Source: Pelotomaculum thermopropionicum SI (GTDB taxonomy: Bacteria > Bacillota > Desulfotomaculia > Desulfotomaculales > Pelotomaculaceae). From it: a stretch of DNA of 64,000 bases. The notes under the pieces are model-generated. The model searched no databases, had not been told where the DNA came from, and saw only the letters and a program-made list of their open reading frames with translations. Both the position numbers and the translations under genes were made by a program. Shown in pieces: positions 1 through 64,000 of the stretch; position 1 is the first letter of the stretch; the number at the start of each line of letters is the position of its first letter. The DNA lies in the NCBI GenBank assembly GCA_000010565.1, contig AP009389.1, positions 372,001 to 436,000 on the forward strand. The letters run 5' to 3'.

Positions 1-438
1 GTCCTTGTCTTTTGGATCTTTGTCTTTTTGTTCCTTGTGTTTTTCGCTCTGGCAGATCAGCTCGTTAATTTTCTTTATGATCTTTTGATCCAACCGTTTC
101 CGGAAATGGACCATTAACGAGGGATCGAAGGGCGGTTCTATCTGGTATTTCTCCAGCCCGATGAAATACTGGAGATAGGGGTTTTCGGTGATCTGCTCCA
201 CCGTCTCCCTGTCGGTATATCCGCAACGTTCTTTGATGATCAAGGCGCCCAGGGCCATACGCAAGGGCTTTGCCACTGTACCGGTATTGGACGGGAAAAG
301 ATCGGCATATTCATTTTCGATCTGCTCCCAGGGTATTATCTTGGCCAGTTTCACCCAGCGGTTGTTGGCATCAAGTTTTCCTTCGAAGGGAAGTACGAAG
401 TCTTCAATAACCATCTGACCGGTGGGACGCCGGTACAT
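1..438 (-). CDS. Transposase, IS5/IS1182-type (N-terminal part, truncated by window edge)
   Basis: This encodes the first about 146 residues of a DDE transposase, nearly identical to the intact copy at 5819-7285. The visible part holds the N-terminal DUF772-type region (motifs VAKPLRMALGALIIKE, PPFDPSLMVHFRKRL). The ATG at 438 follows a GGAGG on the minus strand, so this start is preferred over an upstream in-frame TTG. The catalytic DDE residues lie in the part outside the window. Whether the gene is intact cannot be seen. Confidence 0.85.
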   Translation of the reverse strand, partial: MYRRPTGQMVIEDFVLPFEGKLDANNRWVKLAKIIPWEQIENEYADLFPSNTGTVAKPLRMALGALIIKERCGYTDRETVEQITENPYLQYFIGLEKYQIEPPFDPSLMVHFRKRLDQKIIKKINELICQSEKHKEQKDKDPKDKD

Positions 439-559
439 ATTATCAGCCTCCAAGTGCAAGCTTTTTACATGATTGAGCCTGTTTTCCTTGGAGAATAATT
501 CGACAAAAAGGCCCTTAATCCCTTGGTACTACTGGAATTTATGGCTATTCAGCAAGCCC
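1..559 (-). mobile_element. IS5/IS1182-type insertion sequence, copy A (cut by window start)
   Basis: This is the 5' part of an insertion sequence on the minus strand. Its outer end is the 12-bp terminal repeat TTCAGCAAGCCC at 548-559. The DNA matches, in inverted orientation, the left 559 bp of the complete copy at 5698-7324, with a few substitutions near position 1. The other end lies outside the window. The two inverted copies bracket the glycosyltransferase genes. Confidence 0.85.
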
Positions 560-613
560 TAATTACCATTCAAGCGTTAAAAGGCTTGTGGAAAAAAACG
601 TGCTGGTTAATTA

Positions 614-2160
614 CTCAACTTTCGCAGGGCGAAAGTTTGAGGCGACCCTTTAAGAACGAAGGCAAACAGGAAATAAAATTATTGACCAGTTCCTGCAAAG
701 CACCATCTGTTATTGCAAGAAATTTTCTCAACGTATTTTTGAGCATTGCCAAAAGCAATTGAAATGCCTCTGCAAAACTTATGTCCTGCAGTTCGTCACA
801 GCAAACATAAAATAGATCACCGAGAGTCCTCGGGTCCTTGCTTTCACGGTTTTCTAGAGCGAGCATGATGTAACGGCAGAAGACAATCGTGGTATGGGCC
901 ACCATAGAATCATATGTTCTTCCCTGGAATTCCCTGGCCAGGTTCAAAAAGGATTTGGTGGTTTTAAAGAACACCTCGATACTCCAGCGTTTTCCGTAAA
1001 TACGAATGATTTCTTCATCGGTCAGCTCTAGATCAGTTGAAAGCAATGCCAGCCATTTTTTAGACCGGTTCCGGTCCCGGATGAATACAATCCGTGCCGG
1101 TACCGGATTACCCTCTGAATCAATGCCGATTTGGACAAGAGCACTTGCCAGGATCTTGGCTTTACCAGGCTTTTTGAGAAGTTCTTTGTAAAGGGTATCA
1201 AGGGTCACCTTCTCCCCTTTATAGGTGTACAGAACTCTTTTCATTGATTTAAGCATGCATATCACATGGAGGAGATGCTGTTCACGAACCCTGCAGATAA
1301 TAGACGGGAAGGCAAACCAGCTATCGAAAAGAAGATACCTTGCCTGTACACCATATTCCCGGGCTTGACGCAAGAGATCAAACATTACTTCGGTAGACTT
1401 TTTGATGCTTTCCACCCTTCTTTTATAGCCAGTGGTACGCTTATCGATCCGTGGGTCAATTCCGCAAAGCCGGTTGCGTTCATTTTCTGAGCTGAGCAAG
1501 GAGAAAGCAACCGGCAGAAAAGTATTGCCGTCCGACCAGCCCAGGGTGAGCATCCTAAATCCACGGACATACTTGTTTTCAACATGGTCTTTTACCCTGG
1601 CCAGCAATTCAACAGCCTTGCTTCTGTTGCGGCTGTAGAGGGAATCGTCAAGAACAAGTACATTTTTCCAGTTGCGGGAGGTCAAAGGTTCAATGGTTTC
1701 ATTGATTACAGATGAACTCAGGATAAGCAAAAATTTTCGCCAGTTGTACCGGAACGAATTCAAAAAGCGATAAATTGCGTCTTTCTCTGGCCTTCCGGGT
1801 TCAGCTTCAGATTGTAATGTGCGATAAAGATTCTTGCCGTTAAAGACAAGCAGAAAAATGAACTTGAAAAGTTCAAGGCAGCTAAATCCCTTTTCCTTTT
1901 GAAAATTGGAGCGGCGTAATATTTTACCAATTTCGTGCCTGGATAAAAAATTATCCACACGAGAGTTAAACTGTTTTTCAATTTCATATTGTTCTGGTAA
2001 AATAGAGTTCATAAGGACACCCTTTCGTCTTGTTAGAATGGTCTTGCCAACTCTATTTTACCAAGACAAGGGTGTCTTTTGCTGTTTTTCTTCAAAAATT
2101 ATTGCAAAAAATCCAGTTATATCAAGGATTCGAGACTGTTATCTTTGTGAGAAAGTCGAG
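614..2160 (-). mobile_element. IS4-family insertion sequence with 7-bp target duplication
   Basis: The ends are imperfect inverted repeats: CTCAACTTTCGC at 614-625 and, read inward from 2160, CTCGACTTTCTC. The heptamer TTAATTA flanks both sides (607-613 and 2161-2167) and is taken as the target-site duplication; because TAATTA is palindromic, part of this match could be chance. The element is about 1.55 kb and carries one transposase gene. It sits 47 bp from the end of IS copy A. Confidence 0.75.
615..2012 (-). CDS. IS4-family DDE transposase
   Basis: This 465-residue transposase would cut and paste its own IS. Acidic catalytic residues are visible in VLVLDDSLYSR (about D122/D123) and YLLFDSWF (D230). 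The IS4 signature Y-2-R-3-E-6-K is intact at Y339, R342, E346 and K353. The length is normal for the family and there are no internal stops, so the gene may still be active. The TGA stop lies inside the terminal inverted repeat, one base from the end of the element. The gene is more AT-rich than the core genes of the window. Confidence 0.9.
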   Translation of the reverse strand: MNSILPEQYEIEKQFNSRVDNFLSRHEIGKILRRSNFQKEKGFSCLELFKFIFLLVFNGKNLYRTLQSEAEPGRPEKDAIYRFLNSFRYNWRKFLLILSSSVINETIEPLTSRNWKNVLVLDDSLYSRNRSKAVELLARVKDHVENKYVRGFRMLTLGWSDGNTFLPVAFSLLSSENERNRLCGIDPRIDKRTTGYKRRVESIKKSTEVMFDLLRQAREYGVQARYLLFDSWFAFPSIICRVREQHLLHVICMLKSMKRVLYTYKGEKVTLDTLYKELLKKPGKAKILASALVQIGIDSEGNPVPARIVFIRDRNRSKKWLALLSTDLELTDEEIIRIYGKRWSIEVFFKTTKSFLNLAREFQGRTYDSMVAHTTIVFCRYIMLALENRESKDPRTLGDLFYVCCDELQDISFAEAFQLLLAMLKNTLRKFLAITDGALQELVNNFISCLPSFLKGRLKLSPCES

Positions 2161-2167
2161 TTAATTA

Positions 2168-2633
2168 ATATTTAAAAGTGGATTAGGGCGTGGATTGGGG
2201 TTGACCTGAGTATACCATTATATCAACCAAAGATGGGACTGGTGCTTGGCTTTGGAGTCGGAGTGCAGTGCACCCTTGCCTCGCTTTAAGGAGGGCCTGC
2301 GAGACAGCATCGGCGGAAACGCTCGTTTCATCCTCTTTTTATAATTGCTTAAATAAGGGACTTATCGTCTTTCTGAAAGAGTGTCTGGCGCACGGGATAG
2401 CGGATCTGGACAACTATACTATCCTTACACTCTCAGATAAACTGAATGGGTTTAAGAACCTGATAGTACAGACGGATCTCCGAGCAACCTTGCTGGCAAA
2501 AAGCACAAGGATATCCTCCCTTGGCATAAATGGTAATATATAATAACCGCAAGAAAATATGTAAGGCAGTTCATGGGGGAATATTACAAAACAAACAACC
2601 GAGATATATAACAAACTCATTGGAGGGTGTCAA
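2168..2633. other. AT-rich intergenic stretch, no convincing gene
   Basis: This stretch separates the IS4 element from the glycosyltransferase gene. A 91-codon open frame at 2268-2543 and an opposing one at 2414-2620 lack ribosome-binding sites and recognisable motifs. No clear promoter or terminator was seen. Confidence 0.5.
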
Positions 2634-3797
2634 TTGAGAGTGGTTTTAGCAATGCCCTATTCAAACTCCCCCTTATGGGGAGTTCAGAATGTTGCTTATA
2701 ATTTGGTTCAGGGTTTCACTAGACTGTATAAAGAGCTTGAGCGAAATGACATTGAAATTACAGTATTGTCCAATGTAGGGAGGACTCTAAAACCCCAAGA
2801 GGTATTTTCTCAATGCCCTCAGCTAAGGATTGTATCTTACAGGCAACTACCACCAATCACATTTTTGGGAGATATCCATCAAACACTCTTAGCAAAGAAA
2901 TACTTTCACGCCACGTTATCATCAGCAGATATAGTTCACAGCCATGATGTCACATTCTCTTTACCGATTGCAAAAATGTTTAAAGATAAGCCCATCCTCC
3001 ACACCTGCCATGGCCTCTTTTGGAATGAAAAGGAATACCTAAACTCCTTATATCAACGATTTTCTTATAACACAATGACTATAAGAAGCAAATTACTTGC
3101 AAGGCTTAAAAATGTAAAATTTGTTGCGATTTCTAATTACGTTGCAGAGGAAATAAAGCGTGAGTTAAGGATTTTAGATGATCGAGTTCATATAAGCCAC
3201 AACCCGCTCTCTGAAGACTTCTTTAACATCGAGAAAAGAGAAATTCCTGGCCTTATATTCTATCCAGTTCGCTTAATTCCAAGAAAAAACCATTTACCAT
3301 TAATCGAAGCCTTAGGTATCTTAAAGAGAAAAGGTCCTTCCCATTTTACTCTTGCACTAGCAGGAGGAGTAGAGGATAGAGAGTATTTTAACAAAATCAT
3401 ACAATTGGTTAAAAAGTATGGCTTGGAGAATAACGTTACATTTTTAGGAAAACTCTCTAAAAAAGAAATTTTAGAGTACTATTCAAGAGCATCTATTGTG
3501 ATATTGACATCTCATGAAGAGACATTTTCACTTACAGTTGCCGAAGCGATGGCAACGGGCACGCCAGTGGTCGCCTCGCCCGTTGGAATAGTGCCCGAAA
3601 TCGTTACCGACTGGAAAACAGGATTTAATATAAATTCAAATGATCCAGAGGACATAGCAGATAAAATTGCTATATTACTCGATGATGATAATTTAAGAAA
3701 AAAAATGGGAGATAATGCCAAAATTGTTGCTAATGATTTCAAAAGCGAAAATATCGCTCAGAGTTTGATATCTCTATGGAAAAAGGTGATATATTGA
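2634..3797 (+). CDS. Glycosyltransferase, GT4 (group 1) family
   Basis: A 387-residue GT-B fold glycosyltransferase, probably adding a sugar from a nucleotide donor to a surface polysaccharide precursor at the cytoplasmic membrane face. The N-terminal acceptor domain begins with an opening strand and the WGVQNVAYNLVQGF helix. The C-terminal donor domain holds the GT4 E-x7-E region in SHEETFSLTVAEAMATG (about residues 295-310), followed by TPVVAS. The TTG start is supported by GGAGGG six bases upstream; no ATG lies nearby. It overlaps the next gene by four bases, suggesting an operon. The DNA is clearly AT-rich relative to the core genes, which fits horizontal acquisition. The acceptor and donor sugars cannot be told. 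Confidence 0.85.
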   Translation: MRVVLAMPYSNSPLWGVQNVAYNLVQGFTRLYKELERNDIEITVLSNVGRTLKPQEVFSQCPQLRIVSYRQLPPITFLGDIHQTLLAKKYFHATLSSADIVHSHDVTFSLPIAKMFKDKPILHTCHGLFWNEKEYLNSLYQRFSYNTMTIRSKLLARLKNVKFVAISNYVAEEIKRELRILDDRVHISHNPLSEDFFNIEKREIPGLIFYPVRLIPRKNHLPLIEALGILKRKGPSHFTLALAGGVEDREYFNKIIQLVKKYGLENNVTFLGKLSKKEILEYYSRASIVILTSHEETFSLTVAEAMATGTPVVASPVGIVPEIVTDWKTGFNINSNDPEDIADKIAILLDDDNLRKKMGDNAKIVANDFKSENIAQSLISLWKKVIY

Positions 3798-5575
3798 GTA
3801 GAACACGTCTTTTTATAGACTTAATAATCCTTTTGATATTAGGAAATATGTTTATGATATATGAATATACTCTTTTGCCTCTCAATTTATCATTTATTTA
3901 TTATTCACTGGTAGTGGCGATTTCGATCGTAATTGTGGATATATTAAGAATTTCATCCAAAGTGAAAAATACAACTCTAATGATGATGTGCATAGTGTTG
4001 TTTTACTTTTCTTTGAAGAGAGGTTTCATTTCAGTTCTCCCGGATCCATTAATTGGTAAACTTGATACTTACTGCATATACCAAGTGGCGAAGAGCATAA
4101 TCGATCTTTCTCACATTCAATCTATAGAATATTATACCGGTGCTGCTTCCGCGAACTCTACGATGCCAATTGCCCCAATATTCAGTGCAATTGCATCCAT
4201 AACAACAGGAATTAGTCTTCCGGTAATCCAAAAAAACATTGGCAGCATACTTAGTGGAATTTTATTGCCTGTAGTTCTATATTTGACATATAAGCCATTG
4301 CAATCTTTAACGGGTTTCGTGGAAGGAAAAATTGCTTGGGTTTTGCTTCTTTCGTCTCCGTGGTTGCTAGGATTTTTAACATGGGGTCACTATGCAGCAT
4401 ATAGCACTATTTTTGTTTCAATTTTGGTCTTCATTCTCTTAATTAAATACAACGAAATATGCGGCAAGTATAGCAATATGAATAACATGAGCCTTTCTCT
4501 ATTGTGGATAATTGTAAGTGTTGTATTGGCTTTCACTCACACATACATGGCAATTATTCTCTTATTTGTGTATTTAACGTGGCTGATTATTTTATACATA
4601 TACATGCGTTTTAGTGATTCGGGAAATGCGGTAATTTCGAATTTCGCCAATACTTTTTCAATTTATATGGTTTTTGTTTTGACACATTTGATTTGGATAT
4701 CTGCTCAATTTTATGGCTTTATTTTTATGATTAATTACATGATAGAAACATTAAAATTTGGAGCCCCTTCCAGGGGAATTCTGTATTACGGGACACCTCA
4801 AGCTTCGCCACTTGTTGCCATAGTTCTAAAATACCTTGGACTATTCTCTTTGCTGCTTCTTTCTGCAGTAGCCATTTTAATATGTGTGCTATATTATAAA
4901 AGAATTAAGCATGTGACTGTGCATCTTTTATTGTATTTAAGTTTTCTGATTATATCTGTTGTGGTGATTCTTCCGTACATTTTGGATCCTAAATACGGCA
5001 CAGATTTGTTTAACAGATTCTTCTATCTGTGGTATTTGGGTATTGCGCCCTTTATTGGGATATGTTATGTTAGATTCTATTCAGAGAGATCCGTAAAAAA
5101 AAGAATTCCTAAAATATTTTTCGAGATATGTATGATATTCGTGATAATATTAGGATTACTTTCTGCTACTACGCCCGATTTTCAAGATTGGGGTAGTCCG
5201 ATAGTTAGTGGCGAAGACATACGATTGAACTTGTCTGAATGGATTGCGGCAGGAGAGTTTTCAGATAACATTAATAGCGATACATGTTACGGGCTGAGAA
5301 TGGGGGTATTTACAATAGGACTTTTCAAAAGAATGAATTACATTCAAATTAGCCCTTCTGTGTCCAATCAAAACGCATTGGTACCTCCAGAACATTTTGA
5401 GAAAATTAATGAATATCTCAAGGAGAAGTATTGTTACTTAACAAAATCGATTGTAATGTATCCTGATATATCGAAATACATAATAGATAAAACATCATTC
5501 GAAAAAGGAACTAACAGATATGGTTCAAATATATTATATTCATGTGGGGACGTATTATTGTTATATTTCTATTGA
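3794..5575 (+). CDS. Polytopic membrane protein, possible GT-C-type or polysaccharide biosynthesis protein
   Basis: The protein has roughly 590 residues, with about 11-12 hydrophobic segments over the first 460 and a hydrophilic extracytoplasmic-looking C-terminus. The layout (early loop with charged residues after TM3-4, long membrane core, soluble tail) resembles GT-C glycosyltransferases and archaeal-type exopolysaccharide membrane proteins, but I recognise no diagnostic motif. The TTG at 3794 has AAGGTG six bases upstream and overlaps the previous stop (TTGA). An in-frame ATG at 3776 has no ribosome-binding site. The gene is strongly AT-rich. Coupling to the upstream glycosyltransferase points to glycan assembly or transfer. 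Confidence 0.6.
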   Translation: MSRTRLFIDLIILLILGNMFMIYEYTLLPLNLSFIYYSLVVAISIVIVDILRISSKVKNTTLMMMCIVLFYFSLKRGFISVLPDPLIGKLDTYCIYQVAKSIIDLSHIQSIEYYTGAASANSTMPIAPIFSAIASITTGISLPVIQKNIGSILSGILLPVVLYLTYKPLQSLTGFVEGKIAWVLLLSSPWLLGFLTWGHYAAYSTIFVSILVFILLIKYNEICGKYSNMNNMSLSLLWIIVSVVLAFTHTYMAIILLFVYLTWLIILYIYMRFSDSGNAVISNFANTFSIYMVFVLTHLIWISAQFYGFIFMINYMIETLKFGAPSRGILYYGTPQASPLVAIVLKYLGLFSLLLLSAVAILICVLYYKRIKHVTVHLLLYLSFLIISVVVILPYILDPKYGTDLFNRFFYLWYLGIAPFIGICYVRFYSERSVKKRIPKIFFEICMIFVIILGLLSATTPDFQDWGSPIVSGEDIRLNLSEWIAAGEFSDNINSDTCYGLRMGVFTIGLFKRMNYIQISPSVSNQNALVPPEHFEKINEYLKEKYCYLTKSIVMYPDISKYIIDKTSFEKGTNRYGSNILYSCGDVLLLYFY

Positions 5576-5697
5576 TAGAATAAATTGACGGCGAAAAATA
5601 ATCGTGAGATAATAACGCAAGTTACAGATTGACCTACAGAAAAGGTAGTCAAAATTTTTGGTTCTTAGCTATTTTAAGTGGGTACTCACACTAAATA

Positions 5698-7324
5698 GGG
5701 CTTGCTGAATAGCCATAAATTCCAGTAGTACCAAGGGATTAAGGGCCTTTTTGTCGAATTATTCTCCAAGGAAAACAGGCTCAATCATGTAAAAAGCTTG
5801 CACTTGGAGGCTGATAATATGTACCGGCGTCCCACCGGTCAGATGGTTATTGAAGACTTCGTACTTCCCTTCGAAGGAAAACTTGATGCCAACAACCGCT
5901 GGGTGAAACTGGCCAAGATAATACCCTGGGAGCAGATCGAAAATGAATATGCCGATCTTTTCCCGTCCAATACCGGTACAGTGGCAAAGCCCTTGAGAAT
6001 GGCCCTGGGCGCCTTGATCATCAAAGAACGTTGCGGATATACCGACAGGGAGACGGTGGAGCAGATCACCGAAAACCCCTATCTCCAGTATTTCATCGGG
6101 CTGGAGAAATACCAGATAGAACCGCCCTTCGATCCCTCGTTAATGGTCCATTTCCGGAAACGGTTGGATCAAAAGATCATAAAGAAAATTAACGAGCTGA
6201 TCTGCCAGAGCGAAAAACACAAGGACCCAAAAGACAAGGACCCAAAAGACAAAGACCCAGGCAATCCATCAGGCTCCGGTAATTTTGAAGTATGGAAGCC
6301 GGAAGTGAACAAGGGCAAGCTGCTGCTTGACGCTACCTGCGCCCCGGCAGACATCCGGTATCCCACTGACCTCTCCCTTCTCAATGAGGCCAGGGAAAAA
6401 ACGGAAAAGATGATCGACACCCTGTACAATCAGGAACTCGGACTGGCCAGGAAACCCCGTACCTACCGAAAGCGGGCGAGAAAAGACTACCTGAAGTTCG
6501 CCAGGCAGAGAAAACCGCATGTGAAGGCTATTCGTAAGGCTATCGGTAAACAACTGGGGTACCTTCGCAGAAACCTGGGCACAATCGATTTTCTTCTAAA
6601 GCGTGATGGCCATGGCAATTTGAGCGCCCGGCAGTCTAGAGAACTGGAAACCATTCGTATTCTCTACGCCCAGCAGCGGGAGATGTACCAGACAAGGACA
6701 CACCGTATCGATGATCGCATAGTCAGCATCTCTCAGCCCCACGTGCGTCCCATAGTAAGGGGCAAGGCCAGGGCGGAGACCGAGTTTGGGGCTAAAGTAG
6801 CCATTAGCATGGTTGATGGATACGCCTTCATCGATCACCTCAGCTGGGATTCCTTCAACGAAAGTCTTGGCTTAAAACAGGCGGTCGAAGACTACAAGAA
6901 ACGGTACGGTCACTATCCGGAAGCAGTCCTGGCCGACCAGTTATATCGTACCAGAGAAAACCTCTCTTTCTGCAGAAAACATGGCATCAGGCTGAGCGGG
7001 CCGCCGCTGGGCCGTCCGCCACTTGATAGCAGACGGGAGAAGCAATTCGCACACCAGGACATGAGGGAACGCAACGCTGTTGAAGGCGGCTTTGGCGTAT
7101 GCAAGCGCAGATACGGCTTGGCCAGGATCATGGCACGCCTCAAAGAGACAGCAGAGAGCGTCATTGCGCTGCAGTTCCTGGTAATGAACTTGGAACACCG
7201 GCTCCGGCTTCTTTTTTGCCATTTTATATGCGCCATCTTGAAGACTTATAAGGACCAAAATTACACTGTGTATGCGGTTATCTAAGAGCAGTTTGTGAAA
7301 TTGGAAAACTTGTTCAGCAAGCCC
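5698..7324 (+). mobile_element. IS5/IS1182-type insertion sequence, copy B (complete)
   Basis: A complete 1,627-bp element bounded by perfect 12-bp inverted repeats, GGGCTTGCTGAA (5698-5709) and TTCAGCAAGCCC (7313-7324). It carries one intact transposase gene and lies in opposite orientation to copy A at 1-559. No convincing target-site duplication was found at the flanks (CTAAATA on the left, GAATTTA on the right). Confidence 0.9.
5819..7285 (+). CDS. Transposase, IS5/IS1182-type
   Basis: A full-length transposase of 488 residues. Domains in order: N-terminal DUF772-type region (about 1-130); a charged lysine/aspartate-rich insertion made of short KDPKD repeats; then the DDE domain. Likely acidic catalytic positions are in LLLDATCAPADI, EAVLADQLYRT and RNAVEGGFGVCKRRYG. 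The ATG at 5819 has GGAGG eight bases upstream; a TTG 21 bases earlier is less likely. The KDPKD repeats differ between the two copies in the window. Whether the element still moves is unknown, but the frame is open. Confidence 0.9.
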   Translation: MYRRPTGQMVIEDFVLPFEGKLDANNRWVKLAKIIPWEQIENEYADLFPSNTGTVAKPLRMALGALIIKERCGYTDRETVEQITENPYLQYFIGLEKYQIEPPFDPSLMVHFRKRLDQKIIKKINELICQSEKHKDPKDKDPKDKDPGNPSGSGNFEVWKPEVNKGKLLLDATCAPADIRYPTDLSLLNEAREKTEKMIDTLYNQELGLARKPRTYRKRARKDYLKFARQRKPHVKAIRKAIGKQLGYLRRNLGTIDFLLKRDGHGNLSARQSRELETIRILYAQQREMYQTRTHRIDDRIVSISQPHVRPIVRGKARAETEFGAKVAISMVDGYAFIDHLSWDSFNESLGLKQAVEDYKKRYGHYPEAVLADQLYRTRENLSFCRKHGIRLSGPPLGRPPLDSRREKQFAHQDMRERNAVEGGFGVCKRRYGLARIMARLKETAESVIALQFLVMNLEHRLRLLFCHFICAILKTYKDQNYTVYAVI

Positions 7325-7626
7325 GAATTTAGCATCCTGAATTACAGAAATGATACCGCCGGGGCGACCGTATATCATTTTCACAAAGTCGAATAGGCCT
7401 GCTCCCAAAAGATCTATTGCATCACGAGCATAAACGTAGGACAATTACCATCGAAGATAGCTGGGAAATTGACGCGATGCAATACGTTATCTCAATACCC
7501 CGGAAGGCAAAAGAGACATAAAACGTCGCTGCCAACTGGGAAGAGTTAAAGTTCACTGAAATCATAATAAATAAAAAAGAACGGTTTTCTTGAGATTAAA
7601 TGATAGCTATAAAAAATATCAACAAT
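7325..7626. other. Intergenic stretch after IS copy B
   Basis: I see no gene here. Short frames such as one ending in PRKAKET near 7,520 lack starts and ribosome-binding sites and may be the remains of the gene interrupted by the IS. The last part is AT-rich and leads into the ribosome-binding site GAGGAGGG (7627-7634) of the aminotransferase. Confidence 0.4.
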
Positions 7627-7639
7627 GAGGAGGGCCAAC

Positions 7640-8734
7640 ATGATTCCAATAGCAAAACCTGTATTAGGCAATGAAGAAATTGAAGCAGTGGTGGAAGTCC
7701 TTCATTCCGGAAGGCTTGCCCAGGGAAGAAAAGTGGAGGAATTTGAAGAGGCTTTTGCTTCTTACATCGGTACAAGATATGCTGTAGCAGTAAACTCGGG
7801 GACGGCGGCGCTGCACCTGGCCCTCCTGGCCCACGGTATCGGTGAGGGTGATGAGGTCATCACTACCCCCTTTAGCTTTATCGCCACCGGCAATGCCATT
7901 TTATTCACGGGAGCAAAGCCGGTATTTGTGGACATAGATGAAAAGACCTTTAATCTCGACCCGGATAGGTTAGAAGAAAAAATTACCCCCCGGACAAAGG
8001 CCATTCTCCCTGTCCACCTTTATGGCCAGCCCTGCGTAATGGATAAAATTATGGACATTGCTGCGAAGCATAATCTTGCCGTCATCGAAGACGCCTGTCA
8101 GGCTCACGGGGCGAAATACAAAGGTCAGAAAGTAGGTTCTTTTGGGACAGGCTGCTTTTCTTTTTACCCTACTAAGAACATGATTACCGGTGAAGGCGGG
8201 ATGGTTACCACCAATAATAAAGAGATTGCCGAAAAGTTAAAGATGCTCAGAAACCACGGCCAAAAAGTAAGGTACTTCCATGAGATGCTGGGCTATAATC
8301 TCAGGATGACCGATCTTGCGGCAGCCATTGGCCTTTGCCAGCTAAAGAAACTGGAGGATTTTAACGCCAAAAGAAGGTCCAACGCCCAGGATTTAACCGA
8401 GGGACTACAGGACCTTAAGGGAATAATTACTCCTTATATTTTGTCTGAAGTAAAGCACGTGTTTCATCAATACACCATCAGGGTATCGGAGAAATTCGGT
8501 ATCTCCAGAGATACCCTGCGGGAAGAACTAATCCGCTTGGGGATAAATACAGAAATCTATTATCCCCTGCCTATTCACTGCCAGCCCTTTTATCGGCAGC
8601 TTGGCTACAAAGAACATCTTCCCCGGGCAGAAAAGGCGTCCCGGGAAGTGCTTTCGCTACCGGTTCACCCCGCCGTTAGTGGTACGGATATTCAGGATAT
8701 CTTGGACGCTTTCGGGAAGATTATATCGAAATAA
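7640..8734 (+). CDS. DegT/DnrJ/EryC1-family PLP-dependent sugar aminotransferase
   Basis: A 364-residue enzyme that would transfer an amino group, usually from glutamate, to a keto nucleotide sugar for surface glycan synthesis. The Schiff-base lysine is K179 in FYPTKNM; the PLP-contacting aspartate is D151 in EDACQAHG; substrate and PLP loops appear in VNSGTAALHLAL and LPVHLYGQP. The start is the ATG at 7640, placed just after GAGGAGGG; an upstream in-frame ATG at 7625 overlaps that ribosome-binding site. It lies 17 bp before the flippase gene and is probably co-transcribed with it. The nucleotide sugar substrate cannot be deduced. Confidence 0.92.
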   Translation: MIPIAKPVLGNEEIEAVVEVLHSGRLAQGRKVEEFEEAFASYIGTRYAVAVNSGTAALHLALLAHGIGEGDEVITTPFSFIATGNAILFTGAKPVFVDIDEKTFNLDPDRLEEKITPRTKAILPVHLYGQPCVMDKIMDIAAKHNLAVIEDACQAHGAKYKGQKVGSFGTGCFSFYPTKNMITGEGGMVTTNNKEIAEKLKMLRNHGQKVRYFHEMLGYNLRMTDLAAAIGLCQLKKLEDFNAKRRSNAQDLTEGLQDLKGIITPYILSEVKHVFHQYTIRVSEKFGISRDTLREELIRLGINTEIYYPLPIHCQPFYRQLGYKEHLPRAEKASREVLSLPVHPAVSGTDIQDILDAFGKIISK

Positions 8735-8751
8735 ACTAAAGGATTTGGGAT

Positions 8752-10026
8752 ATGTCTACAGCAAAACTTGCAATTCCTAAAAGCCTTGGGGAATTAAAGC
8801 AATACCTGGGCGACCCTCTGTATAAAAACTCGTTTTTTATAGTTTTAAGCAGGGTTTCTAATGTCGCCTGCGGTTTTTTCTTTTGGATGCTTGCGGCAAG
8901 GCTTTATTCCACTGAGGATGTGGGTGTGGCCACGGCCTTGATTTCTTCGTTAGGACTGGTTATCCAATTTTCAAGATTAGGCTTTGATTTCTCTTTAATC
9001 CGTTTTTTCCCACTCAATGATCGTAAAAAAGTTTTTAGCACTTGTCTGGTCATTACAACTATCTCTTCTTTTGGTGTGGGGATTATTTATATTCTAGGCA
9101 TTAGTCTTTTTTCACCCGAATTATCTTTTCTAAAAGAAGGAAAATACGCGCTTATCTTTATTCTAATTGCAGTTATAAATTCAATAGCTGCAATTACAGG
9201 ATCCACTTTTGTAGCAAAACGGGATGCAAACTATTACTTTATACAGAACCTTTTTATGGCTTTAAGAGTTCCTTTTTTAATACCTTTAACTTTTTTGGGC
9301 TGCTTTGGCATATTTGGCGCGAACGGGTTGGCCTTCCTGCTCGCTTCTTTATTTGACTTGCTGCTTTTATATAAATCAACCGGGCTTGACTTAAAAGTTG
9401 ATAAAAAATTTGTCCGGGAATCATTTAAGTTTTCCTCTGGAAATTATATTTCCAGCATGTTTCTTTCCGTGCCTACGTTAGTGTTGCCTATTATGATCGT
9501 GAACCTATTGGGCGGGTCTGAAGCCGCTAAGTACTATATTGCGTTTTCCATAGGAAATCTCGTTTTAATCGTCCCCGATGCTTTGAGCACTTCGCTTTTT
9601 GTGGAGGGGAGCCACGGGGAAGGTTTAAAAAAGAATGTTATCAAAGCCGGTTTGGCCATCTATGCTTTTCTTATTCCTGCCGTGCTTTTTCTTTATTTCT
9701 CAGGTGGTTTTTTATTAAAATTATTTGGCAAAGATTATGTGGACGCGCTGGAGCTTCTAAGAATATTGTCTTTATCCAGTTTCCTGGCCGCTGTTTATTC
9801 TCTGTTTGCTCCCATTCAAAATGTCAGGATGAAGGTTGAAAGCATTATCAAAATAAACCTGGCCAGGTTCTTGCTTTTGCTGGGCTTGTGTTATTTATTT
9901 ATTTTAAAATTCGGCATTGTGGGTGTCGGGTATGCGTGGATGATAACTTACATGCTTTTGGTGATTGTTATAGTTTATGTTGCTAAAAAAGAAAATTGGT
10001 TTAAATTTGGTCAAATGAAAATGTAA
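8752..10026 (+). CDS. Polysaccharide flippase (Wzx/MOP superfamily)
   Basis: A 424-residue membrane protein with about 12 hydrophobic segments, typical of MOP-superfamily flippases that move lipid-linked sugar units across the cytoplasmic membrane. The N-terminal NSFFIVLSRVSNVACGFFFW and the inter-helix charged residues fit the oligosaccharide-flippase branch. The length is normal. It follows the sugar aminotransferase closely. It is more AT-rich than, and clearly different from, the GC-rich flippase fragments found downstream at 10068-10256 and 15976-16203. Confidence 0.85.
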   Translation: MSTAKLAIPKSLGELKQYLGDPLYKNSFFIVLSRVSNVACGFFFWMLAARLYSTEDVGVATALISSLGLVIQFSRLGFDFSLIRFFPLNDRKKVFSTCLVITTISSFGVGIIYILGISLFSPELSFLKEGKYALIFILIAVINSIAAITGSTFVAKRDANYYFIQNLFMALRVPFLIPLTFLGCFGIFGANGLAFLLASLFDLLLLYKSTGLDLKVDKKFVRESFKFSSGNYISSMFLSVPTLVLPIMIVNLLGGSEAAKYYIAFSIGNLVLIVPDALSTSLFVEGSHGEGLKKNVIKAGLAIYAFLIPAVLFLYFSGGFLLKLFGKDYVDALELLRILSLSSFLAAVYSLFAPIQNVRMKVESIIKINLARFLLLLGLCYLFILKFGIVGVGYAWMITYMLLVIVIVYVAKKENWFKFGQMKM

Positions 10027-10067
10027 TCACGTTAGCGGGGCGCCAGGATTTGTTTATCCCCTGATAG

Positions 10068-10256
10068 TCGGGTTCATTTAATCGTTGCCCAAACGGCCAT
10101 GCTGGCGGTTGTTTCGCTGGGGCTGGGCTGGTGCTTTTGGGCATGGCCGGCCTGGACGGCATCGGCATGGCTTACGCCCTGGCCCATTTGGTTGTGGCGG
10201 TTGCGGCGGCCGGGCCGCTTTTAAAAAGGCTGAAAGAAAAAGAAGCTACCTGTTAG
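10068..10256 (+). pseudogene. C-terminal fragment of a second, GC-rich flippase gene
   Basis: The reading begins RVHLIVAQTAMLAVVSLGL, then needs a frame change near 10,120 to continue GLVLLGMAGLDGIGMAYALA and end KRLKEKEATC-stop at 10256. The composition and sequence are those of an MOP flippase C-terminus. Its first 17 bases overlap the last bases of the fragment at 15976-16203, so the two appear to be halves of one gene, now 6 kb apart and in swapped order. It is not functional. Confidence 0.7.
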
Positions 10257-10470
10257 CCGGCCAAACATTAATGTTGCAGGCGTTAGCAATGTCGCTAGAA
10301 AGAGCGCGCGGGTGAATCCAGGCAGCGGCACCAGATTTCGGCAGAGCTTCCGAAGAGGCGGCTTTGCGCGGCCTGGAGGCTGCATTTGGCGAGGTTGCGG
10401 CGGCAAAAGAGGAGTAGTAAAAATGCCTGTGCCGGGGTGCCGCCCGCCTGAAACAAATTGGTTATAGGTT
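10257..10470. other. Intergenic stretch before the AbrB/RelE module
   Basis: The stretch is GC-rich and lacks a supported gene. Short opposing frames have neither ribosome-binding sites nor recognisable content. Confidence 0.4.
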
Positions 10471-10499
10471 TTGACATTTTTTTGAGGTTGGAATATAAT
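10471..10499 (+). promoter_or_regulatory. Consensus sigma-A promoter of the abrB-relE module
   Basis: TTGACA at 10471-10476 and TATAAT at 10494-10499 are separated by exactly 17 bp; both hexamers match the consensus perfectly. It lies 33-42 bp upstream of the candidate start codons of the antitoxin gene. Confidence 0.85.
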
Positions 10500-10526
10500 A
10501 AAGTTGGAAAGTTTAACTTTATTATA
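10494..10526. promoter_or_regulatory. Perfect 12-bp inverted repeat operator overlapping the -10 box
   Basis: TATAATAAAGTT (10494-10505) and AACTTTATTATA (10515-10526) are exact reverse complements with a 9-bp spacer. The left arm contains the -10 hexamer, so a bound protein would block RNA polymerase. The AbrB-fold antitoxin encoded just downstream is the natural candidate for autoregulation (inference). Confidence 0.8.
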
Positions 10527-10531
10527 CGGGG

Positions 10532-10819
10532 ATGATGAACATGTTAGTGGAATTAAAACAAAAATCCCAGGTGACTATTCCCAGTGAACTGGTGAAAAAA
10601 CTTAAGCTTAAGCCCGGCGATAAATTGGAAATTGAAGAAAAGGACGGCTGTCTGATCATTACCCCTGTTGAGGTTATTCCGCGGGCTCAAATGTGGTTTT
10701 ATTCTAAGGAATGGCAGGCGGATGAGCAGAAGGTGGAGCAGCAAATACGGGAAGGCCGGGTGAAAACGGCAAAAAACAAGGATGAATTATTCAAAGGCCT
10801 GGGGCTGGATGAAATATGA
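10532..10819 (+). CDS. AbrB/MazE-fold antitoxin
   Basis: A 95-residue protein whose first 50 residues form a swapped-hairpin AbrB domain (KSQVTIPSELVKKLKLKPGD, then LEIEEKDGCLIITP); the charged C-terminal tail should wrap the toxin. It would neutralise the RelE-like toxin encoded next and repress its own promoter. Starts at 10532, 10535 and 10541 are possible; a GGGG at 10528-10531 favours 10541. It overlaps the toxin gene by four bases (ATGA). AT-rich relative to the phosphomannomutase gene that follows. Confidence 0.85.
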   Translation: MMNMLVELKQKSQVTIPSELVKKLKLKPGDKLEIEEKDGCLIITPVEVIPRAQMWFYSKEWQADEQKVEQQIREGRVKTAKNKDELFKGLGLDEI

Positions 10820-11076
10820 ATATTTACTATTCTGAGCTTTTTGCTGAAAAAGTCAGGCAGCTTCCAGTGGAAGTGAAAAGCATTTTGAAGAAGAAGCTGG
10901 AGTTGATGCTTGAAAACCCCAGGCATCCTTCTCTCCGTACTAAAAAGATTCAAGGGCAGGATAACATTTTTGAGGCAAGCGTCACCATGGATATACGGAT
11001 GACATGGCAATATACCGGGGACGGTATTTTGCTCAGGAACATTGGAGAACATGATAAGACTCTCAAAAATCCTTAA
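10816..11076 (+). CDS. RelE/ParE-superfamily toxin
   Basis: An 86-residue protein of normal RelE length. The N-terminal helix pair FAEKVRQLPVEVKSILKKKL, then the beta-sheet core with FEASVTMDIRMTW and ILLRNIGEHDKT, fits the cytotoxin fold; the conserved His in GEHD is present. Members usually cleave mRNA on the ribosome. It is paired with the AbrB-type antitoxin through an ATGA overlap. The module ends 38 bp before the first possible start of the truncated phosphomannomutase. Confidence 0.82.
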   Translation: MNIYYSELFAEKVRQLPVEVKSILKKKLELMLENPRHPSLRTKKIQGQDNIFEASVTMDIRMTWQYTGDGILLRNIGEHDKTLKNP

Positions 11077-11114
11077 AAATAACTGAGTTCCTGGGGCGGG
11101 CCTTTGGCACGCAG

Positions 11115-12386
11115 GTGCGGGAGCACGGCGGCAGTGAGGTGATTATAGGCCGGGACAACCGGGTGAGTTCTGCGAGGCTGCGGGACGACCTGGTGCGGGG
11201 GCTGGTGGCCGCGGGCTGCCGGGTGGTTGACGTGGGGCTGGTGGTCACGCCCATGGTGTACTTTGCCCGCATCCATTTCGGCATTGACGGGGCCGTGATG
11301 ATTACCGGCAGCCACAACCCGCCGGAGGAAAACGGGTTTAAAATTTCCCGCGGCGCCGGGACGATTTACGGTGAAGAAATACAGCGCTTGAGGGCGCTGA
11401 TGGAAAAGGGTAAATTTGCAGAGGGCAACGGCGCGGTGGAAGAGCGGGACGTGGCCGCATCCTACCTGGCCATGCTGCGGGAAAAGATCAAGCTGGGCCC
11501 GCGCCGGCTGAAAGTGGCGGTGGACTGCGGGAACGGGACGGCTTCCCTTTTCGCGGAGCAGTTGCTCGAAGGCTGGGGCTGCGAGGTGGTGCCGCTGTAC
11601 TGCGAGCCTGACGGCTCTTTTCCCAACCACCAGCCGGACCCGGTGAAAACCGCCAACCTGGCGGATTTAAGGAAGGCCGTGCTGGAAAGCGGTGCCGACC
11701 TGGGGGTGGCCTACGACGGCGACGCCGACCGCATCGGTGTGGTGGATGAAAAAGGGAATATCGTCTGGGGCGACAGGCTGATGTGCCTGTACTGGCGGGA
11801 AATACTGCCGCGTTTTCCCGGGGCGGCGGCGATCATAGAGGTGAAGTGCTCCCAGGCGCTGGTGGACGAGGTGGCCCGGCTGGGAGGCAGGCCGTTTTTT
11901 TACAAGACCGGCCACTCCCTGATCAAGGCCAAAATGAAGGAAGTGGGGGCGGTGTTCACCGGCGAAATGTCGGGGCACATGTTCTTTGCCGATGAGTACT
12001 TCGGGTACGACGACGCCTTTTACGCCACCGGGCGCCTGCTGCGCATCCTGTCCGGCGCGGAAGAGCCCCTCTCCAGGCTGCTGGAGAGCGTGCCGCAGTA
12101 TTATTCCACGGCGGAGACCCGGGTGCCCTGCGCCGACCGGGAGAAGTTTCGCGTCGTGGCCGGGCTGGTGGAGCATTTCCGGCAGCGCTATGAAGTGATA
12201 GACGTGGACGGCGCCCGGGTGCTGTTCGGCGACGGCTGGGGCCTGGTGCGGGCCTCCAACACCCAGCCGGTGCTGGTGGCCCGCTGCGAGGCTAAAACAC
12301 AAGAAGGATTGGACCGCATTTGCGGCATCATGAAGGAAGCGCTGCGGGAGTACCCGGCAGTGGGGGCCTTTGAGTGGGAATTTTAA
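11115..12386 (+). pseudogene. Phosphomannomutase/phosphoglucomutase lacking its N-terminus
   Basis: An alpha-D-phosphohexomutase that would interconvert sugar 6- and 1-phosphates. The active-site serine loop ITGSHNPP (S66), metal loop DGDADR (about 201-206), sugar loop GEMSGH (about 283) and phosphate loop RASNTQP (about 379) are all intact. The family begins with a REYDIRG-type segment some 25-30 residues upstream; that is missing. In-frame homology (FLGRAFGTQ) continues upstream of the GTG at 11115 to about 11085 and then stops at the TA cassette. There is no ribosome-binding site before the GTG. The TA module therefore seems to have replaced the 5' end. Residual activity cannot be excluded. 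Confidence 0.75.
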
Positions 12387-12391
12387 CACCA

Positions 12392-12549
12392 GTGACAGGG
12401 GACGGTTCTCTGTCACTTTGATATCGAAGGTATTGTTTAGCAAGTGAATCATTTTTATATTGTTAAACAAACGTCTTATGATATATATCACATACCTTGT
12501 ATTGGGCTTTGGCCTTTGCTCTGGCGCTTTCGCTGCCTGCGGCGGGGGC
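12392..12549 (+). repeat. REP-tagged repeat unit 1 (shortest)
   Basis: It starts with the 25-bp palindromic repeat (12392-12416; starts GTGACAGGGG, ends TCTGTCAC; the arms GTGACAG/CTGTCAC pair). An about 80-bp AT-rich segment follows, containing TTGTTTA/TAAACAA arms, and then about 55 bp of flippase coding sequence. Units 2 (13570-13790) and 3 (15872-16192) share the same left end but run further to the right. It begins 5 bp after the phosphomannomutase stop. Confidence 0.85.
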
Positions 12550-12779
12550 CTGGTGCGGGTTTTCAATACCCAGCCGGTGCTGGTGGCCCGGTGCGAGGCC
12601 GGGACCCCGGAAGGGTTGCGGAGGATCTGCACTGCGGTGAAAAAGCCCTGGGGAGTTTCCCTGAGGTTGAAGAATGGGAATTCCCCGCCGGATATGGTAT
12701 AATACAGCCACAGGTTGCAAGCACCATTGAAGAAGCGCGGGCCGTCATCAGGGACGGCATTGACAGGTTTCTGCAGTGA
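12550..12779 (+). pseudogene. Duplicate C-terminal fragment of a phosphomannomutase
   Basis: The fragment reads GLVRVFNTQPVLVARCEA and, after a frame change near 12,640, ALGSFPEVEEWEF, matching the last about 45 residues of the gene at 11115-12386 but with many substitutions. It is fused at its left to repeat unit 1 through a shared GCGGCGGGGGC-like junction. The continuation IEEARAVIRDGIDRFLQ is of unknown origin. It is a relic, not a gene. Confidence 0.65.
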
Positions 12780-12877
12780 AAACGGCAATCTCATTGCTGG
12801 AACTCCTGGCCCTGAAGTCGGAAGTAATACATAACTGATATTATTTAAATCATAAATCATTTTTTTGAGGTGGGAAA

Positions 12878-13096
12878 ATGGCTATTGACCGTTTAGTAGA
12901 AGAAATAAGGAAACTTTCTCCGAAACAAAAAGAAGAACTTTTCCGAAAGTTGGGAATAACCATTCCTGTAGATGAAGATAAATTGAGGGGTGGACCGGAC
13001 GACCCGCTTTCAGAATTAATTGGCATTTTCAAGGGGCCAGGAACTGGCTCAGAAAAATATAAGGAGGACCTCTATGGAGGCAAAAGGCCTTTATAA
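12878..13096 (+). CDS. Small acidic/basic protein, putative antitoxin of a PIN module
   Basis: A 72-residue protein starting MAIDRLVEEIRKLSPKQKEE, an amphipathic helix of the kind seen in short VapB-like or DUF2281-type antitoxins, followed by a flexible tail. The ATG has GAGG upstream. It overlaps the PIN toxin gene by 23 bases. The function is inferred mainly from position. AT-rich, unlike the genes to the left. Confidence 0.6.
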   Translation: MAIDRLVEEIRKLSPKQKEELFRKLGITIPVDEDKLRGGPDDPLSELIGIFKGPGTGSEKYKEDLYGGKRPL

Positions 13097-13520
13097 AATA
13101 TTTATTGACACCGGTGGGTTAATTGCGCTGCTTGATGAAAATGACCCATACCATAAGGAATCTTCCGAATTTTATCGTTTTTTAAAGAAAAATAGTTTAT
13201 TATTTACCAGCCTTTTAGTAGTATCGGAAACTTATACATGGTTACGTTACCATTCTAGTCATAGTACGGCAAATAGTTTTCTTAAAATAATTGAAAAAGC
13301 AATGAAAACCGGTTATATCAAAATAATATTTCCCGATACCGATCTAATAAGTAAAACTCATGCGGTTCTCAATGAATATCAAGATCAGGCTCTTTCATAT
13401 ACCGACGCGCTAAGTTTTGTTATCCTGGAGCTATATAGCATAGAAGATGTTTTCGGCTTTGATTCTCATTTTTTTATAATCAAACGAAACCTTTGGCCTA
13501 TAGTAAAGAGAAAATCCTGA
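13074..13520 (+). CDS. PIN-domain toxin (VapC-like ribonuclease)
   Basis: A 148-residue PIN-domain protein. Acidic metal-binding residues are visible in FIDTGGLIALLD (near residue 11), VVSETYTW, YTDALSFV and FGFDSHF, the order expected for an Mg-dependent RNase. The ATG at 13074 has AAGGAGG six bases upstream, much better than in-frame starts further 5'. It pairs with the short gene before it. AT-rich, likely acquired as a module, and flanked on both sides by REP-tagged units. Confidence 0.85.
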   Translation: MEAKGLYKIFIDTGGLIALLDENDPYHKESSEFYRFLKKNSLLFTSLLVVSETYTWLRYHSSHSTANSFLKIIEKAMKTGYIKIIFPDTDLISKTHAVLNEYQDQALSYTDALSFVILELYSIEDVFGFDSHFFIIKRNLWPIVKRKS

Positions 13521-13545
13521 CATATCTGCACATTGCCTGAAAGCA

Positions 13546-13790
13546 GTGACAGGGGACGGTTCTCAAGCAGTGACAGGGGACGGTTCTCTGTCACTTTGAT
13601 ATCGAATGTATTGTTTAGCAAGTGAATCATTTTTATATTGTTAAACAAACGTCTTATGATATATATCACATACCTTGTATTGGGCTTTGGCCTTTGCTCT
13701 GGCGCTGTCACTGCCTGCGGCGGGGGCTATGATCCTGCTGGGCGGGTGGTTCCTGCATTTCTTTGGCGCCGGCTACGCTGAAAACGGCGC
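13546..13790 (+). repeat. REP-tagged repeat unit 2, preceded by a partial REP copy
   Basis: A truncated REP (13546-13564) and a full REP (13570-13594) form a 24-bp tandem duplication, both preceded by AAGCA. The same AT-rich segment as in units 1 and 3 follows, and then about 118 bp of flippase coding sequence up to AACGGCGC at 13790, where similarity stops abruptly. Confidence 0.85.
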
Positions 13791-13868
13791 ACATATTATA
13801 CCATCAAAGCGGTGTTTATAACACTCAGTTTTAAGCTTCACAATTTTGTTGTCAGGTGTTATCATAGA

Positions 13869-13892
13869 GGTTAAGATTAAGGTTAAGATAAA
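13869..13892. repeat. Tandem 12-bp repeat upstream of the Phd antitoxin
   Basis: GGTTAAGATTAA (13869-13880) and GGTTAAGATAAA (13881-13892) are adjacent direct repeats ending 18 bp before the ATG of the antitoxin gene. The position suggests an operator bound by the Phd-type protein (inference). Confidence 0.5.
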
Positions 13893-13909
13893 TATTTGGA
13901 GTGACGATT

Positions 13910-14191
13910 ATGGAAAAAATTATCGGGGTGGACCAGCTAAGGCCGCGGCTGGGAGAATACGTGGATCAGGCAGAAAAGGGCGAAGTAGTGATCATCTCCT
14001 CGCGCTCGAAACCTAAAAGTGTTCTCATTGGCTATTCTTTTTACGAGGAACTGAAGCGGCTCGCCGAGAAGGCCAGGCAACTGGAGCTTAAGGCTATCCT
14101 GGACGGGATGCGCCAGCGGGGCGAGGAAGCGGGGATCACCGAAGAAGATGTTCTGGCGGAAATAGAGGAAGTGCGTGGATGCGGGCAGTGA
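13910..14191 (+). CDS. Phd/YefM-family antitoxin
   Basis: A 93-residue protein. The N-terminal DNA-binding fold is recognisable in VDQLRPRLGEYVDQAEKGEV and IISSRSKPKSVLIGYSFYEE, the usual Phd/YefM pattern; the C-terminal half is a charged helix that should bind the toxin. The ATG at 13910 is chosen because GGAG lies eight bases upstream; an in-frame GTG at 13901 overlaps that site. It overlaps the PIN toxin gene by 13 bases. Confidence 0.85.
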   Translation: MEKIIGVDQLRPRLGEYVDQAEKGEVVIISSRSKPKSVLIGYSFYEELKRLAEKARQLELKAILDGMRQRGEEAGITEEDVLAEIEEVRGCGQ

Positions 14192-14598
14192 TCGATACCA
14201 GCGTCCTGGTCTCGGGTATGCTGAGCAAGAAAAGTTACCCGGCCAGGGTTCTCGACGCCTGGGTTTTTAACCGGTTTTCACCTGTGATAAGCCCGGATCT
14301 GGCAAAAGAATACGCCGCTGTCCTGACGAGGGCCAAATTCGATGTCCTCGGTCCGGTGGAAAAGCGGTTGCAGGCACTGGAAAGGCTTCTGTCGTTCCCC
14401 TGGGTGGTCATAGCCCATCCGGAAGAGAAAATTGTGGTCGTATCCGCAGATCCCAAAGACAATACGGTTTTGGAGTGCGCGGCGGGCGGTAAAACCCCGT
14501 GGGTGGTTAGCGGTGATAAACACCTGTTGCGCCTGGGGTCTTATAAGGATATCACCATTGTGACTGCGGAGCAATTTGCGAAAGTTTTGCGGTTATAA
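14179..14598 (+). CDS. PIN-domain toxin, COG1569 type
   Basis: A 139-residue PIN-domain protein. It opens with AVIDTSVLVSGM, carries the PVISPDLAKEYAAVL helix with the second acidic residue, then SADPKDNTVLECA and VVSGDKHLL, which match the metal-binding positions of this PIN subgroup. The likely activity is endoribonuclease, held in check by the overlapping Phd-type antitoxin. Length is normal. Confidence 0.87.
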   Translation: MRAVIDTSVLVSGMLSKKSYPARVLDAWVFNRFSPVISPDLAKEYAAVLTRAKFDVLGPVEKRLQALERLLSFPWVVIAHPEEKIVVVSADPKDNTVLECAAGGKTPWVVSGDKHLLRLGSYKDITIVTAEQFAKVLRL

Positions 14599-14618
14599 TA
14601 CTGGTAAATGTATGCGGG

Positions 14619-15215
14619 GTGTGGGATATGGATGCCAGTTGCTGCGAACCCGGTCTGGCTTATAAGGCAATTCCAGAGAAAGCAGTCTATACTTACGAAG
14701 ATTACTGCAGGCTGCCGGAAGGCGCGCCTTATGAGCTTATCGGGGGAAAGTTGGTTATGACACCGTCGCCGGGAAAAAAACATCAAATAATTTTGAAAAG
14801 GCTGCTCAAGCTACTGGACAACTACGTTGAGGATAAAGATGCGGGTGAAGTTTTGTGTGCGCCGCGAGACGTGTGCTTGGCGCCCACTGAGGTTTACCAG
14901 CCAGATATTTTATTTGTGGCTAAAGACCGCCTTGAAATATCTGCTGAAGACAAGGTTAACGGTGCGCCTGACATGATTGCGGAGATCCTTTCACCTTCCA
15001 ATGCTTACTATGACTTGCGGAAAAAGTTCAAGGCTTATGAAAAATATGGAGTTAGGGAGTACTGGATAGTAGACCCGGAGGAGGCTAGCATCGAGGTTTA
15101 TGAGTTGGCAGACGGCAAGTTTCGCCTGGCAGCGCAAAAAGAAAAATCCGGGACAGTTTCTTCTGTGGTTCTGCCGGGTTTCACCATAAAACTAGAGGAT
15201 ATTTTCCCTTCTTAA
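14619..15215 (+). CDS. Uma2-family (DUF820) PD-(D/E)XK nuclease-like protein
   Basis: A 198-residue protein of the Uma2 family, a nuclease-fold group often expanded in genomes rich in mobile DNA; its cellular role is not established. The core is visible in YELIGGKLVMTPSPGKKH, YQPDILFV, PDMIAEILSPSN and KYGVREYWIVDPE, supplying the expected D, E and late polar residues. Starts at GTG 14619 or ATG 14628 are both possible. It lies directly before the SNF2-tail fragments. Confidence 0.85.
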   Translation: MWDMDASCCEPGLAYKAIPEKAVYTYEDYCRLPEGAPYELIGGKLVMTPSPGKKHQIILKRLLKLLDNYVEDKDAGEVLCAPRDVCLAPTEVYQPDILFVAKDRLEISAEDKVNGAPDMIAEILSPSNAYYDLRKKFKAYEKYGVREYWIVDPEEASIEVYELADGKFRLAAQKEKSGTVSSVVLPGFTIKLEDIFPS

Positions 15216-15233
15216 CTATACCGGGCTGCCGTC

Positions 15234-15484
15234 TTACCCTTCCAGCTTGAACAGCTCCCTCAGTTCTTCGTTTGAAAGCTCGCTGAGGCCGCTTTCTCCT
15301 GCGGCGACCGTCAGCCCGGCCAGCTCTCTTTTAGAGGCCATCATTGTATTTATTTTTTCTTCAAAGGTGCCCAGGCTGATCAGGCGGTGGACCATGACCG
15401 TCCTGGTTTGCCCGATCCGGTAGGTCCTGTCGGTGGCCTGGTCCTCCACGGCGGGGTTCCACCACAGGTCGTAATGGATCACGT
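15234..15484 (-). pseudogene. SNF2 helicase 3'-end fragment a
   Basis: It encodes about the last 83 residues of the helicase at 19435-23205 (from IHYDLWWNPAVEDQ to the FKLEG-stop), with a few changes (SGLSEL for SSLSEL, REL for RKL). The similarity ends at 15484, three bases before a REP copy. There is no start codon or upstream signal, so it is not a gene. Confidence 0.88.
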
Positions 15485-15487
15485 AAG

Positions 15488-15512
15488 GTGACAGGGGACG
15501 GTTCTCTGTCAC
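15488..15512 (+). repeat. REP palindrome
   Basis: A full 25-bp copy of the GTGACAGGGG...TCTGTCAC repeat. It is followed by ATTAACCGGGATAAGGGC, the same sequence that follows the REP beside the intact SNF2 gene at 19375. Confidence 0.9.
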
Positions 15513-15868
15513 ATTAACCGGGATAAGGGCGGGTAATATAGGCAGCCTTACCCTTCCAGCTTGAACAGCTTCCTCAGCTCTTCGTTTGAAAGCTCGCTGA
15601 GGCTGCTTTCTCCTGCGGCGACCGTCAGCCCGGCCAGCTCTCTTTTAGAGGCCATCATTGTATTTATTTTTTCTTCAAAGGTGCCCAGGCTGATCAGGCG
15701 GTGGACCATGACCGTCCTGGTCTGCCCGATCCGGTAGGTCCTGTCGGTGGCCTGGTCCTCCACGGCGGGGTTCCACCACAGGTCGTAATGGATCACGTGG
15801 GTGGCGGCCGTCAGGTTCAGCCCCGTCCCGCCGGCCTTGAGGGATACCACCATGAAGGGGGCGGCGCC
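15513..15868 (-). pseudogene. SNF2 helicase 3'-end fragment b
   Basis: A near-exact copy of the downstream flank and last about 105 codons of the intact SNF2 gene (parent 19400-19755). Similarity stops at GGCGGCGCC (15868), three bases before the next REP. The translation includes VVSLKAGGTGLNL and IGQTRTVMVHRLIS. It has no start of its own. Confidence 0.9.
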
Positions 15869-15871
15869 CCA

Positions 15872-16192
15872 TGACAGGGGACGGTTCTCTGTCACTTTGA
15901 TATCGAAGGTATTGTTTAGCAAGTGAATCATTTTTATATTGTTAAACAAACGTCTTATGATATATATCACATACCTTGTATTGGGCTTTGGCCTTTGCTC
16001 TGGCGCTGTCGCTGCCTGCGGCGGGGGCTATGATCCTGCTGGGCGGTTGGTTTTTGCATTTCTTTGGCGCCGGCTACGCTGAGAACGGCGCGGGTGTAAT
16101 ACGCTACCTGGCCCTGGCGGTTGTTCCCCAGTGCGTGAACGTTCGTTATATCACAGTAAACCGGGTGAAAAAGCGGGTTCATTTAATCGTGG
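15872..16192 (+). repeat. REP-tagged repeat unit 3 (longest)
   Basis: The REP (15872-15895, first base changed from G to A at 15871) is followed by the AT-rich segment shared with units 1 and 2 and by about 220 bp of flippase coding sequence. This is the most complete of the three nested copies. Confidence 0.85.
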
Positions 16193-16203
16193 AACATTTT
16201 TAA
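15976..16203 (+). pseudogene. N-terminal/middle fragment of the GC-rich flippase
   Basis: It reads ALAFALALSLPAAGAMILL, GGWFLHFFGAGYAENGAGVI, VNRVKKRVHLIV, typical of MOP-family flippase helices, and stops at 16203 just after the point where the fragment at 10068-10256 takes over. The two share CGGGTTCATTTAATCGT. No ribosome-binding site or complete protein; a relic. Confidence 0.75.
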
Positions 16204-16558
16204 CCTGGTGCTCTTTTTTGAAACGGAAGTAATTCAGTGTGTATGTCTCTGAATATTGTCCTTAATGCCTTAAAATTGGGGAGTTTTATTTTTGACGAGT
16301 TGATTGAAAAAAAGGCACTTATGACTAAAATGGGATAGTAAAGGTCAGGCTCAAGCTCTTACGTTTTATTGATTATTTTTATTCAAAAAAGAAAAAACGC
16401 ATAAAAATATGTTATTAAAAGCATTTTATAAAATATTAAATAAAACTGTAAAAAAACTAAAAATATTAAACTTGACAAAATAAATAATATATGATAAAAG
16501 AGGCCAGAACTTTTTCTTGGAGGAGGGAAGTACCTGGTTTTACAGAACCAGGAGGAAA
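16204..16558. other. AT-rich intergenic stretch with a possible promoter
   Basis: This is an abrupt change from GC-rich mosaic DNA to about 30% GC. A TTGACA at 16472-16477 is followed 17 bp later by TAAAAG (16495-16500), a weak -10, leading to the genes at 16559 and 17098. No gene was seen here. Confidence 0.45.
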
Positions 16559-17086
16559 ATGGATGAAAAAGTAATAGAATTAAAACTTTGCCTCGATAAA
16601 TTAGGTGGTTTTAGGATGGATGACTTTAAAGAAAGGATAGCTCTCCAGAAAAAGATTTATCTTATGCAATTAAGCGGTCTTGACTTGGGCTATCGTTTTA
16701 ACTGGTACATAAGAGGTCCGTATTCGCCTTCTCTAGCAGATGTTGCTTTTGACGCTTGGAACAATAAAGATTTGCTTGATGAAATTTGCTTAGAATATGA
16801 ATTAAACCAAGAGGCTTCTGAACATATAGATAAAATAAAGGATTTGATAGAATCTAAATGTCCATTAGAAGATGATCTTGAACATTATAAATGGCTTGAG
16901 TTATTGGCAAGCGTCCATTACCTTAAACACGTTGCATATTTAACTGATGTTAACAAAGAAAATAAAAACGATTTATGCCAAAAAATCAAGTCCTTGAAAC
17001 CCTTTTTTACTCTTGAACAGATAGAAGTAGCATGGGACACCTTAAATAAGTGGGGCTTAATTAAAAACAAAACGCTGAAAACCTGA
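16559..17086 (+). CDS. YwgA-like conserved protein
   Basis: A 175-residue soluble protein. The opening KLCLDKLGGFRMDDFKERIA, then LQKKIYLMQLSGLDLGYRF and NWYIRGPYSPSLADVAFD, matches the pattern I associate with Bacillus YwgA-type proteins, which are often encoded next to a YwfO-type HD phosphohydrolase, as here. The biochemical function is unknown. The ATG at 16559 is preceded by AGGAGG at a short three-base spacing; an in-frame TTG at 16517 has no ribosome-binding site. Very AT-rich. Confidence 0.7.
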   Translation: MDEKVIELKLCLDKLGGFRMDDFKERIALQKKIYLMQLSGLDLGYRFNWYIRGPYSPSLADVAFDAWNNKDLLDEICLEYELNQEASEHIDKIKDLIESKCPLEDDLEHYKWLELLASVHYLKHVAYLTDVNKENKNDLCQKIKSLKPFFTLEQIEVAWDTLNKWGLIKNKTLKT

Positions 17087-17097
17087 GGGTAAGTAGG

Positions 17098-18570
17098 ATG
17101 AAAGTATATAAATGGATTAATGAAAATATTTACGGATCAATACCAGTTACAAAAACAGAGTTTGATTTAATTAATACTAAAGCCTTTCAGCGTCTCCGTA
17201 ATATTAAACAATTAGGTTTAGCTCACTTAGTCTTTCCGACGGCAGATCATTCAAGATTTTCTCATTCTTTAGGTGTTATGCATATTATAGGTCGTATGGC
17301 AGCTCATTTACGCAACAAATATCAAATATTTAATACCAAAGAAGTTGACAAATTAAGGATTGCCGGGCTGCTCCATGACATAGGTCATTATCCTCTTTCT
17401 CATGTTGGAGAAAAGGTTTATCAGTTACTAACCAAAAAAGAAGCGATAATAACAAAGAAAAGAAAAGGTAACAAAAATGAAGAGAATATATTACATATTG
17501 CTTCTACAGAACTCAAACAAGAAGATGTAAATCATGAAAAATTAGGAAAATATGTCATTCTAAATAGAGAAGAAATTAAAAAAATATTAGAAAGGGATGA
17601 TTTTGACCCAAATGAGATAGCTAAGATTATTAATGGCGAGCATATAAATTTAGCTTATGATCAATTGATTCATTCTGGTTTAGATGCAGATAGATTAGAT
17701 TACCTTTTACGTGATACAACTCAAACTGGTGCAAAATATGGTCTAGTTGATTTAGATTATATTATTAGGATGTTATCCGTTGGAAGAGATGAAAATGATA
17801 ATGTTTGGATTGGTATAGATAAAAGGGCCATTCATTCTATTGAACATTTTCTTTTAGCAAGGTATTTTTCTTACTCGCAGGTTACCTGGCATCGAACAAT
17901 TAGAGGTTTTGAGATAATGGCAACCGCCCTATTTTATGAAATGGCAAAAAGAGGAATGGTCTATGATAGTTTTGAGCAACTGAAAAGAATTGTTGATACA
18001 GATAATTGGATTAATTTTAATGATAACTATTTTTACCAAAAAATAAGTGAATTTTCAAATAGGATAAATAATGAATTGTGTAATATTTTATTATTTAATT
18101 TAAACAATAGAAGGCGTGCAAAATTAATTTATGAGGAAAAAGATTTTCGAAACGGCAAAGCAAAGAGCCACAGTTATGCAGCTCTTGAAAATCTTATTTA
18201 CAAAAAAAGAGATGAGATATTAAAGATAGCTAATGAACATAACATTCCGGAAGATTTTATTTTCAACCAAGAACTTAGTTTAAAAATAGATAAAATTCCC
18301 AGTTCAACACTTTTAGATATAACAGATGAAAACAAAAAGGAAACCATCATGGTAATAGATAAAGGAAAAATATTTCCTATTTCTTCCCTTCCTTCTTCAA
18401 TTATTCATCCCTTAAGCGAAAGAAGCCTTTATTGTTTGCGTTTATATGTAGTTGATTTGTTTATCGGCAAGACCCTAGAAGAAAGTAATAACCTTTTTGA
18501 TTCATTTATAAGCGATTTTAAGAGATTATATGATAACGAGTTAAAATTTCTAAAAGAAAAGTTACCTTAA
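17098..18570 (+). CDS. HD-superfamily phosphohydrolase (YwfO/SAMHD1-like)
   Basis: A 490-residue HD-domain protein. Metal ligands are visible as H in RFSHSLGVMH, HD in GLLHDIGHYPLSH and D in SGLDADRLDYLLRD. The pattern (AFQRLRNIKQLG, then the HD box, then YLLRDTTQTGAKYG) is that of COG1078, related to dNTP triphosphohydrolases. It may therefore hydrolyse dNTPs or another nucleotide. It starts 11 bp after the YwgA-like gene. The pair is AT-rich and stands apart from the neighbouring genes. A role in phage defence is conceivable but not shown. Confidence 0.87.
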   Translation: MKVYKWINENIYGSIPVTKTEFDLINTKAFQRLRNIKQLGLAHLVFPTADHSRFSHSLGVMHIIGRMAAHLRNKYQIFNTKEVDKLRIAGLLHDIGHYPLSHVGEKVYQLLTKKEAIITKKRKGNKNEENILHIASTELKQEDVNHEKLGKYVILNREEIKKILERDDFDPNEIAKIINGEHINLAYDQLIHSGLDADRLDYLLRDTTQTGAKYGLVDLDYIIRMLSVGRDENDNVWIGIDKRAIHSIEHFLLARYFSYSQVTWHRTIRGFEIMATALFYEMAKRGMVYDSFEQLKRIVDTDNWINFNDNYFYQKISEFSNRINNELCNILLFNLNNRRRAKLIYEEKDFRNGKAKSHSYAALENLIYKKRDEILKIANEHNIPEDFIFNQELSLKIDKIPSSTLLDITDENKKETIMVIDKGKIFPISSLPSSIIHPLSERSLYCLRLYVVDLFIGKTLEESNNLFDSFISDFKRLYDNELKFLKEKLP

Positions 18571-18647
18571 TGCCTTTTAGTTCTTAACGAATGTACGTTC
18601 TTTTAGGGTATGGCGGATGAAAAAAACCAGCTCGAAAGGTGGGATAG

Positions 18648-19118
18648 ATGGTGAAGTTGGCAGAGGCGCTACTGGAACGCAAGAGCTTAAAGGAGCAGAT
18701 CGGTGCCCTTAAAGAGCGCGCTATCAAAGATGCCCGGGTGCAGGAAGGTGATCAGCCAGCCGAGCGTCCGGAATACCTGGTGGCCGAAATTGAAAAACTG
18801 GTTATTCGGCTGGAAAAACTGGTGGTGGCCATAAACCGCACGAATCTGCAGGCCAGACTCCCAGACGGGCAGACCTTGATGGAAGCTATCGCTCAACGGG
18901 ACATGCTCAAACTGCGCCACCAACTGGCGAAGGACCTGGCCAACGCTGCTGCCCCTGAAAGGGATAGCTGGCGCCTGACCCGGTCCGAGGTAAAGTTCCA
19001 ACCTACTGTGGATGTAGCCCGGTGGCGGCGTGAAGCTGACGCTCTAGCTAAGGCATATCGTGAATTGGATAACACTATACAGGCAGTCAACTGGACCACT
19101 GAACTTATAGAAGAATAA
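18648..19118 (+). CDS. DIP1984-family protein
   Basis: A 156-residue, largely helical protein. The diagnostic stretches are LAEALLERKSLKEQIGALKE, INRTNLQARLPDGQTLMEAI and YRELDNTIQAVNWTTELIEE, conserved along DIP1984-family proteins of unknown function. The ATG at 18648 follows AAAGGTGGGAT. GC content returns to the genomic norm. No operon partner. Confidence 0.85.
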   Translation: MVKLAEALLERKSLKEQIGALKERAIKDARVQEGDQPAERPEYLVAEIEKLVIRLEKLVVAINRTNLQARLPDGQTLMEAIAQRDMLKLRHQLAKDLANAAAPERDSWRLTRSEVKFQPTVDVARWRREADALAKAYRELDNTIQAVNWTTELIEE

Positions 19119-19374
19119 ATGTTTTAAGGTGTAGCCGGAAGTTTTAGCTGCTGAGGGCATCTCCTCGCCGGAGGAGTATATCCGGCCGTAGCCGCCTTAA
19201 AAAAGCGACTCCGATAACTGCCTGGGGCTGGGGCCCCCGTGAGCAGACCGGTTAATGTGTAACGGGTAAAGATTACACGTGTACCGGGTAAAGGGTAAAG
19301 TGTAAAACCAGATGCCGGTAGCAAACTCTTTGGTGAGGGTGGGATAGTGGGTTATTATGTGACAGTGTGACAGT
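19119..19374. other. Intergenic stretch with three GTGTGACA repeats
   Basis: No gene was seen. The stretch ends in three tandem GTGTGACA-like units (about 19358-19380) that lead directly into the REP palindrome. Confidence 0.5.
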
Positions 19375-19399
19375 GTGACAGGGGACGGTTCTCTGTCAC
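19375..19399 (+). repeat. REP palindrome next to the intact SNF2 gene
   Basis: A full 25-bp copy, 36 bp from the stop codon of the SNF2 gene. The fragments at 15234-15868 are copies of the DNA starting at this point. Confidence 0.9.
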
Positions 19400-19434
19400 A
19401 TTAACCGGGATAAGGGCGGGTGATATCGACAGCC

Positions 19435-22400
19435 TTACCCTTCCAGCTTGAACAGCTTCCTCAGCTCTTCGTTTGAAAGCTCGCTGAGGCTGCTTTCTCC
19501 TGCGGCGACCGTCAGCCCGGCCAGCTCTCTTTTAGAGGCCATCATTGTATTTATTTTTTCTTCAAAGGTGCCCAGGCTGATCAGGCGGTGGACCATGACC
19601 GTCCTGGTCTGCCCTATCCGGTAGGTCCTGTCGGTGGCCTGGTCCTCCACGGCGGGGTTCCACCACAGGTCGTAATGGATCACGTGGGTGGCGGCGGTCA
19701 GGTTCAGCCCCGTCCCGCCGGCCTTGAGGGACACCACCATGAAGGGGGCGGCGCCTTTGTCTTCCTGGAACTTTTTCACCATTTCGTCCCGCTTTTGGCG
19801 GGGGAGCCCGCCGTGGAAGAAAAGGGCCTCCTCCTGCAGCTCCTCCCTGATCATTTCCACCAGCAGCTCTCCCATTTCCCTGTACTGGGTAAAAATAAGG
19901 GCCTTTTCCCCGGCGGCCGCGATTTGCGCCAGCAAGTCCAGCGCCTTTTCGGCTTTGCCGGAATGCTCCTTTGCCGGCTTACCTTTTTTGCTGTAGTGCA
20001 CCGGGTGGTTGCAGATTTGTTTGAGTGAAGTTATCAGCTTAAAGACCAGGCCCTTGCGGGTTATGCCTTCGCTATGCTCTATCTCTTCCATAACCTGTTC
20101 CACTACCTGCCGGTAGAGGGCCGCCTGCTCCCTGCTCAAATAGCAGTTTTCCTCCTTCACTATTTTGGGCGGGAGGTCCTTGATTATTGTCCTGTCGCTT
20201 TTCAGCCGCCGCAGCAGGAAAGGGGCGGTGGCTTTTTTCAGCCGTGCTATTCTGTCCGGGTCCCTGTATTTTTCTATGGGGACGGCAAAGCTGCCGGTGA
20301 ATTCGCTCAGGCTGCCCAGGTAGCCTCTGTTGATAAAATCGAAAATGCTCCACAGTTCCGCCAGCCTGTTTTCCACCGGCGTGCCGCTCATGGCGATGCG
20401 GCATTTGGCCGCCAGGGACTTTACCGCCTTTGTCTGGTCGCTTTCCGGGTTCTTTATGTTCTGGGCCTCGTCGATAATTACCAGGCTCCACTCTTTCTTT
20501 TTGAATTTGGCCGTTTCCCTGCGCAGGATGCCGTAGGAGGTTATGAGCAGGTCTGTGCCCCTGGTGTCCAGCCTGCGGCCGCTGCCGTGGTAGACGGCGG
20601 CTTTCAGCGAGGGGGCGAACCTGCTGCATTCCCTGACCCAGTTGCCGATCAGGGTGGTCGGGCACACGACCAGGGCGGGTTTCTCCAGCCACCTTTCCTC
20701 TTTTAGCTTAAGCAGGAGGGTTATTACCTGCAGCGTCTTGCCCAGGCCCATGTCGTCGGCCAGGCAGGATCCCAGCCCGCGAACGGTGTTGTAGTACAGC
20801 CACTTAAAACCTCTTACCTGGTAAGGGCGCAGGTCTGCCTTCAACCCTGCCGGCAGGGAAACGTCTGCCGGCGTGCCCAGGTCGTCTGCCAGCTTCTGCA
20901 GGACCGGGCCGGGGTTGAATTCCGCCCCCGCTGCCTCGCCGGTAACGGCGGCCCGCAGCGCCTCCATGGCGGTAAGCCGCGGCGCCGGCCGGCTCAATTT
21001 GGCCAGTATGCTGCTCACTTCTTCCGGCTTTAAGAGCAGGTACTTGTCTCTAAACTTCACTACGCCTGCTGCAGATTCCGCCAGCTTGCGGAATTCTTCC
21101 GCACTCACGGGGGCGCCGCCCAGGGATACCTCCCAGGAAAACTCCAGTATCTCGTCCAGGTTGAGATAGGAGACGCTTTTCCCTTTGCCGGGCACTGCCC
21201 TGGCCGCCAGGGCCAGCCGGGGCGAGGCTATTTGTTTCAGTTCTTTGGGGAGCATTACCCTTATTCCCAGCAGGGAGCATATATGCTGTCCTTCGGTGAG
21301 GAAGCCGGCCAGGGCTTCCGCGGAAAGGGCGGCAGCCTTTTCTCCTTTGTAGCTTAGCAGTTTTTTCAGGATGGGGATGTGTTCCCCGGCAACCGTGAGC
21401 TGGCGCGCCACTTCCCGCCGGACGTATTCGGCCGGCAGCGAAAAGATCTCCTTCTGGTCAAGGAACACTTCGCGCAGCGGCAGCACCGGGGCAAGGGGGT
21501 CTTTTTTGTTCTCAACCTGCACTCTTAAGGTGAACTTTTCCCTGCCGGGGCGGGGCAGCCCGATTTTAATCACGGGGGCGACGCCGGCGGGGCGCAGGTT
21601 GAGCCAGCCCAGCCAGTCGGAAATTGCCTTGGCCGTCTGTTTCTCTTCGAATTTTTGGGCAAGGTAGGGCTCTCCGCAGAAAAAGGCCCTGGCGACCTTG
21701 TCGCCTTTGTCCGGCTCGGTGCCTGCGTAGCGGCCGGCTATATAGGTGAGGGCCAGCGTAAGCAATTCTTCGACGGCCGCGGGCCCGGCCAGCACACCTT
21801 TTTCTTTTTGGCTGAAGACAAAACCGGGCGGCATTATTGAAACCAGGTAGTCCACCACGCGCTGCAGCTTGCCGGACCTGTCCAGCGGCCTGTACACAAT
21901 GTAAAAGCTCTCCGGCTCCCGGTCTTTTGCGCTTTCTGTGCCCAGGCCTCTTAAAACCGGTATGAAGGAGGAAGACCTGGCCAGCGCCTGGGCGGTTGCC
22001 GCCAACGCGCTTAAAAAATCGGCCCAGGGGGAGGTGCGGTTGGCTGGCAGCCGCAGGGGGAGAGAAAGGAAAAGGTCTAAAACATTTTCTGCCGGCAGAA
22101 GCACCCCCTTTTTGTTTTTCAGGACCAGTCTGTTCCCTTCTGGCAGGGGCACGCTCAGCTTCTTTTTTTTGCCTGCCGGGGAAGTTAGCAGTCCGGATTT
22201 TTCTTTTCCTGAAGCGGCATCTAAGGGAGCGGCAAAAAAGGAAAAATTTTGCCAGAACGGCCGTCCGGGACCTCTTCCAGGAGCTTTTTTCCGCAGTTCC
22301 GCGTTTGAAGGGTAGAGAAGGGTCAGGGCGGTGTCTTTAAAAGGATAGCCGTTTTCCTTAAGCTCTATTTTTTCCATAGAGCGGGAGATATTTTTGTACG

Positions 22401-23205
22401 CCCGCAACAGCACTGCCTTAAAGTCGCCGCCGGGGTAAAATAGAGGCGATTCGCCAAGCAGGGCGAAAATGGCTTCGTTTTCTCTGCTGGCGGCCAGGGC
22501 GCATAATTCTTCCGGCATTTCGCCGGGGCCCTCCGGGCCGCGCTCCGCTGCCGTTTCCGCCGCACTTCCCGCTGCCCGGCCTTCCTTTGCGGCAATTTTA
22601 AATTCCTGGTAAGGCACGAAAGAAGGCGCGCCGGCTGAAATCACTTCCGCATGGGAGGAGCCGGCGCTCTGCTCGCGGCTGACAAAACCCGCTGCCTGCA
22701 TCAATCCTTCGGCGTCGATGCCTTTAAGCTTAAAAAGGATGAAGGGGTCCTTGTCTATTTCGTTGGCCATGATGTAATAGACGGCGGCCAGGTGCTTGCA
22801 GGGGTTGGCCCAGTCGGGGCAGGAGCAGCGGGCGGCAATGTCGCTCCAGGCCTCCGGCAACAAGAGAATTTTGTTCTTCTTCAGCAACTCCAGGATTTTT
22901 TCGGGGAGGCGGCCCATGGAAAGCTCGGCGGCCAGGGCCGGGTCTGAGGCAATTATGGCCGCGGCGGTTTCAACTTCCTGCCGCGAAAACTCCCTGAACT
23001 TTATCTCAATTTTATACGGGGTGGGGCGGGTGCCTTGCACCCTGGCGAGCACTTTCCCCGCCGGGTCTATTTTTATTTCCTTCACCCTGCCGCCGGCGGC
23101 GTAGCTCCTGCCCCGGGGCAGGCGGTTGGTGTTATAGTCTATTTTTTCCATGGCTTCGACCCAGGCGGCGCCCCACCAGGTCTTGCCGTATTTTCTCCTT
23201 GGCAC
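19435..23205 (-). CDS. SWIM zinc-finger SNF2-family helicase
   Basis: A 1,256-residue Snf2/Rad54-like ATPase expected to move along DNA or remodel protein-DNA complexes. A SWIM zinc finger lies at C127, C129, C136 and H138 (RCSCPDWANPCKHLA). The long middle region is followed by the helicase core: GLGKT Walker A near residue 820, DEAQ Walker B near 912, MSGTPVENR, then the C-terminal RecA lobe with FFHGGLPRQKRDEM, KAGGTGLNL and DRTYRIGQTR. The GTG start is backed by GGAGGG six bases upstream. Monocistronic; convergent with DIP1984. Two 3'-end copies lie 4 kb away. Confidence 0.93.
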   Translation of the reverse strand: MPRRKYGKTWWGAAWVEAMEKIDYNTNRLPRGRSYAAGGRVKEIKIDPAGKVLARVQGTRPTPYKIEIKFREFSRQEVETAAAIIASDPALAAELSMGRLPEKILELLKKNKILLLPEAWSDIAARCSCPDWANPCKHLAAVYYIMANEIDKDPFILFKLKGIDAEGLMQAAGFVSREQSAGSSHAEVISAGAPSFVPYQEFKIAAKEGRAAGSAAETAAERGPEGPGEMPEELCALAASRENEAIFALLGESPLFYPGGDFKAVLLRAYKNISRSMEKIELKENGYPFKDTALTLLYPSNAELRKKAPGRGPGRPFWQNFSFFAAPLDAASGKEKSGLLTSPAGKKKKLSVPLPEGNRLVLKNKKGVLLPAENVLDLFLSLPLRLPANRTSPWADFLSALAATAQALARSSSFIPVLRGLGTESAKDREPESFYIVYRPLDRSGKLQRVVDYLVSIMPPGFVFSQKEKGVLAGPAAVEELLTLALTYIAGRYAGTEPDKGDKVARAFFCGEPYLAQKFEEKQTAKAISDWLGWLNLRPAGVAPVIKIGLPRPGREKFTLRVQVENKKDPLAPVLPLREVFLDQKEIFSLPAEYVRREVARQLTVAGEHIPILKKLLSYKGEKAAALSAEALAGFLTEGQHICSLLGIRVMLPKELKQIASPRLALAARAVPGKGKSVSYLNLDEILEFSWEVSLGGAPVSAEEFRKLAESAAGVVKFRDKYLLLKPEEVSSILAKLSRPAPRLTAMEALRAAVTGEAAGAEFNPGPVLQKLADDLGTPADVSLPAGLKADLRPYQVRGFKWLYYNTVRGLGSCLADDMGLGKTLQVITLLLKLKEERWLEKPALVVCPTTLIGNWVRECSRFAPSLKAAVYHGSGRRLDTRGTDLLITSYGILRRETAKFKKKEWSLVIIDEAQNIKNPESDQTKAVKSLAAKCRIAMSGTPVENRLAELWSIFDFINRGYLGSLSEFTGSFAVPIEKYRDPDRIARLKKATAPFLLRRLKSDRTIIKDLPPKIVKEENCYLSREQAALYRQVVEQVMEEIEHSEGITRKGLVFKLITSLKQICNHPVHYSKKGKPAKEHSGKAEKALDLLAQIAAAGEKALIFTQYREMGELLVEMIREELQEEALFFHGGLPRQKRDEMVKKFQEDKGAAPFMVVSLKAGGTGLNLTAATHVIHYDLWWNPAVEDQATDRTYRIGQTRTVMVHRLISLGTFEEKINTMMASKRELAGLTVAAGESSLSELSNEELRKLFKLEG

Positions 23206-23285
23206 TTTATCCCTCCAGACGGTGCGTGAAGCATGTAAGATAAAGTGTTGTTACGGCATGATCATTGTAGCAAAATATCAACCGG

Positions 23286-23780
23286 TTGGGAACCCTGGGA
23301 AGTAATTGTCGGGCAGTGAAAGGGCTTGGGTTGGTGGAAAATTCATGTCAGGATGTTTCAAAGTATATGGCCCGGTTTGCAACACGTATTAAACTCATGC
23401 GGGCGGCGGGTTTGTATAATCTTGCCCGGGTTGTTGAAATTACGGCATTTTTTATAATAGGAGAACCTGTCCGTATTGCAAGAGGGCGCCAGCTTTCAGT
23501 TGCAGGTATAAAAGGGGAAATAGACAGGTTCCTATTTGGAGCCAGAGAGGCGTTTCTTGGCTCAGATAGCTATCTTGCTGTACTGGCAAATAAGCTGGGT
23601 ATAGCTTGTAAAAAGCTGATTGACAGCAGTGTTTTTTCTCTAACGCTTCCGCAAAGGGTAAAAGAACTGCTTTTATCCCTGGCAAATAAAAGTGTTGATA
23701 AACCAGTTTTAGAATTATGGTACGCGCAAAAAGAAGCGCTCAACAAGCGTCTGCTCGATCCTACCCGTACAAACCATTGA
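23286..23780 (+). CDS. Uncharacterised protein
   Basis: I do not recognise this up to 164-residue protein. It is mostly helical and basic, with a hydrophobic patch (VVEITAFFIIGEPVRIA). The start is uncertain: TTG 23286 and GTG 23316 lack good ribosome-binding sites, and ATG 23367 or 23397 would give shorter proteins. The small frame that follows (23827) may be functionally linked. No transposase, nuclease or membrane signature was seen. Confidence 0.45.
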   Translation: MGTLGSNCRAVKGLGLVENSCQDVSKYMARFATRIKLMRAAGLYNLARVVEITAFFIIGEPVRIARGRQLSVAGIKGEIDRFLFGAREAFLGSDSYLAVLANKLGIACKKLIDSSVFSLTLPQRVKELLLSLANKSVDKPVLELWYAQKEALNKRLLDPTRTNH

Positions 23781-23826
23781 AAGATACGAGAAGATCCGGT
23801 TTTCTGCAAGTTTAATTAAGGAACAA

Positions 23827-24049
23827 ATGGCACTCTCAGATTTTTTGCAGTTCATTTTTAGCCGAGCAATGGCGTCAAACCGGTGAGGTAAAACTTTCCA
23901 AAGCTGGTGATTGGTTGGCGACGATAACTCATGAGCAGTGGGATCGGGCCTTACCGCGGGGAGCAAAAATTAGCGGACAAGAAGCAAAAAAATTATGGGA
24001 GATTCTTGACGGACGTCTTAACTGGAAGCAAGCCTTTGCTTTTAATTAA
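23827..24049 (+). pseudogene. Small uncharacterised gene with a homopolymer frameshift
   Basis: An ATG preceded by AAGGA opens MALSDF and then goes out of frame in the T6 run at 23841-23846. With five Ts it would read on as FLAEQWRQTGEVKLSKAGDW and ISGQEAKKLWEILDGRLNW to a TAA at 24047-24049, giving about 73 residues. The downstream frame has clean protein-like composition, so either a recent mutation or a sequencing error is likely. Family not recognised. Confidence 0.5.
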
Positions 24050-24050
24050 A

Positions 24051-24488
24051 TTATTCCTTCTTTTTTTCTCCTTTCGCCGGGCGTGAATTGGTTTCGTCTG
24101 GCACGCCGAAAACGATAATGCCTTTGACCATGCGAAAATGTTTGATATTCCTGGTTATTAGGTTTGCATTATGTTCCATGGCGGTGCTGGCGATAATTGC
24201 ATCAATGGGTGTCAGCCCTTGATGCCGGTAGCGCCTTAACATAAGCCCTGCCTGCCGGGCAATATTTGAAGTAACTGGAAGAGTCTTAAACAGTTTCAGA
24301 AACTTAAGTACATCTTCTTCGATGGCAGGGTTCTCCATACTTTTACCTGCATATAACTCCATTTCTGTCACTGCGGAAATAGCAACCACTGCTCCGCTGT
24401 TAAAGGCCGTCTCGAGAAATTCAGTGGCCGGTTTGTATTCGCGCAGGTGATCGACCAGCACGCTGGTATCTAATAATAAATTATTCAA
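24051..24488 (-). CDS. vapC: PIN-domain toxin VapC
   Basis: A 145-residue VapC-like ribonuclease. Metal-binding acids appear in LLLDTSVLVDHL (D7), VTEMELYAG (E), and GLTPIDAIIASTA (D). The C-terminus ends in a lysine/glutamate-rich tail. It overlaps the vapB gene by eight bases and is translated after it. Probable targets are tRNA or rRNA, as for other VapC toxins (family knowledge). Confidence 0.88.
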   Translation of the reverse strand: MNNLLLDTSVLVDHLREYKPATEFLETAFNSGAVVAISAVTEMELYAGKSMENPAIEEDVLKFLKLFKTLPVTSNIARQAGLMLRRYRHQGLTPIDAIIASTAMEHNANLITRNIKHFRMVKGIIVFGVPDETNSRPAKGEKKKE

Positions 24489-24762
24489 TGCCGAGCACCT
24501 TCCACCTTTCAGCGTCTTCAGCTCTTAACCGGCGAACGAAATTTTCTCCCGTTTCTTCCATGTCTTTCCATATTCCTGAAGTTTTACGCAATGTTTCGAG
24601 CGCGTTTGCCTGGTTATTATTTAAGCCCGTTTTCCCGGGCAAGACAAGTATTCCGTCTTCAGTGATCCTTACTTTCAACACGTCGCCGGTTTTTATCCCG
24701 AACTTTTTTCTTGCCTCTGCAGGCAGGGTGATTTGCCCCTTTAAAGAGATGCGTGTTTCCAT
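24481..24762 (-). CDS. vapB: AbrB-fold antitoxin VapB
   Basis: A 93-residue antitoxin. The N-terminus METRISLKGQITLPAEARKK, then KTGDVLKVRITEDGILVLPG, is a standard AbrB/SpoVT swapped hairpin. The tail is acidic and arginine-rich, suited to bind VapC. The ATG at 24762 has AAGGGG about nine bases upstream; in-frame ATGs further 5' at 24771 and 24846 fit the ribosome-binding site poorly. Confidence 0.85.
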   Translation of the reverse strand: METRISLKGQITLPAEARKKFGIKTGDVLKVRITEDGILVLPGKTGLNNNQANALETLRKTSGIWKDMEETGENFVRRLRAEDAERWKVLGIE

Positions 24763-24934
24763 AAAAAACATCCCCTTTACTTTCTTTGCTGTTCTTACTT
24801 TCTTTACTATATCATACAGAGTAATAGTAATCAAGTTATTTATCATTTTTTAATTAATGGACAAACCTGCCAGCTTGTGCAATAATATGTGAAACGGTGT
24901 GAGTCCGGACTTTTTTTCCTGAAGGGGTGCAGCC

Positions 24935-26122
24935 TTGTCACTGCTGATATTTTCCGTTCAAAACGCCTTCCGCAAAAAGGCGGCGGCGGTCCTGGCCGTG
25001 CTGGGGGTGGCTTTCGGCACGGCGCTGATGACCTTCCTTTTTTCCGTTGCGGCCGGCATGGAAAAGAGGGCTGAGCGCACTTTCAGCGAGCTTTCCGGCA
25101 AAATTGTGGTCACCGGCAGGGACGCCATTTTCGGGGGGCTGTTTATGGGCATGGGCACCCCGCCGGTACCGGCCTATTACGTTCAGGCCATTGAAGGCCT
25201 TCCGCACGTGGAGAAGGTTTACGCCCAGGTTTCGGTGATCATGCGGCCGAAAAACGTAAGCTACGCCATGCCTTTGTTCGGCTACGGCGGGGAGGAGGCG
25301 CAGGCTTCCGGGAAACTGCCTTACGGCAGCCTGATCGAGGGCAGCCTTCCGCAGAACAACCGGGAGATCATTATGGGCAAGAGCCTGCAGGAATATTTGA
25401 ACTTGCTGGGCGCTCCTTTTGCGGTGGGGGGCGTCTACCCGTTTATCGTCATGGAAAAGGGGCAGGCAAAAGACCTTGAGCTGAAGGTGGTGGGCGTCTA
25501 CCAGACCGGCAACGAAGTTCTGGATGGGGCCTTCAGCGGTTCCGAGGAGCTGGCCAGGGAAATGGGTAAAATTCCAGCCGCCTATGTTTCGGCCATAAAC
25601 GTGGTGGTTGACGGGGTGGCCAATGTCGAGGGCGTCGCCCGGGCCATCCAGCAGGAGCTGGCCGGCAAAAAGCCGGAGGTGCAGGTGGTGGTGCCCAGGG
25701 AGGTGCTTAACCCGCTTAAAAAGGTTCTGGAAACCTTCGGCAAATTTCTAAAGGCGGTTTCCCTGGTGGCGGTTCTGGCGGGGGGACTTTCGATTATGGT
25801 GGTTATGCTTTTGTCCGTGGTGGGCCGGATGAAGGAGTTCGGCATTTTGAAGGCGCTGGGCTGGACGCCGGCCAACATCGTTTTCATGGTGCTGGTGGAG
25901 TCGGTGGTATTAAGCCTGGCCGGCTCGGTCCTGGGGGTGGGCCTGGGCTGCGCCGGGCTGGCCGCGGCTAAGGCTTACATAGCCGGGGACATTGCCGCCT
26001 TTACCTGGCGGGTGGCGGCCAGCGTGTGCCTGGCGGGGGTTGCCATTGGGGTTGCGGCCGGGGTTTACCCGGCCTGGCGGGCCAACGGCGCCTTGCCGGC
26101 GAAGATACTGCGGGAAGTGTAG
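24935..26122 (+). CDS. ABC transporter permease, MacB/FtsX type
   Basis: A 395-residue permease with one N-terminal transmembrane helix, a large extracytoplasmic MacB-PCD-like domain (about 45-260), and three C-terminal helices in the FtsX fold (MKEFGILKALGWTPANI is the coupling segment). It probably works with the ATPase encoded 17 bp downstream to push lipoproteins, peptides or small molecules through a mechanotransmission cycle. The TTG start follows AAGGGG with good spacing. The substrate is unknown. Confidence 0.9.
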   Translation: MSLLIFSVQNAFRKKAAAVLAVLGVAFGTALMTFLFSVAAGMEKRAERTFSELSGKIVVTGRDAIFGGLFMGMGTPPVPAYYVQAIEGLPHVEKVYAQVSVIMRPKNVSYAMPLFGYGGEEAQASGKLPYGSLIEGSLPQNNREIIMGKSLQEYLNLLGAPFAVGGVYPFIVMEKGQAKDLELKVVGVYQTGNEVLDGAFSGSEELAREMGKIPAAYVSAINVVVDGVANVEGVARAIQQELAGKKPEVQVVVPREVLNPLKKVLETFGKFLKAVSLVAVLAGGLSIMVVMLLSVVGRMKEFGILKALGWTPANIVFMVLVESVVLSLAGSVLGVGLGCAGLAAAKAYIAGDIAAFTWRVAASVCLAGVAIGVAAGVYPAWRANGALPAKILREV

Positions 26123-26139
26123 GCTTGGGGGGCTGTGCG

Positions 26140-26808
26140 GTGGGCACGGGCGTGCTTATAGCGGTGAAAAATTTAACCAAAGTTTACGGTAAAGGCCCTC
26201 TTGCAGTCAGGGCGCTTGACGTGGAAAGCCTGGAGATAAAGGAAGGGGAGATGGCGGCGGTTACCGGCCCGTCGGGGTGCGGCAAAACCACCCTCTTAAA
26301 CCTTATTGGTGCCCTGGACGGGCCGACCGGCGGGGAGATATTTTTTAAGGGGGAGAGGATTAGCGGCCGCGGCGAGACGGCCCTGTGCCGGTTCCGCCGG
26401 GAGAAGGTGGGCTTTGTCTTTCAGGCCTACCACCTTATTCCTTCTTTGAGCGCCCTGAAAAACGTGCTGGTGCCGGCGGTCCCGCTGGGGGGCGGCCGTG
26501 TCAGGCGCGCCAGGGAGCTTCTGCGCCTGGTGGGCCTTGCGGGCAAGGAGAGCCGCCGGCCCGGCGAGCTTTCCGGTGGCGAGCAGCAGCGGGTGGCCGT
26601 TGCCCGGGCGCTTTTGCTGGACCCGGAGCTGATCCTGGCGGACGAGCCCACGGGCAACCTGGATTCGGCAGCGGGGGCGGAAATCATGGAACTGCTTAAG
26701 AGTCTGAACCGGCGGGGGAAGACGGTTATTGTGGCCACCCACGACCGGCGGGTGGCGGAATCCTGCGGCAGAGTGATCAGGCTGGCCGACGGGAGGGTCG
26801 TTTCTTGA
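26140..26808 (+). CDS. ABC transporter ATP-binding protein, LolD/MacB type
   Basis: An ATPase of about 222 residues. Walker [11 protein letters not shown]-loop [13 protein letters not shown], signature [15 protein letters not shown], Walker [13 protein letters not shown] and H-loop [10 protein letters not shown] are all present. The start is taken as GTG 26140 after a run of Gs; GTG 26152 is also possible. It is co-transcribed with the permease. The exporter would be a homodimer of each subunit. Confidence 0.9.
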
Positions 26809-26828
26809 ATCCGCCACTCAACCGTATA

Positions 26829-27506
26829 TTACAGGCCGCCGGAGAGGAGTTGCCCGGCCCTGGCCCCTTTCCTGGCCTCGTAGGCTTCCCGCGCCCTGAC
26901 GGCGGTGTCCAGGGGCAGGGAGTGGGCGCTCAGTTCGCTCTCGAACTCGGCGAGGATCGAGTAAAACTGCGAGTCGCACTCCGCCTCCAGGGCTTTGCCG
27001 GCTGCGTAATATTTGTTTATTATCGGGTTTAAGTCGGCGTTCGGGTCGGCTTTTTTTGCAGCAGCCAGTTCGCTTGAGGCCGCCGAGGCCAGCCCGTTCA
27101 GCCTGCTTTCATAGCCGGAGGCCAGCGACTGCAGGCGGGAGAGATACTTTTCTTCGATCTGGCCGCGCAGGGAGCCGGTTCCGCCGGAGGAGGAGCCCTG
27201 CCGGGCGGTTTCCGGGCCGGAATTGCCGCCTTCAGCTCCGGCAGGGGCCTGCCCTGCGCCGCCCGGAGAGGTGCCGCTTTCACTTCCGGCAGGGGCTTGC
27301 CGGTTTTCCGGGGCGGTTTTGCCGCCGCTGCCGCCGGCAGGGTCTTGCCTGTTTTCCGGGCCCGTTTCCGCGCCGCCGGAGCCTGCCGGCTGTTCCTGCG
27401 GGGCGGCGGGGGGCCTGAAGGGGCTGTGCTGCACCGGCAGCGCCGCTCCGGCCAGAGCAACGAACAGGAGCAAAACCATTGCTTTCAGGACGCTTTTTTT
27501 GAACAT
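26829..27506 (-). CDS. Secreted proline/glycine-rich protein with helical C-terminal domain
   Basis: A 225-residue exported protein. A clear signal peptide (KKSVLKAMVLLLFVALAGAA) is followed by a low-complexity region (about 30-110) with repeats of the type ENRQDPAGGSGG/ENRQAPAGSESG, and then a helical domain (about 115-215) containing LSRLQSLASGYESRLNGLAS. AAGGAGG precedes the ATG by eight bases. It is convergent with the ABC exporter, and a substrate relationship is possible but unproven. No known family. Confidence 0.7.
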   Translation of the reverse strand: MFKKSVLKAMVLLLFVALAGAALPVQHSPFRPPAAPQEQPAGSGGAETGPENRQDPAGGSGGKTAPENRQAPAGSESGTSPGGAGQAPAGAEGGNSGPETARQGSSSGGTGSLRGQIEEKYLSRLQSLASGYESRLNGLASAASSELAAAKKADPNADLNPIINKYYAAGKALEAECDSQFYSILAEFESELSAHSLPLDTAVRAREAYEARKGARAGQLLSGGL

Positions 27507-27561
27507 GGCGGCGCCTCCTTTTTACATGCGTTTTTTGCAAAACCGGCCGCGGTTCCGGGCT

Positions 27562-27972
27562 TTACCCGGCCCGGCCCTGCGTTTTGCCGCAAAGAAGGTA
27601 AACTGCTGCCGCTAAAAACAACGCCTCCAGCGGCAGGCACGGCCAGGAGGCCGGGAAGGCCTTTTTAAAGTGAAAAAAGCTGTGGATATTGTGCCAGACG
27701 GGGCCGGCGCTAAAGAGCCAGTTAGCGTCGGGCAGTTCTCCTAAAAGCCCTGCGGCCGGCATTCCCCAGTCTTTTTGCCTTCTGGCCCGCTGAAAAAGCA
27801 GGGCCAGCACGCCCGCTCCCAGCAGGAAGTTTGCGGGCAGGCCCAGTTCGTAATGGGGCGTGGCATCCAGTAGAAAATGGGAGGCAAAGGCAAGGAAAAA
27901 CAGGCAGGGCCGGTTGAACCTGCCGTACTTATATATTACGGCTGCTGCAGCAATGTGGGCGGCTCCGGTCAT
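27562..27972 (-). CDS. Small membrane protein, DUF457/YdjM-like
   Basis: A 136-residue protein with three to four hydrophobic segments. The start TGAAHIAAAAVIYKYGR and AFASHFLLDATPHYELG resemble the conserved His/Asp region of YdjM-like (DUF457) membrane hydrolases; the assignment is by motif only. Downstream of it on the same strand is the secreted protein gene, 55 bp away, suggesting co-expression. Confidence 0.6.
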   Translation of the reverse strand: MTGAAHIAAAAVIYKYGRFNRPCLFFLAFASHFLLDATPHYELGLPANFLLGAGVLALLFQRARRQKDWGMPAAGLLGELPDANWLFSAGPVWHNIHSFFHFKKAFPASWPCLPLEALFLAAAVYLLCGKTQGRAG

Positions 27973-28329
27973 GTAACGGCTCCTTGTGGAAAATAGCTTA
28001 GGCTGTTGGGCCGGTGCTGAACCTGGTATAGTTCTTTCTACGGCAATCGGGCCGATACCTTTTTGTTCATCCGGTTTTTCCCACCGGAAGAAAAATTTTT
28101 TTGTTTATATTTTTTAATTATGGAAACTGGCAGGAAAATTATTACTGTGTGTCGAATAACCTTTTATTTATCACACTTACTTAAGCAAGTTTTATAAATT
28201 CTCCGGCGATTCAGAATAACTGAACAACAGGCGGAATTTATGCGGCTGTTGGGAGGTGGGGCTTTCACGGTTAAACCGGCTTAAGGCGGGCTTATTGGTA
28301 CGTTTTAGAAAGAGAGGTGTTTTAGGTCA
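27973..28329. other. Intergenic region between divergent genes
   Basis: About 350 bp, with an AT-rich centre (28090-28200) that probably holds the promoter of the large SLH gene; I could not place a convincing -35/-10 pair. The segment 28225-28300 is rich in short G- and C-tracts that could fold, but it matches no riboswitch I know. Confidence 0.35.
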
Positions 28330-31300
28330 ATGCGAGTAAAGTCAAGACAAACCGCCGTACCTTTTTTGGTTTTATGCTTTGTTTTAGCGTTTGCCGGAGC
28401 GGCTTTTGCTGCCGCTTTTTCCGACACCGGAGGGCACTGGGCCGAAAGCCGGATAGCCGAGTGGGCGCAAAAGGGCCTGGTGCAGGGCTACCCGGACGGC
28501 ACGTTCAGGCCGGACGGCGAAGTTACGCGGGCGGAATTCGTTGCCCTCACCAACCGCGCCTTTGGCGTAGTGAAGGCGGGCGCGGCTGAAGCCGGCTTTG
28601 CGGACGTAAAGCCGGGCGACTGGTTTTATGAAGATGTGATGGCGGCTAAAGCCGCGGGCTATATTGCAGGCTACCCGGACGGCACCTTTATGCCTGACCG
28701 GAACATAACCCGCCAGGAGGCGGCCGTTATCCTGGCCAGGCTGCTGGGCCTGCAGCCCGACGCGGGCAGGGCGGCCGGGTTTGCCGACGGCGGCGCGGTT
28801 GGAGCGTGGGCTGCCGGCAGTGTCGGAGCGGTGGCCAAGGCCGGCCTGATGGTGGGCATGCCCGACGGCACTTTCATGCCGCTTAAGGGCACCACCCGCG
28901 CCGAAGCGGTGGTCCTGCTCGACCGGGCCGTGGCCTACAGGCCGGCCGGCGCCATAGAAGGCAGTGTTACCCTGAACGGCAGCGCGGCGTCCGGGGCAAG
29001 CGTGCGCGTTTTCGCGGCCGGCGGCTATGAGGTGCTGAAGGAGGCCGTTACCGGAAGCGACGGCAAGTTTAAGGTGGAGCTGCCCCCGGGCGAATACGAC
29101 GTTACCGCGGCTGCGGCGGCGGATGTTGCCTTTGCCGGAGGCGTGAAGGTGGCCTCTTCAAGGGCTACCGGGGTGAGCCTGGCCCTGCAGCCGGCGGCCG
29201 TAATAAGCGGCGTGCTGAAAGACAGGGACGGCAGCAGCGCGGTGAAGAACACGGCCGTGCTGTTCACCGCCAACCCCACGTTTGCTGCCAGGACTGACGG
29301 CGAGGGCAAATTCACCGTTCCGGTGCTGCCCAACCGCACCTACACGGTGCGCGCCTACGATCCGGGCAAGAAGGGCGCCGCCCCGGAAGTGGTGAAGACC
29401 GGGCTGGAGGTCGGCCCTGCCGGCAAATACGATATAGGCACGCTTAATGCTCCCTTTGAGGTAAGCGCCGTAAGCGGCGGAGGCGGTGGCGGCGGCGGGC
29501 CCAGCGGGCCGATAGTGCTGACGGTGATTTCGGCTGGAGAGTACAAAGACCCCAGGGGTTATAAAATCGCCAGCTTCGGCACCTTTGGGCCGGCAAGCGG
29601 GACGGCCACCTTCACCAGCAAGTTAATTATCGATCCGGGCGATGCCGGCACGCTAACCCTGCGCAACATCAGCGCCGGCGAAATTGAGGTGCTTTCGGGC
29701 GGCACAAGCTCCGTGCACACTCAATACGTGAAAGCCGGCAAGCTGGTTGCAAGTGCCTCCGGCGGTGTGAAAATTGAGGCCGGCGAAGGCACCGTTATTA
29801 CCACGACCGAAGTGCAGGGCGAGACTCACATTGCCGTTGCCCCGGGCGCTTTGGCGAGCTTTGGAGCGATTACAATTAAGTCCGGGGCCGCCGGCAAGAC
29901 GGTAGCATTCAGCGGCGACTTGAGCGGCAGCACCGTAACGGTGGCAGCCGGCAGCGTTACCCTGCAGGCCGACAGCGGCGTGCAGATGGGCAGGGTGGTC
30001 ATTGATGCGCCGGGAGAAATTAACCTTACGGGCGCCGGCAGCTTCGGCGAGATTGAAGTATCCGAAAATGCCGGACAGGGCGGCACGCCGGTAATTAACG
30101 TAGTCGCCGGCACCGGTGTGGATAAGCTGGTCCTGTCCACCACCGTGGAGCTTAAGGGTGACGGCATTATCAATGTGCCCCTGGAAGTGACCGATCCGGA
30201 AAATGTTCAGATTATAGTAAATGATCAGGGTGCGAAGGACGCTCTTACAAATAAAGCAAAAAGCGATGCTGAAGCTGCTATCGCGGCCATTCCCAGTTCG
30301 ATTACCCTGAATGACGAAGCGGCCGTGGTGTCGGCCAGGAACAAAGTAAACGCCGTGCAGGTGTTGAAGGACAAAGGCGAAAACCTGGGCGATCTTATTT
30401 CAAATCTAGGCAAGCTGGAAGACGCTGAAAGCGTCATCAGTGCTTTAAAGAGTATAGATGTGGGCTTTGCCTCGGGCGACAGCGCTGCCGGCGTGACTAA
30501 AAACCTGACCCTGCCCGGCACGGCCGGCGGTTTAGCTGTTGACTGGCAGTCTTCCGATACGGCAGTAATTACAGCCTGTGGAGCGGTGACCAGGCAGGAA
30601 ACAGACAGGCAGGTAAAATTGACGGCAACTGTCACAAAAGGTAGTATTACCGGAACCAGGGAATTTACGCTGACCGTCAAGGCCGTTCCGCCGGAGATAA
30701 TCAGCTTCGCCGGCGAAGCCCCTGATGCCGGAAATGTCATAACCGTGCCCCTGGCCAACATTACCACAACCACCGGCATAGAGGTTTCCAGGGATTGCAG
30801 CCTGGCCCTGAACATGGAGGGAATGGGCGCCGTCCGGCAGTTCGATCTGGAAGCCGGCAAAGTAAACAGCATTTATAATATCCTCATCCCTGGCGCAGGT
30901 GAGGTTGACCTGTCCGGGCTGGATTTGAACAAGCTTGCAGATGCGGCCGGTCAGTGCCCGCCCGACACCAGAGAGGACATTCTGGACGCGGTGGACTTCG
31001 CCGCCCTGTTTGACCTCCTGTCTGGCAATCCTGAGGTTAAGAGCCGGATCATTGATGAAACAGACCTCGACGGGCTGATGGATCAAATTGTTGGTGACCC
31101 CGGCGTGGACCTGGATGCGGTTTTTGACGCCTTTGATTTTGCCGGGGTGCTCAACGCCGTGCGGGACGACGGCAGCATCACCAGTGACGACATCATGGAC
31201 GCCGTGAACTTCGACGAGCTGGCGGAAATTATTAACAACCTTGCTGATCAACAGCTCAAAGACAGGATACTTGATGCCATAGACATTGATAAACTGCTGG

Positions 31301-31758
31301 ATGCCGATACGAAAGAAGAATTGTACGCGGCCGTTAATTTCAGCGCCCTGTTCGAAGCTTTAAGCGATGTAGACGAGCTTGTCAAGGACGACATTTTCCG
31401 GACCATCAACTTCACCGCCCTGTTCGACATGCTGAGCGGTGCGGATGCCGGTACCGTCGAAGCTGTTTTCGGCGCCGTTAACTTTACAAGTTTGTTTGAA
31501 GCGGTGGCCGGCGCAGGGGATGACACGGTTTCCGCAGTTGTGGAGGCGGCCCTTCAAATGGCGGACATTATGAGGGACTGCGGCATATCCAGGAACGACA
31601 TTCTCGACACTATTGACTTCAGCTCTCTGAATAAAGAAAGCCTGTACGAATGGCTGAGCGAGGTTGACGGGGACGGAAGCGCCCTGACGCTCGAGGCGGT
31701 GCTCACCGACAGCGCGGGCAACACCAGCACCTACACCATAAACATTGTAAAACAATAA
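28330..31758 (+). CDS. Large S-layer-homology surface protein with C-terminal helical repeats
   Basis: A 1,142-residue exported protein anchored to secondary cell-wall polymer. Order: signal peptide (about 1-30); three SLH domains (about 34-205; each with a GYPDGTFRP- or GMPDGTFMP-type motif and an RAE/RQE motif); two carboxypeptidase-regulatory-like beta domains (about 210-380); glycine linker; beta-helix-like region (about 395-640); an atrophied bacterial Ig-like domain (about 710-790, WQSSDTAVI); and about nine repeats of a 24-26-residue unit around AVNFSALFEALS (about 880-1110). The ATG follows AGAGAGGTG. Ligand or partner unknown. Confidence 0.88.
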   Translation: MRVKSRQTAVPFLVLCFVLAFAGAAFAAAFSDTGGHWAESRIAEWAQKGLVQGYPDGTFRPDGEVTRAEFVALTNRAFGVVKAGAAEAGFADVKPGDWFYEDVMAAKAAGYIAGYPDGTFMPDRNITRQEAAVILARLLGLQPDAGRAAGFADGGAVGAWAAGSVGAVAKAGLMVGMPDGTFMPLKGTTRAEAVVLLDRAVAYRPAGAIEGSVTLNGSAASGASVRVFAAGGYEVLKEAVTGSDGKFKVELPPGEYDVTAAAAADVAFAGGVKVASSRATGVSLALQPAAVISGVLKDRDGSSAVKNTAVLFTANPTFAARTDGEGKFTVPVLPNRTYTVRAYDPGKKGAAPEVVKTGLEVGPAGKYDIGTLNAPFEVSAVSGGGGGGGGPSGPIVLTVISAGEYKDPRGYKIASFGTFGPASGTATFTSKLIIDPGDAGTLTLRNISAGEIEVLSGGTSSVHTQYVKAGKLVASASGGVKIEAGEGTVITTTEVQGETHIAVAPGALASFGAITIKSGAAGKTVAFSGDLSGSTVTVAAGSVTLQADSGVQMGRVVIDAPGEINLTGAGSFGEIEVSENAGQGGTPVINVVAGTGVDKLVLSTTVELKGDGIINVPLEVTDPENVQIIVNDQGAKDALTNKAKSDAEAAIAAIPSSITLNDEAAVVSARNKVNAVQVLKDKGENLGDLISNLGKLEDAESVISALKSIDVGFASGDSAAGVTKNLTLPGTAGGLAVDWQSSDTAVITACGAVTRQETDRQVKLTATVTKGSITGTREFTLTVKAVPPEIISFAGEAPDAGNVITVPLANITTTTGIEVSRDCSLALNMEGMGAVRQFDLEAGKVNSIYNILIPGAGEVDLSGLDLNKLADAAGQCPPDTREDILDAVDFAALFDLLSGNPEVKSRIIDETDLDGLMDQIVGDPGVDLDAVFDAFDFAGVLNAVRDDGSITSDDIMDAVNFDELAEIINNLADQQLKDRILDAIDIDKLLDADTKEELYAAVNFSALFEALSDVDELVKDDIFRTINFTALFDMLSGADAGTVEAVFGAVNFTSLFEAVAGAGDDTVSAVVEAALQMADIMRDCGISRNDILDTIDFSSLNKESLYEWLSEVDGDGSALTLEAVLTDSAGNTSTYTINIVKQ

Positions 31759-31828
31759 GCTCTATGGTTTTGAGCCTGTCCGCCCATTAGTTCAAAAAGC
31801 GCTCCTGAAAAATGAGCGCACCCATGCC

Positions 31829-31867
31829 AAAAGCCCCCTGCCGTGCCGGCAGCGGGGCTTTTGTCTC
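31829..31867 (+). terminator. Rho-independent terminator after the SLH gene
   Basis: AAAAGCCCC and GGGGCTTTT pair around an inner TGCCG/CGGCA stem, followed by TTGTCT. A decayed copy of the right arm (CGGCAGCGGGGCTTTTGTCT) recurs at 32680-32699, upstream of the second SLH gene. Confidence 0.85.
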
Positions 31868-31869
31868 AC

Positions 31870-32151
31870 TCATTTTTTGTAAACGTCTCCGCGCGGTCCT
31901 ATGGAATTTATGACTACTAACCTTTCTTCGTCTACCACTGTGTAAATAATCCTTATGCCACCAAGACGATACCTGTAATTTTGGCCGGCACCGCGCAATT
32001 TCTTAATGTTCGGTCCGCTTGCGGGGTTTGAGCAGATAGTTTCAATGGCAGCGGTTATTCGTTTTTGTATAATTCTGTCGGCGCGTTTGATGTAATTACA
32101 GGCCTGGGCTGACAGCCTGACCCTAAAGGTCAAGTTCCCGCTTGAGTTCAT
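31870..32151 (-). CDS. RelE-like mRNA interferase toxin
   Basis: A protein of up to 93 residues. The core TFRVRLSAQACNYIKRADRI, LRGAGQNYRYRLGGIRIIYT and the ending INSIGPRGDVYKK follow the RelE pattern (basic surface, late Arg and Tyr). ATG 32151 is used; a TTG at 32133 would give a family-typical 87-residue protein beginning LTFRVRL. It overlaps the 3' end of the zinc-ribbon gene before it. Confidence 0.82.
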   Translation of the reverse strand: MNSSGNLTFRVRLSAQACNYIKRADRIIQKRITAAIETICSNPASGPNIKKLRGAGQNYRYRLGGIRIIYTVVDEERLVVINSIGPRGDVYKK

Positions 32152-32500
32152 CCCACTCAATTCCGCCTTCCTGACATTTACCTTCATTTAAGGCTGTTCT
32201 TTCGCTTTCCGGCCAGTCCAGGTAAATAAAGTCAAGGCATTTCGGGCAGATAAATTCATCATGCCATATTTGATCTTCAGGCGTGTCAGGACCATTCAAA
32301 ACATCTGCAGGCACGAGCGGAGTGCCGCATTCCGGGCAGTTGGGGGAGATGTAAAAAGGCTTGTTTTGCGGGCGCGGCTTTGCCGCACTGTCAGGCGGCG
32401 AAATTGTTAAAAGCATTTCAAGGTATTTTTTAGCTCTGGCCAGGTTATGTTCCGGAAGCCTGTCGACCAGGCGGTGAAGTTCTTCTTTGGGTATACCCAT
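32123..32500 (-). CDS. Zinc-ribbon protein, putative antitoxin partner of RelE
   Basis: A 125-residue protein. The N-terminal helices (KEELHRLVDRLPEHNLARAK, KYLEMLLTI) resemble DUF2281-type antitoxin helices. The middle carries a zinc ribbon with C55, C58, C85 and C88 (CPECG, CPKC). The C-terminus (GGIEWDELKRELDL) is a typical short antitoxin tail. It is translationally coupled to the relE-like gene. The zinc ribbon between the two antitoxin-like ends is unusual. Function inferred from context. Confidence 0.65.
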   Translation of the reverse strand: MGIPKEELHRLVDRLPEHNLARAKKYLEMLLTISPPDSAAKPRPQNKPFYISPNCPECGTPLVPADVLNGPDTPEDQIWHDEFICPKCLDFIYLDWPESERTALNEGKCQEGGIEWDELKRELDL

Positions 32501-32786
32501 TCAAGCCACCCTTTCCCTTCTTTATTACCCGTTCATTTGCCGGGATGTTAAAAATTTGGATTCTGCTTCTTCAAGGTCTTTCCGCTATTGTAATTCTATC
32601 ACAAAAAAAATAATATATAAATCTTGCAAGCAATTCCCAAATTTTTAAAGTTATCTTTTTAAAAAACCTCATGCCATAACGGCAGCGGGGCTTTTGTCTT
32701 AAAAAAATTTTAACACAGGCAGGCAAATTATGAATTTGTATCGAATATATAGCAGGCAAAAATGAACATAAAAGGTGTGGTTTAGC
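32501..32786. other. AT-rich intergenic region before the second SLH gene
   Basis: It includes a partial copy (32669-32699) of the terminator region found at 31824-31867, and AAAGGTG (32771-32777), the ribosome-binding site of the next gene. No gene was seen. Confidence 0.5.
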
Positions 32787-34163
32787 TTGTTCATCAAGGC
32801 GGCGGCGAGATTTTTTGCAATTGCGCTGGTGGCAATGTTTTGCTTTTGGGGAGGGGGGCCGGCCCTGGCTCAGCCCGCTGACATCCAGGGGCACTGGGCG
32901 GAGAATCAGATCGGCGACTGGTTTGCCAGGGGCCTGATCGCGGGCTACGGCGACGGAACCTTCCGGCCGGACAATAAAGTGACCAGGGCCGAGTTCGTGG
33001 TTATGACCAACCGGGCCTTCGGCTTTAACAGCGGCATCCAGGCGCCTTTCAGCGATGTTTCGCCGGGCGACTGGTTCTTCGGCCAGCTCTGCGCGGCTTT
33101 TACGGCCGGCTACATTGCGGGCGACGCGGACGGCCGGTTCAGGCCCGGCGACGGGATAAGCCGCCAGGAGGTGGCGGTGGTTCTGTCCAGGCTGCTCAAG
33201 CTGAAGATGCCGGAGGGCGGCGACGCGCATGCCGCTTTCAAGGACGCCGGCAGCATTGCGGAGTGGAGCCGGGCGGCGGTGAGCGCGGTTGTGGCCGCCG
33301 GCTATATGGCCGGTTATCCGGAGGATCGCACCTTCCGCCCGGCAGAGCCCATCACCAGGGCGGAGGCGGTGGTGGTGCTGGACCGGGCTAAAAAGGCTTA
33401 TGAGCAGAGCCTGGCCACCGGCGGCACGGGAGTTCCCGGTGCCGGGGCGGTAAGCGTTGCTGTTCCGCTGGCCGACTGCTCCATGACCTTGGGCGGGCAG
33501 GCGCTGGCTGTGGACCTGGCCGGCGTGTTCAGCAGCGCCGGCGGTGCTTCTCTGACTTACAGCGCGTCCAGCAGCAATGCGGGCGTGGCTGCCGTAGCCG
33601 TGAGCGGCAGCACACTGACCGTGAGCGCCGTAAGCGCGGGCAGCGCCGTGATCACGGTCACAGCCGGCGACGGCAGGGGCAATAGCGCCACCGACGAGTT
33701 TACCGTAACGGTGAGTGCGGCTGCACCGGGCGGTGGCGGCGGTGGCGGCGGAGCCCCGCCGGCCGGCCCGGGCGGCGGTGAAACGGGCGCTCCCAAAATT
33801 GAGAGGGCCTCCGTGGTGGCGGGCGGCCAAACGCTGGAGGTGGAAATTGACGAAAGCGGGTTGAACGGCTTCATAGACCTGTCCCGCCTGGACGGCAGCA
33901 CGGTGATAACTGAAGGCACCATAAGCGTATCAGAGGCAGCCAGGCTGACTTTGTCGGTGCAGGTGGGGGGTGAAACCATCACTAAGGTGCAGAACCTGAA
34001 AGCCGGCGAGAACAGGCTGGAGGCAATGGACATTATCAAAAAATACGGCTTGTCGCTGAACCTGATAGAGCTGTTCTTAGGCGACCCGGTGGTGCTGTCG
34101 GGGACTTTGGAGTACGGCAGCGGCAAAGCTGTGCCAGTTTCCCTGACCATAGACCTGCCTTAA
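32787..34163 (+). CDS. SLH-domain surface protein with Ig-like domain
   Basis: A 458-residue exported protein. Signal peptide (to about residue 32, ending GGPALAQ); three SLH domains (about 35-205; GYGDGTFRPDNKV, GDADGRFRPGDGI, GYPEDRTFRP); a Big2/cadherin-like beta domain (about 230-315); a glycine-rich linker; and a final beta-rich domain. It is a shorter paralogue of the protein at 28330. The start is a TTG nine bases after AAAGGTG; an in-frame GTG at 32775 overlaps that site. Likely a minor S-layer or cell-surface component. Confidence 0.85.
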   Translation: MFIKAAARFFAIALVAMFCFWGGGPALAQPADIQGHWAENQIGDWFARGLIAGYGDGTFRPDNKVTRAEFVVMTNRAFGFNSGIQAPFSDVSPGDWFFGQLCAAFTAGYIAGDADGRFRPGDGISRQEVAVVLSRLLKLKMPEGGDAHAAFKDAGSIAEWSRAAVSAVVAAGYMAGYPEDRTFRPAEPITRAEAVVVLDRAKKAYEQSLATGGTGVPGAGAVSVAVPLADCSMTLGGQALAVDLAGVFSSAGGASLTYSASSSNAGVAAVAVSGSTLTVSAVSAGSAVITVTAGDGRGNSATDEFTVTVSAAAPGGGGGGGGAPPAGPGGGETGAPKIERASVVAGGQTLEVEIDESGLNGFIDLSRLDGSTVITEGTISVSEAARLTLSVQVGGETITKVQNLKAGENRLEAMDIIKKYGLSLNLIELFLGDPVVLSGTLEYGSGKAVPVSLTIDLP

Positions 34164-34186
34164 GGCTAAAAAATTTTTTTGCGTGC

Positions 34187-34215
34187 GGGCGGAGCCTGCT
34201 TGCGGCGCCCTTTTT
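34187..34215 (+). terminator. Probable terminator after the second SLH gene
   Basis: GGGCG (34187-34191) pairs with CGCCC (34206-34210), with additional inner pairs, and is followed by TTTTT. Confidence 0.6.
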
Positions 34216-34242
34216 GGGCCCGGACGCCTTGACCGAACGGAA

Positions 34243-34264
34243 AAATAGGACTAAAGTCCTATTT
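34243..34264. promoter_or_regulatory. Perfect 10-bp inverted repeat upstream of the Thr-rich peptide gene
   Basis: AAATAGGACT and AGTCCTATTT are exact complements with a 2-bp AA spacer. There is no T-run after it, so it reads as an operator rather than a terminator. It lies about 150 bp upstream of the start at 34412; a TATAGT occurs near 34283. Confidence 0.6.
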
Positions 34265-34411
34265 CATCCCGGCGGGCGGGGTGCTATAGTTATTTGTAAG
34301 AAATATTTTCTAGTTTTTTTTAAAAATAGCAGGAGAATTGCTGCCGGGCGGCGTATATATAATTACCGGCAGGCTGGTTTGAGGGAATATGTGCTTTAAG
34401 GAGGAGAAAGC

Positions 34412-34693
34412 ATGATTTCGACGGTTACCACGGTAACTACTACAACAACCACCACAACCACTGCAAGCACGGTTACTACGGCTACTTCGCTTATGGCCGG
34501 CCTTGGTTTGACGGCTACCATAGCGCTAATTATATTGCTTATTGCCAAGGAACTGGCGGGGGCTGCTGCGGAAGGTTCGCCGCGCGGGCCGGGGGTGGCC
34601 GGCGCCATGGACAGGGTGCTTAACGTGGGCATCATCCCGCTGCTTATGGTGTTTGTTTCAATTGTGTTCGTCAAGGTTATGAGCGTGCTGTAA
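34412..34693 (+). CDS. Thr-rich small membrane protein with two hydrophobic helices
   Basis: A 93-residue protein. The first 27 residues are almost all Thr, Ser, Val and Ala (a run of nine threonines); then a hydrophobic helix (about 28-48, GLTATIALIILLIAKELA), a short Gly/Pro loop and a second helix (about 70-92). AAGGAGGAG lies seven bases before the ATG, so it is a real gene. No family recognised. The Thr-rich front may be exported or modified (inference). It sits between the SLH genes and the DUF1659 cluster. Confidence 0.7.
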   Translation: MISTVTTVTTTTTTTTTASTVTTATSLMAGLGLTATIALIILLIAKELAGAAAEGSPRGPGVAGAMDRVLNVGIIPLLMVFVSIVFVKVMSVL

Positions 34694-34819
34694 GAAAGGT
34701 TGAGGAAGTGCTTTGAGCCCGGCTCGGCTTATGCCCGGCCGGGTTGCTTATTTTCCGGCTCAAATGCATAACTTATTAAACTCATAAATTTAAATTATGG
34801 GTTTTTTGTTTTTCAGGGG

Positions 34820-34940
34820 TTGACAACCCCATTACCATTTTGTTAATATTAGGTACAGAACATATGTTTGGGGGGCAGGGTAAGCGGCAAAGCATTTATA
34901 CCTGCCCCAAAATGTTTTTCCGCTGCCCTCCCCGCAAAAA
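34820..34940 (+). promoter_or_regulatory. Promoter and hairpin leader of the DUF1659-DUF2922-YvrJ group
   Basis: TTGACA at 34820-34825 with a poorly matching -10 (TTAATA/TAATAT) 17-18 bp on. In the leader, GGGGCAGG (34872-34879) pairs with CCTGCCCC (34901-34908), followed by AAAATGTTTTT, a terminator-like arrangement. A later CTGCCCTCCCC could compete for the same left arm. Confidence 0.45.
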
Positions 34941-34982
34941 ATGAAGGTGCTAAAAAGCCTTCAAAGGGAGGAGGTGAACCGC

Positions 34983-35207
34983 GTGCCGGTAAACAAAATT
35001 CCCGCCGGTTCGGTGCTCAGGCTGGAGCTGCGCGTCGGCGTTGACCAGAGCGGCAACCCGGTCTACCGGAACAGGAGCTTTTCAAACGTTAAGCCGGGCG
35101 CATCCGACCAGGACCTGTTTGATGTTGCCGGTGCCCTGGCCGCCCTGCTGGAATACCCGCTGAACAGCGTGTCCCGCATTGATTCGGCCCATCTGGTGCA
35201 GGCTTAA
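34983..35207 (+). CDS. DUF1659-family small protein
   Basis: A 74-residue protein; GSVLRLELRVGVDQSGNPVY and the following RNRSFSNVKPGASDQDLFDV are the pattern of DUF1659. The family is found almost always beside DUF2922, as here; its function is unknown. The GTG at 34983 follows GGGAGGAGGTG, so it is preferred over an in-frame ATG at 34941. First gene of a three-gene set of very small proteins. Confidence 0.85.
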   Translation: MPVNKIPAGSVLRLELRVGVDQSGNPVYRNRSFSNVKPGASDQDLFDVAGALAALLEYPLNSVSRIDSAHLVQA

Positions 35208-35266
35208 CCGGCCCTGAACCGATCTCAAGCGAGCAAGATTAATTTTAACAGAAAGGAGGGATGAGG

Positions 35267-35500
35267 TTGGCAACCACCGTCCAGAGCCTGCGCATGGTAT
35301 TCCGCAACCAGGCCGGCAGGAACGTCACCATCACCCTGGAAAATCCCAGGGATAACCTGACCGCAGCCGAAATCGAGGCGGCCATGGACCTGATCATCGC
35401 CCGCAATATCTTTACCAGTTCGGGCGGCGACCTCGTGGCCAAGCAGGACATCAGGCTGATCGATACCACTACCAACGACCTCTACGAACCGCCCGCCTAA
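35267..35500 (+). CDS. DUF2922-family small protein
   Basis: A 77-residue protein matching DUF2922 (QSLRMVFRNQAGRNVTITLE, LTAAEIEAAMDLIIARNIF). The TTG at 35267 is seven bases from AAAGGAGGG; the ATG at 35261 lies directly against that site and is less likely. Function unknown; linked to DUF1659 and YvrJ genes in many Firmicutes (family knowledge). Confidence 0.85.
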   Translation: MATTVQSLRMVFRNQAGRNVTITLENPRDNLTAAEIEAAMDLIIARNIFTSSGGDLVAKQDIRLIDTTTNDLYEPPA

Positions 35501-35694
35501 AATCAGGGCGTTGACATAAAGGCCGGCCCCGCCGGCCCCAGACTGAAGACAAACTACTGCTGCTGTTAAAGCACCGGGGAACTTTGTCAACAACCTGAGG
35601 CCGGCCCCGCCGGTCCGCCGGCGGTGCGGCGCCGGACGCAGGCGGTAAAGCAGGCGGCGCCGCATCATTTTACTTTAAGGAAGGAGTGGTTTAA

Positions 35695-35856
35695 CTGGAC
35701 ACTATCCTGCAGGCGGTGGGCGATGTCGGTTTTCCCATGGCCGTGGCCGCTTACCTGCTGGTGCGCCTTGAGGCCAGGCTGGAGTCCCTGGCCGACGGTA
35801 TGGCCGGCCTGGCCGAAGCGGTGGCAGGTGAGCGGCAGCAGGAGGAGAAGAAGTAA
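35695..35856 (+). CDS. YvrJ-family small membrane protein with a probable CTG start
   Basis: A 53-residue protein: a hydrophobic helix DVGFPMAVAAYLLVRLEARL and a charged helical tail ending GERQQEEKK, the YvrJ pattern. The only start that fits the ribosome-binding site GGAAGGAG (35680-35687) is the CTG at 35695, directly preceded by an in-frame TAA. An in-frame GTG at 35716 would remove the first seven residues and has no ribosome-binding site. A broken second copy lies at 36685. Confidence 0.75.
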   Translation: MDTILQAVGDVGFPMAVAAYLLVRLEARLESLADGMAGLAEAVAGERQQEEKK

Positions 35857-35927
35857 AGAAAAGCTTATATGCTCTGACGTGTATGCACTGGCGTGAAGGC
35901 TGCCGGCCCCCCGGCGGCTTTTTTTTA
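35731..35927 (+). repeat. Direct repeat 1 flanking hicAB (yvrJ 3' end plus terminator)
   Basis: From TTTCCCATGG to the T-run, about 197 bp, near-identical to 36679-36875. It covers most of yvrJ and its terminator. hicB and hicA lie between the two copies. Confidence 0.85.
35897..35927 (+). terminator. Terminator after yvrJ
   Basis: GCTGCCGG and CCGGCGGC pair around a C-rich loop and are followed by eight Ts. The T-run touches the 3' end of the convergent hicB gene. Confidence 0.85.
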
Positions 35928-36290
35928 AATCATTTTCTTTCCAACACCCATACTTATCAAATGAGATAAATATTGATTTGCGCTAACCCCTTCCCTTTTA
36001 GCTGCTTCAGCAATCATTTTGTGCAGGCTTTTAGGAATCCTTAGTGTAATACGGCCATTATATTCCTCTTTGCCGCTGGGTTCTGGGATAGTGATTCCAT
36101 CTTCATAAGCTGCTTTTATCCATTCGCTCTTGGCAATCATAGCGTCTTTTATAGCATCTTCTATGGTATCACCAGTGCCCACACAGTAGCGAAGATCGGG
36201 AAACTCAACGATATAACCGCCATCGTCAGTATCCGGCCGCACAGTGAAAGGATAACTCAAATTTAAATAGTAGTTTAGGTCCTTATTCAT
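35925..36290 (-). CDS. hicB: HicB-family antitoxin
   Basis: A 121-residue protein. The N-terminal HicB fold (PFTVRPDTDDGGYIVEFPDL, GDTIEDAIKDAMIAKSEWI) is followed by a ribbon-helix-helix DNA-binding domain (RITLRIPKSLHKMIAEAAKR). It would bind HicA and repress the operon. It is downstream of hicA on the same strand with a 54-bp gap, the usual hicA-hicB order. Confidence 0.9.
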   Translation of the reverse strand: MNKDLNYYLNLSYPFTVRPDTDDGGYIVEFPDLRYCVGTGDTIEDAIKDAMIAKSEWIKAAYEDGITIPEPSGKEEYNGRITLRIPKSLHKMIAEAAKREGVSANQYLSHLISMGVGKKMI

Positions 36291-36344
36291 AATCTTATCA
36301 CCCTCAGTTCATTAGATTTAGTTTATCAGCCTTTTTAATACGGC

Positions 36345-36576
36345 CTACAGCCCCATCTCTTTTAAAAGGTCTTTGAAATTTTCAAGATACACTCTCTTAA
36401 CTGGCTTCCCGCTTCGTCTTACGATTCCTATCACGTGAGGTGGTTTGGTGTATGTGTAATGGCTTCCTCTGTTTCGGCAGTTAAATCCCAACTGTGTTAA
36501 TAATAAGTGTATGTCTTCGAATTCTGCTTCTTTCGCGTTTTTTCAACTTCTTGATTAGTTTGTCCCTTGTACTCAT
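36345..36576 (-). pseudogene. hicA: HicA toxin gene with a one-base frameshift
   Basis: The ATG at 36576 has GGAGGT nine bases upstream and opens MSTRDKLIKKLKK. One base too many in an A6 run (T6 at 36538-36543 on the plus strand) shifts the frame. With five As it would continue NAKEAEFEDIHLLLTQLGF, NCRNRGSHYTYTKPPHVIGI and end FKDLLKEMGL, a full 76-residue HicA-like double-stranded-RNA-binding-fold toxin including the catalytic His (GSHY). Sequencing error, decay or slippage-regulated toxin are all possible. Confidence 0.75.
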
Positions 36577-36601
36577 ATATACCACCTCCCGCCAAGTTAG
36601 C

Positions 36602-36630
36602 ATTATATATAAGGTCATATATGATGTCAA
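36602..36630 (-). promoter_or_regulatory. Consensus sigma-A promoter of hicAB
   Basis: On the minus strand, TTGACA (36630-36625) and TATAAT (36607-36602) with a 17-bp spacer; both match consensus exactly. It ends 25 bp before the hicA start. Confidence 0.85.
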
Positions 36631-36684
36631 GGGTCCAAAAAATTTTCAAAAAAATGTTGTTTTTATGTTTGGCCAGCCTTTCCC

Positions 36685-36804
36685 ATGGCCGTGGCCGCCT
36701 ACCTGCTGGTGCGCCTTGAGGCCAGGCTGGAGTCTCTGGCCGACGGTGTGGCCGGCCTGGCCGAAGCGGTGGCAGGTGAGCGGCGGCAGGAGGAGAAGAA
36801 GTAG
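36685..36804 (+). pseudogene. yvrJ copy lacking its 5' end
   Basis: It reads MAVAAYLLVRLEARLESLAD and ends AGERRQEEKK-stop. The first 13 codons and the ribosome-binding site of the intact copy are missing; upstream DNA belongs to the hicAB promoter side. It is not expected to be translated. Confidence 0.75.
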
Positions 36805-36842
36805 AGAAAAGCTTATATGCACTGACGTGTATGCACTGGCGT

Positions 36843-36875
36843 GAAGGCTGCCGGCTCCCCGGCGGCCTTTTTTTT
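36843..36875 (+). terminator. Terminator copy 2
   Basis: The same stem as at 35897-35927 (GCTGCCGG/CCGGCGGC with small changes) followed by eight Ts. It isolates the merR operon from upstream transcription. Confidence 0.8.
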
Positions 36876-36892
36876 GTTTGTATCTTGTGATG

Positions 36893-36921
36893 TTGACAAC
36901 TGTCACATGACAGCATATAAT
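36893..36921 (+). promoter_or_regulatory. Consensus promoter with palindromic operator in the spacer (merR operon)
   Basis: TTGACA (36893-36898) and TATAAT (36916-36921) with a 17-bp spacer. The spacer contains the perfect palindrome CTGTCA-CA-TGACAG (36900-36913). An operator between -35 and -10 is the usual location for MerR-family proteins, and the first gene of the operon encodes one. Confidence 0.85.
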
Positions 36922-36942
36922 TTGATTAAGGAGGCTTATTTA

Positions 36943-37431
36943 ATGGACAGGTATACAATTATTGAGTTAGCAGAACAAGCAGAAAGCTTGGGGATTAACT
37001 TGGGGGCTAATCCTCATAGAACAATAAGATATTACATAAGTATAGGGTTACTACACAAACCAGATGTTGTACAGGAAGGAAAAAAGAGGGTATCGTATTA
37101 TAATCAAGATCATTTAAATCAATTAAAAATAATAGATTACCTAAAAAAAAAGAAATACTCTCTAAAAGAAATTAAAAAGCAACTTCATAAAAAGGTATTT
37201 TTATCTGAAGATGGATTAAAGTTTATCGAGAAGTATCGGGATGAGATACCAGAAGGTGCTTTTTTAAAAGGTATGCCGGTTAATATCGCGGAAGTTGCTT
37301 TTTTTATGTTGAAATTTTTAGAAGATTTTAAAAAAGATTTGGTAACACCTGAATCATTAGAAAAATTTTTTATTGATGAAGATGGTAAGCCAGTGGAAGT
37401 ATTATCAATCCACAGGAAATATCCTTCATAA
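36943..37431 (+). CDS. MerR-family transcriptional regulator
   Basis: A 162-residue protein. The winged-helix region IIELAEQAESLGINLGANPH, RTIRYYISIGLLHKPD and LKIIDYLKKKKYSLKEIKKQ is MerR-like (Arg-Tyr-Tyr after the recognition helix). The C-terminal half has no Cys-rich metal loop, so the effector is probably not a metal. The ATG follows AAGGAGG. It is first in an operon with DUF4258 and YgiT-type genes and probably represses it through the spacer palindrome. AT-rich. Confidence 0.82.
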   Translation: MDRYTIIELAEQAESLGINLGANPHRTIRYYISIGLLHKPDVVQEGKKRVSYYNQDHLNQLKIIDYLKKKKYSLKEIKKQLHKKVFLSEDGLKFIEKYRDEIPEGAFLKGMPVNIAEVAFFMLKFLEDFKKDLVTPESLEKFFIDEDGKPVEVLSIHRKYPS

Positions 37432-37445
37432 CCGGGGGTTGTAAT

Positions 37446-37694
37446 TTGGACCCTAAAGATCTTATTAGAAAAGCCGCTGAAGAGGACAGTTACGATATCG
37501 TCGAACATGCTCTTAAAGAAGCCGATAAAGATGGTTTGACTATCCACGAAATAGAAAATGTCATGATTTATGGCAAAATAAATCAAAAGGATCCGAAGAA
37601 AAGCAGGTATAGACTTAGATATAGGAACATACAAATAATTGTTGAGGTAATCTCTAACGAGGTAACGATTGTTACCGTTATGAGAGATAGATAA
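37446..37694 (+). CDS. DUF4258 protein, putative toxin
   Basis: An 82-residue protein with the DUF4258 pattern: IVEHALKEADKDGLTIHEIE, then RYRLRYRNIQIIVEVISNEV and IVTVMRDR. DUF4258 proteins are related to RelE/MqsR-like RNases and are usually encoded just before a YgiT-type zinc-finger protein, as here. The TTG start follows GGGGG. Activity not demonstrated. Confidence 0.75.
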   Translation: MDPKDLIRKAAEEDSYDIVEHALKEADKDGLTIHEIENVMIYGKINQKDPKKSRYRLRYRNIQIIVEVISNEVTIVTVMRDR

Positions 37695-37709
37695 AGAAGG
37701 TGGTATTAT

Positions 37710-38078
37710 ATGGCAAAGTTGTGTAGATGCGGAAGCATAGCTGTTGAAAAACAAGTAGATATCGAAAGAAATATTGGTGGGCGCCGTATCATCTTTAAAA
37801 AAGTTCCTGCTTTTATATGTCCCAATTGTAGCGAGCGTTATTTTACTTCAAAAACAATAAAGCACATGGATAGGTTGTTGGCTAAAAAAGGAAATAAAAC
37901 TGAAATAGATTTTGAATTAGATCCTAAAGAGCAGCAATTCTTATCTTATTTTAAAATATTTAAAGACCGGTTTATTTGCCCGCGCGGTGCAACTATGGAC
38001 ATGCCGGTATCTTTAGCTGATTTATTTTTAGTCGCTAGCAGACTTAGTGAATTAAAACTTGAACAATCTTATAAGTAA
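37710..38078 (+). CDS. YgiT-type zinc-finger protein, putative antitoxin
   Basis: A 122-residue protein; the zinc finger uses C5, C7, C37 and C40 (LCRCGS, CPNCSERYF), the arrangement of the MqsA/YgiT N-terminus. Unlike MqsA, there is no obvious Xre helix-turn-helix C-terminus; DNA binding may instead be left to the MerR protein of the operon. It follows the DUF4258 gene by 15 bp. The ribosome-binding site is GAAGGTGG. Confidence 0.75.
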   Translation: MAKLCRCGSIAVEKQVDIERNIGGRRIIFKKVPAFICPNCSERYFTSKTIKHMDRLLAKKGNKTEIDFELDPKEQQFLSYFKIFKDRFICPRGATMDMPVSLADLFLVASRLSELKLEQSYK

Positions 38079-38386
38079 TCAAGCCTATTCGCCCTTATGG
38101 ACGGGATCCCCGGTAGTTCTTTTAACTCCCCCGCCAGGAAGTTGCCCGCCCCTTCCGCCTTCCTTGCTCGCGCAGCTAAGGCGAAAGGCGGGGATGAGAG
38201 GCGGGCCTTGTTTTCCGAAAATTCCCGGAAGTAAAAGCCAAGAAGCCTGGGAGCAGGAAAACCGTTCCGTCACCCGGATGGAGCAGCAGGTCTGGCTCAA
38301 GGAAGCTAAGAAGGAGAATGATAGTTTGTATCCACCCGCGTGAAGGCTGCCGGCCCGGTGGCGGCGCCGCCTGACCCGGCGGAGGA
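38079..38386. other. Intergenic region between the YgiT gene and gvpJ
   Basis: No supported gene. An open frame at 38059-38343 has no ribosome-binding site and overlaps the YgiT gene end. The segment GCGTGAAGGCTGCCGGCCC at 38338-38356 repeats the DNA just before the yvrJ terminators, perhaps a third, decayed copy. Confidence 0.45.
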
Positions 38387-38653
38387 TCAGGCGGGGGCGG
38401 GCTGCGGCCGGGCCCGGGCCTTTTTCTTCTTTTTGGCCGGCTTTGGCGGGGAGGTAAGCTGCGGGTCCGTTTCCCACCAGTTGATGCCCATTTCTTTGGC
38501 TTTGTCCACAGAGGCAATTAAAAGCCTTATTTTTATGCTTAAAAGCTCCACGTCGGCCAGGGAAATTTTTATGTCGCCGGCTATGACCAGCCCCTTGTCG
38601 AGCACCCTTTCCAGAATCTCGGCTATGTTCGTGCTTTTTACCGATTGCTGCAC
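38387..38653 (-). CDS. gvpJ: Gas vesicle protein GvpJ (GvpA family)
   Basis: An 88-residue member of the GvpA/J/M fold: IAEILERVLDKGLVIAGDIK, then ISLADVELLSIKIRLLIASV, followed by a lysine/proline-rich tail that GvpA lacks. Such minor GvpA-like proteins are thought to sit at the vesicle tip or to nucleate assembly. The GTG has GAGGAGG upstream. It is the last gene of the cluster in transcription order. The GvpJ versus GvpS/M label is uncertain. Confidence 0.85.
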   Translation of the reverse strand: MQQSVKSTNIAEILERVLDKGLVIAGDIKISLADVELLSIKIRLLIASVDKAKEMGINWWETDPQLTSPPKPAKKKKKARARPQPAPA

Positions 38654-38666
38654 TTTTCCGGCCTCC

Positions 38667-39008
38667 TCACATCAGGTCGCCCAGGGGTCCGAGGTTCAGG
38701 TTCAGCTCTTCCCCTTCCAGGCCGAACGCCTTTTTCAGTTCTTCCATCTTGTTTTCCAGTTTCATGAAGGTAATGCCCATCCGGTCTATTTCCTCGCTGC
38801 TCAGGCCGCCCCGGTCGATGCGGCGGATGGCCTGTTTTTCTAAAAGCCGGATCAGCAGTTGAATGATCGTCAGGACCAGCTTTGCCAGCCCCTGCTCCAC
38901 TTTGTCCGGATCGGCGCCGACCCGGTCCGGCAAGGCCCTGCCGGCCTGTTCCATCTCGTCCCGGAAATCTTCCACGGCCTCCGGGTCAACGCAAGCCTTG
39001 CTCAGCAA
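38667..39008 (-). CDS. gvpK: Gas vesicle protein GvpK
   Basis: A 113-residue helical protein with the GvpK core: VEQGLAKLVLTIIQLLIRLL, EKQAIRRIDRGGLSSEEIDR and the ending LNLNLGPLGDL. GvpK is required for vesicle formation and is thought to act in the minor assembly complex. The TTG at 39008 fits AGAAGGTGG; an in-frame GTG at 39017 overlaps that site. It overlaps the preceding gvpF/L gene by 23 bases and ends 13 bp before gvpJ. Confidence 0.9.
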   Translation of the reverse strand: MLSKACVDPEAVEDFRDEMEQAGRALPDRVGADPDKVEQGLAKLVLTIIQLLIRLLEKQAIRRIDRGGLSSEEIDRMGITFMKLENKMEELKKAFGLEGEELNLNLGPLGDLM

Positions 39009-39717
39009 AATTACCACCTTCTGTAATTTTAATAAAGCTGTAAGGCGGCCAGGGGCCGCTCAAAAGAAACTTCAGGCTGCGGTTTGCCGACCTGCAGAGT
39101 TGAAATGCCTCTTTAAAATTTTCCAGCCTGTTTTTTTTGACCAGGTAGGCCGCGGTGAAGAAAAGCCGCCGGGTGGGGGAAAGCTTGCAGGTAAAGTCTT
39201 CGGCGCAGTCCGCCAGGTGTTTTTGTATCCCCGCGGCCGCTTCGCGGGCGCTTGCCGCCAGAAAGTCGATCAATTCCATATCTTTCCGCTTGCCCTCCAG
39301 AAAAGCGCAGCCGGGCCGGTCCGGGCCAGGCCCGAAGCCTTTTGGGCTTTGCGGGCGGAACCTCGCTTTAACGCCGTCGAGGTCCCAGATGGCTTTAAGG
39401 CCCATCTCTACGCAGTTTTCCAGCCTGCCCAGATGCTGCTTGAACTGTTTGTAATACCCGGCCAGCATCTCCGCCACGCTTTGCTCGCTCTTTAAAACCG
39501 TGCCGAACCTCATCGGCAGGATTGTTGTATGCGCCATTGCCGCTTCAACTACCTGCTCATGGGCAAGATAGTTTTCTTCGCCGGGAAGCCACTGCCCGCC
39601 GGCGGCCTCCGAAACCACCGCCCCGATGTCCCTGTACGGCACCAGGTACACTTTCCGGCCGGCCGCCGCGGCGGTTTGAAAGGGGTGCAAAGGCACAATG
39701 CCGTAAACGTAAATCAA
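38986..39717 (-). CDS. gvpF: Gas vesicle protein GvpF/GvpL family (copy 1)
   Basis: A 243-residue protein. The N-terminal domain starts LIYVYGIVP and includes the ILPMRFGTVL region; the C-terminal domain ends FLLSGPWPPYSFI, the family hallmark. GvpF/L proteins bind GvpA and help start assembly. The TTG at 39717 has GGAAGGAG upstream and overlaps the previous stop (TTGA). The third GvpF/L-type protein of the cluster. Confidence 0.88.
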   Translation of the reverse strand: MIYVYGIVPLHPFQTAAAAGRKVYLVPYRDIGAVVSEAAGGQWLPGEENYLAHEQVVEAAMAHTTILPMRFGTVLKSEQSVAEMLAGYYKQFKQHLGRLENCVEMGLKAIWDLDGVKARFRPQSPKGFGPGPDRPGCAFLEGKRKDMELIDFLAASAREAAAGIQKHLADCAEDFTCKLSPTRRLFFTAAYLVKKNRLENFKEAFQLCRSANRSLKFLLSGPWPPYSFIKITEGGNFAEQGLR

Positions 39718-39908
39718 GAGAATTCTCCTTCCCTGAAGGCGGGCCTGATCGTGTCGATGGAGCCGAGCACAAGCCTGAGGCCCAGGTAGATCAGGTCCAC
39801 TTCCGCCACGGAGATGATGATATCCCCGCTGATTACCACTCCTTTGCCCAGGATGCGGTCGAGAAGCTCCAGCAGGGTGAGGTTTTCCAAGCTGGATGCC
39901 TGGTTCAA
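39714..39908 (-). CDS. GvpA-family minor gas vesicle protein (GvpM/S-like)
   Basis: A 64-residue GvpA-fold protein (LLELLDRILGKGVVISGDII, ISVAEVDLIYLGLRLVLGSI) with no tail. Differences from GvpA (SGDIIISVAEVD in place of [12 protein letters not shown]) place it among the GvpM/GvpS-type minor proteins. The TTG start has AAGGAG nine bases upstream and overlaps the previous stop by four bases, as does the next gene: tight translational coupling. Confidence 0.82.
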   Translation of the reverse strand: MNQASSLENLTLLELLDRILGKGVVISGDIIISVAEVDLIYLGLRLVLGSIDTIRPAFREGEFS

Positions 39909-41182
39909 GCTTCAGCACTCCTTTCGGGAGGGAGGCAGAAATTGTACGGCGGCCACCGGCCGGTAAGGGCGAACTCAAAGCCGCAGGGGCGGTATTTTTG
40001 TTCCAGGGCGGCGGCCGTTTCCTTGAACTCTTCAAGCCTGGCCTGGCTGACGAGGTAGGCGCCGTTTAAAACCATTTCCTCGCTCTTCCCGGTAATTTCC
40101 CTGTCGAGCAGCTTGTTTTCCGCCGACAGCACCGCTATTTGCGACAGGGCCTGGTGGCATTCCGCGGCGCAGCGCCGGGCTGCCTGCCCGGTCTCCTCTT
40201 CGATGAGGCCGTCTATTTTTTTCTTTAAGAAGTAGGCCGCGCCTGCGGGCTGCGGACCGGCTCCGGCCTTCATTTTCCTTATGTTTTCGCTTTGCTCTGC
40301 CACCAGCTTTTTCAGCACGGGCCGGTTGCAGTAGACTTTCAGCCCCCACTCCTCCTTGTCTTTCAGAAAGTCCAGCACCTGGCGCAGCTCTTTTTCCCTT
40401 TCCTGCAGCATGTCCAGCACCTTCTCCGCGGAGGAAAAGACGGTGCAGAACTTCATCGGTACGACCGGGTTGTTTTCCATCACCTTTTCGATGACATTTT
40501 CATGCGCTTCTACGGCCGCCTGCAGCCAGGCGGCGTCCTGCAGCCGCCTTTCTAAGGCCTCCTGGCTGAACTCCGCCAGGGATACCGTGCTTGCAAATGC
40601 GCACAGGGATTGGTGGACCAGGGGAAAGATCTCCCCGTTTCCGTCAACTCCGCAGACGCCGGGGGACAGTTTCTCCGCCCCGGCATTGGTGATGCAGTAA
40701 AGGTAAACGCCGTAGGCCTTCTGTGGCGGCGGGCCGTCCTGCGGTTCCGGGCCGGGGGCGCTGCCGGGACCGCCCTCCGGGCGGCGGGCAGGGGTGGGCG
40801 CTGCTGCCGGTGCCTCTTTGCAAATGCTTTTGCCTTTTGCAGCGGGGCCGGGCGGGGCATTTTCAGGCGCCTGGTTCCGTCTGCTGCTCCTGCCCTTGCC
40901 CTTTGCGGGCGGGACGGGCCGGCCGGTCCTGGCCGCAAGGCCCTGACCGCTGCGCCTGCCGGCGGTTTTTGCGGGCCGGGCCTTTTTCCCGGCGGGGTTT
41001 TTCTCTTGCATGAACTTGCGCAGCTCATCCTCCAGCACCTCCCGGAGAAGGGATTTCACATCGTTTTTAAAGCCGGCAACAGCTTCGTCCCAGATTTCCC
41101 CCAACAGGGCGGGCAGGAGGCGGCCGGCCTTTTCCCTGAAGGCCTCCCGCAGAAGATTCAAGAAAAGCTCCCTGTCCTTCAA
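39905..41182 (-). CDS. gvpL: GvpL/F-family protein with long N-terminal extension
   Basis: A 425-residue protein. Residues 1-60 are helical and acidic (REAFREKAGRLLPALLGEIW, LEDELRKFMQEK); 61-155 are a lysine/proline/alanine-rich linker; 156-425 are a normal GvpL/F domain beginning YGVYLYCIT and ending FALTGRWPPYNF. The extension makes it far longer than the usual 230-280 residues. It may tether the assembly factor to another partner (inference). Overlaps the following gene by four bases. Confidence 0.87.
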   Translation of the reverse strand: MKDRELFLNLLREAFREKAGRLLPALLGEIWDEAVAGFKNDVKSLLREVLEDELRKFMQEKNPAGKKARPAKTAGRRSGQGLAARTGRPVPPAKGKGRSSRRNQAPENAPPGPAAKGKSICKEAPAAAPTPARRPEGGPGSAPGPEPQDGPPPQKAYGVYLYCITNAGAEKLSPGVCGVDGNGEIFPLVHQSLCAFASTVSLAEFSQEALERRLQDAAWLQAAVEAHENVIEKVMENNPVVPMKFCTVFSSAEKVLDMLQEREKELRQVLDFLKDKEEWGLKVYCNRPVLKKLVAEQSENIRKMKAGAGPQPAGAAYFLKKKIDGLIEEETGQAARRCAAECHQALSQIAVLSAENKLLDREITGKSEEMVLNGAYLVSQARLEEFKETAAALEQKYRPCGFEFALTGRWPPYNFCLPPERSAEA

Positions 41183-41183
41183 G

Positions 41184-41444
41184 TCATTCCTCCTCGGCTT
41201 CTTCTTCCGCCCGGCTTGCTTTTATTTCCCGCGCCAGGCGCAGGCGGTCGAGCAGTTTTTCTTCGATGCGCCCGTACTCCTCCTGGTCTATCTCGCCCGA
41301 ATCGAGCAGGTGCTGCGCTTCCAGCAGTTGGCGGGCAATGGCCTGCTCGTCGGTCAGCTCGGCCTCGGCGTGCTTGTAAATTTCCCTGGCGACGAAAAGC
41401 AAGAAGCGCAGGGGCGACATAAACAAATCGTCTACAATGAACAT
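41184..41444 (-). CDS. gvpG: Gas vesicle protein GvpG
   Basis: An 86-residue helical protein: FIVDDLFMSPLRFLLFVARE at the front, then LLEAQHLLDSGEIDQEEYGR and an acidic tail, the GvpG pattern. GvpG works with GvpF/L in early assembly. It ends one base before the gvpL start. The ribosome-binding site is weak, consistent with coupling to the upstream gene. Confidence 0.9.
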   Translation of the reverse strand: MFIVDDLFMSPLRFLLFVAREIYKHAEAELTDEQAIARQLLEAQHLLDSGEIDQEEYGRIEEKLLDRLRLAREIKASRAEEEAEEE

Positions 41445-41450
41445 GTTTGC

Positions 41451-42217
41451 TTACCTGCTTCTGGTAAGATTTATGCGGATGTTCACAAAATTGTAAGGCG
41501 GCCAGGGCCCGGTGTATTTTATTGCCAGGGCGTCTTTATACTTCTGGTGGAACTCCTCCACTTTCAGGTCGAATTCGCTTAACTTTTCCCTGGCCGTCAG
41601 AAAGACGGCGTGCAGCACCATTCTGGGCGTGACGATCTCTTTCTTTAAGGATGAATCGGCAATATCTTGCAGAGGGTCGTATATTTCCTTATGATAAAAG
41701 TTTCTCCTCTCTTCGGCCGCAGCCTCGACCATCCTGCCCAGGCTGATTTTGTCGAAATAGACGGCGGCCTCTTCCTTTCCGGAAAGGGCCTCGCCCATCT
41801 CAGCAATGGCGCCGTTAACTTCGGTTATTTCCTTCTTGAAGGCTTCTTTCTTCCAGTAAATTTTCAGGTCCAGCTCGACTTTGCCTTTAATTCTGGCCAT
41901 TGCGCTCTTAAACCGGGCGTAATCCCTTTTCATCAAGCTGACGATTTCCCCCGCGCTTTCTGCAACTATTCCGAAGCTCATGGGCATAATGTCGAACTCT
42001 TCCATTACCGCCGAGATGACTTTCTGGTGGGCCATGACGTTTTCTTTGACCGGGTCGAAAGTGACGGCGGGCGTGCTGCTGACCACCATCGCCAGGTCCC
42101 GGTAGTTGATGGTGTGCACCTGGTCGCCCCGCCCCCCGATGCCTATCGGGCCGAAATTTTTCTCTCGCCGGTCTCGATGAGGCCGTAAAGGTATTTACCC
42201 TCTTTTGCTTTTTTCAA
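41451..42217 (-). pseudogene. gvpF: GvpF-family gene with a one-base deletion near the 5' end
   Basis: The TTG at 42217 opens [20 protein letters not shown], a proper GvpF N-terminus, but the frame is lost in an A5 run (T5 at 42157-42161 on the plus strand). With six As it would continue NFGPIGIGGRGDQVHTINYR and join the long frame to 41451, ending KYTGPWPPYNFVNIR. The intact protein would be 255 residues. The downstream frame is well preserved, so error, recent mutation or frameshifting are possible. It overlaps the AAA ATPase gene by 23 bases. Confidence 0.8.
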
Positions 42218-44111
42218 GCCTTTCACCCCGCCCGGCGTTCTTTATGAATTCGAGGGATTTGAGAAAGTGCTGCATGGTCACCCGGTAGCGGGGAGCGGCG
42301 GCTGCTTTTTTATTTGCCTCAATGTATTCGCGCATGGCCAGGATGGCTGCCCGGTGGCACACCTGCCTTATATCCGCCCCGGAAAAGCCCTTGCAGGCGT
42401 CGGCCAGGGCGTCCAGGTCGATGTTCTGGTGCAGGGGCATTTTCCTGGTGTGCACTTTGAAGATTTCCACGATTGCTTCTTTGTCCGGCAGGTCCAGGCG
42501 GAGGTGCAGGTCGAACCGGCCGGGCCGCAGCAGGGCCGGGTCGATCAGGTCGATGCGGTTGGTGGCGGCCAGCAGCACCACCCCGCGCAGCTCTTCTATG
42601 CCGTCTATTTCGGTAAGCAACTGGCTCAGCACCCTGTCCGCGGCGCCGCCGTGACCGGCCTCCCTGGCCGGGACGAGGGAGTCTATTTCGTCAAAGAAGA
42701 CCAGGCACGGGGCCACCTGTTTCGCCTTTCTGAAAAGCTCGCGCACCGCCTTCTCCGACTCGCCCATCCACTTGGAAAGCAGGGAGGGGCCTTTTACGGC
42801 GATGAAGTTGGCGTTGATTTCGCTGGCCAGCGCCCTGGCCAGCAGGGTCTTGCCGGTGCCGGGCGGCCCGTGCAGGATAACGCCCCTGGGGGGCGAGATG
42901 CCGGCCGTTTCAAATAGCTCCCTGTATTTCAGCGGCCACTCGACGGCCTGGCGCAGCTCCTGCTTAATTTCTTTAAGCCCGCCCACGTCCTCCCATCTGA
43001 CGGCGGGAACATCCACCAGAAACTCGCGGGTGGCGGAAGGCTCGACTTCTTTCATGGCCTCCAGGAAGTCTTTCATTTCCACCTTGATGCCGGCCAGGAA
43101 CTCCCCGGCGGCTTTTCCGGTTTGCGCCCCGATGAGGGGGTACACCCGCCGGACGCATCTCATGGCGGCCTCCTGGCAGAGGGCCCGCAGGTCCGCCCCT
43201 ACGAAGCCGTGGGTGATTTCCGCCAGCCGGTCGAGATCGACGTCGCCGGCTACGGGCATTCCCCTGGTGTGAATTGACAGTATTTCGCGGCGCCCTTTCC
43301 GGTCGGGAATGCTGACCCTTATTTCCCTGTCGAAGCGGCCGGGCCGGCGCAGGGCCGGATCGATGGCGTTGGGCAGGTTGGTGGCGCCTATTACTATAAC
43401 CTGCCCTCTTGACTTCAGGCCGTCCATTAGCGCCAGAAGCTGGGCCACCACTCTTTTCTCTACTTCGCCGGTTACCTCTTCCCGCTTGGGAGCGACGGCG
43501 TCAATTTCGTCCAGAAAGATTATGCTGGGGCGGTTTCCGGCCGCCTTTTGAAAAATTTCCCTGAGCCTGGCCTCGCTTTCTCCGTAGTACTTGTGGATAA
43601 TTTCCGGCCCGTTAACGTGAATGAAGCAGGCCTTTGTCTCGCCGGCCACCGCCCTGGCGATGAGGGTTTTGCCAGTGCCCGGCGGCCCGTAAAGGAGCAC
43701 TCCTCTGGGCGGCTCAATGCCCAGGTGTTCGAATAGCTCCGGGTGGGTTAAGGGGAGTTCGATCATTTCTCTTATCTTTTGAAGCTCCTTGTCCAGGCCG
43801 CCAATGTCCCTGTAGGAAAACTCCTTTGCCGCGCTTCCTTTTGAATTTTGATCGGGGGCGGGGCCGCCTTCCGGCCCGGCGGGGCCGTCGCGGGTTGTGC
43901 CGCGCTTTAGCGTCTGCCCGCCCGCGCTTTCCCCCCCGATCTTTATGTTCAGGCCGTAAGTTCCTTTAAGGCCTTTTTTGTCCAGGAATACGCCCGACCG
44001 GCTTATTTCGCCGGATTCGTCCGGTTCCAGGGAGCCTGCCAGGTCGATCAGGCTGCCCAGGCCCTTGAAAAAGTCGCCTATGCCAAAACCGGAATCGCCT
44101 TTGTTTTTCAT
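42195..44111 (-). CDS. Double-AAA (CDC48-like) ATPase of the gas vesicle cluster with a GvpH-like N-terminus
   Basis: A 638-residue AAA+ protein. Domain D1: Walker A GPPGTGKT 142-149, Walker [10 protein letters not shown] 196-204. Domain D2: Walker A 415-422, Walker B VFFDEID 471-477; both have arginine-finger regions ([20 protein letters not shown]). Residues 1-95 are not the p97 N-domain; [26 protein letters not shown] and [16 protein letters not shown] recall the front part of GvpH/Hsp20-type gas vesicle proteins (inference). It may remodel or recycle Gvp subunits. The ATG follows AAGGAAGAG. In operon with gvpN upstream and gvpF downstream. Confidence 0.9.
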
Positions 44112-44136
44112 TTCTCTTCCTTTCCTTGACGCAGGA

Positions 44137-45045
44137 TTAGTTGAAAATGCCGGCGATGATCTCGCCGATCAGGCCGGCCAGTTTCTCCTGGCCGTGCCGG
44201 GCGGGCCCGGGCACCAGGGAGTGCAGGACGTCGGCGCACACCTGCCTGAACGCCGGCTCGTCTTTGCCCATGGGCAGGCCGTTGACCGAAACCACCCTGG
44301 CGATTTTTATGCTGGTGCGGATCGAGGCGACGACCGGCTGCCCGCACGAATCCCTGAACGCCCTCACAAGGCGGACTATTTTCTCCGCCCTGGCGGCGTC
44401 CAGGCCGGATTTTGCCGAAGTTATGGCGGTCTCCGTCTCGATGTCGAAGTTTTCCAGGCCGATGGTGATCAGCCTGTCGGAAAGGGCAATCTGAGCTTTG
44501 TATATGCCGGCGTATTCTTCCGGGTTGCTGGTAAAAACGGCCTTAAACTCGGGGTGGACCTTCAGGTCCTCCCCTCCGTCCCCGAAGCCGGGCAGGCTAA
44601 GCGTCCTTTCTTCCAGGATGGAAAGCAGGATGTTGTTCACTTCGGGCCTGGACCGGGTGAATTCGTCGTAAATCAGGGTGTGACCGTTGCGGCAGGCGGT
44701 GGTTATCCGGCCGTCCAGCCATTGCTGCTGCAGGCTTTCGGTGACTGAATAAACGTTGTGAATGAAATTGTCGATGACCTTCTTGCGCCGGTAGCCCACG
44801 TTACCGCCCACCAGGTCTGTGATCATGAAGTCCTCGTTGCCGTGGATCAGGGTGACCGGGCGGCCCAGTTTGCGGGCTATGTTCAGGGCCAGGGAAGTCT
44901 TGCCGGTGCCCGAGGGGCCGCTCAGGTGTACGGGGAACCCCGACTTGAGGTACATCATCACCCGTTCTGTCAGGTTCGCAAGGTAGGGCGTTTCGACGAA
45001 CACTTCGTTATTGAAAGGGAAGTTCGCTGACGGTTCGACAGGCAT
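44137..45045 (-). CDS. gvpN: Gas vesicle protein GvpN (MoxR-like AAA ATPase)
   Basis: A 302-residue ATPase: PYLANLTERVMMYLKSGFPV, Walker A SGPSGTGKTS, HGNEDFMITDLVGG, Walker B TLIYDEFTRSRPEVNN and FTSNPEEYAG sensor region, all standard for GvpN. GvpN aids vesicle enlargement. The ATG at 45045 has GAGGTGG seven bases upstream; one at 45051 is nearer. It ends 25 bp before the double-AAA gene, so two AAA proteins are made in series. Confidence 0.93.
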   Translation of the reverse strand: MPVEPSANFPFNNEVFVETPYLANLTERVMMYLKSGFPVHLSGPSGTGKTSLALNIARKLGRPVTLIHGNEDFMITDLVGGNVGYRRKKVIDNFIHNVYSVTESLQQQWLDGRITTACRNGHTLIYDEFTRSRPEVNNILLSILEERTLSLPGFGDGGEDLKVHPEFKAVFTSNPEEYAGIYKAQIALSDRLITIGLENFDIETETAITSAKSGLDAARAEKIVRLVRAFRDSCGQPVVASIRTSIKIARVVSVNGLPMGKDEPAFRQVCADVLHSLVPGPARHGQEKLAGLIGEIIAGIFN

Positions 45046-45120
45046 TTGCATACCACCTCAACTGGCTTGGTTCAAAAAAAATGCTCTACTAAAACGGCTT
45101 TTAGTCGAGCACTGAAAAAT

Positions 45121-45375
45121 TCAACGCACGTCTCTTTCGCGCAGGCTCAACCGTTCGAAGCTTGTAATCTGCAGTTCCCGGTCCACTGTTACTTCATACA
45201 GAGCCATGAGGTCGTCCCTCGCCCTTTTCCGCATGTATTCCGTATCCTCCGCCACCTCAATTTGAACCTTCCAGCCTTCATCCTGCTGGGGGGCCACCGC
45301 AATGACGGACCCTGATTTTTTTAAGACCTCGTTGAAAAATTCGGTAACGACGGTTATTACCTTCTGGATGAGCAT
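45121..45375 (-). CDS. gvpO: Gas vesicle protein GvpO
   Basis: An 84-residue protein: GSVIAVAPQQDEGWKVQIEV followed by DDLMALYEVTVDRELQITSF, the GvpO pattern. GvpO is needed for vesicle production in haloarchaea and actinobacteria (family knowledge). The ATG follows AAGGAGA. It lies 15 bp after the coiled-coil gene. Confidence 0.85.
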   Translation of the reverse strand: MLIQKVITVVTEFFNEVLKKSGSVIAVAPQQDEGWKVQIEVAEDTEYMRKRARDDLMALYEVTVDRELQITSFERLSLRERDVR

Positions 45376-45390
45376 TTTTGTCTCCTTGCC

Positions 45391-45690
45391 TTACCTTTTT
45401 TTGAGCGTTCTGATGCTGTTCAGGGCTTCCTGAGTTTCTTGCCAGATCTTTTGCGCCCCGGCCCTGTCTTCTGCAAAGGAGCCGAGCAGCCTGCCGACCT
45501 CCTCAAGCCGGGCGAGCCGATCGTCGGCAAGAATTTTTTTGATTTCCCCGGCTAAAGCCTGGCGCTCCTGGTTGTACTTCGCGAGCAACTGCAGCACTTC
45601 GTCCTGCATTGCTTCGAGGTGCTCCAGCCTGGCTTTAAGCGAATTTATCAGTTCCTGACCGATAATTGCCGCGCTTTGGGTAAGCGACAC
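45391..45690 (-). CDS. Coiled-coil protein of the gas vesicle cluster
   Basis: A 99-residue, almost wholly helical protein (LINSLKARLEHLEAMQDEVL, LARLEEVGRLLGSFAEDRAG) with heptad spacing. I do not recognise the family. Its position between gvpA and gvpO is where reinforcing or accessory proteins (GvpC, GvpP, GvpQ, GvpR) occur in other clusters, so a shell-binding role is plausible. The GTG start has a G-rich sequence 12 bases upstream. Confidence 0.7.
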   Translation of the reverse strand: MSLTQSAAIIGQELINSLKARLEHLEAMQDEVLQLLAKYNQERQALAGEIKKILADDRLARLEEVGRLLGSFAEDRAGAQKIWQETQEALNSIRTLKKR

Positions 45691-45738
45691 CTGAATTTAC
45701 CCCCCTTTTTAACTGTGCAGTTTAAAAGTCCGGGCTCA

Positions 45739-45762
45739 CTTGGCCGGAAGAATCCGGCCAAG
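45739..45762 (-). terminator. Perfect 9-bp hairpin directly after gvpA
   Basis: CTTGGCCGG and CCGGCCAAG pair around a 6-base loop. There is no U-run on either side, so it is more likely an mRNA-stabilising or partial-termination element that raises gvpA transcript over the rest of the operon (inference). Confidence 0.65.
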
Positions 45763-45788
45763 GAGCGGGCAAAAGGAGTAAGTAAAGA

Positions 45789-45998
45789 TTAAGCGGCCAC
45801 AGGGATATGTTTGGTCAGACCGACTGCCTCCGCATACTTCAGCCAGGTTTCCACGCCGGCAATGACGATCCTGGCTTCGATGGCCAGAAGCTCGATACCG
45901 ACCAGCGAGACCCGGGCCCAGAGATCGATGACAATACCCTTGTCGAGAATGCGGTCGATGACTTCTGCCAGGCTGGAAGCTTCAATGCTGTGCCTCAC
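45789..45998 (-). CDS. gvpA: Gas vesicle structural protein GvpA
   Basis: The main shell protein, 69 residues: [20 protein letters not shown] and [20 protein letters not shown], followed by [11 protein letters not shown], near-canonical for GvpA. The GTG at 45998 follows GAGGAGTGA; the in-frame extension upstream to 46070 is basic and GC-rich and does not belong to the family. It is the first gene of the 12-gene cluster. Confidence 0.95.
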
Positions 45999-46089
45999 TT
46001 TGATCACTCCTCGTTTTATTTTTTTCCGGCGCCGCCCCGGCAAGGCGCCGCCGGAAACAGTTAGCGACAAAAACTCGTAGATAGTAATT

Positions 46090-46117
46090 GGTACCAGTGA
46101 TGGTATCTACTGGTATC
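46090..46117. promoter_or_regulatory. Inverted repeat in the gvpA upstream region
   Basis: GGTACCAGT (46090-46098) and ACTGGTATC (46109-46117) are complementary at eight of nine positions, with GATGGTATCT between. The hexamer GGTAYC thus occurs three times, at 46090, 46102 and 46112. It lies between the divergent gvpA and MNT/HEPN genes; a TATAAA follows at about 46120 on the plus strand. A regulator binding site for one or both is likely. Confidence 0.6.
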
Positions 46118-46329
46118 TGTATAAATAGTCTATGATGCGAACAGAAAAATGTGCAAAATGCGAAGAATATAAAAAGATAAATTGCGGGCAGTACCGGTTT
46201 TGCTGCAGGAGTGAAGGCGGGGCCGGGGCGCCTGGGCGGCGGCCTCCTGGCGGCGGGAAAAGCCTGCTTTGGCATAGCAGGAAGGGCCGGAAAAAGATAG
46301 AATATAAGCAGGGAAAAGGGGCTGATCGA

Positions 46330-46851
46330 ATGCCGGAAGACCTTCCTTTGAAAATAAAAACTTTTTCTGCGCGCCACAGGCAGTACATTGTCTGCGTGCT
46401 TAAAGAGATTATTGAATATTACGGCAGCTTGCTGCTCGGGTGCGCTGTTTTCGGCTCCTACGCCCGCGGCGACAACCGTAAGAATTCAGACCTGGACCTG
46501 TTGATCATCCTGAAAAAAGCTCCCGGCTTAAGCCTCAGGATAAAGGAGTTTGTGGAGCGTATAGAAATGAAGTACGAGCACCTGGCCCAGGAGATTTACG
46601 AAAAAGATGATATTCTATGCGAGCTTTCCCCCTATATTTTGAGCAGGGACGAGGCGCTGAGGCTGCAGCCGCTGTATTACGACCTGGTCCAGCACCATCT
46701 TGTTGTTTACGATCCGGAGGGGTTAATTGCGCGCATCATCAATTCTACCGCCGGAATAATGCTGCGGTCTGGAGCACGCAAGGCCCGGTGCGGCAACACC
46801 TGGGAATGGTATAATGAAAAAGCGTGTTTTATGGGGGGGGAAGAACTGTGA
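46330..46851 (+). CDS. MNT-type nucleotidyltransferase, antitoxin of a HEPN module
   Basis: A 173-residue protein with the minimal nucleotidyltransferase motif GSYARGD...NSDLDLLI (G-S, D-x-D) and a helical C-terminal half. In MNT/HEPN TA pairs the MNT protein modifies the HEPN toxin with AMP. The ATG at 46330 follows AAAAGGGG; the in-frame region back to 46132 is low in coding character. It overlaps the HEPN gene by four bases (GTGA). Confidence 0.87.
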   Translation: MPEDLPLKIKTFSARHRQYIVCVLKEIIEYYGSLLLGCAVFGSYARGDNRKNSDLDLLIILKKAPGLSLRIKEFVERIEMKYEHLAQEIYEKDDILCELSPYILSRDEALRLQPLYYDLVQHHLVVYDPEGLIARIINSTAGIMLRSGARKARCGNTWEWYNEKACFMGGEEL

Positions 46852-47258
46852 AAATTGATGAGCTGGCGGCGTCTTATTTGAAAAAGGCTCAGGTTCGCTT
46901 TAAAGCGCTGCATTTTTATAAGGAAAATGAGGCATATTCTGACGTGGTAAGAGAAGCGCAGGAACTGGTTGAGCTTTTGCTGAAGGCGGTACTGCGGACG
47001 GTTGGGGTGGAGGTGCCGAAGGTGCACGATGTGGGCCGTACTTTGGAGAAGCACTGCGACAGTCTGCCGCCTGCAATTGCAGGTTCATTGAATGAAATTA
47101 AAAAGATTTCCAAGAGGCTGCGTAAAGAGCGGGAGCTTAGTTTTTACGGCGCGGAGGATTTTATTCCCACCGAGGAATACGGCTTGGATGATGCGGAAAC
47201 GGCCATAAAGGATGCTGAGTTCGTATTAAAAAAAGTTCAGGAGGCTTTTATGAAGTAA
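46848..47258 (+). CDS. HEPN-domain protein, toxin of an MNT/HEPN module
   Basis: A 136-residue helical protein: ASYLKKAQVRFKALHFY, DVVREAQELVELLLKAVLRT, then VPKVHDVGRTLEKHCDSLP, standard HEPN arrangement. The R-x4-6-H RNase motif is not clear, so catalytic ability is uncertain. The GTG overlaps the MNT stop. The pair lies next to the gas vesicle cluster but there is no sign of functional linkage. Confidence 0.83.
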   Translation: MKIDELAASYLKKAQVRFKALHFYKENEAYSDVVREAQELVELLLKAVLRTVGVEVPKVHDVGRTLEKHCDSLPPAIAGSLNEIKKISKRLRKERELSFYGAEDFIPTEEYGLDDAETAIKDAEFVLKKVQEAFMK

Positions 47259-47325
47259 AAACTGCCGCCAAGGCACATAATATAATTATATATTTATGGT
47301 AATTTTCGGCTGGGAGGGCGGTTTC

Positions 47326-48027
47326 ATGCTAAAACTGGTGCTTGACCCGGGCCACGGGGGAATTGATGCCGGAGCCGTCGGAAACGGCATAAAAGAAAAG
47401 GATCTGAACCTTGAGCTTTGCAGGCGGATAGCAGGTAAGCTGGAGGGTTATGATGTGGAAGTAACCCTGACCAGGACCGCCGACGCGGACGTGGATGTTT
47501 ACCGCCGCTGCGAGCTCGCCAACAGCCTTAAGGCCGACTATTTCTGCTCCGTTCACGCCAATTCCGGCGGCGGAACCGGCTTTGAGAGCTACGTATACAC
47601 TCACGCCGGGGAGATAACCGAAAGCCTGCGCGGCGTTGTGCACGAAAAAGTGGCCGCTTACTTCAAAAGCGCCGGCTTTCCGGACAGGGGCAAAAAGCGG
47701 GCCAACTTTGTCGTCCTGCGGGAAACCGGCATGCCGGCCGTCCTGCTGGAGAACCTTTTCCTGGACAGCCCGAGGGACGCTGTCAGGCTTAAAGACTCCT
47801 CTTTTCTGGACGGGCTGGCCGCCGCCGTAGCGGGCGGGCTGGTGGCCGCCCTGGGAATACCCGTGAAAGAGCAGGCGCCGCCGCCCCTGCCGTGGGATCC
47901 TGCCGCGGAAATAGCCAGGCTGAAGGCGGACGGCCTGATCAACAGCGACCACCGGCCGGAGGACCCGGTTATGTGGGGGGAACTGGCAACCGTGCTCAAC
48001 CGCATAATATCATTTCGCCGGCCTTAA
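47326..48027 (+). CDS. N-acetylmuramoyl-L-alanine amidase (Amidase_3)
   Basis: A 233-residue zinc amidase that cuts between muramic acid and the stem peptide. Zinc ligands H10 (LDPGHGG), E24 and H77 (SVHANS), and catalytic E142 (LLENLFLD) are all present. A short C-terminal segment (ARLKADGLINSDHRP, VMWGELATVLNRI) resembles the tail found on phage- and sporulation-type amidases. No signal peptide, so it is used in lysis, in the spore mother cell or is released otherwise. ATG at 47326 with GGGAGGG upstream. Confidence 0.92.
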   Translation: MLKLVLDPGHGGIDAGAVGNGIKEKDLNLELCRRIAGKLEGYDVEVTLTRTADADVDVYRRCELANSLKADYFCSVHANSGGGTGFESYVYTHAGEITESLRGVVHEKVAAYFKSAGFPDRGKKRANFVVLRETGMPAVLLENLFLDSPRDAVRLKDSSFLDGLAAAVAGGLVAALGIPVKEQAPPPLPWDPAAEIARLKADGLINSDHRPEDPVMWGELATVLNRIISFRRP

Positions 48028-48050
48028 ATTTTTGCCGGCAGGCATTGCAT

Positions 48051-48070
48051 ATATCAAAAAGTTTTGATAT
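48051..48070. promoter_or_regulatory. ArsR operator 1 (perfect 9-bp palindrome)
   Basis: ATATCAAAA-AG-TTTTGATAT ends nine bases before the arsR start codon. It contains the ATCAA/TTGAT core usual for ArsR-type repressors. TATAAT follows directly at 48067-48072, so the operator overlaps a -10 box. Confidence 0.85.
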
Positions 48071-48079
48071 AATGGCTGC

Positions 48080-48391
48080 ATGGATAAGAGCATTAAGATT
48101 GCAAAGGCTTTGAGCGACCCGGTGCGCTATAAAATTTTGATGATGCTGGCCCGGAGCGAGGACGGGTGCTGCCCCGTGCCCGGGGAGGCAGGTTCGCGGC
48201 CGGGCCTCTGCAATTGTGAGCTGATGGCCAGGCTGGACATGATCCAGTCCCGGGTGTCCTACCACATGAAGGAACTGGCCAAAGCCGGCCTGGTTATCGA
48301 GCAGCCGCGGGGCAGGTGGAAATTTTATTCCCTAAACGTCTGCGCCTTAAAGAGTTACATCGAGGACCTGACCCGCGATTTCGGCCTTTAA
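48080..48391 (+). CDS. arsR: ArsR-family arsenic-responsive repressor
   Basis: A 103-residue winged-helix repressor: KALSDPVRYKILMMLARSED, a Cys-rich stretch (GCCPVPGEAG, LCNCELM), then SRVSYHMKELAKAGLVIEQP. The Cys residues around the recognition helix (CNC, CC) can bind arsenite or a similar thiophilic metalloid, releasing DNA. It is followed by arsM, and both have the same operator motif upstream, arguing for arsenic rather than another metal. Confidence 0.87.
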   Translation: MDKSIKIAKALSDPVRYKILMMLARSEDGCCPVPGEAGSRPGLCNCELMARLDMIQSRVSYHMKELAKAGLVIEQPRGRWKFYSLNVCALKSYIEDLTRDFGL

Positions 48392-48407
48392 TATTTTTTG
48401 GGCCAAT

Positions 48408-48427
48408 ATATCAAAAAAATTTGATTT
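48408..48427. promoter_or_regulatory. ArsR operator 2 before arsM
   Basis: ATATCAAA-AAAA-TTTGATTT, one mismatch from perfect symmetry, ends 14 bp before the arsM start. It matches operator 1 at the core ATCAA/TTGAT. Confidence 0.75.
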
Positions 48428-48441
48428 AAGGAGGGCTTTAC

Positions 48442-49263
48442 ATGGAAGATATCAGGGAATTCGTCCGCAAAAAGTACGCCGTTGCCGTTGCCGGAAAGAC
48501 CGGCTGCTGCGGGGACGCAGGCGGGGACTGCTGCGGCGGCGTTACGGCCGGCGCAACCTGCAACGGGGCCGTTACGGAAGACCTGTACTCGCCGGATGAG
48601 CTGGCCTGGTTGCCGGAAGAGGCGGCCGCAGCCGCTTTCGGCTGCGGCAACCCGTCCGCCCTGGCGGAGTTGCGCGAGGGGGAGGTGGTGCTCGACCTGG
48701 GCAGCGGGGCCGGCCTGGACGTGCTGCTTTCCGCCCGGCGGGTGGGCCCGCGGGGGAAGGTGTACGGCCTGGACATGACCGACGAGATGCTGGCCGCGGC
48801 CAGGGCCAACCAGGCCAGGGCCGGCATAGAGAACGTAGAGTTTTTGAAGGGGTACCTGGAGGAGATACCGCTGCCGGACAACGCCGTTGACGTTATCATT
48901 TCCAACTGCGTCATCAACCTGACCGCCGACAAGGACCGGGTGCTGCGGGAGGCTTTCCGGGTTCTGAAGCCGGGCGGCCGCCTGGCGGTGTCGGACATAG
49001 TGGTCAGGCGGCCCCTGCCCCGCAAGGTGCAGCAGAGCCTGGCCGCCTGGGCGGGCTGTGTGGCCGGGGCCCTGCAGGAGCAGGAGTACAGGGAGAAACT
49101 GGCCGCAGCAGGCTTTGTCGATATCGGGGTGGAAATAACCAGGGTGTACGATACCAAAAGCCGGGCGGCGGCAGCCCTTCTTCCCGGCCTTACGGACGAA
49201 GAGCGGCGGCAGACCGGTGGGGCGCTGGCAAGCGCCTTTGTCCGGGCGAAAAAGCCTTGCTGA
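48442..49263 (+). CDS. arsM: Arsenite S-adenosylmethionine methyltransferase
   Basis: A 273-residue SAM-dependent methyltransferase that turns arsenite into methylated arsenicals. SAM-binding motif VVLDLGSGAGLDVLLSAR (about 75-92); Cys residues for As(III) in the N-terminal GCCGDAG/DCCGG region, in SNCVINL and in AGCVAGAL; the front LYSPDELAWLPEEAAAAAFG is typical of ArsM. The ATG follows AAGGAGGG. It is under its own ArsR operator. No arsenite efflux gene is directly adjacent. Confidence 0.92.
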   Translation: MEDIREFVRKKYAVAVAGKTGCCGDAGGDCCGGVTAGATCNGAVTEDLYSPDELAWLPEEAAAAAFGCGNPSALAELREGEVVLDLGSGAGLDVLLSARRVGPRGKVYGLDMTDEMLAAARANQARAGIENVEFLKGYLEEIPLPDNAVDVIISNCVINLTADKDRVLREAFRVLKPGGRLAVSDIVVRRPLPRKVQQSLAAWAGCVAGALQEQEYREKLAAAGFVDIGVEITRVYDTKSRAAAALLPGLTDEERRQTGGALASAFVRAKKPC

Positions 49264-49291
49264 GCGGTGGCAGAAAAATATCTGGCATATA

Positions 49292-49320
49292 TTGATTATG
49301 CTGGTAATTTATGGTTTAAT
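49292..49320 (+). promoter_or_regulatory. Possible promoter of galE
   Basis: TTGATT (49292-49297) and TTTAAT (49315-49320) with a 17-bp spacer, 87 bp before galE. Both hexamers deviate from consensus. Confidence 0.4.
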
Positions 49321-49407
49321 TATATTGGTGCCGGAATGAACCCGCCCGGACGCCGGCCGCAGGATGTGTTATAATCAGAGTAAAAAACGAACTGGAGGCG
49401 GCAAAGC

Positions 49408-50394
49408 ATGAATGTTCTGGTCAGCGGAGGAGCGGGCTACATCGGCAGCCACACGGTGCGCGAACTGATCAAGAGAAACCACTTTGTGGTGGTGCTGGAC
49501 AACCTTACCAAATGGCACAGGGCGGCGGTGCAGGGTGCCGAACTGGTGGCGGGGGATACCGCTGACCGGGAGCTTTTAAGGGGCCTGTTCAGGAAGTACG
49601 GCATTGAGGCGGTCATGCACTTTGCGGCCAGCAGCCTGGTGGGCGAGTCGGTCCGCCGCCCGTCTGAGTACTATTACAACAACGTGGTTAAAGGGCTTTC
49701 CCTGATGGACGCCATGGTGGAGGCGGGCGTGCGCTTTCTGATCTTTTCTTCAACTGCGGCGGTGTACGGGGAGCCGCGGGAGGTGCCCATTACCGAGGCT
49801 CACCCGGCCAACCCCACCAACCCTTACGGGGCGACCAAACTGGCCGTGGAGGGAGCGATGCGCTGGTACGGGGAAGCCTACGGGCTGCGCTACGCCTCCC
49901 TGCGCTACTTTAACGCCGCCGGGGCCGACCCGGCGGGGGACATCGGCGAGGACCACGACCCGGAGACCCACCTGATCCCGCTGGTGCTGAAGACGGCCTT
50001 AGGCTTGCTGCCCCGCCTGGAGGTTTACGGGACCGACTACCCCACGCCTGACGGCACCTGCATAAGGGACTACATCCACGTCAGCGACCTGGCCGAAGCC
50101 CACGTGCTGGCCCTGGAAGCGCTGGCCGCAGGGGCTCCTTCTGCGGTGTACAACCTGGGCAACGGCAGCGGCTACTCGGTGCTCGAGGTGGTCAGGGCGG
50201 CGGAGGAGGTAACGGGCAGGCCCATACCCGTTCATTACGGGCCGCGGCGGGCGGGTGACCCTTCCGTTCTGGTGGCCGGATCGGAAAAGATTAAGGCCGA
50301 TCTTGGCTGGCGGCCCCGCTTTACCAGCCTTGGCGACATTATCGGGACGGCCTGGCGCTGGCATCTGGGCCATCCCGGCGGATTCGAAAAATAA
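49408..50394 (+). CDS. galE: UDP-glucose 4-epimerase
   Basis: A 328-residue short-chain dehydrogenase-fold enzyme that interconverts UDP-glucose and UDP-galactose to supply surface glycans. NAD-binding GGAGYIGSHT at residues 7-16; catalytic S/T in SSTAAVYGE and Y-x3-K in NPYGATK; RYFNAAGADPAGDIGEDHDP is the GalE-specific loop. The ATG follows GGAGG. The next gene starts 10 bp downstream. Confidence 0.95.
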   Translation: MNVLVSGGAGYIGSHTVRELIKRNHFVVVLDNLTKWHRAAVQGAELVAGDTADRELLRGLFRKYGIEAVMHFAASSLVGESVRRPSEYYYNNVVKGLSLMDAMVEAGVRFLIFSSTAAVYGEPREVPITEAHPANPTNPYGATKLAVEGAMRWYGEAYGLRYASLRYFNAAGADPAGDIGEDHDPETHLIPLVLKTALGLLPRLEVYGTDYPTPDGTCIRDYIHVSDLAEAHVLALEALAAGAPSAVYNLGNGSGYSVLEVVRAAEEVTGRPIPVHYGPRRAGDPSVLVAGSEKIKADLGWRPRFTSLGDIIGTAWRWHLGHPGGFEK

Positions 50395-50404
50395 AGAGGT
50401 AGCG

Positions 50405-51526
50405 ATGAGGACTTTTGCAATTGCCGGCCTGATCCTTCTGGCCGGGCTGTTTGCCTGTTTTCCCGGCGCCGGGGGCCGTGCCGGCGGCGAAAGCCGGCCG
50501 ATAACGACCCTGGAAGGGCGCAGGGAGGCCCTGGTGAGGCAGGCAGGCCTTGAGGAAAAGGAAAAAGAGCTGGTGGCCGAACTGCTGGCCTGGGATGTGA
50601 AAATAGATGCCGCCCGGCGCGAACAGGAGCGGCTGAGGCAGGAGATACCGGCCGCAGAGCGTTCCCTGGCCGGGGCGGAGGCCGGCCTGGCGGAAGCCCG
50701 CGCCCGCCTGGAGGAAGGCAGGGACAGGCTGGGCCGCTGGGTGAACTTTCTCTACCGCTACGGCTGGGTGACCTACCTGGAGGTCGTTCTGGGTGCGGCC
50801 AGCTTCGGCGAATTCGTGGAAAGGGCACAGGCGGTTATGATCGTCATCGCCAACCAGGCGAAAATGCTCGACGAGGTGCGCGAACTTACCGCCCGCCTGC
50901 AGGAGCAGGTTGACGCCTGCGAGAGGGCGCGGCGGGAGCTGGCGGAGAAAGGCGCCAGGCTGGAGGCCAGCCTGAACGAGATGGCGGCGGCCAGGGCCGG
51001 CAGGGAGGAGTTTCTGGCCGGCCTTAGGAGGGAGTCGGCCGCCCTCGCCGAAAAGATAGTCCAGGCCGAGGTTTTCTGGTACCGCTCCTTAAGTTCGTTT
51101 AACTCCCTTTTGTCCAGCCTGGATGTTTTTCCGTGGCGCGACCTGTCTCCGGAGAAAATTACCGTGAAGGGCAGTAAAGTGCAAGTTGAAATTAGCGAAA
51201 ACGAGATAAACAGGGTGCTGTTGGATAACGGCGGCGCCGGCCTTAACGTGCAAATTTCACCCGGCCTCTTCGCCATTTCCGGCCCCGCCTCCGGCGGCAG
51301 CCCGGATTTCCGGATAGAAGGGGATTTTGCGGCGGAGGACGGAAAGGTGCGCTTCCGCCCGGCGGGCGTCTACCTGGATGGAGTGCCCGTGAGCCGGGAG
51401 GTGCTTGCCTTTGTGTCTTCGGAAAGCCGCCTGGCGCTTGACCCGCAGGTTTACCTGCCGGGATGCAGGCTGTCCGAAGTGCGGGCGGAGGCGGGCAGGC
51501 TGGTGCTGCTGATGGCCTTAAAATAA
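50405..51526 (+). CDS. Exported coiled-coil protein, PcsB/CwlO-like N-terminal part
   Basis: A 373-residue protein with a signal sequence (FAIAGLILLAGLFACFPG; LFAC could serve as a lipobox). Residues about 35-220 form a long coiled coil (LRQEIPAAERSLAGAEAGLA, LDEVRELTARLQEQVDACER) as in PcsB/CwlO/EnvC-type peptidoglycan-linked proteins; the C-terminal 150 residues are beta-rich and without a NlpC/P60 or M23 catalytic motif. It may regulate a cell-wall hydrolase. Starts 10 bp after galE. Confidence 0.65.
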   Translation: MRTFAIAGLILLAGLFACFPGAGGRAGGESRPITTLEGRREALVRQAGLEEKEKELVAELLAWDVKIDAARREQERLRQEIPAAERSLAGAEAGLAEARARLEEGRDRLGRWVNFLYRYGWVTYLEVVLGAASFGEFVERAQAVMIVIANQAKMLDEVRELTARLQEQVDACERARRELAEKGARLEASLNEMAAARAGREEFLAGLRRESAALAEKIVQAEVFWYRSLSSFNSLLSSLDVFPWRDLSPEKITVKGSKVQVEISENEINRVLLDNGGAGLNVQISPGLFAISGPASGGSPDFRIEGDFAAEDGKVRFRPAGVYLDGVPVSREVLAFVSSESRLALDPQVYLPGCRLSEVRAEAGRLVLLMALK

Positions 51527-51551
51527 AAAAAAGCGCCCAACAGCCCGGGCG
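51525..51551 (-). terminator. Minus-strand terminator
   Basis: On the minus strand CGCCC pairs with GGGCG around an 8-base loop and is followed by eight Ts. It faces leftward transcription from the AI-2E-type transporter gene. Confidence 0.6.
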
Positions 51552-51600
51552 AATGGAGATTAAAAGGTAATGTTTGTTTAAATAAAGAGGAAAGGATGTT

Positions 51601-51696
51601 ATGCCTGACTTTACTACAGCAATTCGCGTACCAGCGGCCGGCAGGCGTTTGGCGCAGAACAGGCAAAAGCCTTTGTTCCAAAACGAATCAAGCTGA
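51601..51696 (+). CDS. Possible 31-residue small protein
   Basis: ATG with GAGGAAAGG upstream at a usable spacing opens MPDFTTAIRVPAAGRRLAQN and ends NESS-stop. The peptide is basic. A good plus-strand terminator starts 25 bp later, which together with the ribosome-binding site suggests a real short transcript. No known family; could be chance. Confidence 0.4.
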   Translation: MPDFTTAIRVPAAGRRLAQNRQKPLFQNESS

Positions 51697-51721
51697 AAGC
51701 GGCTGTGTTCCATAACAATAC

Positions 51722-51747
51722 AGGTGCCCCTGCCTGGGACACCTTTT
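51722..51747 (+). terminator. Plus-strand terminator
   Basis: AGGTGCCC pairs with GGGACACCT around CTGCCT (one mismatch), followed by TTTTTC. Confidence 0.7.
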
Positions 51748-51774
51748 TCAATTCTTTTCACAGCCGGGAGGGCC

Positions 51775-52869
51775 TTAGTCCGGGCCCGCGGTCCCGCCGC
51801 TGCCTTCCCGGAAGAGCCAGGCAAAGGCCTTTACCTTTTGCAGGGCGTTGTAAGTAATTAAAACAAACGGCCCGAGAATGAAGCCGTAAGCCCCGAAGAG
51901 CTCATAGCCGACGTAAAGGGAAATCAGGACGCTTAAAGGGGCAATGCCCATATTCTCGCCGAGCACCTTTGGCTCAATGGAGTGCTTGATGACCACCACT
52001 GCAAAAAAAAGGATGATCAGGCCGGCCGCCATGAAAGTTTTTCCCTCCAGCAGGCTGATAATAATCCAGGGGATGAAGATGGTTCCCACTCCCAGCACCG
52101 GAATGGGGCTGACCAGACCGCCCAGCAGGGAAATGGCAACCACGTATTCGGTTTTGAGGATGATCAGGCCGGCCAGAATTACCAGGCTGGTGATGGCGGA
52201 CAGGATGGCCTGGGCTTTGATAAAGCCTATAGAAGAATGGTATATTTCGCCGGCCATTATTTCAAACTTGTGGTGATACTCCCGGGGTATGGCGGATAGC
52301 ATCTTTTTTTTCAGTATGGGCAGGTCCTTGCTGAAAAAGAAAGCTGCGATCAGCGCAATTACAACCAGCAGAAGCTGGTTGGGCAGGCCGGTAATTACCC
52401 CCAGTATTTCCCTGGCCAGCAGGGAAAGCTTTTCGGAGAACATTTCGGTAAGCATTTCGGCGTTCTTATTCAGGTGATGGGTAAATTCCGGCGGAAAGCC
52501 CTCGGCGTAGGACTGCAGCCTTTGCATTAGCAGCGAGGACTGGTCTTTCATAATGCTGGTGTGAGAGGGGGCATTGGCCAGGAATCTGGCCAGTTCCACT
52601 ATTAGTTTTGATACGGTGAGCCAGGCCACTGCCGCCAGGGAACCAACGGTTACCAGCATGGCCATACCCGTGGCGGCGGCCCGGGGCATTTTCAGCTTCT
52701 GGAAAAGGCCTACCACCGGTTCTATTGCTACGGCCAGGATCAAGCCCAGGAGAAAGGGGAGGAAGTAAGGGATTACCAGCTTGAAGGCAATTGCCGCGAT
52801 TACCAGGGTGGCCGCCAACAGGGCTACGTTGGTTATGGCGTTCCAGTGCTTTTTATAAAACTCTCTCAA
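51775..52869 (-). CDS. AI-2E/PerM-family transporter
   Basis: A 364-residue membrane protein with about 8 hydrophobic segments. The order (NAITNVALLAATLVIAAIAF, then a soluble loop about 80-150, then LLLVVIALIAAFFFSKDLPI, and the ending VLGVGTIFIPWIIISLLEG) is that of the AI-2E family, which includes transporters for autoinducer-2, sporulation YtvI and Na+/H+ antiporters. The TTG start at 52869 has GGAGGG eight bases upstream. Substrate unknown. Confidence 0.88.
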   Translation of the reverse strand: MREFYKKHWNAITNVALLAATLVIAAIAFKLVIPYFLPFLLGLILAVAIEPVVGLFQKLKMPRAAATGMAMLVTVGSLAAVAWLTVSKLIVELARFLANAPSHTSIMKDQSSLLMQRLQSYAEGFPPEFTHHLNKNAEMLTEMFSEKLSLLAREILGVITGLPNQLLLVVIALIAAFFFSKDLPILKKKMLSAIPREYHHKFEIMAGEIYHSSIGFIKAQAILSAITSLVILAGLIILKTEYVVAISLLGGLVSPIPVLGVGTIFIPWIIISLLEGKTFMAAGLIILFFAVVVIKHSIEPKVLGENMGIAPLSVLISLYVGYELFGAYGFILGPFVLITYNALQKVKAFAWLFREGSGGTAGPD

Positions 52870-52982
52870 ATATGAACCCTCCGATGGATGTGCGCAGCAG
52901 GCAACTGTGTAAACAGTATTCGAGGTTGGATGCCGGAGTCCTTTACGAAAAAATGATTTATATATACCGGTAAAAAAATTTT

Positions 52983-53011
52983 TTGTCAAAACCGCCTTGA
53001 AAAGCTATACT
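52983..53011 (+). promoter_or_regulatory. Sigma-A promoter of the oxidoreductase gene
   Basis: TTGTCA (52983-52988) and TATACT (53006-53011) separated by 17 bp, each one base from consensus. Confidence 0.7.
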
Positions 53012-53021
53012 TTATTCAGGT

Positions 53022-53065
53022 GCTAAAGCGCCGCCGGGGAAAGCGCGGCCTGCCGGCGCTTTAGC
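53022..53065. promoter_or_regulatory. Perfect 12-bp inverted repeat in the oxidoreductase leader
   Basis: GCTAAAGCGCCG (53022-53033) and CGGCGCTTTAGC (53054-53065) are exact complements around a 20-base loop. It begins about 10 bases after the promoter -10 box, so the transcript would start with a strong stem-loop. No U-run follows. Confidence 0.7.
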
Positions 53066-53083
53066 CGCTTTGCAAGATAATGT

Positions 53084-55109
53084 ATGCCGGTTAACGAGCC
53101 GGTTAGTGGAGGAATCATTTCGGTGAGCGAACTACTGCCGCCCTGCACGAATGCTTGCCCGGTCCGCACGGATGTCAGAGGTTATATTGCTGCAATAGCC
53201 AGGCGCGATTACGTGGAGGCCTGCCGGCTGATCCGGGCCAGAAATCCCTTTCCTTCCGTGTGCGCCTGGGTGTGCCCTCATCCCTGCGAAGAGGCCTGCC
53301 GCCGGGCTGGTGTGGACATGCCTTTGTCCATCCGGGAACTGAAGCGTTTTGCCGTTGAGAATGCGGCCTGGAGCCCGGCCGTTCCCGCTCCCGCCACCGG
53401 TAAAAAGGTGGCCGTTGTGGGTGCCGGCCCGGCCGGGCTGACCGCCGCCTACGAACTGGTCCTGCGCGGCCACCGGGCGGTGGTTTACGAGCGGCACCGG
53501 TCGCCGGGCGGGCACTTTTTCACCTCCCTGCCCGCCTACCGCCTGCCGCGGGAGGTGTTGCAAAGGGATCTTGAAACAATCCTGGCGGCCGGGGTGGAGG
53601 TGCGCACGGGTGTAGAGGTTGGCCGGGACGTGACTGTTACCCGTCTGAGGGATGAGTACGACGCGGTAATAATCGGCGTGGGGCTGCGGGCGAGCAAAAG
53701 GCTGGACGTGCCGGGCGGCGGCCTGCCGGGGGTTTACCCGGCGCTTGAGTTTCTGGAGATGGCCAACCTGGGCGAAAGGCCGCGGGTGAGCGGCCGGGTC
53801 GCCGTAGTCGGCGGCGGAGACGTGGCCATGGACGCGGCCCGCACCGCCCTGCGCCTGGGCGCCTCCGAAGTGCTGGTAATCTGCCTGGAGGAGCGGGAGC
53901 AAATGCCCGCCCACAGGTGGGAGGTAGATGAAGCCCTGGCCGAGGGGGTAACCCTTTTGCCCGGCCGCGGCCCTGCCGGGATCATGGAGCAGGGGGGCAG
54001 GGTTGTTGGCCTGAAGGTTCAAAAGGTAAAGTCGGTTTTTGACCCTGACGGAAGGTTCAACCCGGTTTATGAGCCGGGCAGCTTTGAGAGCGTGCCCTGC
54101 GATACGGTAATAACGGCCATAGGCCAGGCGCCGGACTTCCGCTTCCTTAACGGCAGCGGGCTGAAGGCAGGGGAAGGGGGGCGGCTGGTCCTGGACGGAG
54201 AGTTCTTTGTTGCCGGTGTCCGCGGCCTCTTTTGCCTGCGGCGAGATAGCCGCCGGGCCCGGCCCGGCCATTGCCGCAGTAGCCTCCGGCCGCAGGGCGG
54301 CGGAGTTGGTGGACCGCTATTTAAAGGGCGCAAAAGGGCTGCCGCCTGAAGATGAAGGCGCGGTCATCGGCCCTCTGCCGGCCAAAGTGGCCGGGAGAAT
54401 ACCCCGCCGCGCCCGCAGGGAGGCGGCAGGGCCGCCCGGCGGGAAGGCCGGTGTGCTTCTTGTCCCCCGGCCGGTGCCGGCCGAACCGGACGCCCTTTAC
54501 GAGGCGGGGCGGTGCCTGAGCTGCGGCCTGGGGGCCAGGGTGGACGGCGCCAAATGCGCCGCCTGCCTGGCCTGCCTGAGGGTATGCCCTTACGGGGTGC
54601 CCGTTGCAGGGCGGCAGGCCGTCATGCCGGTTGAAGGCTGTTTGGCCTGCGGCATTTGCGCCTCGGTCTGCCCGGCGGGAGCGATAGCCGTTGAAAAGGT
54701 GGACATGGCGGCCGGGCCGCACCTGCCGCTTGACGGGCGGCTGGCAGGGAAGGTTGCCGTTTTTACCTGCCTGGGGGCCTGCGAGGAAAGGCTTGAGCTG
54801 GATGCCCTGAAAAAAAACGGCGGGCAGCCCGGCCTGCACGTGATAGAGATGCCGGCGGCCGGCGCCCTGCGCCTGGAGTGGATTTTAAATGCTTTTGAAA
54901 ACGGGGCTGCCGGGGCGGCGGTAATTGCCTGCGGCGCCGGCGAGTGCTGCCACCCGGGCGGCGCCGCCTACGCCCAGGGGGTTGTGGCCCGCGCCAGGAG
55001 CATCCTGGAGCAGGCCGGCATTGCGCCGGAGCGGCTCTGCTGCTTGAGGCCGGACGGGGAACGGGATGCGGCGTCCCTGCTGGCCGGCTTTATCGAAGGG
55101 CTGAAATAG
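53084..55109 (+). pseudogene. FAD/Fe-S oxidoreductase (GltD-like) with ferredoxin and MvhD-like domains, split by a frameshift
   Basis: The first frame (53084-54349) has N-terminal Fe-S cysteines (CTNACPVRTDVRGY, CAWVCPHPCEEAC), an FAD site VAVVGAGPAGLTAA and an NAD site AVVGGGDVAMDAA, as in glutamate synthase small subunits. At the T4 run 54230-54233 the frame shifts; with three Ts it reads GLFACGEIAAGPG and continues in the 54207-55109 frame: two 4Fe-4S motifs (CAACLACLRVCP, CLACGICASVCP) and a C-terminal MvhD/FrhD-like domain (FTCLGACEERL, CGAGECCH). The whole, about 675 residues, would pass electrons between NAD(P)H and a hydrogenase or heterodisulfide-reductase-type partner (inference). 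It could also be two polypeptides. Confidence 0.8.
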
Positions 55110-55111
55110 CC

Positions 55112-55417
55112 TTACCCGCCGAAGGCCTGCTTTAAGATTTCCCTGCCCCTGGGGGTTACGGTCAGCCTGACCGGGCCGCCTTCGTCCTTTTCCCTGGCAA
55201 TGAGACCCTCTTTGTTTAAGCGGCCGACCCGGTCCCACACCGTGTTGAATCCTATCCCCAGGGCGTTTCCTATTTGCCGGCAGTGCAGGTCTCCCGGCTT
55301 GATGTTGTGGCAGCCTCCTGAGCATACCATGCCGCCCCGCTCGCCGATGACCCTCAATACGTCCAGGGAGTGCGGCGGAAGGGAAAGTTTCTCTGGGTTT
55401 AAACCCGCATTATCCAT
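55112..55417 (-). CDS. Winged-helix transcriptional regulator
   Basis: A 101-residue helix-turn-helix protein: LDVLRVIGERGGMVCSGGC, LHCRQIGNALGIGFNTVWDR, VGRLNKEGLIAREKDEG. Three cysteines and a histidine (CSGGCHNIKPGDLHC) precede the recognition helix and could bind metal or an Fe-S cluster. AAGGAGG lies upstream. Convergent with the oxidoreductase (2 bp apart), which it may regulate. Confidence 0.75.
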   Translation of the reverse strand: MDNAGLNPEKLSLPPHSLDVLRVIGERGGMVCSGGCHNIKPGDLHCRQIGNALGIGFNTVWDRVGRLNKEGLIAREKDEGGPVRLTVTPRGREILKQAFGG

Positions 55418-55658
55418 CCTTTAAACCTCCTTTGGGCAAACTGACCGGGCCTTAGCGGCCGGAAAAGGCTGGAAAGCGTCTTGTCAACTTAAAACAGGAT
55501 TAGTATAATTGATTAATATAATTATAATGGTTTAACACTGCAAAGCTCATGCCATTATTGATGGTTGCAGTTGCTCCGGGGGAAACAGGGGCGGCCGCTG
55601 CAGGGGGCACGATGCGGCGGCCTTGCCGCCAGAAAGCTGAAAGGGCTGGATATTTGCC

Positions 55659-55997
55659 GTGGAAAGTAATTTAAAGCAGGGAAATATGAATGCGCCCGGC
55701 CGTTTTGAAATGTTTTACCGCCAGGTGGAGGACGTTCTTTTCTGCTGCCCGAAGGTGGCCGAAGCGGTTGTCCTCGCGGTAGGCGGCCTGCAGCAAGCCG
55801 AAATATTGAAGGCCTATATCGTGCTGAGGGAGGGTGAAGCGGCCACGGCCGAGGAAATAGTCCGGTTTTGCGCAGGGCGCCTGGAAGAGTTTCTGGTGCC
55901 CGGGGCGGTCGAATTCCGGGAAAGCCTTCCCAAGACACCCGCCGGGAAGGTTTTAAGAAGGGTGCTGCTGGAGGAAGAAAAAAACAGGAACCGTTGA
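55659..55997 (+). CDS. Stand-alone acyl-CoA synthetase C-terminal domain
   Basis: A 112-residue protein equal to the C-terminal AMP-binding domain of ANL enzymes: VEDVLFCCPKVAEAVVLAV, LKAYIVLREGEAATAEEIV, and ESLPKTPAGKVLRRVLL with the catalytic Lys. The large N-terminal adenylating domain is absent and is not found upstream. Starts are GTG 55659 or ATG 55686, both with weak ribosome-binding sites. It may be a relic or a free-standing domain acting in trans. Confidence 0.7.
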   Translation: MESNLKQGNMNAPGRFEMFYRQVEDVLFCCPKVAEAVVLAVGGLQQAEILKAYIVLREGEAATAEEIVRFCAGRLEEFLVPGAVEFRESLPKTPAGKVLRRVLLEEEKNRNR

Positions 55998-56065
55998 TTT
56001 ATCTGAATTATCTGTTGACATATTGACGCCTTTATCATATTCTTAAATTGCACAACCGAATATGT

Positions 56066-56215
56066 TCTTCGTTAGGTGAGGCTTCTACACAGACATATGC
56101 CACTGCCCGGAAATGTCGAGAGACGCCTACGGGTTAACAGGTACTGCCGGATTAAGGTTTTACTTAATGTGGCTGGGATCTTTTCCCTAGCTGTGTATGT
56201 GTCAAAGCTTTGACG
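56066..56215 (+). ncRNA. M-box (ykoK) magnesium riboswitch
   Basis: The sequence has the M-box landmarks in order: GTTAGGTGAGGCTTCTA at 56071; TGCCACTGCCCGGAAATGTC near 56098; GACGCCTACGGGTTAACAGG near 56123; ATTAAGGTTTTACTTAATG; and the closing CAAAGCTTTGACGAG at about 56203-56217. It precedes a terminator/antiterminator switch and corA, a magnesium transporter. High Mg should favour termination (family knowledge). Confidence 0.95.
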
Positions 56216-56221
56216 AGTGGA

Positions 56222-56285
56222 GAAGGTTATTTGCTGTTATTATTTGTGGGAAAACCTTCTTTAAAAATGAGGGTTTTTTATTTTT
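56222..56285 (+). terminator. Antiterminator/terminator switch of the M-box
   Basis: GAAGGTT (56222-56228) can pair with AACCTTC (56253-56259), forming an antiterminator. The same AAAACCTTC (56251-56259) can instead pair with GAGGGTTTT (56269-56277), followed by TTATTTTT, an intrinsic terminator. The two structures are mutually exclusive. Confidence 0.85.
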
Positions 56286-56304
56286 GACGTGGGAGGCGAA
56301 TAAT

Positions 56305-56418
56305 ATGGAAGATGCCGGCTGTGGCGATAGAAAAACCGGCACAGCTTTGACTACCGGCACAATTCATGTGAGTAACCGGAAAAGAATTCTGGCAGACTGG
56401 GGGGTTGAGGATGATTAA
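56305..56418 (+). CDS. 37-residue protein between M-box and corA
   Basis: ATG eight bases after GGGAGG opens MEDAGCGDRKTGTALTTGTI and ends RILADWGVEDD-stop. It overlaps the corA start by eight bases, so its translation probably drives that of corA. No family recognised. It is under Mg control together with corA. Confidence 0.65.
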   Translation: MEDAGCGDRKTGTALTTGTIHVSNRKRILADWGVEDD

Positions 56419-57388
56419 GACCTATCTTTACAGCCACGGCGAGAACAGGATGTACCACGACGTAGAGCTGGAGAAAAAGAACGAATTTTTAAAGCACGAA
56501 GAGGACCTGCTGTGGGTCGACCTTTACAGGTTTACCGAAGAAGAAATAAAGTACGTGGCAAGAATTTTCGACTTTCACCCGCTGGCCGTGGAGGACTGCA
56601 TGAGCTACAGCCCGCGCGCCAAGCTTGACAATTACGAGGACTATTATTTCTTTGTCATGCATGCCCTCCGTTACGACGAGGAGTCCGAGGAGGAAATCGT
56701 GCTGGTTCAGCTTAACGTTTTTTTGGGGCCCAACTTTGTGGTGACCGTTCATAACCAGACCCTGCCGGTGCTGGGGCGGATGGCCAGGGTCAGCCTGCAC
56801 AGCTCCCAGTACATGAATAAGGGGATGGAATTTTTCCTGTACTCCATTATTGACGGCAATACCGACGAGATCTTCCCCATTCTGGAACGCATCGGGGTGC
56901 GTATCGACGAGCTGGAGGACGAGATTTACGAGCAGCCCAGCAAGGAAATTACGGAAGAGTTTTTGGCCCTGAAGAGGACCATTTTGACCATCCGGCGTGC
57001 CGTCCTGCCGCAGTTGAGGGTTTTTACCAGCATTAACGCGGGCGGGCACCCCTATTTCGACATCCGGGAGGAAATAAAGCCCTACTTTCTGGACCTGGTG
57101 GACCACCTCGAGCGGATTGCCGACTCAATTGAAGGGTACCGCGACCTGGTGGACGCCTCCCTGGCCACCTACCACTCGCTGATCAGTGCCCGCACCAACC
57201 AGACGATGCGGGTGCTTACGGTAATCTCGACGATCTTCATCCCGCTTACCTTTCTGACCGGCTTTTTCGGCATGAACGTGCCGCTGCCCTACCAGAACAG
57301 CGGTATGTCCACCTTTCTAATAACTGCCGGTCTGATCGGGGTTTCAGGGCTGATGCTGGCGGCATTTAAAAAGCAAAAATGGATCTGA
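56411..57388 (+). CDS. corA: CorA-family magnesium transporter
   Basis: A 325-residue CorA channel. A large cytoplasmic N-terminal domain (LLWVDLYRFTEEEIKYVARI, FHPLAVEDCM) leads into a long stalk helix and two C-terminal transmembrane helices with the pore signature GMN (FFGMNVPLPY, about 287-289). The ATG at 56411 overlaps the small upstream gene. Its expression is controlled by the M-box riboswitch, so Mg is the likely physiological ion. Confidence 0.96.
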   Translation: MIKTYLYSHGENRMYHDVELEKKNEFLKHEEDLLWVDLYRFTEEEIKYVARIFDFHPLAVEDCMSYSPRAKLDNYEDYYFFVMHALRYDEESEEEIVLVQLNVFLGPNFVVTVHNQTLPVLGRMARVSLHSSQYMNKGMEFFLYSIIDGNTDEIFPILERIGVRIDELEDEIYEQPSKEITEEFLALKRTILTIRRAVLPQLRVFTSINAGGHPYFDIREEIKPYFLDLVDHLERIADSIEGYRDLVDASLATYHSLISARTNQTMRVLTVISTIFIPLTFLTGFFGMNVPLPYQNSGMSTFLITAGLIGVSGLMLAAFKKQKWI

Positions 57389-57785
57389 AAGGGAAAACTT
57401 CTTGCCCTGCCGTTTTCCGGCCGGGGCCTGAAAATATATAATGTATAACTGGCGAAGGCAATTTTTCAGCATATTTTTACCGGTTTTAATTTTATTTTAA
57501 GCTTTGTTGTGTAGAATCCATAGCAGGCGAAAATGTTTATGCAGCAGCCGGCGCTTTGTCGCCGCTCACTCCGGTGCTCCGCGCCGACAGCACCAGGGCT
57601 TGCTTCGGACCGGACTAGCGTCGCTGCAAAGGCGGCGAAAGGTTTGTTTTGATTATGACTTTTTTCATCATTGTTTTTCTCGTTCGCTTTGACAAAGCGC
57701 CGTCTCCACACATTTTATTCCCGGTTTGTCACGGAATATCACGGGCTGTTAATCATTTTAAGTTTTTCCTGGGAGGGTTTTGAAC
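57389..57785. other. Intergenic region with several strong short hairpins
   Basis: Perfect stems include CGGCG/CGCCG (57549-57565 region), GGTGCT/AGCACC (about 57572-57593) and CGCTTTG/CAAAGCG (about 57684-57698). Opposing open frames here have no ribosome-binding sites. The AT-rich borders (57430-57500, 57700-57770) separate a GC-rich folded core. It may be a small RNA or a repetitive element; GGGAGGG at its right end is the htrA ribosome-binding site. Confidence 0.4.
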
Positions 57786-58946
57786 ATGAACAGGTTCCTG
57801 CGTTCTCCTTATGCTAAGACGGCCGGCGCCTTCCTGGCAGGGGTGCTGGCGGTTGCGGCCGTTCTGGCGCTGGCCGGCGTCCTGCACGGCGTGCCCGGCC
57901 TTTCCCGGAGCGGCGCGGCCGCAATTGCCGACGCCCAGGCTGCCGAACTGCCGGGCCTGGGCCCCAATACCATTGCGGACATAGTGTCGCGGGTGGGGCC
58001 GGCGGTGGTAAGAATCGACACCACCGTCCAGGGGGAGAGGTATGTCGATCCTTTCTTCAACGACCCCTTTTTCAGGCACTTTTTCGGCGACCAGTTCCGC
58101 ATTCCGATGCAGTCTGAGGAGCGCCGCGGGCTGGGGTCGGGCTTCATCGTTTCGCCGGACGGCTATATTTTAACCAACGAGCACGTCATTGCCGGCGCCG
58201 ACCGGATTGAGGTGACCGTGGCCGGGCGGGACAAGCCCTATCAGGCCAGAAAAGTTGGGGCGGACCACGACCTCGACCTGGCAGTGCTGAAAATTGACGC
58301 CGGCAACGATCTGCCCACCATTCCGCTGGGCAACTCGGACAGCGTCAGGGTGGGCGACTGGGTTGTGGCCATCGGCAACCCTTACGGCCTGGACCATACC
58401 GTAACGGTGGGCGTGATCAGCGCCAAGGGACGGCCGGTAACGGTGGAAGACCGGCGGTATAAGAACCTGCTCCAGACCGACGCCTCGATTAACCCGGGCA
58501 ACAGCGGCGGCCCGCTCTTAAACCTGAACGGCGAGGTGGTGGGGATCAACACCGCCATCAACGCCCAGGCCCAGGGCATCGGCTTTGCCATACCGAGCAG
58601 CACGGTCAAGGCGGTCTTTGACGACCTGGTGCAAAAAGGAGGGGTTTCCCACCCCTGGCTGGGCGTCTACCTTCAGCAGGTGACGGAGGAATTGGCAAGC
58701 TATTTCGGTTTGCAGGACTTAAGCGGCGCTCTGGTGGCCTCGGTGGTTAGCGGCGGGCCGGCGGAAAAGGCCGGATTGCGGCGGGGCGACATCATCGTGC
58801 GCTACAACGGCAGCGCCGTAAACAACCCCAACGACCTGATCGAGCTGGTGGGGGGAACCGCCGTGGGCAGCCAGGTCGAAATTGAGTTTATCAGGGGCGG
58901 AGAGAGAAAAACCGTTACGGCCGTAATTGAGGCAAAAAGGCCATAG
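57786..58946 (+). CDS. HtrA/DegP-type S1C serine protease
   Basis: A 386-residue membrane-anchored protease acting outside the cytoplasmic membrane in protein quality control. One N-terminal transmembrane helix (about 11-33); trypsin-like domain with H133 (TNEHVIAGA), D164 (DLAVLKI) and S240 (PGNSGGPLLN); one C-terminal PDZ domain (about 280-375; GLRRGDIIVRYNG). ATG at 57786 with GGGAGGG upstream. Followed by a terminator and then the two-component genes, so it may belong to their regulon (inference). Confidence 0.95.
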   Translation: MNRFLRSPYAKTAGAFLAGVLAVAAVLALAGVLHGVPGLSRSGAAAIADAQAAELPGLGPNTIADIVSRVGPAVVRIDTTVQGERYVDPFFNDPFFRHFFGDQFRIPMQSEERRGLGSGFIVSPDGYILTNEHVIAGADRIEVTVAGRDKPYQARKVGADHDLDLAVLKIDAGNDLPTIPLGNSDSVRVGDWVVAIGNPYGLDHTVTVGVISAKGRPVTVEDRRYKNLLQTDASINPGNSGGPLLNLNGEVVGINTAINAQAQGIGFAIPSSTVKAVFDDLVQKGGVSHPWLGVYLQQVTEELASYFGLQDLSGALVASVVSGGPAEKAGLRRGDIIVRYNGSAVNNPNDLIELVGGTAVGSQVEIEFIRGGERKTVTAVIEAKRP

Positions 58947-59020
58947 TTCACCCGACGCGGAGCATTCTGAGCCAAGCGGCTTCAGCACCGTGGCCTTAAT
59001 GGTGCAGCTTTAGTTTTACG

Positions 59021-59044
59021 CCTGCTGCGGCAGGTTTTTTTCTT
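59021..59044 (+). terminator. Terminator after htrA
   Basis: CCTGC and GCAGG pair around a short TGCG loop and are followed by seven Ts. Confidence 0.75.
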
Positions 59045-59085
59045 TTGCCGGCGAATTTTTAAAATGTAGAAATACGGAGGTGCGT

Positions 59086-59763
59086 ATGGAAGCGAAGATT
59101 CTGGTTATTGACGACGACCGGAAGATAACCGCCATGCTGCGCCGCTGCCTGGTCTTTGAAGGCTTTGAGGTGCAGACGGCGGCAGGAGGGGAGGAAGGCC
59201 TGCGCCTTGCCGCCGCCTGGAAGCCCGACCTGGTGGTGCTGGACGTGCTCATGCCCGGCACAGACGGCTGGGAGGTGTGCCGCAGGCTTCGTGCCGGCAG
59301 CAGCCTGCCCATACTGATGCTCACCGCCAAAGATGAGGTGGCCGACCGGGTGAAGGGGCTGGACCTGGGCGCCGACGACTACCTGGTCAAGCCCTTTGCC
59401 CTGGAGGAACTGCTGGCCCGGATCAGGGCCCTCCTGCGCAGGAGCAGGCAGGCCGATACGGCCATGCGGCCCCTGGTGTACGCCGATCTGACGCTCGACC
59501 ATGCCACCCGGGAGGTCCGCCGCGGCGGCCGCCCGATTCAGCTTACGGCAAGGGAATTCGAATTGCTGGCCCTGTTTATGGAGCACCCCCGCCAGGTGCT
59601 GACGCGGGACCAGATCATGGACAGGGTGTGGGGGATTGACTACGGCGGCGAGTCGAACGTTCTGGAGGTATATGTCGGGATGCTCCGGCAAAAGCTGGAG
59701 GAAGGCGGGGAAAAGAGGATTATCCACACCGTTCGCGGGGTGGGCTACGTTTTGAAGGAATAG
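59086..59763 (+). CDS. OmpR/PhoB-family response regulator
   Basis: A 225-residue regulator. Receiver domain with D10, D11, phosphoacceptor D53 (VLDVLMPG), T80 and K102 (VKPF); winged-helix output domain with [20 protein letters not shown] and [19 protein letters not shown] at 59086 follows GGAGGTGC. Co-transcribed with the sensor kinase 28 bp downstream. Confidence 0.95.
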
Positions 59764-59791
59764 CATTTTAAGATTGACGGAGGGAGACGCG

Positions 59792-61207
59792 TTGTCCCTG
59801 CGCCTGAAGCTGACCTTTTTATACAGCGGCGTCCTGGCCCTGACCATGCTGGTTTTCGGCCTGCTGGTGTATTTTTTTATGGAGCACAACCTTACCGCCG
59901 AAGCCGACCGCTCCGTTGCCGGGATAGCCGAGGACGTGGTGCGCTCGACCGTGATTGTGGGCAGGTTCCCGGCTCCGCTGCGGCAGGTGGTCATTCCCGA
60001 CGTTGATGTTTTTGCCAATCCCAACACCTACATTCAGGTGGTGGACCGCTCCGGGGTGGTGGCGGCCAGGTCGGACAACCTGGGCGGGCAGGTCATTCCC
60101 TTGAGCGAGGAAACCCTCAGGGAGGTGGCCAAGGGAAAAGGCTTTTACGAGACCGTAATGTCGGGCAGCCAGAGCCTCAGGGTGTACAACCGGCCGCTTC
60201 TGGTGGACGGCCAGGTGGTAGGCGTGCTCCAGGTGGCCAGGACCATGGGGCCTGCCGAAATGGCCTTGAAGAGGCTTAGGATCCTGCTTTTCCTGGGCGG
60301 GGCGGTCGCCCTTTTCCTGACGAGCACCCTGGGATGGCTATTGGCCGGGGCGGCGCTGAGGCCGATAGGCCGGATCACCGAGACCGCTTCGGCCATCCAG
60401 CAGGGCCGGGACCTTACCAGGCGGATCAGTTACAGTGGGCCGAAGGACGAGGTGGGGCGCCTTGCCGGGACGCTGAACCAGATGCTGGAGCGGCTTCACG
60501 ATGCCTACCGGAACCTGGAGGATGCAGAGGCGGCGCAGCGCCGCTTCGTTTCGGACGCCTCGCACGAGCTGCGCACCCCCTTGACCACCATCAAGGGCAA
60601 CGTGGAGCTGCTGAAAAAAATGGGTGACGCCGATCCGGAAACAAGGAACGAAGCCCTTAACGATATTGCCGGCGAGGTTGAAAGGATGTCCAGGCTGGTC
60701 TCCGACCTTTTGGTCCTGGCCAGGGCCGATGCCAGCCTGAAGCTGAAAAAGGAGGCAGTTGCCCTGGCGCCGCTGCTTGCGGAGGCCGCCCGGCGGGGTT
60801 CCGTCCTGGCCGGGGGGCTGACTTTTTCTGCCGGCGATTTTTCCGCCCTGGGGGAAGCCGAGGTTTTGGGGGATAAGGATTATTTGATGCAGCTTCTGCT
60901 CATCCTGATAGAGAACGCAGTCCGTTACACGCCCCCGGGCGGGGAGGTGCGCCTGGAGGCCCAGGCAGAGGGGGATTGCGTGGAGATATCGATTATCGAC
61001 AACGGGATCGGCATTGCTGAAAAGGACCTGCCCCACATTTTCGAGCGGTTTTACCGGGCGGACAAGGTCCGCTTCAGCAGCGGCTCCGGCCTGGGGCTGG
61101 CGATTGCCCGCTGGATTGTGGAGGAGCACGGCGGAACAATCATTGTGAAAAGTAAAGAAGGGGAAGGCAGCACGTTTACCGTCCACCTGCCCCTGAGAAT
61201 TTTGTAA
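59792..61207 (+). CDS. Two-component sensor histidine kinase
   Basis: A 471-residue membrane kinase. Two transmembrane helices (about 8-32 and 160-185) flank an extracytoplasmic sensor domain; HAMP (about 186-240; ALRPIGRITETASAI); HisKA with H258 in SHELRTPLTT; HATPase with ENAVRYTPPGG, DNGIGI and SGSGLGLAIA. The TTG at 59792 has GGAGGG upstream; an in-frame TTG at 59774 overlaps that site. The stimulus is unknown, perhaps cell-envelope stress given the upstream htrA. Confidence 0.93.
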   Translation: MSLRLKLTFLYSGVLALTMLVFGLLVYFFMEHNLTAEADRSVAGIAEDVVRSTVIVGRFPAPLRQVVIPDVDVFANPNTYIQVVDRSGVVAARSDNLGGQVIPLSEETLREVAKGKGFYETVMSGSQSLRVYNRPLLVDGQVVGVLQVARTMGPAEMALKRLRILLFLGGAVALFLTSTLGWLLAGAALRPIGRITETASAIQQGRDLTRRISYSGPKDEVGRLAGTLNQMLERLHDAYRNLEDAEAAQRRFVSDASHELRTPLTTIKGNVELLKKMGDADPETRNEALNDIAGEVERMSRLVSDLLVLARADASLKLKKEAVALAPLLAEAARRGSVLAGGLTFSAGDFSALGEAEVLGDKDYLMQLLLILIENAVRYTPPGGEVRLEAQAEGDCVEISIIDNGIGIAEKDLPHIFERFYRADKVRFSSGSGLGLAIARWIVEEHGGTIIVKSKEGEGSTFTVHLPLRIL

Positions 61208-61276
61208 TAAGGCTTTTTCAACGGTGGTATTAAAATCCTGATAAATAACAATTCATGGAAATTTTTCATATGTATT

Positions 61277-62686
61277 TTATTTTAGCAGTTCATAGTTTTT
61301 CCCCGTTTCTTTCGTCAGGAAACGTTCCGCTTGTTTTAAAACCAAGGCAAGAATTGCTCCGGCGCTCAGGGTCACGGCCATGGCTGTTTGGGTGTGGAGG
61401 ATATACCAGAAAAGAAGGTATCCCGTTGACAGCACGATGGACATCAGCATCAGCGGAAATGCTACTTTCATAAAGCCGGTAAAGCTGATGTGCGCACCTC
61501 TTTTTTCGGCCATACCGACTACTACCACATTGGCCGACGCTCCGATGATCGTCCCGTTGCCGCCCAGGCAGGCCCCCAAAGACAATGACCACCAGAGTAA
61601 GTTTAAGTCGGTAATGCCGCCAAGGCGCCCCATGTCCTGGATCAGGGGGATCATCGTCGCCACAAAGGGAATGTTGTCCACAAATGCCGAGGCTATGGCA
61701 GAAAGCCAGAGGATCAACATGCCTGTGGGCAGCACATTGCCGCCGGTTACCTCCAGGGACCACCTGGCCACTGCCTCGATTACGCCTGCTTCTTCCAGTG
61801 CCCCGACCACCACGAAAAGCCCAATGAAGAAAAATATTACGGGCCACTCCACCACTTGCAGAGCGTGTTCAGGGTCCTCCCTGGTGAGCAAAAGCAAAAG
61901 GCTGGCGCCCGACAGGGCTATGACCGACGATTCGAGGTGGACGTACTGGTGCAGGATGAAGCCCAGTATGGTAAGGGAAAGTACCACCAGGCATTTGCGC
62001 AGGAGCACGGCGTCTTTAATTTCGTCCTGCTCATTCAGTTTCATTATATTTGCCTTCAGTTCCTCCCGCGCTACCAGCTGTTTTCGATATATAAGCCGGA
62101 TCAAAAAAATGGTCAAAACGTATATAACCACTATAACCGGCGTCAGGTTGAATACGAAGTCCATGAAGCCCAGCCCGGTGGCGCTGCCGATCATAATATT
62201 CGGCGGGTCACCGATTAGTGTAGCCGTACCGCCGATGTTTGAAGCTAAAATCTCGGCGGACAGGAACGGCAGCGGGCTTATCTCGAGTTGCCTGGCTATG
62301 GCGAAGGTGACCGGCACGATTAAAAGCACGGCCGTAACATTATCCAGGAGAGCGGATAAAACCGCCGTGATCAGGGACAAAGCGCCGATGATCTTAAGCG
62401 GCTCGCCCTTGGAGCCCTTGGCTGCCTTAACTGCCAGGTACTCAAAGATACCGGTCTGCCTGGTAATGCCAACAATAATCATCATACCCACAAGCAGGCC
62501 GATGGTGTTAAAGTCGATTGCATGCACCGCTTTTTCCGGAGTGATAATCCCCAGTATAACCACCAGCGCAGCTCCGGCAAAGGCGGCAACCGTCCGGTGG
62601 ATTTTTTCAGATACTATCACGGCGTAAGTAATTAAGAATACTGAAGTGGCTATAATAACCTGGTGCTGCTCGCTCAATGCTTTCAC
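61277..62686 (-). CDS. ArsB/NhaD-type ion transporter, paralogue 1
   Basis: A 469-residue membrane protein with about 12 helices of the ion-transporter superfamily (ArsB, NhaD, P protein). The signatures are AIDFNTIGLLVGMMIIVGIT, LLDNVTAVLLIVPVTFAIAR, SNIGGTATLIGDPPNIMIGS in the first half and FVDNIPFVATMIPLI and NGTIIGASANVVV in the second. Substrates in the family include arsenite, Na+/H+ and citrate; the sequence alone does not decide. Divergently placed to a close paralogue at 63291. Confidence 0.88.
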   Translation of the reverse strand: MKALSEQHQVIIATSVFLITYAVIVSEKIHRTVAAFAGAALVVILGIITPEKAVHAIDFNTIGLLVGMMIIVGITRQTGIFEYLAVKAAKGSKGEPLKIIGALSLITAVLSALLDNVTAVLLIVPVTFAIARQLEISPLPFLSAEILASNIGGTATLIGDPPNIMIGSATGLGFMDFVFNLTPVIVVIYVLTIFLIRLIYRKQLVAREELKANIMKLNEQDEIKDAVLLRKCLVVLSLTILGFILHQYVHLESSVIALSGASLLLLLTREDPEHALQVVEWPVIFFFIGLFVVVGALEEAGVIEAVARWSLEVTGGNVLPTGMLILWLSAIASAFVDNIPFVATMIPLIQDMGRLGGITDLNLLWWSLSLGACLGGNGTIIGASANVVVVGMAEKRGAHISFTGFMKVAFPLMLMSIVLSTGYLLFWYILHTQTAMAVTLSAGAILALVLKQAERFLTKETGKNYELLK

Positions 62687-62813
62687 CCCTTTTTTATTTT
62701 CAACATAATATCATTTAATATCATTACCGAAAGTCTTCAGGCATGCGAAACCAATTGAAAAAAGCCTGTGCACTTGCTGCGGCATATTAAGTTGTCCTTT
62801 ATAAAAAATAATA

Positions 62814-62845
62814 GGGTGGGAAGCCCGTAAAAGGACTTCCCACCC
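62814..62845 (-). terminator. Strong terminator of the 76-residue gene
   Basis: GGGTGGGAAG and CTTCCCACCC form a 10-bp perfect stem; on the minus strand it is followed by TATTATTTTTT. Confidence 0.8.
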
Positions 62846-62912
62846 CAGAAGCCTGAATCCTTGAAAACGAATCGAAAAAATTCGTCCAACACGCAAACAA
62901 GAAATATTCAAT

Positions 62913-63143
62913 TTATTTTTTCTTTTTCAAGTTGAATACTATCCCGACGTCGGGGTCGGTCCAGTAACCGGTAAGGCGGTATCCGTCCGCAATCAACTTT
63001 CTGCATTCAGCTATGGCTTGCTCCAGGTTGTCCAAAAATTTCACTCCTGTTTTGTCGCCTATATCCGGTATATTATCTACGGTTATTTGTTCTTCGAGGT
63101 AATCACCGTGTTCGGTTGCTTTATCTACGGATACCTTGGTCAT
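62913..63143 (-). CDS. Uncharacterised 76-residue protein
   Basis: A small soluble, acidic protein ending in four lysines (TDPDVGIVFNLKKKK); the middle KFLDNLEQAIAECRKLIADG is a helix. The ATG has GGAGGG seven bases upstream, and the gene has its own promoter and terminator, so it is a real independent gene. I recognise no family. Confidence 0.7.
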   Translation of the reverse strand: MTKVSVDKATEHGDYLEEQITVDNIPDIGDKTGVKFLDNLEQAIAECRKLIADGYRLTGYWTDPDVGIVFNLKKKK

Positions 63144-63169
63144 GGACTTCCCTCCGGTATTTTTTTTAT

Positions 63170-63215
63170 AATATACCAGATAGATCGATACGATAACAAT
63201 ACTCGAAAGTATTGT
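63170..63215 (-). promoter_or_regulatory. Promoter with overlapping operator for the 76-residue gene
   Basis: On the minus strand TTGTTA (63199-63194) and TATATT (63175-63170) with an 18-bp spacer. The palindrome ACAATACT-CGAA-AGTATTGT (63196-63215) overlaps the -35 hexamer, suggesting repression. Confidence 0.6.
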
Positions 63216-63290
63216 CGGATTTTAAAAAAATATTAAGATTAATAGTGGTGCAATGTATTGCCCCCACTCTAAAAACGGAGGAGAGTGAAA

Positions 63291-64000
63291 ATGTCTCCAT
63301 CTTGTCAAATCACATTCGCCAGCGCCGTTTTCCTGGGAATTTACGCGCTGTTGATCGCCGATAAGATCCACCGCACCATCGTGGCGCTCTGCGGCGCCGT
63401 GATTATGCTTCTTGCTGGCATCATTTCCCAGGAGCGGGCGGTCAGGGCCATCGACTTCAACACCATCGGCCTGCTTGTGGGTATGATGGTCATCGTAGGC
63501 ATCACCCGCCGCACCGGCATTTTTGAGTACCTGGCCGTCATTTCGGCCAAGTGGGCCAAGGGCGAGCCGGTAAAGATCATGCTCTCGCTGGCCACCGTTA
63601 CCGCTGTCCTGTCGGCTTTCCTGGACAATGTCACCACCGTGCTGCTGATTGTCCCGGTTACCTTTGCCATCGCCCGGCAGTTAAAGATAAACCCGGTACC
63701 CTTCCTGTTCGCTGAAATAATAGCGTCTAATATCGGCGGCACCGCCACCCTGATCGGCGACCCGCCCAACATCATGATCGGCAGCGCCACCGGACTTGGC
63801 TTCATGGACTTCGTCATAGCCCTGACCCCGGTCGTAATCGTAGTCCACATCGCCAACATGATCTGGCTCAGGGTCCTTTATAAGAAGCAGTTGGTAACCA
63901 CCCCGGACCTGCAGAAGAATATAATGAACATGGACGAGAAAGAGGAAATAAAAGACCCGGTCATGCTAAAGAAAAGCCTCTGGATTATCGGTTTGACCAT
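63291..64000 (+). CDS. ArsB/NhaD-type ion transporter, paralogue 2 (cut by window end)
   Basis: The first about 236 residues are visible and are very similar to paralogue 1: AIDFNTIGLLVGMMVIVGIT, LDNVTTVLLIVPVTFAIARQ, SNIGGTATLIGDPPNIMIGS. The ATG at 63291 follows GGAGGAGAG. The frame is open to the window edge. Divergent from the 76-residue gene, with 147 bp between the start codons. Confidence 0.9.
   Translation, partial: MSPSCQITFASAVFLGIYALLIADKIHRTIVALCGAVIMLLAGIISQERAVRAIDFNTIGLLVGMMVIVGITRRTGIFEYLAVISAKWAKGEPVKIMLSLATVTAVLSAFLDNVTTVLLIVPVTFAIARQLKINPVPFLFAEIIASNIGGTATLIGDPPNIMIGSATGLGFMDFVIALTPVVIVVHIANMIWLRVLYKKQLVTTPDLQKNIMNMDEKEEIKDPVMLKKSLWIIGLT

Follow-up and report, generated by a model that had tools for sequence, protein, structure and literature searches.

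What do three very small genes of the DUF1659, DUF2922 and YvrJ families, which lack a functional annotation in roughly half of the Bacillota genomes sampled, do for the cells that carry them? In Pelotomaculum thermopropionicum SI the three genes form a triad (A, B and Y, in that order), and a preliminary description drawn from the letters of the DNA had regarded them as a widespread set of no known function that, with surface-protein genes upstream, might form an envelope or sporulation system. We analyzed the triad in the 64,000-nucleotide stretch of DNA that contains it, referred to here as the window, and in related loci and genomes. The best explanation we can offer, held tentatively and at somewhat less than an even chance, is that the triad is a stress-switched holin-type membrane module with A and B as its control pair. 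The features of the locus are:

34820-34849, plus strand: predicted triad promoter, TTGACA, 18 nt, TAATAT; sigma-A type with 10/12 matches, kept in Pelotomaculum leaders
34857-34870, plus strand: LexA/DinR-type box AGAACATATGTTTG, just 3' of the -10 element and in the same place in relatives
34870-34933, plus strand: putative leader RNA switch; proximal stem 34872-34879 / 34901-34908, or a long hairpin 34870-34933 that excludes the proximal stem
34983-35207, plus strand: DUF1659 (A), 74 aa, GTG start; PF07872 E 2e-25, 88.9 bits against a cut-off of 24.1
35267-35500, plus strand: DUF2922 (B), 77 aa, TTG start; PF11148 E 1.6e-26, 92.5 bits against a cut-off of 25.5
35695-35856, plus strand: YvrJ (Y), 53 aa, CTG start; PF12841 E 3.7e-14, 52.4 bits against a cut-off of 29.5
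35895-35922, plus strand: intrinsic terminator after yvrJ, strong

The genes lie head to tail and all three products exceed the curated Pfam cut-offs by profile match. Each gene has a GGAGG-type ribosome-binding site in front of it, and the YvrJ sequence contains a single short hydrophobic helix followed by a charged tail. The very small reading frames, the strong ribosome-binding sites and the membrane helix in one of the proteins had all been described before and were borne out here, with corrected start codons. Translation of B most likely begins at TTG 35267, the alternative ATG at 35261 being too near the GGAGG. The yvrJ CTG at 35695 lies directly behind an in-frame TAA; lists of reading frames limited to ATG, GTG and TTG place the yvrJ start at 35716 and drop seven residues.

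Structure models predict a beta-beta-alpha-beta arrangement for both A (pLDDT 94.6) and B (pLDDT 89.6). That the two are paralogues was considered and rejected on profile comparison (hhalign Prob 0.3), although the predicted order of elements is identical. By sequence, no solved relative of A or B was found with better than E 0.14, and Foldseek searches with the two models returned no match at E 0.001 or better and no clear structural relative. In a second look, the best fold match to both was phi29 p6 (A: Z 5.6 and 3.5 A with 64 aligned; B: Z 4.8 and 3.3 A with 65 aligned), matches that fall in the range of common arrangements and may serve as a lead only. Both proteins are acidic, with a median pI of 4.8 for A and 4.6 for B, and plain nucleic-acid binding by them is disfavored because of this acidic pI. 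The triad had no match among the anti-phage defense systems of PADLOC, and the one Rfam match near it, to BTH_s1 (E 0.04; 23.4 bits, the gathering score being 74), was taken as chance.

The triad is predicted to be a transcription unit of its own because it has its own promoter and terminator, and because hairpins, one of them terminator-like by pattern scan, separate the Thr-rich reading frame upstream from the triad promoter. This Thr-rich membrane ORF (34412-34693, 93 residues) has a good ribosome-binding site and no relative, with 0 matches in the fetched loci. Some Pelotomaculum loci have SLH proteins nearby, in positions that vary from locus to locus. Given the separate triad promoter, the lack of Thr-rich relatives and the variable SLH position, we set the surface-protein neighborhood aside, and the upstream SLH and Thr-rich genes look incidental to the triad. 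The reported placement of the triad behind two SLH genes and a Thr-rich one is accurate as gene order and does not hold as part of a system.

An alignment of the regions upstream of A in the window and ten related loci contains the conserved promoter and then a palindrome, which reads AGAACATATGTTTG in the window and GAACAAATGTTC or GAACATACGTTC in relatives. The B. subtilis LexA site consensus is reported as CGAACN4GTTCG (PMC9578287, PMC4551915), and the window box fits it at 12/13 informative positions. Operators of the Bacillota LexA (SOS) regulon are CGAACN4GTTCG-like sites at promoters, and AGAACATATGTTTG is a site of this kind. When the 64-kb window was searched with the pattern MGAACRNRYGTTYG, the box at 34857-34870 was the sole match, with 0.05 expected. 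Eleven of the 12 Pelotomaculum-like loci (L096-L107) have the box at 11 or 12 of 13 positions, including L105, where it is kept although the rest of the upstream region is unlike that of the other loci; L096 is without it (8/13). Across the phylum sample described below, a box of at least 12/13 lies upstream of A in 3/73 loci compared with 28/3739 control windows (0.7%, p 0.02), and a looser eight-base core is found in 14/135 upstream regions, close relatives included, compared with 0.83% of 6234 control windows. LexA probably binds the box, and DNA damage probably switches the triad on.

The leader that follows has two mutually exclusive stems, both of which can form in 10/10 aligned leaders (the window and nine relatives), so the two competing hairpins noted earlier in the window were correctly recognized and are conserved. 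This set of ten was derived from the eleven upstream sequences by removing L096, which has no such element, and L104, a near copy of L102, and adding L101. In the proximal stem (GGGGCAGG/CCTGCCCC) pairing is kept in 98.8% of 80 alignment cells, well above slid controls, and there are two compensatory double changes. The long hairpin is the minimum-energy form in 8/10 leaders when these are folded without the box; in the ten leaders, forced energies range from -20 to -27.5 kcal/mol for the proximal form and from -22.6 to -32.7 kcal/mol for the long form. The proximal repeat could alternatively be a DNA operator instead of an RNA stem.

The distribution of the three families was surveyed in 149 Bacillota genomes with a completeness floor of 90%. 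A and B each occur in 79 of these genomes, and the 79 are identical; YvrJ is present in 64 of the A/B genomes and in six of the 70 others, 70 in total. Among 41 relatives, A was found in 32, B in 32 and YvrJ in 31, and among 14 control genomes A and B were present in Thermotoga maritima and YvrJ in Bacillus subtilis. Spacing was measured at a single locus per genome, 73 in all from the phylum sample; the remaining six of the 79 were unfetched or counted once. A and B share a strand at every one of these 73 loci, with an A-to-B gap below 300 bp in 72/73 and a median gap of 41, and Y follows B within 1 kb in 54/73. Because A and B share the identical 79 genomes and lie this close together, the triad is not a chance association. 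Sixteen of the 73 loci have no Y on the stretch; for some of these Y is on another contig or the contig end is reached. In G046, G078 and G117, A-B and Y-ComK sit at separate places with each half intact. A and B are thus inseparable, while YvrJ is separable. Independent distribution of the three families, named earlier as the outcome that would speak against a shared system, is contradicted for A and B and applies in part to YvrJ; the triad itself is a conserved and widespread unit, as had been proposed.

Two loci (L108 and L090) have tandem A-B-A-B arrays ahead of a single Y. A search of 72,556 records located B on one Peribacillus plasmid and on 18 plasmids from the thermophiles Geobacillus, Parageobacillus and [Bacillus] caldolyticus.

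Genes around the triad were clustered in 80 fetched stretches. Gene calls were simple longest ORFs, among which false genes are possible, and the profiles used to count hydrolases, sigma factors and ComK were built from the neighbors themselves and Pfam-checked on representatives, so that the counts favor first-seen families. A peptidoglycan hydrolase (Amidase_2, Amidase_3 or M15) occupies the +1 position in 20/72 loci, compared with 3/486 genes at least five places off (Fisher p 2e-16, kinship ignored). Among relatives of the window, L096 and L105 have an M15 peptidase after Y and L106 has an Amidase_3 before A. No hydrolase adjoins the triad in the window; the closest that we detected there is an Amidase_3 gene that lies 11 kb off, at 47296-48027.

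Regulators are the other recurrent neighbors. The neighbor cluster with most members, from 34 loci, consists of 200-residue proteins with a weak Pfam match to ComK (5/27 members at E 0.01); a ComK-like protein from a Geobacillus plasmid gives Pfam ComK at 3.9e-7. Because the Pfam identity alone is weak, the ComK-like profile, minus two Geobacillus rows, was compared with 14 Bacilli ComK by hhalign, giving Prob 96.9 and E 1.7e-10 over 159 columns with a reversed control of 0.4. A ComK-like gene stands at +1 or +2 in 24 loci and, genome-wide, is found in 66/79 A/B genomes compared with 1/70 others (Fisher p 9e-28, kinship ignored). In the lone genome of the latter kind (G171), YvrJ adjoins the ComK-like gene 241 bp from a contig end, which may have cut off A and B. 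The ComK-like gene is absent from the window genome (G000) and from 25/25 genomes of its family, 20 of them with A/B. A sigma factor stands at -1 in 9/71 loci. In L001 the gene after Y encodes a protein with a LexA DNA-binding domain, and in L058 A has a divergent S24 repressor beside it. On plasmids of Geobacillus and Parageobacillus, A, B and Y are accompanied by a ComK-like gene and an M15 peptidase, and on those of Paraclostridium there is a Mor-type activator (annotated in L009, L010 and L014; Pfam-confirmed on L014), with an amidase nearby on the opposite strand in two of the Paraclostridium loci. About ten loci (L042, L047, L049, L050, L052, L056, L059, L070, L072 and L081) have a gene for a double zinc ribbon and phosphoribosyltransferase a few genes 3' of the triad. 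We take this gene to be ComF-like, a hint of a further link to competence.

The position after B is not always held by YvrJ. In three YvrJ-less loci a Phage_holin_4_1 gene lies directly after B (L032, E 9e-40; L084, 6e-10; L086, 3e-10), and a weaker match, to phrog_13712 "holin" (E 2e-4), comes from a 156-residue protein encoded two genes further along in L047. Where YvrJ is missing from L042 and L047, a 68-residue protein with a coiled coil and a membrane helix is encoded right after B (L042:7529-7738; L047:7493-7702), possibly a further holin-type protein. All of 33 YvrJ members match PF12841 and 0/33 match PF10960 (BhlA/UviB), the only other holin-related match among the 33 being one to XhlA at E 0.07. 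YvrJ as a BhlA holin was rejected, there being no homology between the two (hhalign Prob 11 over 8 columns compared with 14.9 for the reversed control). Mainly because phage holins replace YvrJ in its slot and hydrolases adjoin, we infer by analogy that YvrJ is holin-like and would permeabilize the membrane. With phage holins standing in for YvrJ at three loci and hydrolases at +1, the envelope half of the role proposed earlier is likely; the sporulation half is not supported, no sporulation-specific neighbor having been found around the triad.

A and B are related to a described pair of genes. Window A scores 13.9 bits with the NCBIfam SroA model NF049869, whose cut-off is 80, and is a member of the family and not an SroA equivalog. 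In 249 Bacilli genomes the model gave 18 matches, all within one family. In ten fetched SroA-model loci the A- and B-type profiles match two adjacent genes; the three SroA-model proteins scanned all score above the DUF1659 cut-off, and their three neighbors above that of DUF2922. At the family level, and judged by these profiles, the SroA-model proteins are DUF1659 proteins and their neighbors DUF2922 proteins, and the operon order suggests that the neighbor is SroB. The S. aureus sroA primers of PMC13192611 had no match in the fetched loci, and the identification of sroAB rests on the NF049869 model. S. aureus sroAB is reported to be controlled directly by SigS, a sigma factor that responds to DNA damage, with SroA raising sigS mRNA, SroB opposing this effect and SroA overexpression altering about 200 transcripts (PMC13192611). 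Like the triad, S. aureus sroAB has a DUF1659 gene directly followed by a DUF2922 gene under a stress-responsive regulator (same source); unlike the triad, the SroA-model loci have no YvrJ within the 3.2-kb fetched loci. The label "no known function" thus no longer quite fits the triad, since the A and B families correspond to the SigS-controlled sroAB pair. In the available parts of the literature on DUF1659, DUF2922 and YvrJ, on ComK and holins, on SroA and sroAB, and on Pelotomaculum LexA, no description of the triad was found.

The transcription unit, the box, the alternative stems, the neighbor enrichments and the SroA/SroB family identity are results at the level of computation, and the preferred reading of a stress-switched holin-type module would join them as follows. 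Because the LexA-type operator overlaps the transcription start in the clade of the window, DNA damage would be expected to derepress the triad. The leader RNA, flipping between its two hairpins, would probably set whether or when translation starts. Once produced, YvrJ would act as a minimal holin-like peptide that alters the cytoplasmic membrane, and in many relatives it would let through or activate the peptidoglycan hydrolase encoded by the next gene; the window genome would presumably use a hydrolase encoded elsewhere in the genome. The envelope would open in a few cells, with release of DNA or protein or self-limiting lysis. By analogy with the action of SroA and SroB on sigS, the obligatory small soluble A-B pair would most likely control the circuit, by setting its pace or by feedback. 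The regulator would be swapped between clades, LexA here and a ComK relative, a sigma factor, a CI/LexA-type repressor or Mor elsewhere.

Several known systems resemble the triad in part. In the tisB-like, LexA-controlled type I toxins, a LexA box at the start site precedes a long folded leader and a small membrane peptide. The triad likewise has a LexA-type box at the start, a folded leader and a small membrane peptide, but its leader precedes the gene of a soluble protein. Type 10 secretion and holin-endolysin cassettes combine a holin-type slot, a peptidoglycan hydrolase and a dedicated regulator, as do relatives of the triad; the triad differs in that a hydrolase adjoins about three in ten loci and none in the window, and no cargo was identified. 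UviA, UviB and BCN5 of C. perfringens are induced by UV. The BCN5 locus, as far as the source covers it, joins a sigma factor (UviA), a very small single-helix BhlA-family holin (UviB) and an amidase, on plasmids too (PMC9527704), whereas the triad has in YvrJ no BhlA/UviB homologue and includes two conserved soluble proteins and no bacteriocin. B. subtilis yvrJ is reported to have a dedicated sigma factor, as a member of the SigO-RsoA regulon (PMC8103513); unlike the triad loci, the B. subtilis control genome has YvrJ only, without DUF1659 or DUF2922.

Part of the evidence stands against a holin-type module. The window genome has neither a ComK-like gene nor an adjacent hydrolase, YvrJ has no holin homology, SroA is reported to act on transcript levels and not on the envelope, a good LexA box is present in 3/73 phylum loci only, and A and B are acidic proteins without a clear fold relative. 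The strongest rival is a purely regulatory module without a pore, in which A and B would act on RNA or RNA polymerase in the manner of SroA/SroB and YvrJ would anchor a sigma factor or ComK at the membrane or serve as its adaptor there; we consider it rather unlikely. In its favor, SroA is reported to promote sigS mRNA accumulation, with about 200 transcripts shifted on overexpression (PMC13192611), and the ComK-like gene accompanies 66/79 A/B genomes. YvrJ remains beside ComK where A-B sit elsewhere (G046, G078 and G117), the lone YvrJ of L091 is flanked by HTH_16 and sigma region 4 genes that we read as RsoA/SigO-like, and B. subtilis yvrJ is listed as a SigO-RsoA-transcribed operon in the portion of PMC8103513 available to us. 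A purely regulatory module leaves unexplained, however, both the hydrolases at +1 (20/72) and the phage holins in the YvrJ slot.

The triad might instead be a domesticated phage or plasmid lysis block, maintained as a remnant of addiction or bacteriocin release, in which A and B have no cellular role. A and B match PHROG families 20302 (E 6e-11) and 21372 (E 6e-12), copies lie on plasmids of Geobacillus, Parageobacillus, Paraclostridium and others, L108 and L090 have tandem copies, and a plasmid yvrJ-yoqJ pair is labelled a toxin-antitoxin in the available part of PMC13269093. A phage or viral origin was rejected when tblastn of A and B against 50,697 phage records and a scan of viral contigs, which yielded 20 stretches, returned no relative. 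The co-occurrence of A and B in 79/79 genomes, and in many chromosomes, also speaks against a remnant, and varied holin-like genes beside the same A-B pair look like a maintained function; we regard this explanation as improbable. The envelope or sporulation system with SLH and Thr-rich proteins that was proposed for the window is very improbable. The gene order in the window favors it, but the triad is served by a separate promoter with a LexA-type box, relatives of the Thr-rich ORF are absent from the fetched loci, the SLH genes are not fixed in place, and A and B also occur in Thermotoga maritima and the SroA-model family. To our knowledge these two are non-sporulating. The only link to sporulation is a correlation of DUF1659 with endospore formers, as reported in the part of PMC2955703 available to us.

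The triad may be one form of a widespread and unrecognized envelope-opening module, made of an inseparable A-B pair (SroA/SroB), an exchangeable holin slot (YvrJ or phage-type) and an exchangeable wall hydrolase, under LexA, ComK, sigma-factor, CI-type or Mor control in different lineages. We entertain this broader possibility without expecting it. If true, it would tie damage to DNA, or decisions of the competence type, to a controlled lysis or release by some cells of the population. The links to SroA/SroB, to LexA- and ComK-type control and to holin and hydrolase genes provide a first testable function for the triad, suggest that a stress-triggered device for release or lysis is common outside prophages, and would set the reported effects of S. 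aureus SroA within a far larger family.

The 3' end of the triad is duplicated further along the window:

35731-35926, plus strand: 196-nt direct repeat, copy 1, covering the 3' part of yvrJ and the terminator
36679-36874, plus strand: 196-nt direct repeat, copy 2, 96% identical, beyond a HicB/HicA-like insert
36685-36804, plus strand: truncated second YvrJ copy, 39 aa; PF12841 E 4.5e-8

The repeat flanks a HicB gene and a broken HicA-like frame, and a HicB with 73% identity is also found near the triad in the relatives L008 and L103. The bacterium is not generally considered a floating organism; the window contains gas vesicle genes at 38390-42119 on the minus strand, with two GvpA-type genes, GvpK, GvpG and three GvpL/GvpF genes.

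Follow-up and report, generated by a model that had tools for sequence, protein, structure and literature searches.

Cis-mobilizable elements (CIMEs) described in Streptococcus lie at the 3' end of a gene, between two att sites, and are devoid of integration and transfer genes, and a scenario of tandem accretion has been put forward for them (PMC5704250). For restriction-modification genes, insertion accompanied by a long target duplication is on record (Nobusato et al. 2000, as cited in PMC1643837, PMC3031569, and PMC3874152). A published look-alike among toxin-antitoxin systems is a ParDE-like pair of Microcystis bounded by 152-bp direct repeats (PMC7935541). It has long been asked how chromosomal toxin-antitoxin modules of small size arrive in genomes and persist there; for hicAB in one bacterial order, the comparisons below suggest a testable answer, namely, that integrase elements bring them in as cargo at the 3' ends of genes.

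The window, that is, the whole 64,000-nucleotide stretch of DNA analyzed here (G000:C1:372001-436000), belongs to Pelotomaculum thermopropionicum SI, whose genome (G000) is a single contig of 3,025,375 bp. Within it, a hicBA pair lies alone between two copies of the 3' end of yvrJ; on the plus side, the far copy is followed by a MerR/DUF4258/YgiT operon, a third yvrJ piece, and then gas-vesicle genes. The features are as follows.

35695 to 35856, plus strand: yvrJ, the presumed target gene, intact, 53 codons (Pfam YvrJ PF12841, E 3.7e-14)
35731 to 35926, plus strand: near repeat copy, from yvrJ codon 13 to the end of the terminator
35895 to 35926, plus strand: intrinsic terminator of yvrJ in the near copy, a 12-bp stem and a T-run
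35927 to 36678, no strand assigned: the insert, 752 bp
35925 to 36290, minus strand: hicB antitoxin gene, intact, its stop codon overlapping the T-run of the yvrJ terminator
36345 to 36576, minus strand: hicA toxin gene, frame broken near 36530-36545, two overlapping open reading frames
36602 to 36630, minus strand: hicBA promoter, TTGACA-17-TATAAT, 12/12 consensus positions
36679 to 36874, plus strand: far repeat copy, a yvrJ 3' fragment with terminator, 96% identical to the near copy
36893 to 36921, plus strand: promoter of the second operon, 12/12 consensus positions, directly after the far copy
36943 to 37431, plus strand: MerR-type regulator, first gene of that operon (Pfam MerR_1, E 1.7e-12)
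37446 to 37694, plus strand: DUF4258 protein, putative toxin (Pfam PF14076, E 2e-9)
37710 to 38078, plus strand: YgiT/MqsA-type zinc-finger protein, putative antitoxin (NCBIfam TIGR03831, E 9.1e-10)
38327 to 38365, plus strand: third yvrJ 3'-end piece, degraded, closing the second operon (39 nt, 85% identity, E 3.4e-5 genome-wide)

A sequence-only reading of the window had proposed that the yvrJ 3' end and its terminator are duplicated around hicAB. This is confirmed: over 196 nt, the near and far copies differ by eight substitutions and one extra T, and this 4% divergence implies that no recent recombination has taken place between them. The far copy, beginning at yvrJ codon 13 and lacking a start codon, is a gene fragment, which corrects the earlier description; the start of yvrJ itself is probably the CTG at 35695, as the alignment of relatives keeps this CTG and an in-frame TAA lies just upstream. 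The repeat edges coincide with the ends of the module, as that reading had expected. On its right, the near copy ends in the T-run of the yvrJ terminator, where hicB also has its stop codon (35925-35927); the far copy has its left edge 48 bp upstream of the hicBA promoter. Both copies end in strong hairpins (for 35880-35930, around the near terminator, dG is -21.6 kcal/mol and z is -2.16), and the third piece is no longer a strong terminator (z +1.03). A whole-genome search found the yvrJ end in exactly three places, all at this locus (E 1.6e-155, 1.7e-87, and 3.4e-5); the repeats are therefore due neither to chance nor to a dispersed family, and a REP element is ruled out.

The same reading had placed hicB, hicA, and their promoter exactly between the repeats. 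The insert does hold these and nothing else, but hicA is not intact. The hicB product scores above the curated cutoffs of two profiles (HicB PF05534, 44.2 bits against a cutoff of 21, E 1.8e-11; HicB_lk_antitox PF15919, 38.6 bits against a cutoff of 27, E 1.4e-9). The hicA gene is split in two: its N-terminal part falls within 36481-36630 and its C-terminal part is at 36345-36491, the latter matching PF07927 weakly (16.6 bits against a cutoff of 27). G002, a relative, has an intact HicA of the same type. Unless the break reflects a sequencing error, the copy in the window may no longer be addictive. Neither the open reading frames nor the profile matches of the 752-bp insert include an integrase or transfer gene. 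A transposon or insertion sequence is ruled out, as no terminal inverted repeats occur at the insert ends (35927 and 36678). An integron cassette was considered because each unit ends in a hairpin, and was set aside because what recurs is the coding end of a gene, in varying lengths, and each unit's hairpin is yvrJ's own terminator.

By analogy with the tRNA-end cases described below, the reading we prefer, and consider somewhat probable, is that the yvrJ hicBA module is a CIME-like relic, devoid of an integrase, at the 3' end of yvrJ and that another toxin-antitoxin operon has accreted behind it. A small integrative element with the yvrJ 3' end as its attachment site, and carrying a copy of the yvrJ tail, would have integrated here, leaving an intact yvrJ (with the near copy), while the gene end that it displaced came to lie beyond the insert (the far copy). 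Loss of the integrase would have left the addiction module alone between two att-like repeats. The MerR/DUF4258/YgiT operon and the degraded third yvrJ end may go back to an older insertion at the same place, which would amount to tandem accretion. We infer that a tyrosine integrase made the yvrJ insertion, as we do the direction and the order of insertion. The points in favor of this reading are the match of module ends to repeat edges, the reuse of the yvrJ site, the bias toward tRNA 3' ends, the decay of integrases, and a parallel case of accretion at atpC.

As in CIMEs, att-like direct repeats flank the insert, the 3' end of the target gene is restored, genes for integration and transfer are absent, and units are stacked at one site. 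Unlike CIMEs, the yvrJ remnant is shorter than 1 kb and consists of a toxin-antitoxin pair alone, its att-like repeat is made up of as much as 196 bp of a protein gene, and no parental element is known at yvrJ. The Microcystis pair resembles the yvrJ module in that a toxin-antitoxin system is all that lies between two long direct repeats next to the 3' end of a gene; however, its repeats start downstream of the neighbor's stop codon, whereas those of the window include the coding 3' end of yvrJ and the terminator.

In related genomes, different hicBA types have reused the yvrJ site. hicB lies on the 3' side of yvrJ in four genomes (G000, G002, G003, and G005), always convergent with it, and two distinct HicB types are found there (G000 and G002 HicB are 74% identical; that of G003 is different). 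A HicB tree did not tell whether the G000 and G002 insertions were independent, and pairwise identities are used here instead. Second copies of the yvrJ end are present in three of the four. In G002, the hairpin of the yvrJ terminator recurs after yvrJ and hicBA as an exact copy of 28 nt. In G003, 10 kb past the intact yvrJ, a hicBA of another type is found between yvrJ tails of 168 bp (96%) and 80 bp. The ~10 kb between the intact gene and the 168-bp tail (L054 5486-15490) carries oxidoreductase, transporter, and LysR genes, and no integrase was recognized there by eye. Across these genomes, the 5' extent of the repeated tails varies (196, 168, 80, 39, and 28 nt), whereas on the 3' side all of them stop at or within the terminator hairpin.

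Relatives with hicAB at this place and no second repeat would speak against insertion with restoration of the gene end, and such cases were found in part: G005 has a lone hicB convergent on yvrJ, with no second yvrJ repeat found there, and the repeat of G002 is the short one given above. Decay accounts for the missing and the short repeat, although this falls short of proof. The empty yvrJ site that had been anticipated did not turn up; relatives have one yvrJ end, and no colinear empty site was found among those examined because their genes downstream of yvrJ differ. The likeness to elements that insert at a gene 3' end and restore it holds for the matching edges, the reuse of the site in G002 and G003, and the bracketing by tRNA and gene 3' ends across the order, but no integrase-bearing yvrJ element was found in the relatives searched. 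Also counting against the relic are the lack of any match to the yvrJ end in phage or plasmid records and the variable left edge of the yvrJ pieces. Searches of viral contigs found no HicB relatives.

The yvrJ region is unstable, as seen in G017: what is repeated there is the gene's 5' part and not its 3' part, with the second copy 0.55 kb downstream, after a Spo0E-like gene (L064 3184-3275 and 3748-3839, 90% identity). Such instability would suit an origin without any mobile element, in which the yvrJ-hicBA region was duplicated in tandem and a deletion came afterward. We consider this improbable, because it requires that a second hicBA copy was lost cleanly at both edges and it leaves unexplained both the tRNA 3'-end bias described below and the presence of a third yvrJ end after an operon that is unrelated.

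The near and far copies have in common sequence that is absent from all relatives examined, so the second copy derives from the organism's own lineage or a very near one. An att copy acquired from outside would explain this no better than a duplication that arose during insertion. The lineage-specific sequence is therefore also a point for the main alternative, in which a toxin-antitoxin module entered without the help of an integrase, by a route that duplicates about 100 to 200 bp of the target, as for restriction-modification genes, and survivors keep one intact gene copy. We hold this alternative to be possible but unlikely. It has precedents in restriction-modification systems (PMC3874152, PMC3031569, and PMC1643837) and in the Microcystis pair between 152-bp repeats (PMC7935541), and like the former, as these articles describe them, the yvrJ locus has an addiction module, with nothing else inserted, between long direct repeats of the target whose length varies among cases. 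It differs from what they describe in that the insert is hicBA and not a restriction-modification unit, in the strong bias toward gene 3' ends, above all those of tRNA genes, and in the integrase remnants of related cases. Several hicBA types at one yvrJ end likewise point to site-specific integration.

To place the window in the context of its order, we examined 79 hicA loci from 113 genomes (112 relatives and G000), picked by score and from complete genomes regardless of context. Comparison loci, viewed in the same +/-1.5-kb window, were 41 ParE, 26 PIN, 28 core MazF, 28 acetyltransferase, and 40 random loci, the last three groups being pooled as controls (n = 96). Direct repeats bridge the gene in 19 of the 79 hicA loci, several of which are probably not target duplications (paralogous genes at L129/L213 and L303; hairpin repeats at L292, L294, and L323), compared with 1 of the 96 controls (Fisher P value = 9e-7), 2 of 41 ParE loci, and 2 of 26 PIN loci. 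A tRNA gene lies within 1.5 kb of 22 hicA loci, versus 3 controls (P value = 4e-6), 2 ParE loci, and 1 PIN locus, and in 20 of these 22, the nearest tRNA has hicA on its 3' side (P value = 1.2e-4). The firm core of the bracketed loci is the tRNA-end subset, in which a second tRNA 3' end is found beyond the module at eight loci.

tRNA-Ser 3'-end repeats around hicAB: L127 and L289
tRNA-Thr: L132
tRNA-Trp: L139 and L298
tRNA-Leu: L229
tRNA-Lys: L295
tRNA-Val: L312

At tRNA-Leu in G075, the repeats are 54 bp long and exact. The repeats of L127, L132, and L229 start within or next to the anticodon loop, a common crossover point of tyrosine integrases. Both this starting point and the order-wide bias toward tRNA 3' ends argue for site-specific integration over an integrase-independent duplication. 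On the other hand, G048 has a RelBE-like/HicB cluster between two copies of a 70-bp segment from the 5' end of a ywbE-like gene (L046 454-523 and 1993-2062); not every case is therefore a gene 3' end, in line with that duplication route. Four other hicAB loci of G000 (L208, L209, L211, and L212), two of them next to tRNA-Val genes and one each next to tRNA-Ala and tRNA-SeC, lie 234 to 498 bp downstream of the tRNA gene, and no far repeat was detected at any of them, which weighs against the relic. The suspicion that a second toxin-antitoxin operon had stacked at the yvrJ site gains support from the third yvrJ piece and from G043 (L241), in which the atpC terminator occurs three times and separates two hicAB modules in the same layout as in the window. 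A literature search for hicAB at tRNA 3' ends yielded nothing on point, which is no proof of absence.

Integrase traces accompany several of these modules. In G081 (L298), a broken tyrosine integrase adjoins hicAB between the tRNA-Trp repeats, and in G108 (L295), the bracketed module has kept the C-terminal remnant of an integrase. G005 (L391) has an integrase together with hicBA at tRNA-Leu(TAA), and G003 (L389 992-3300) has several consecutive tyrosine-recombinase genes between tRNA-Leu(TAA) and hicBA. The hicB and hicA genes of the G005 element are 95% and 85% identical to those of a 655-bp tRNA-Val module in G048 (L312), which is bracketed by repeats and has no integrase. This pair looks as an integrase-hicBA element decaying to its addiction module would be expected to look, although a cassette captured in trans would look similar. 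In the decay proposed for the relic, the addiction module is what remains of the element, and more such modules are predicted downstream of tRNA 3' ends, between duplicated gene tails; the comparison also points to integrases worth testing.

A toxin-antitoxin-only cassette that moves as a unit with the integrases of other elements acting in trans, and is thus a satellite and not a relic, would suit the very small bracketed inserts (mostly 552 to 1,490 bp, with little but hicAB) and the nearly identical hicBA of G048 and G005, which has an integrase in the latter only. This is hardly probable for the yvrJ module, as the two modules with decayed integrases favor decay and no conserved cassette ends emerged. 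A broader proposal strikes us as rather doubtful: hicAB of this order would form a class of toxin-antitoxin-only elements, each under a kilobase, that travel as units into the 3' ends of tRNA and protein genes, use integrases in trans, and stack there, and the yvrJ array would be one such stack.

Some further arrangements were observed in the order. The tRNA-Leu(TAA) gene holds different integrase-hicBA elements in G003 (L389) and G005 (L391). At L292, L294, and L323, hicAB is flanked on both sides by near-identical, terminator-like hairpin repeats that are not assigned to a gene end (at L294, for instance, a 38-bp exact copy). At L244, a RelBE-type pair is found with a tRNA-Ser remnant beyond it.
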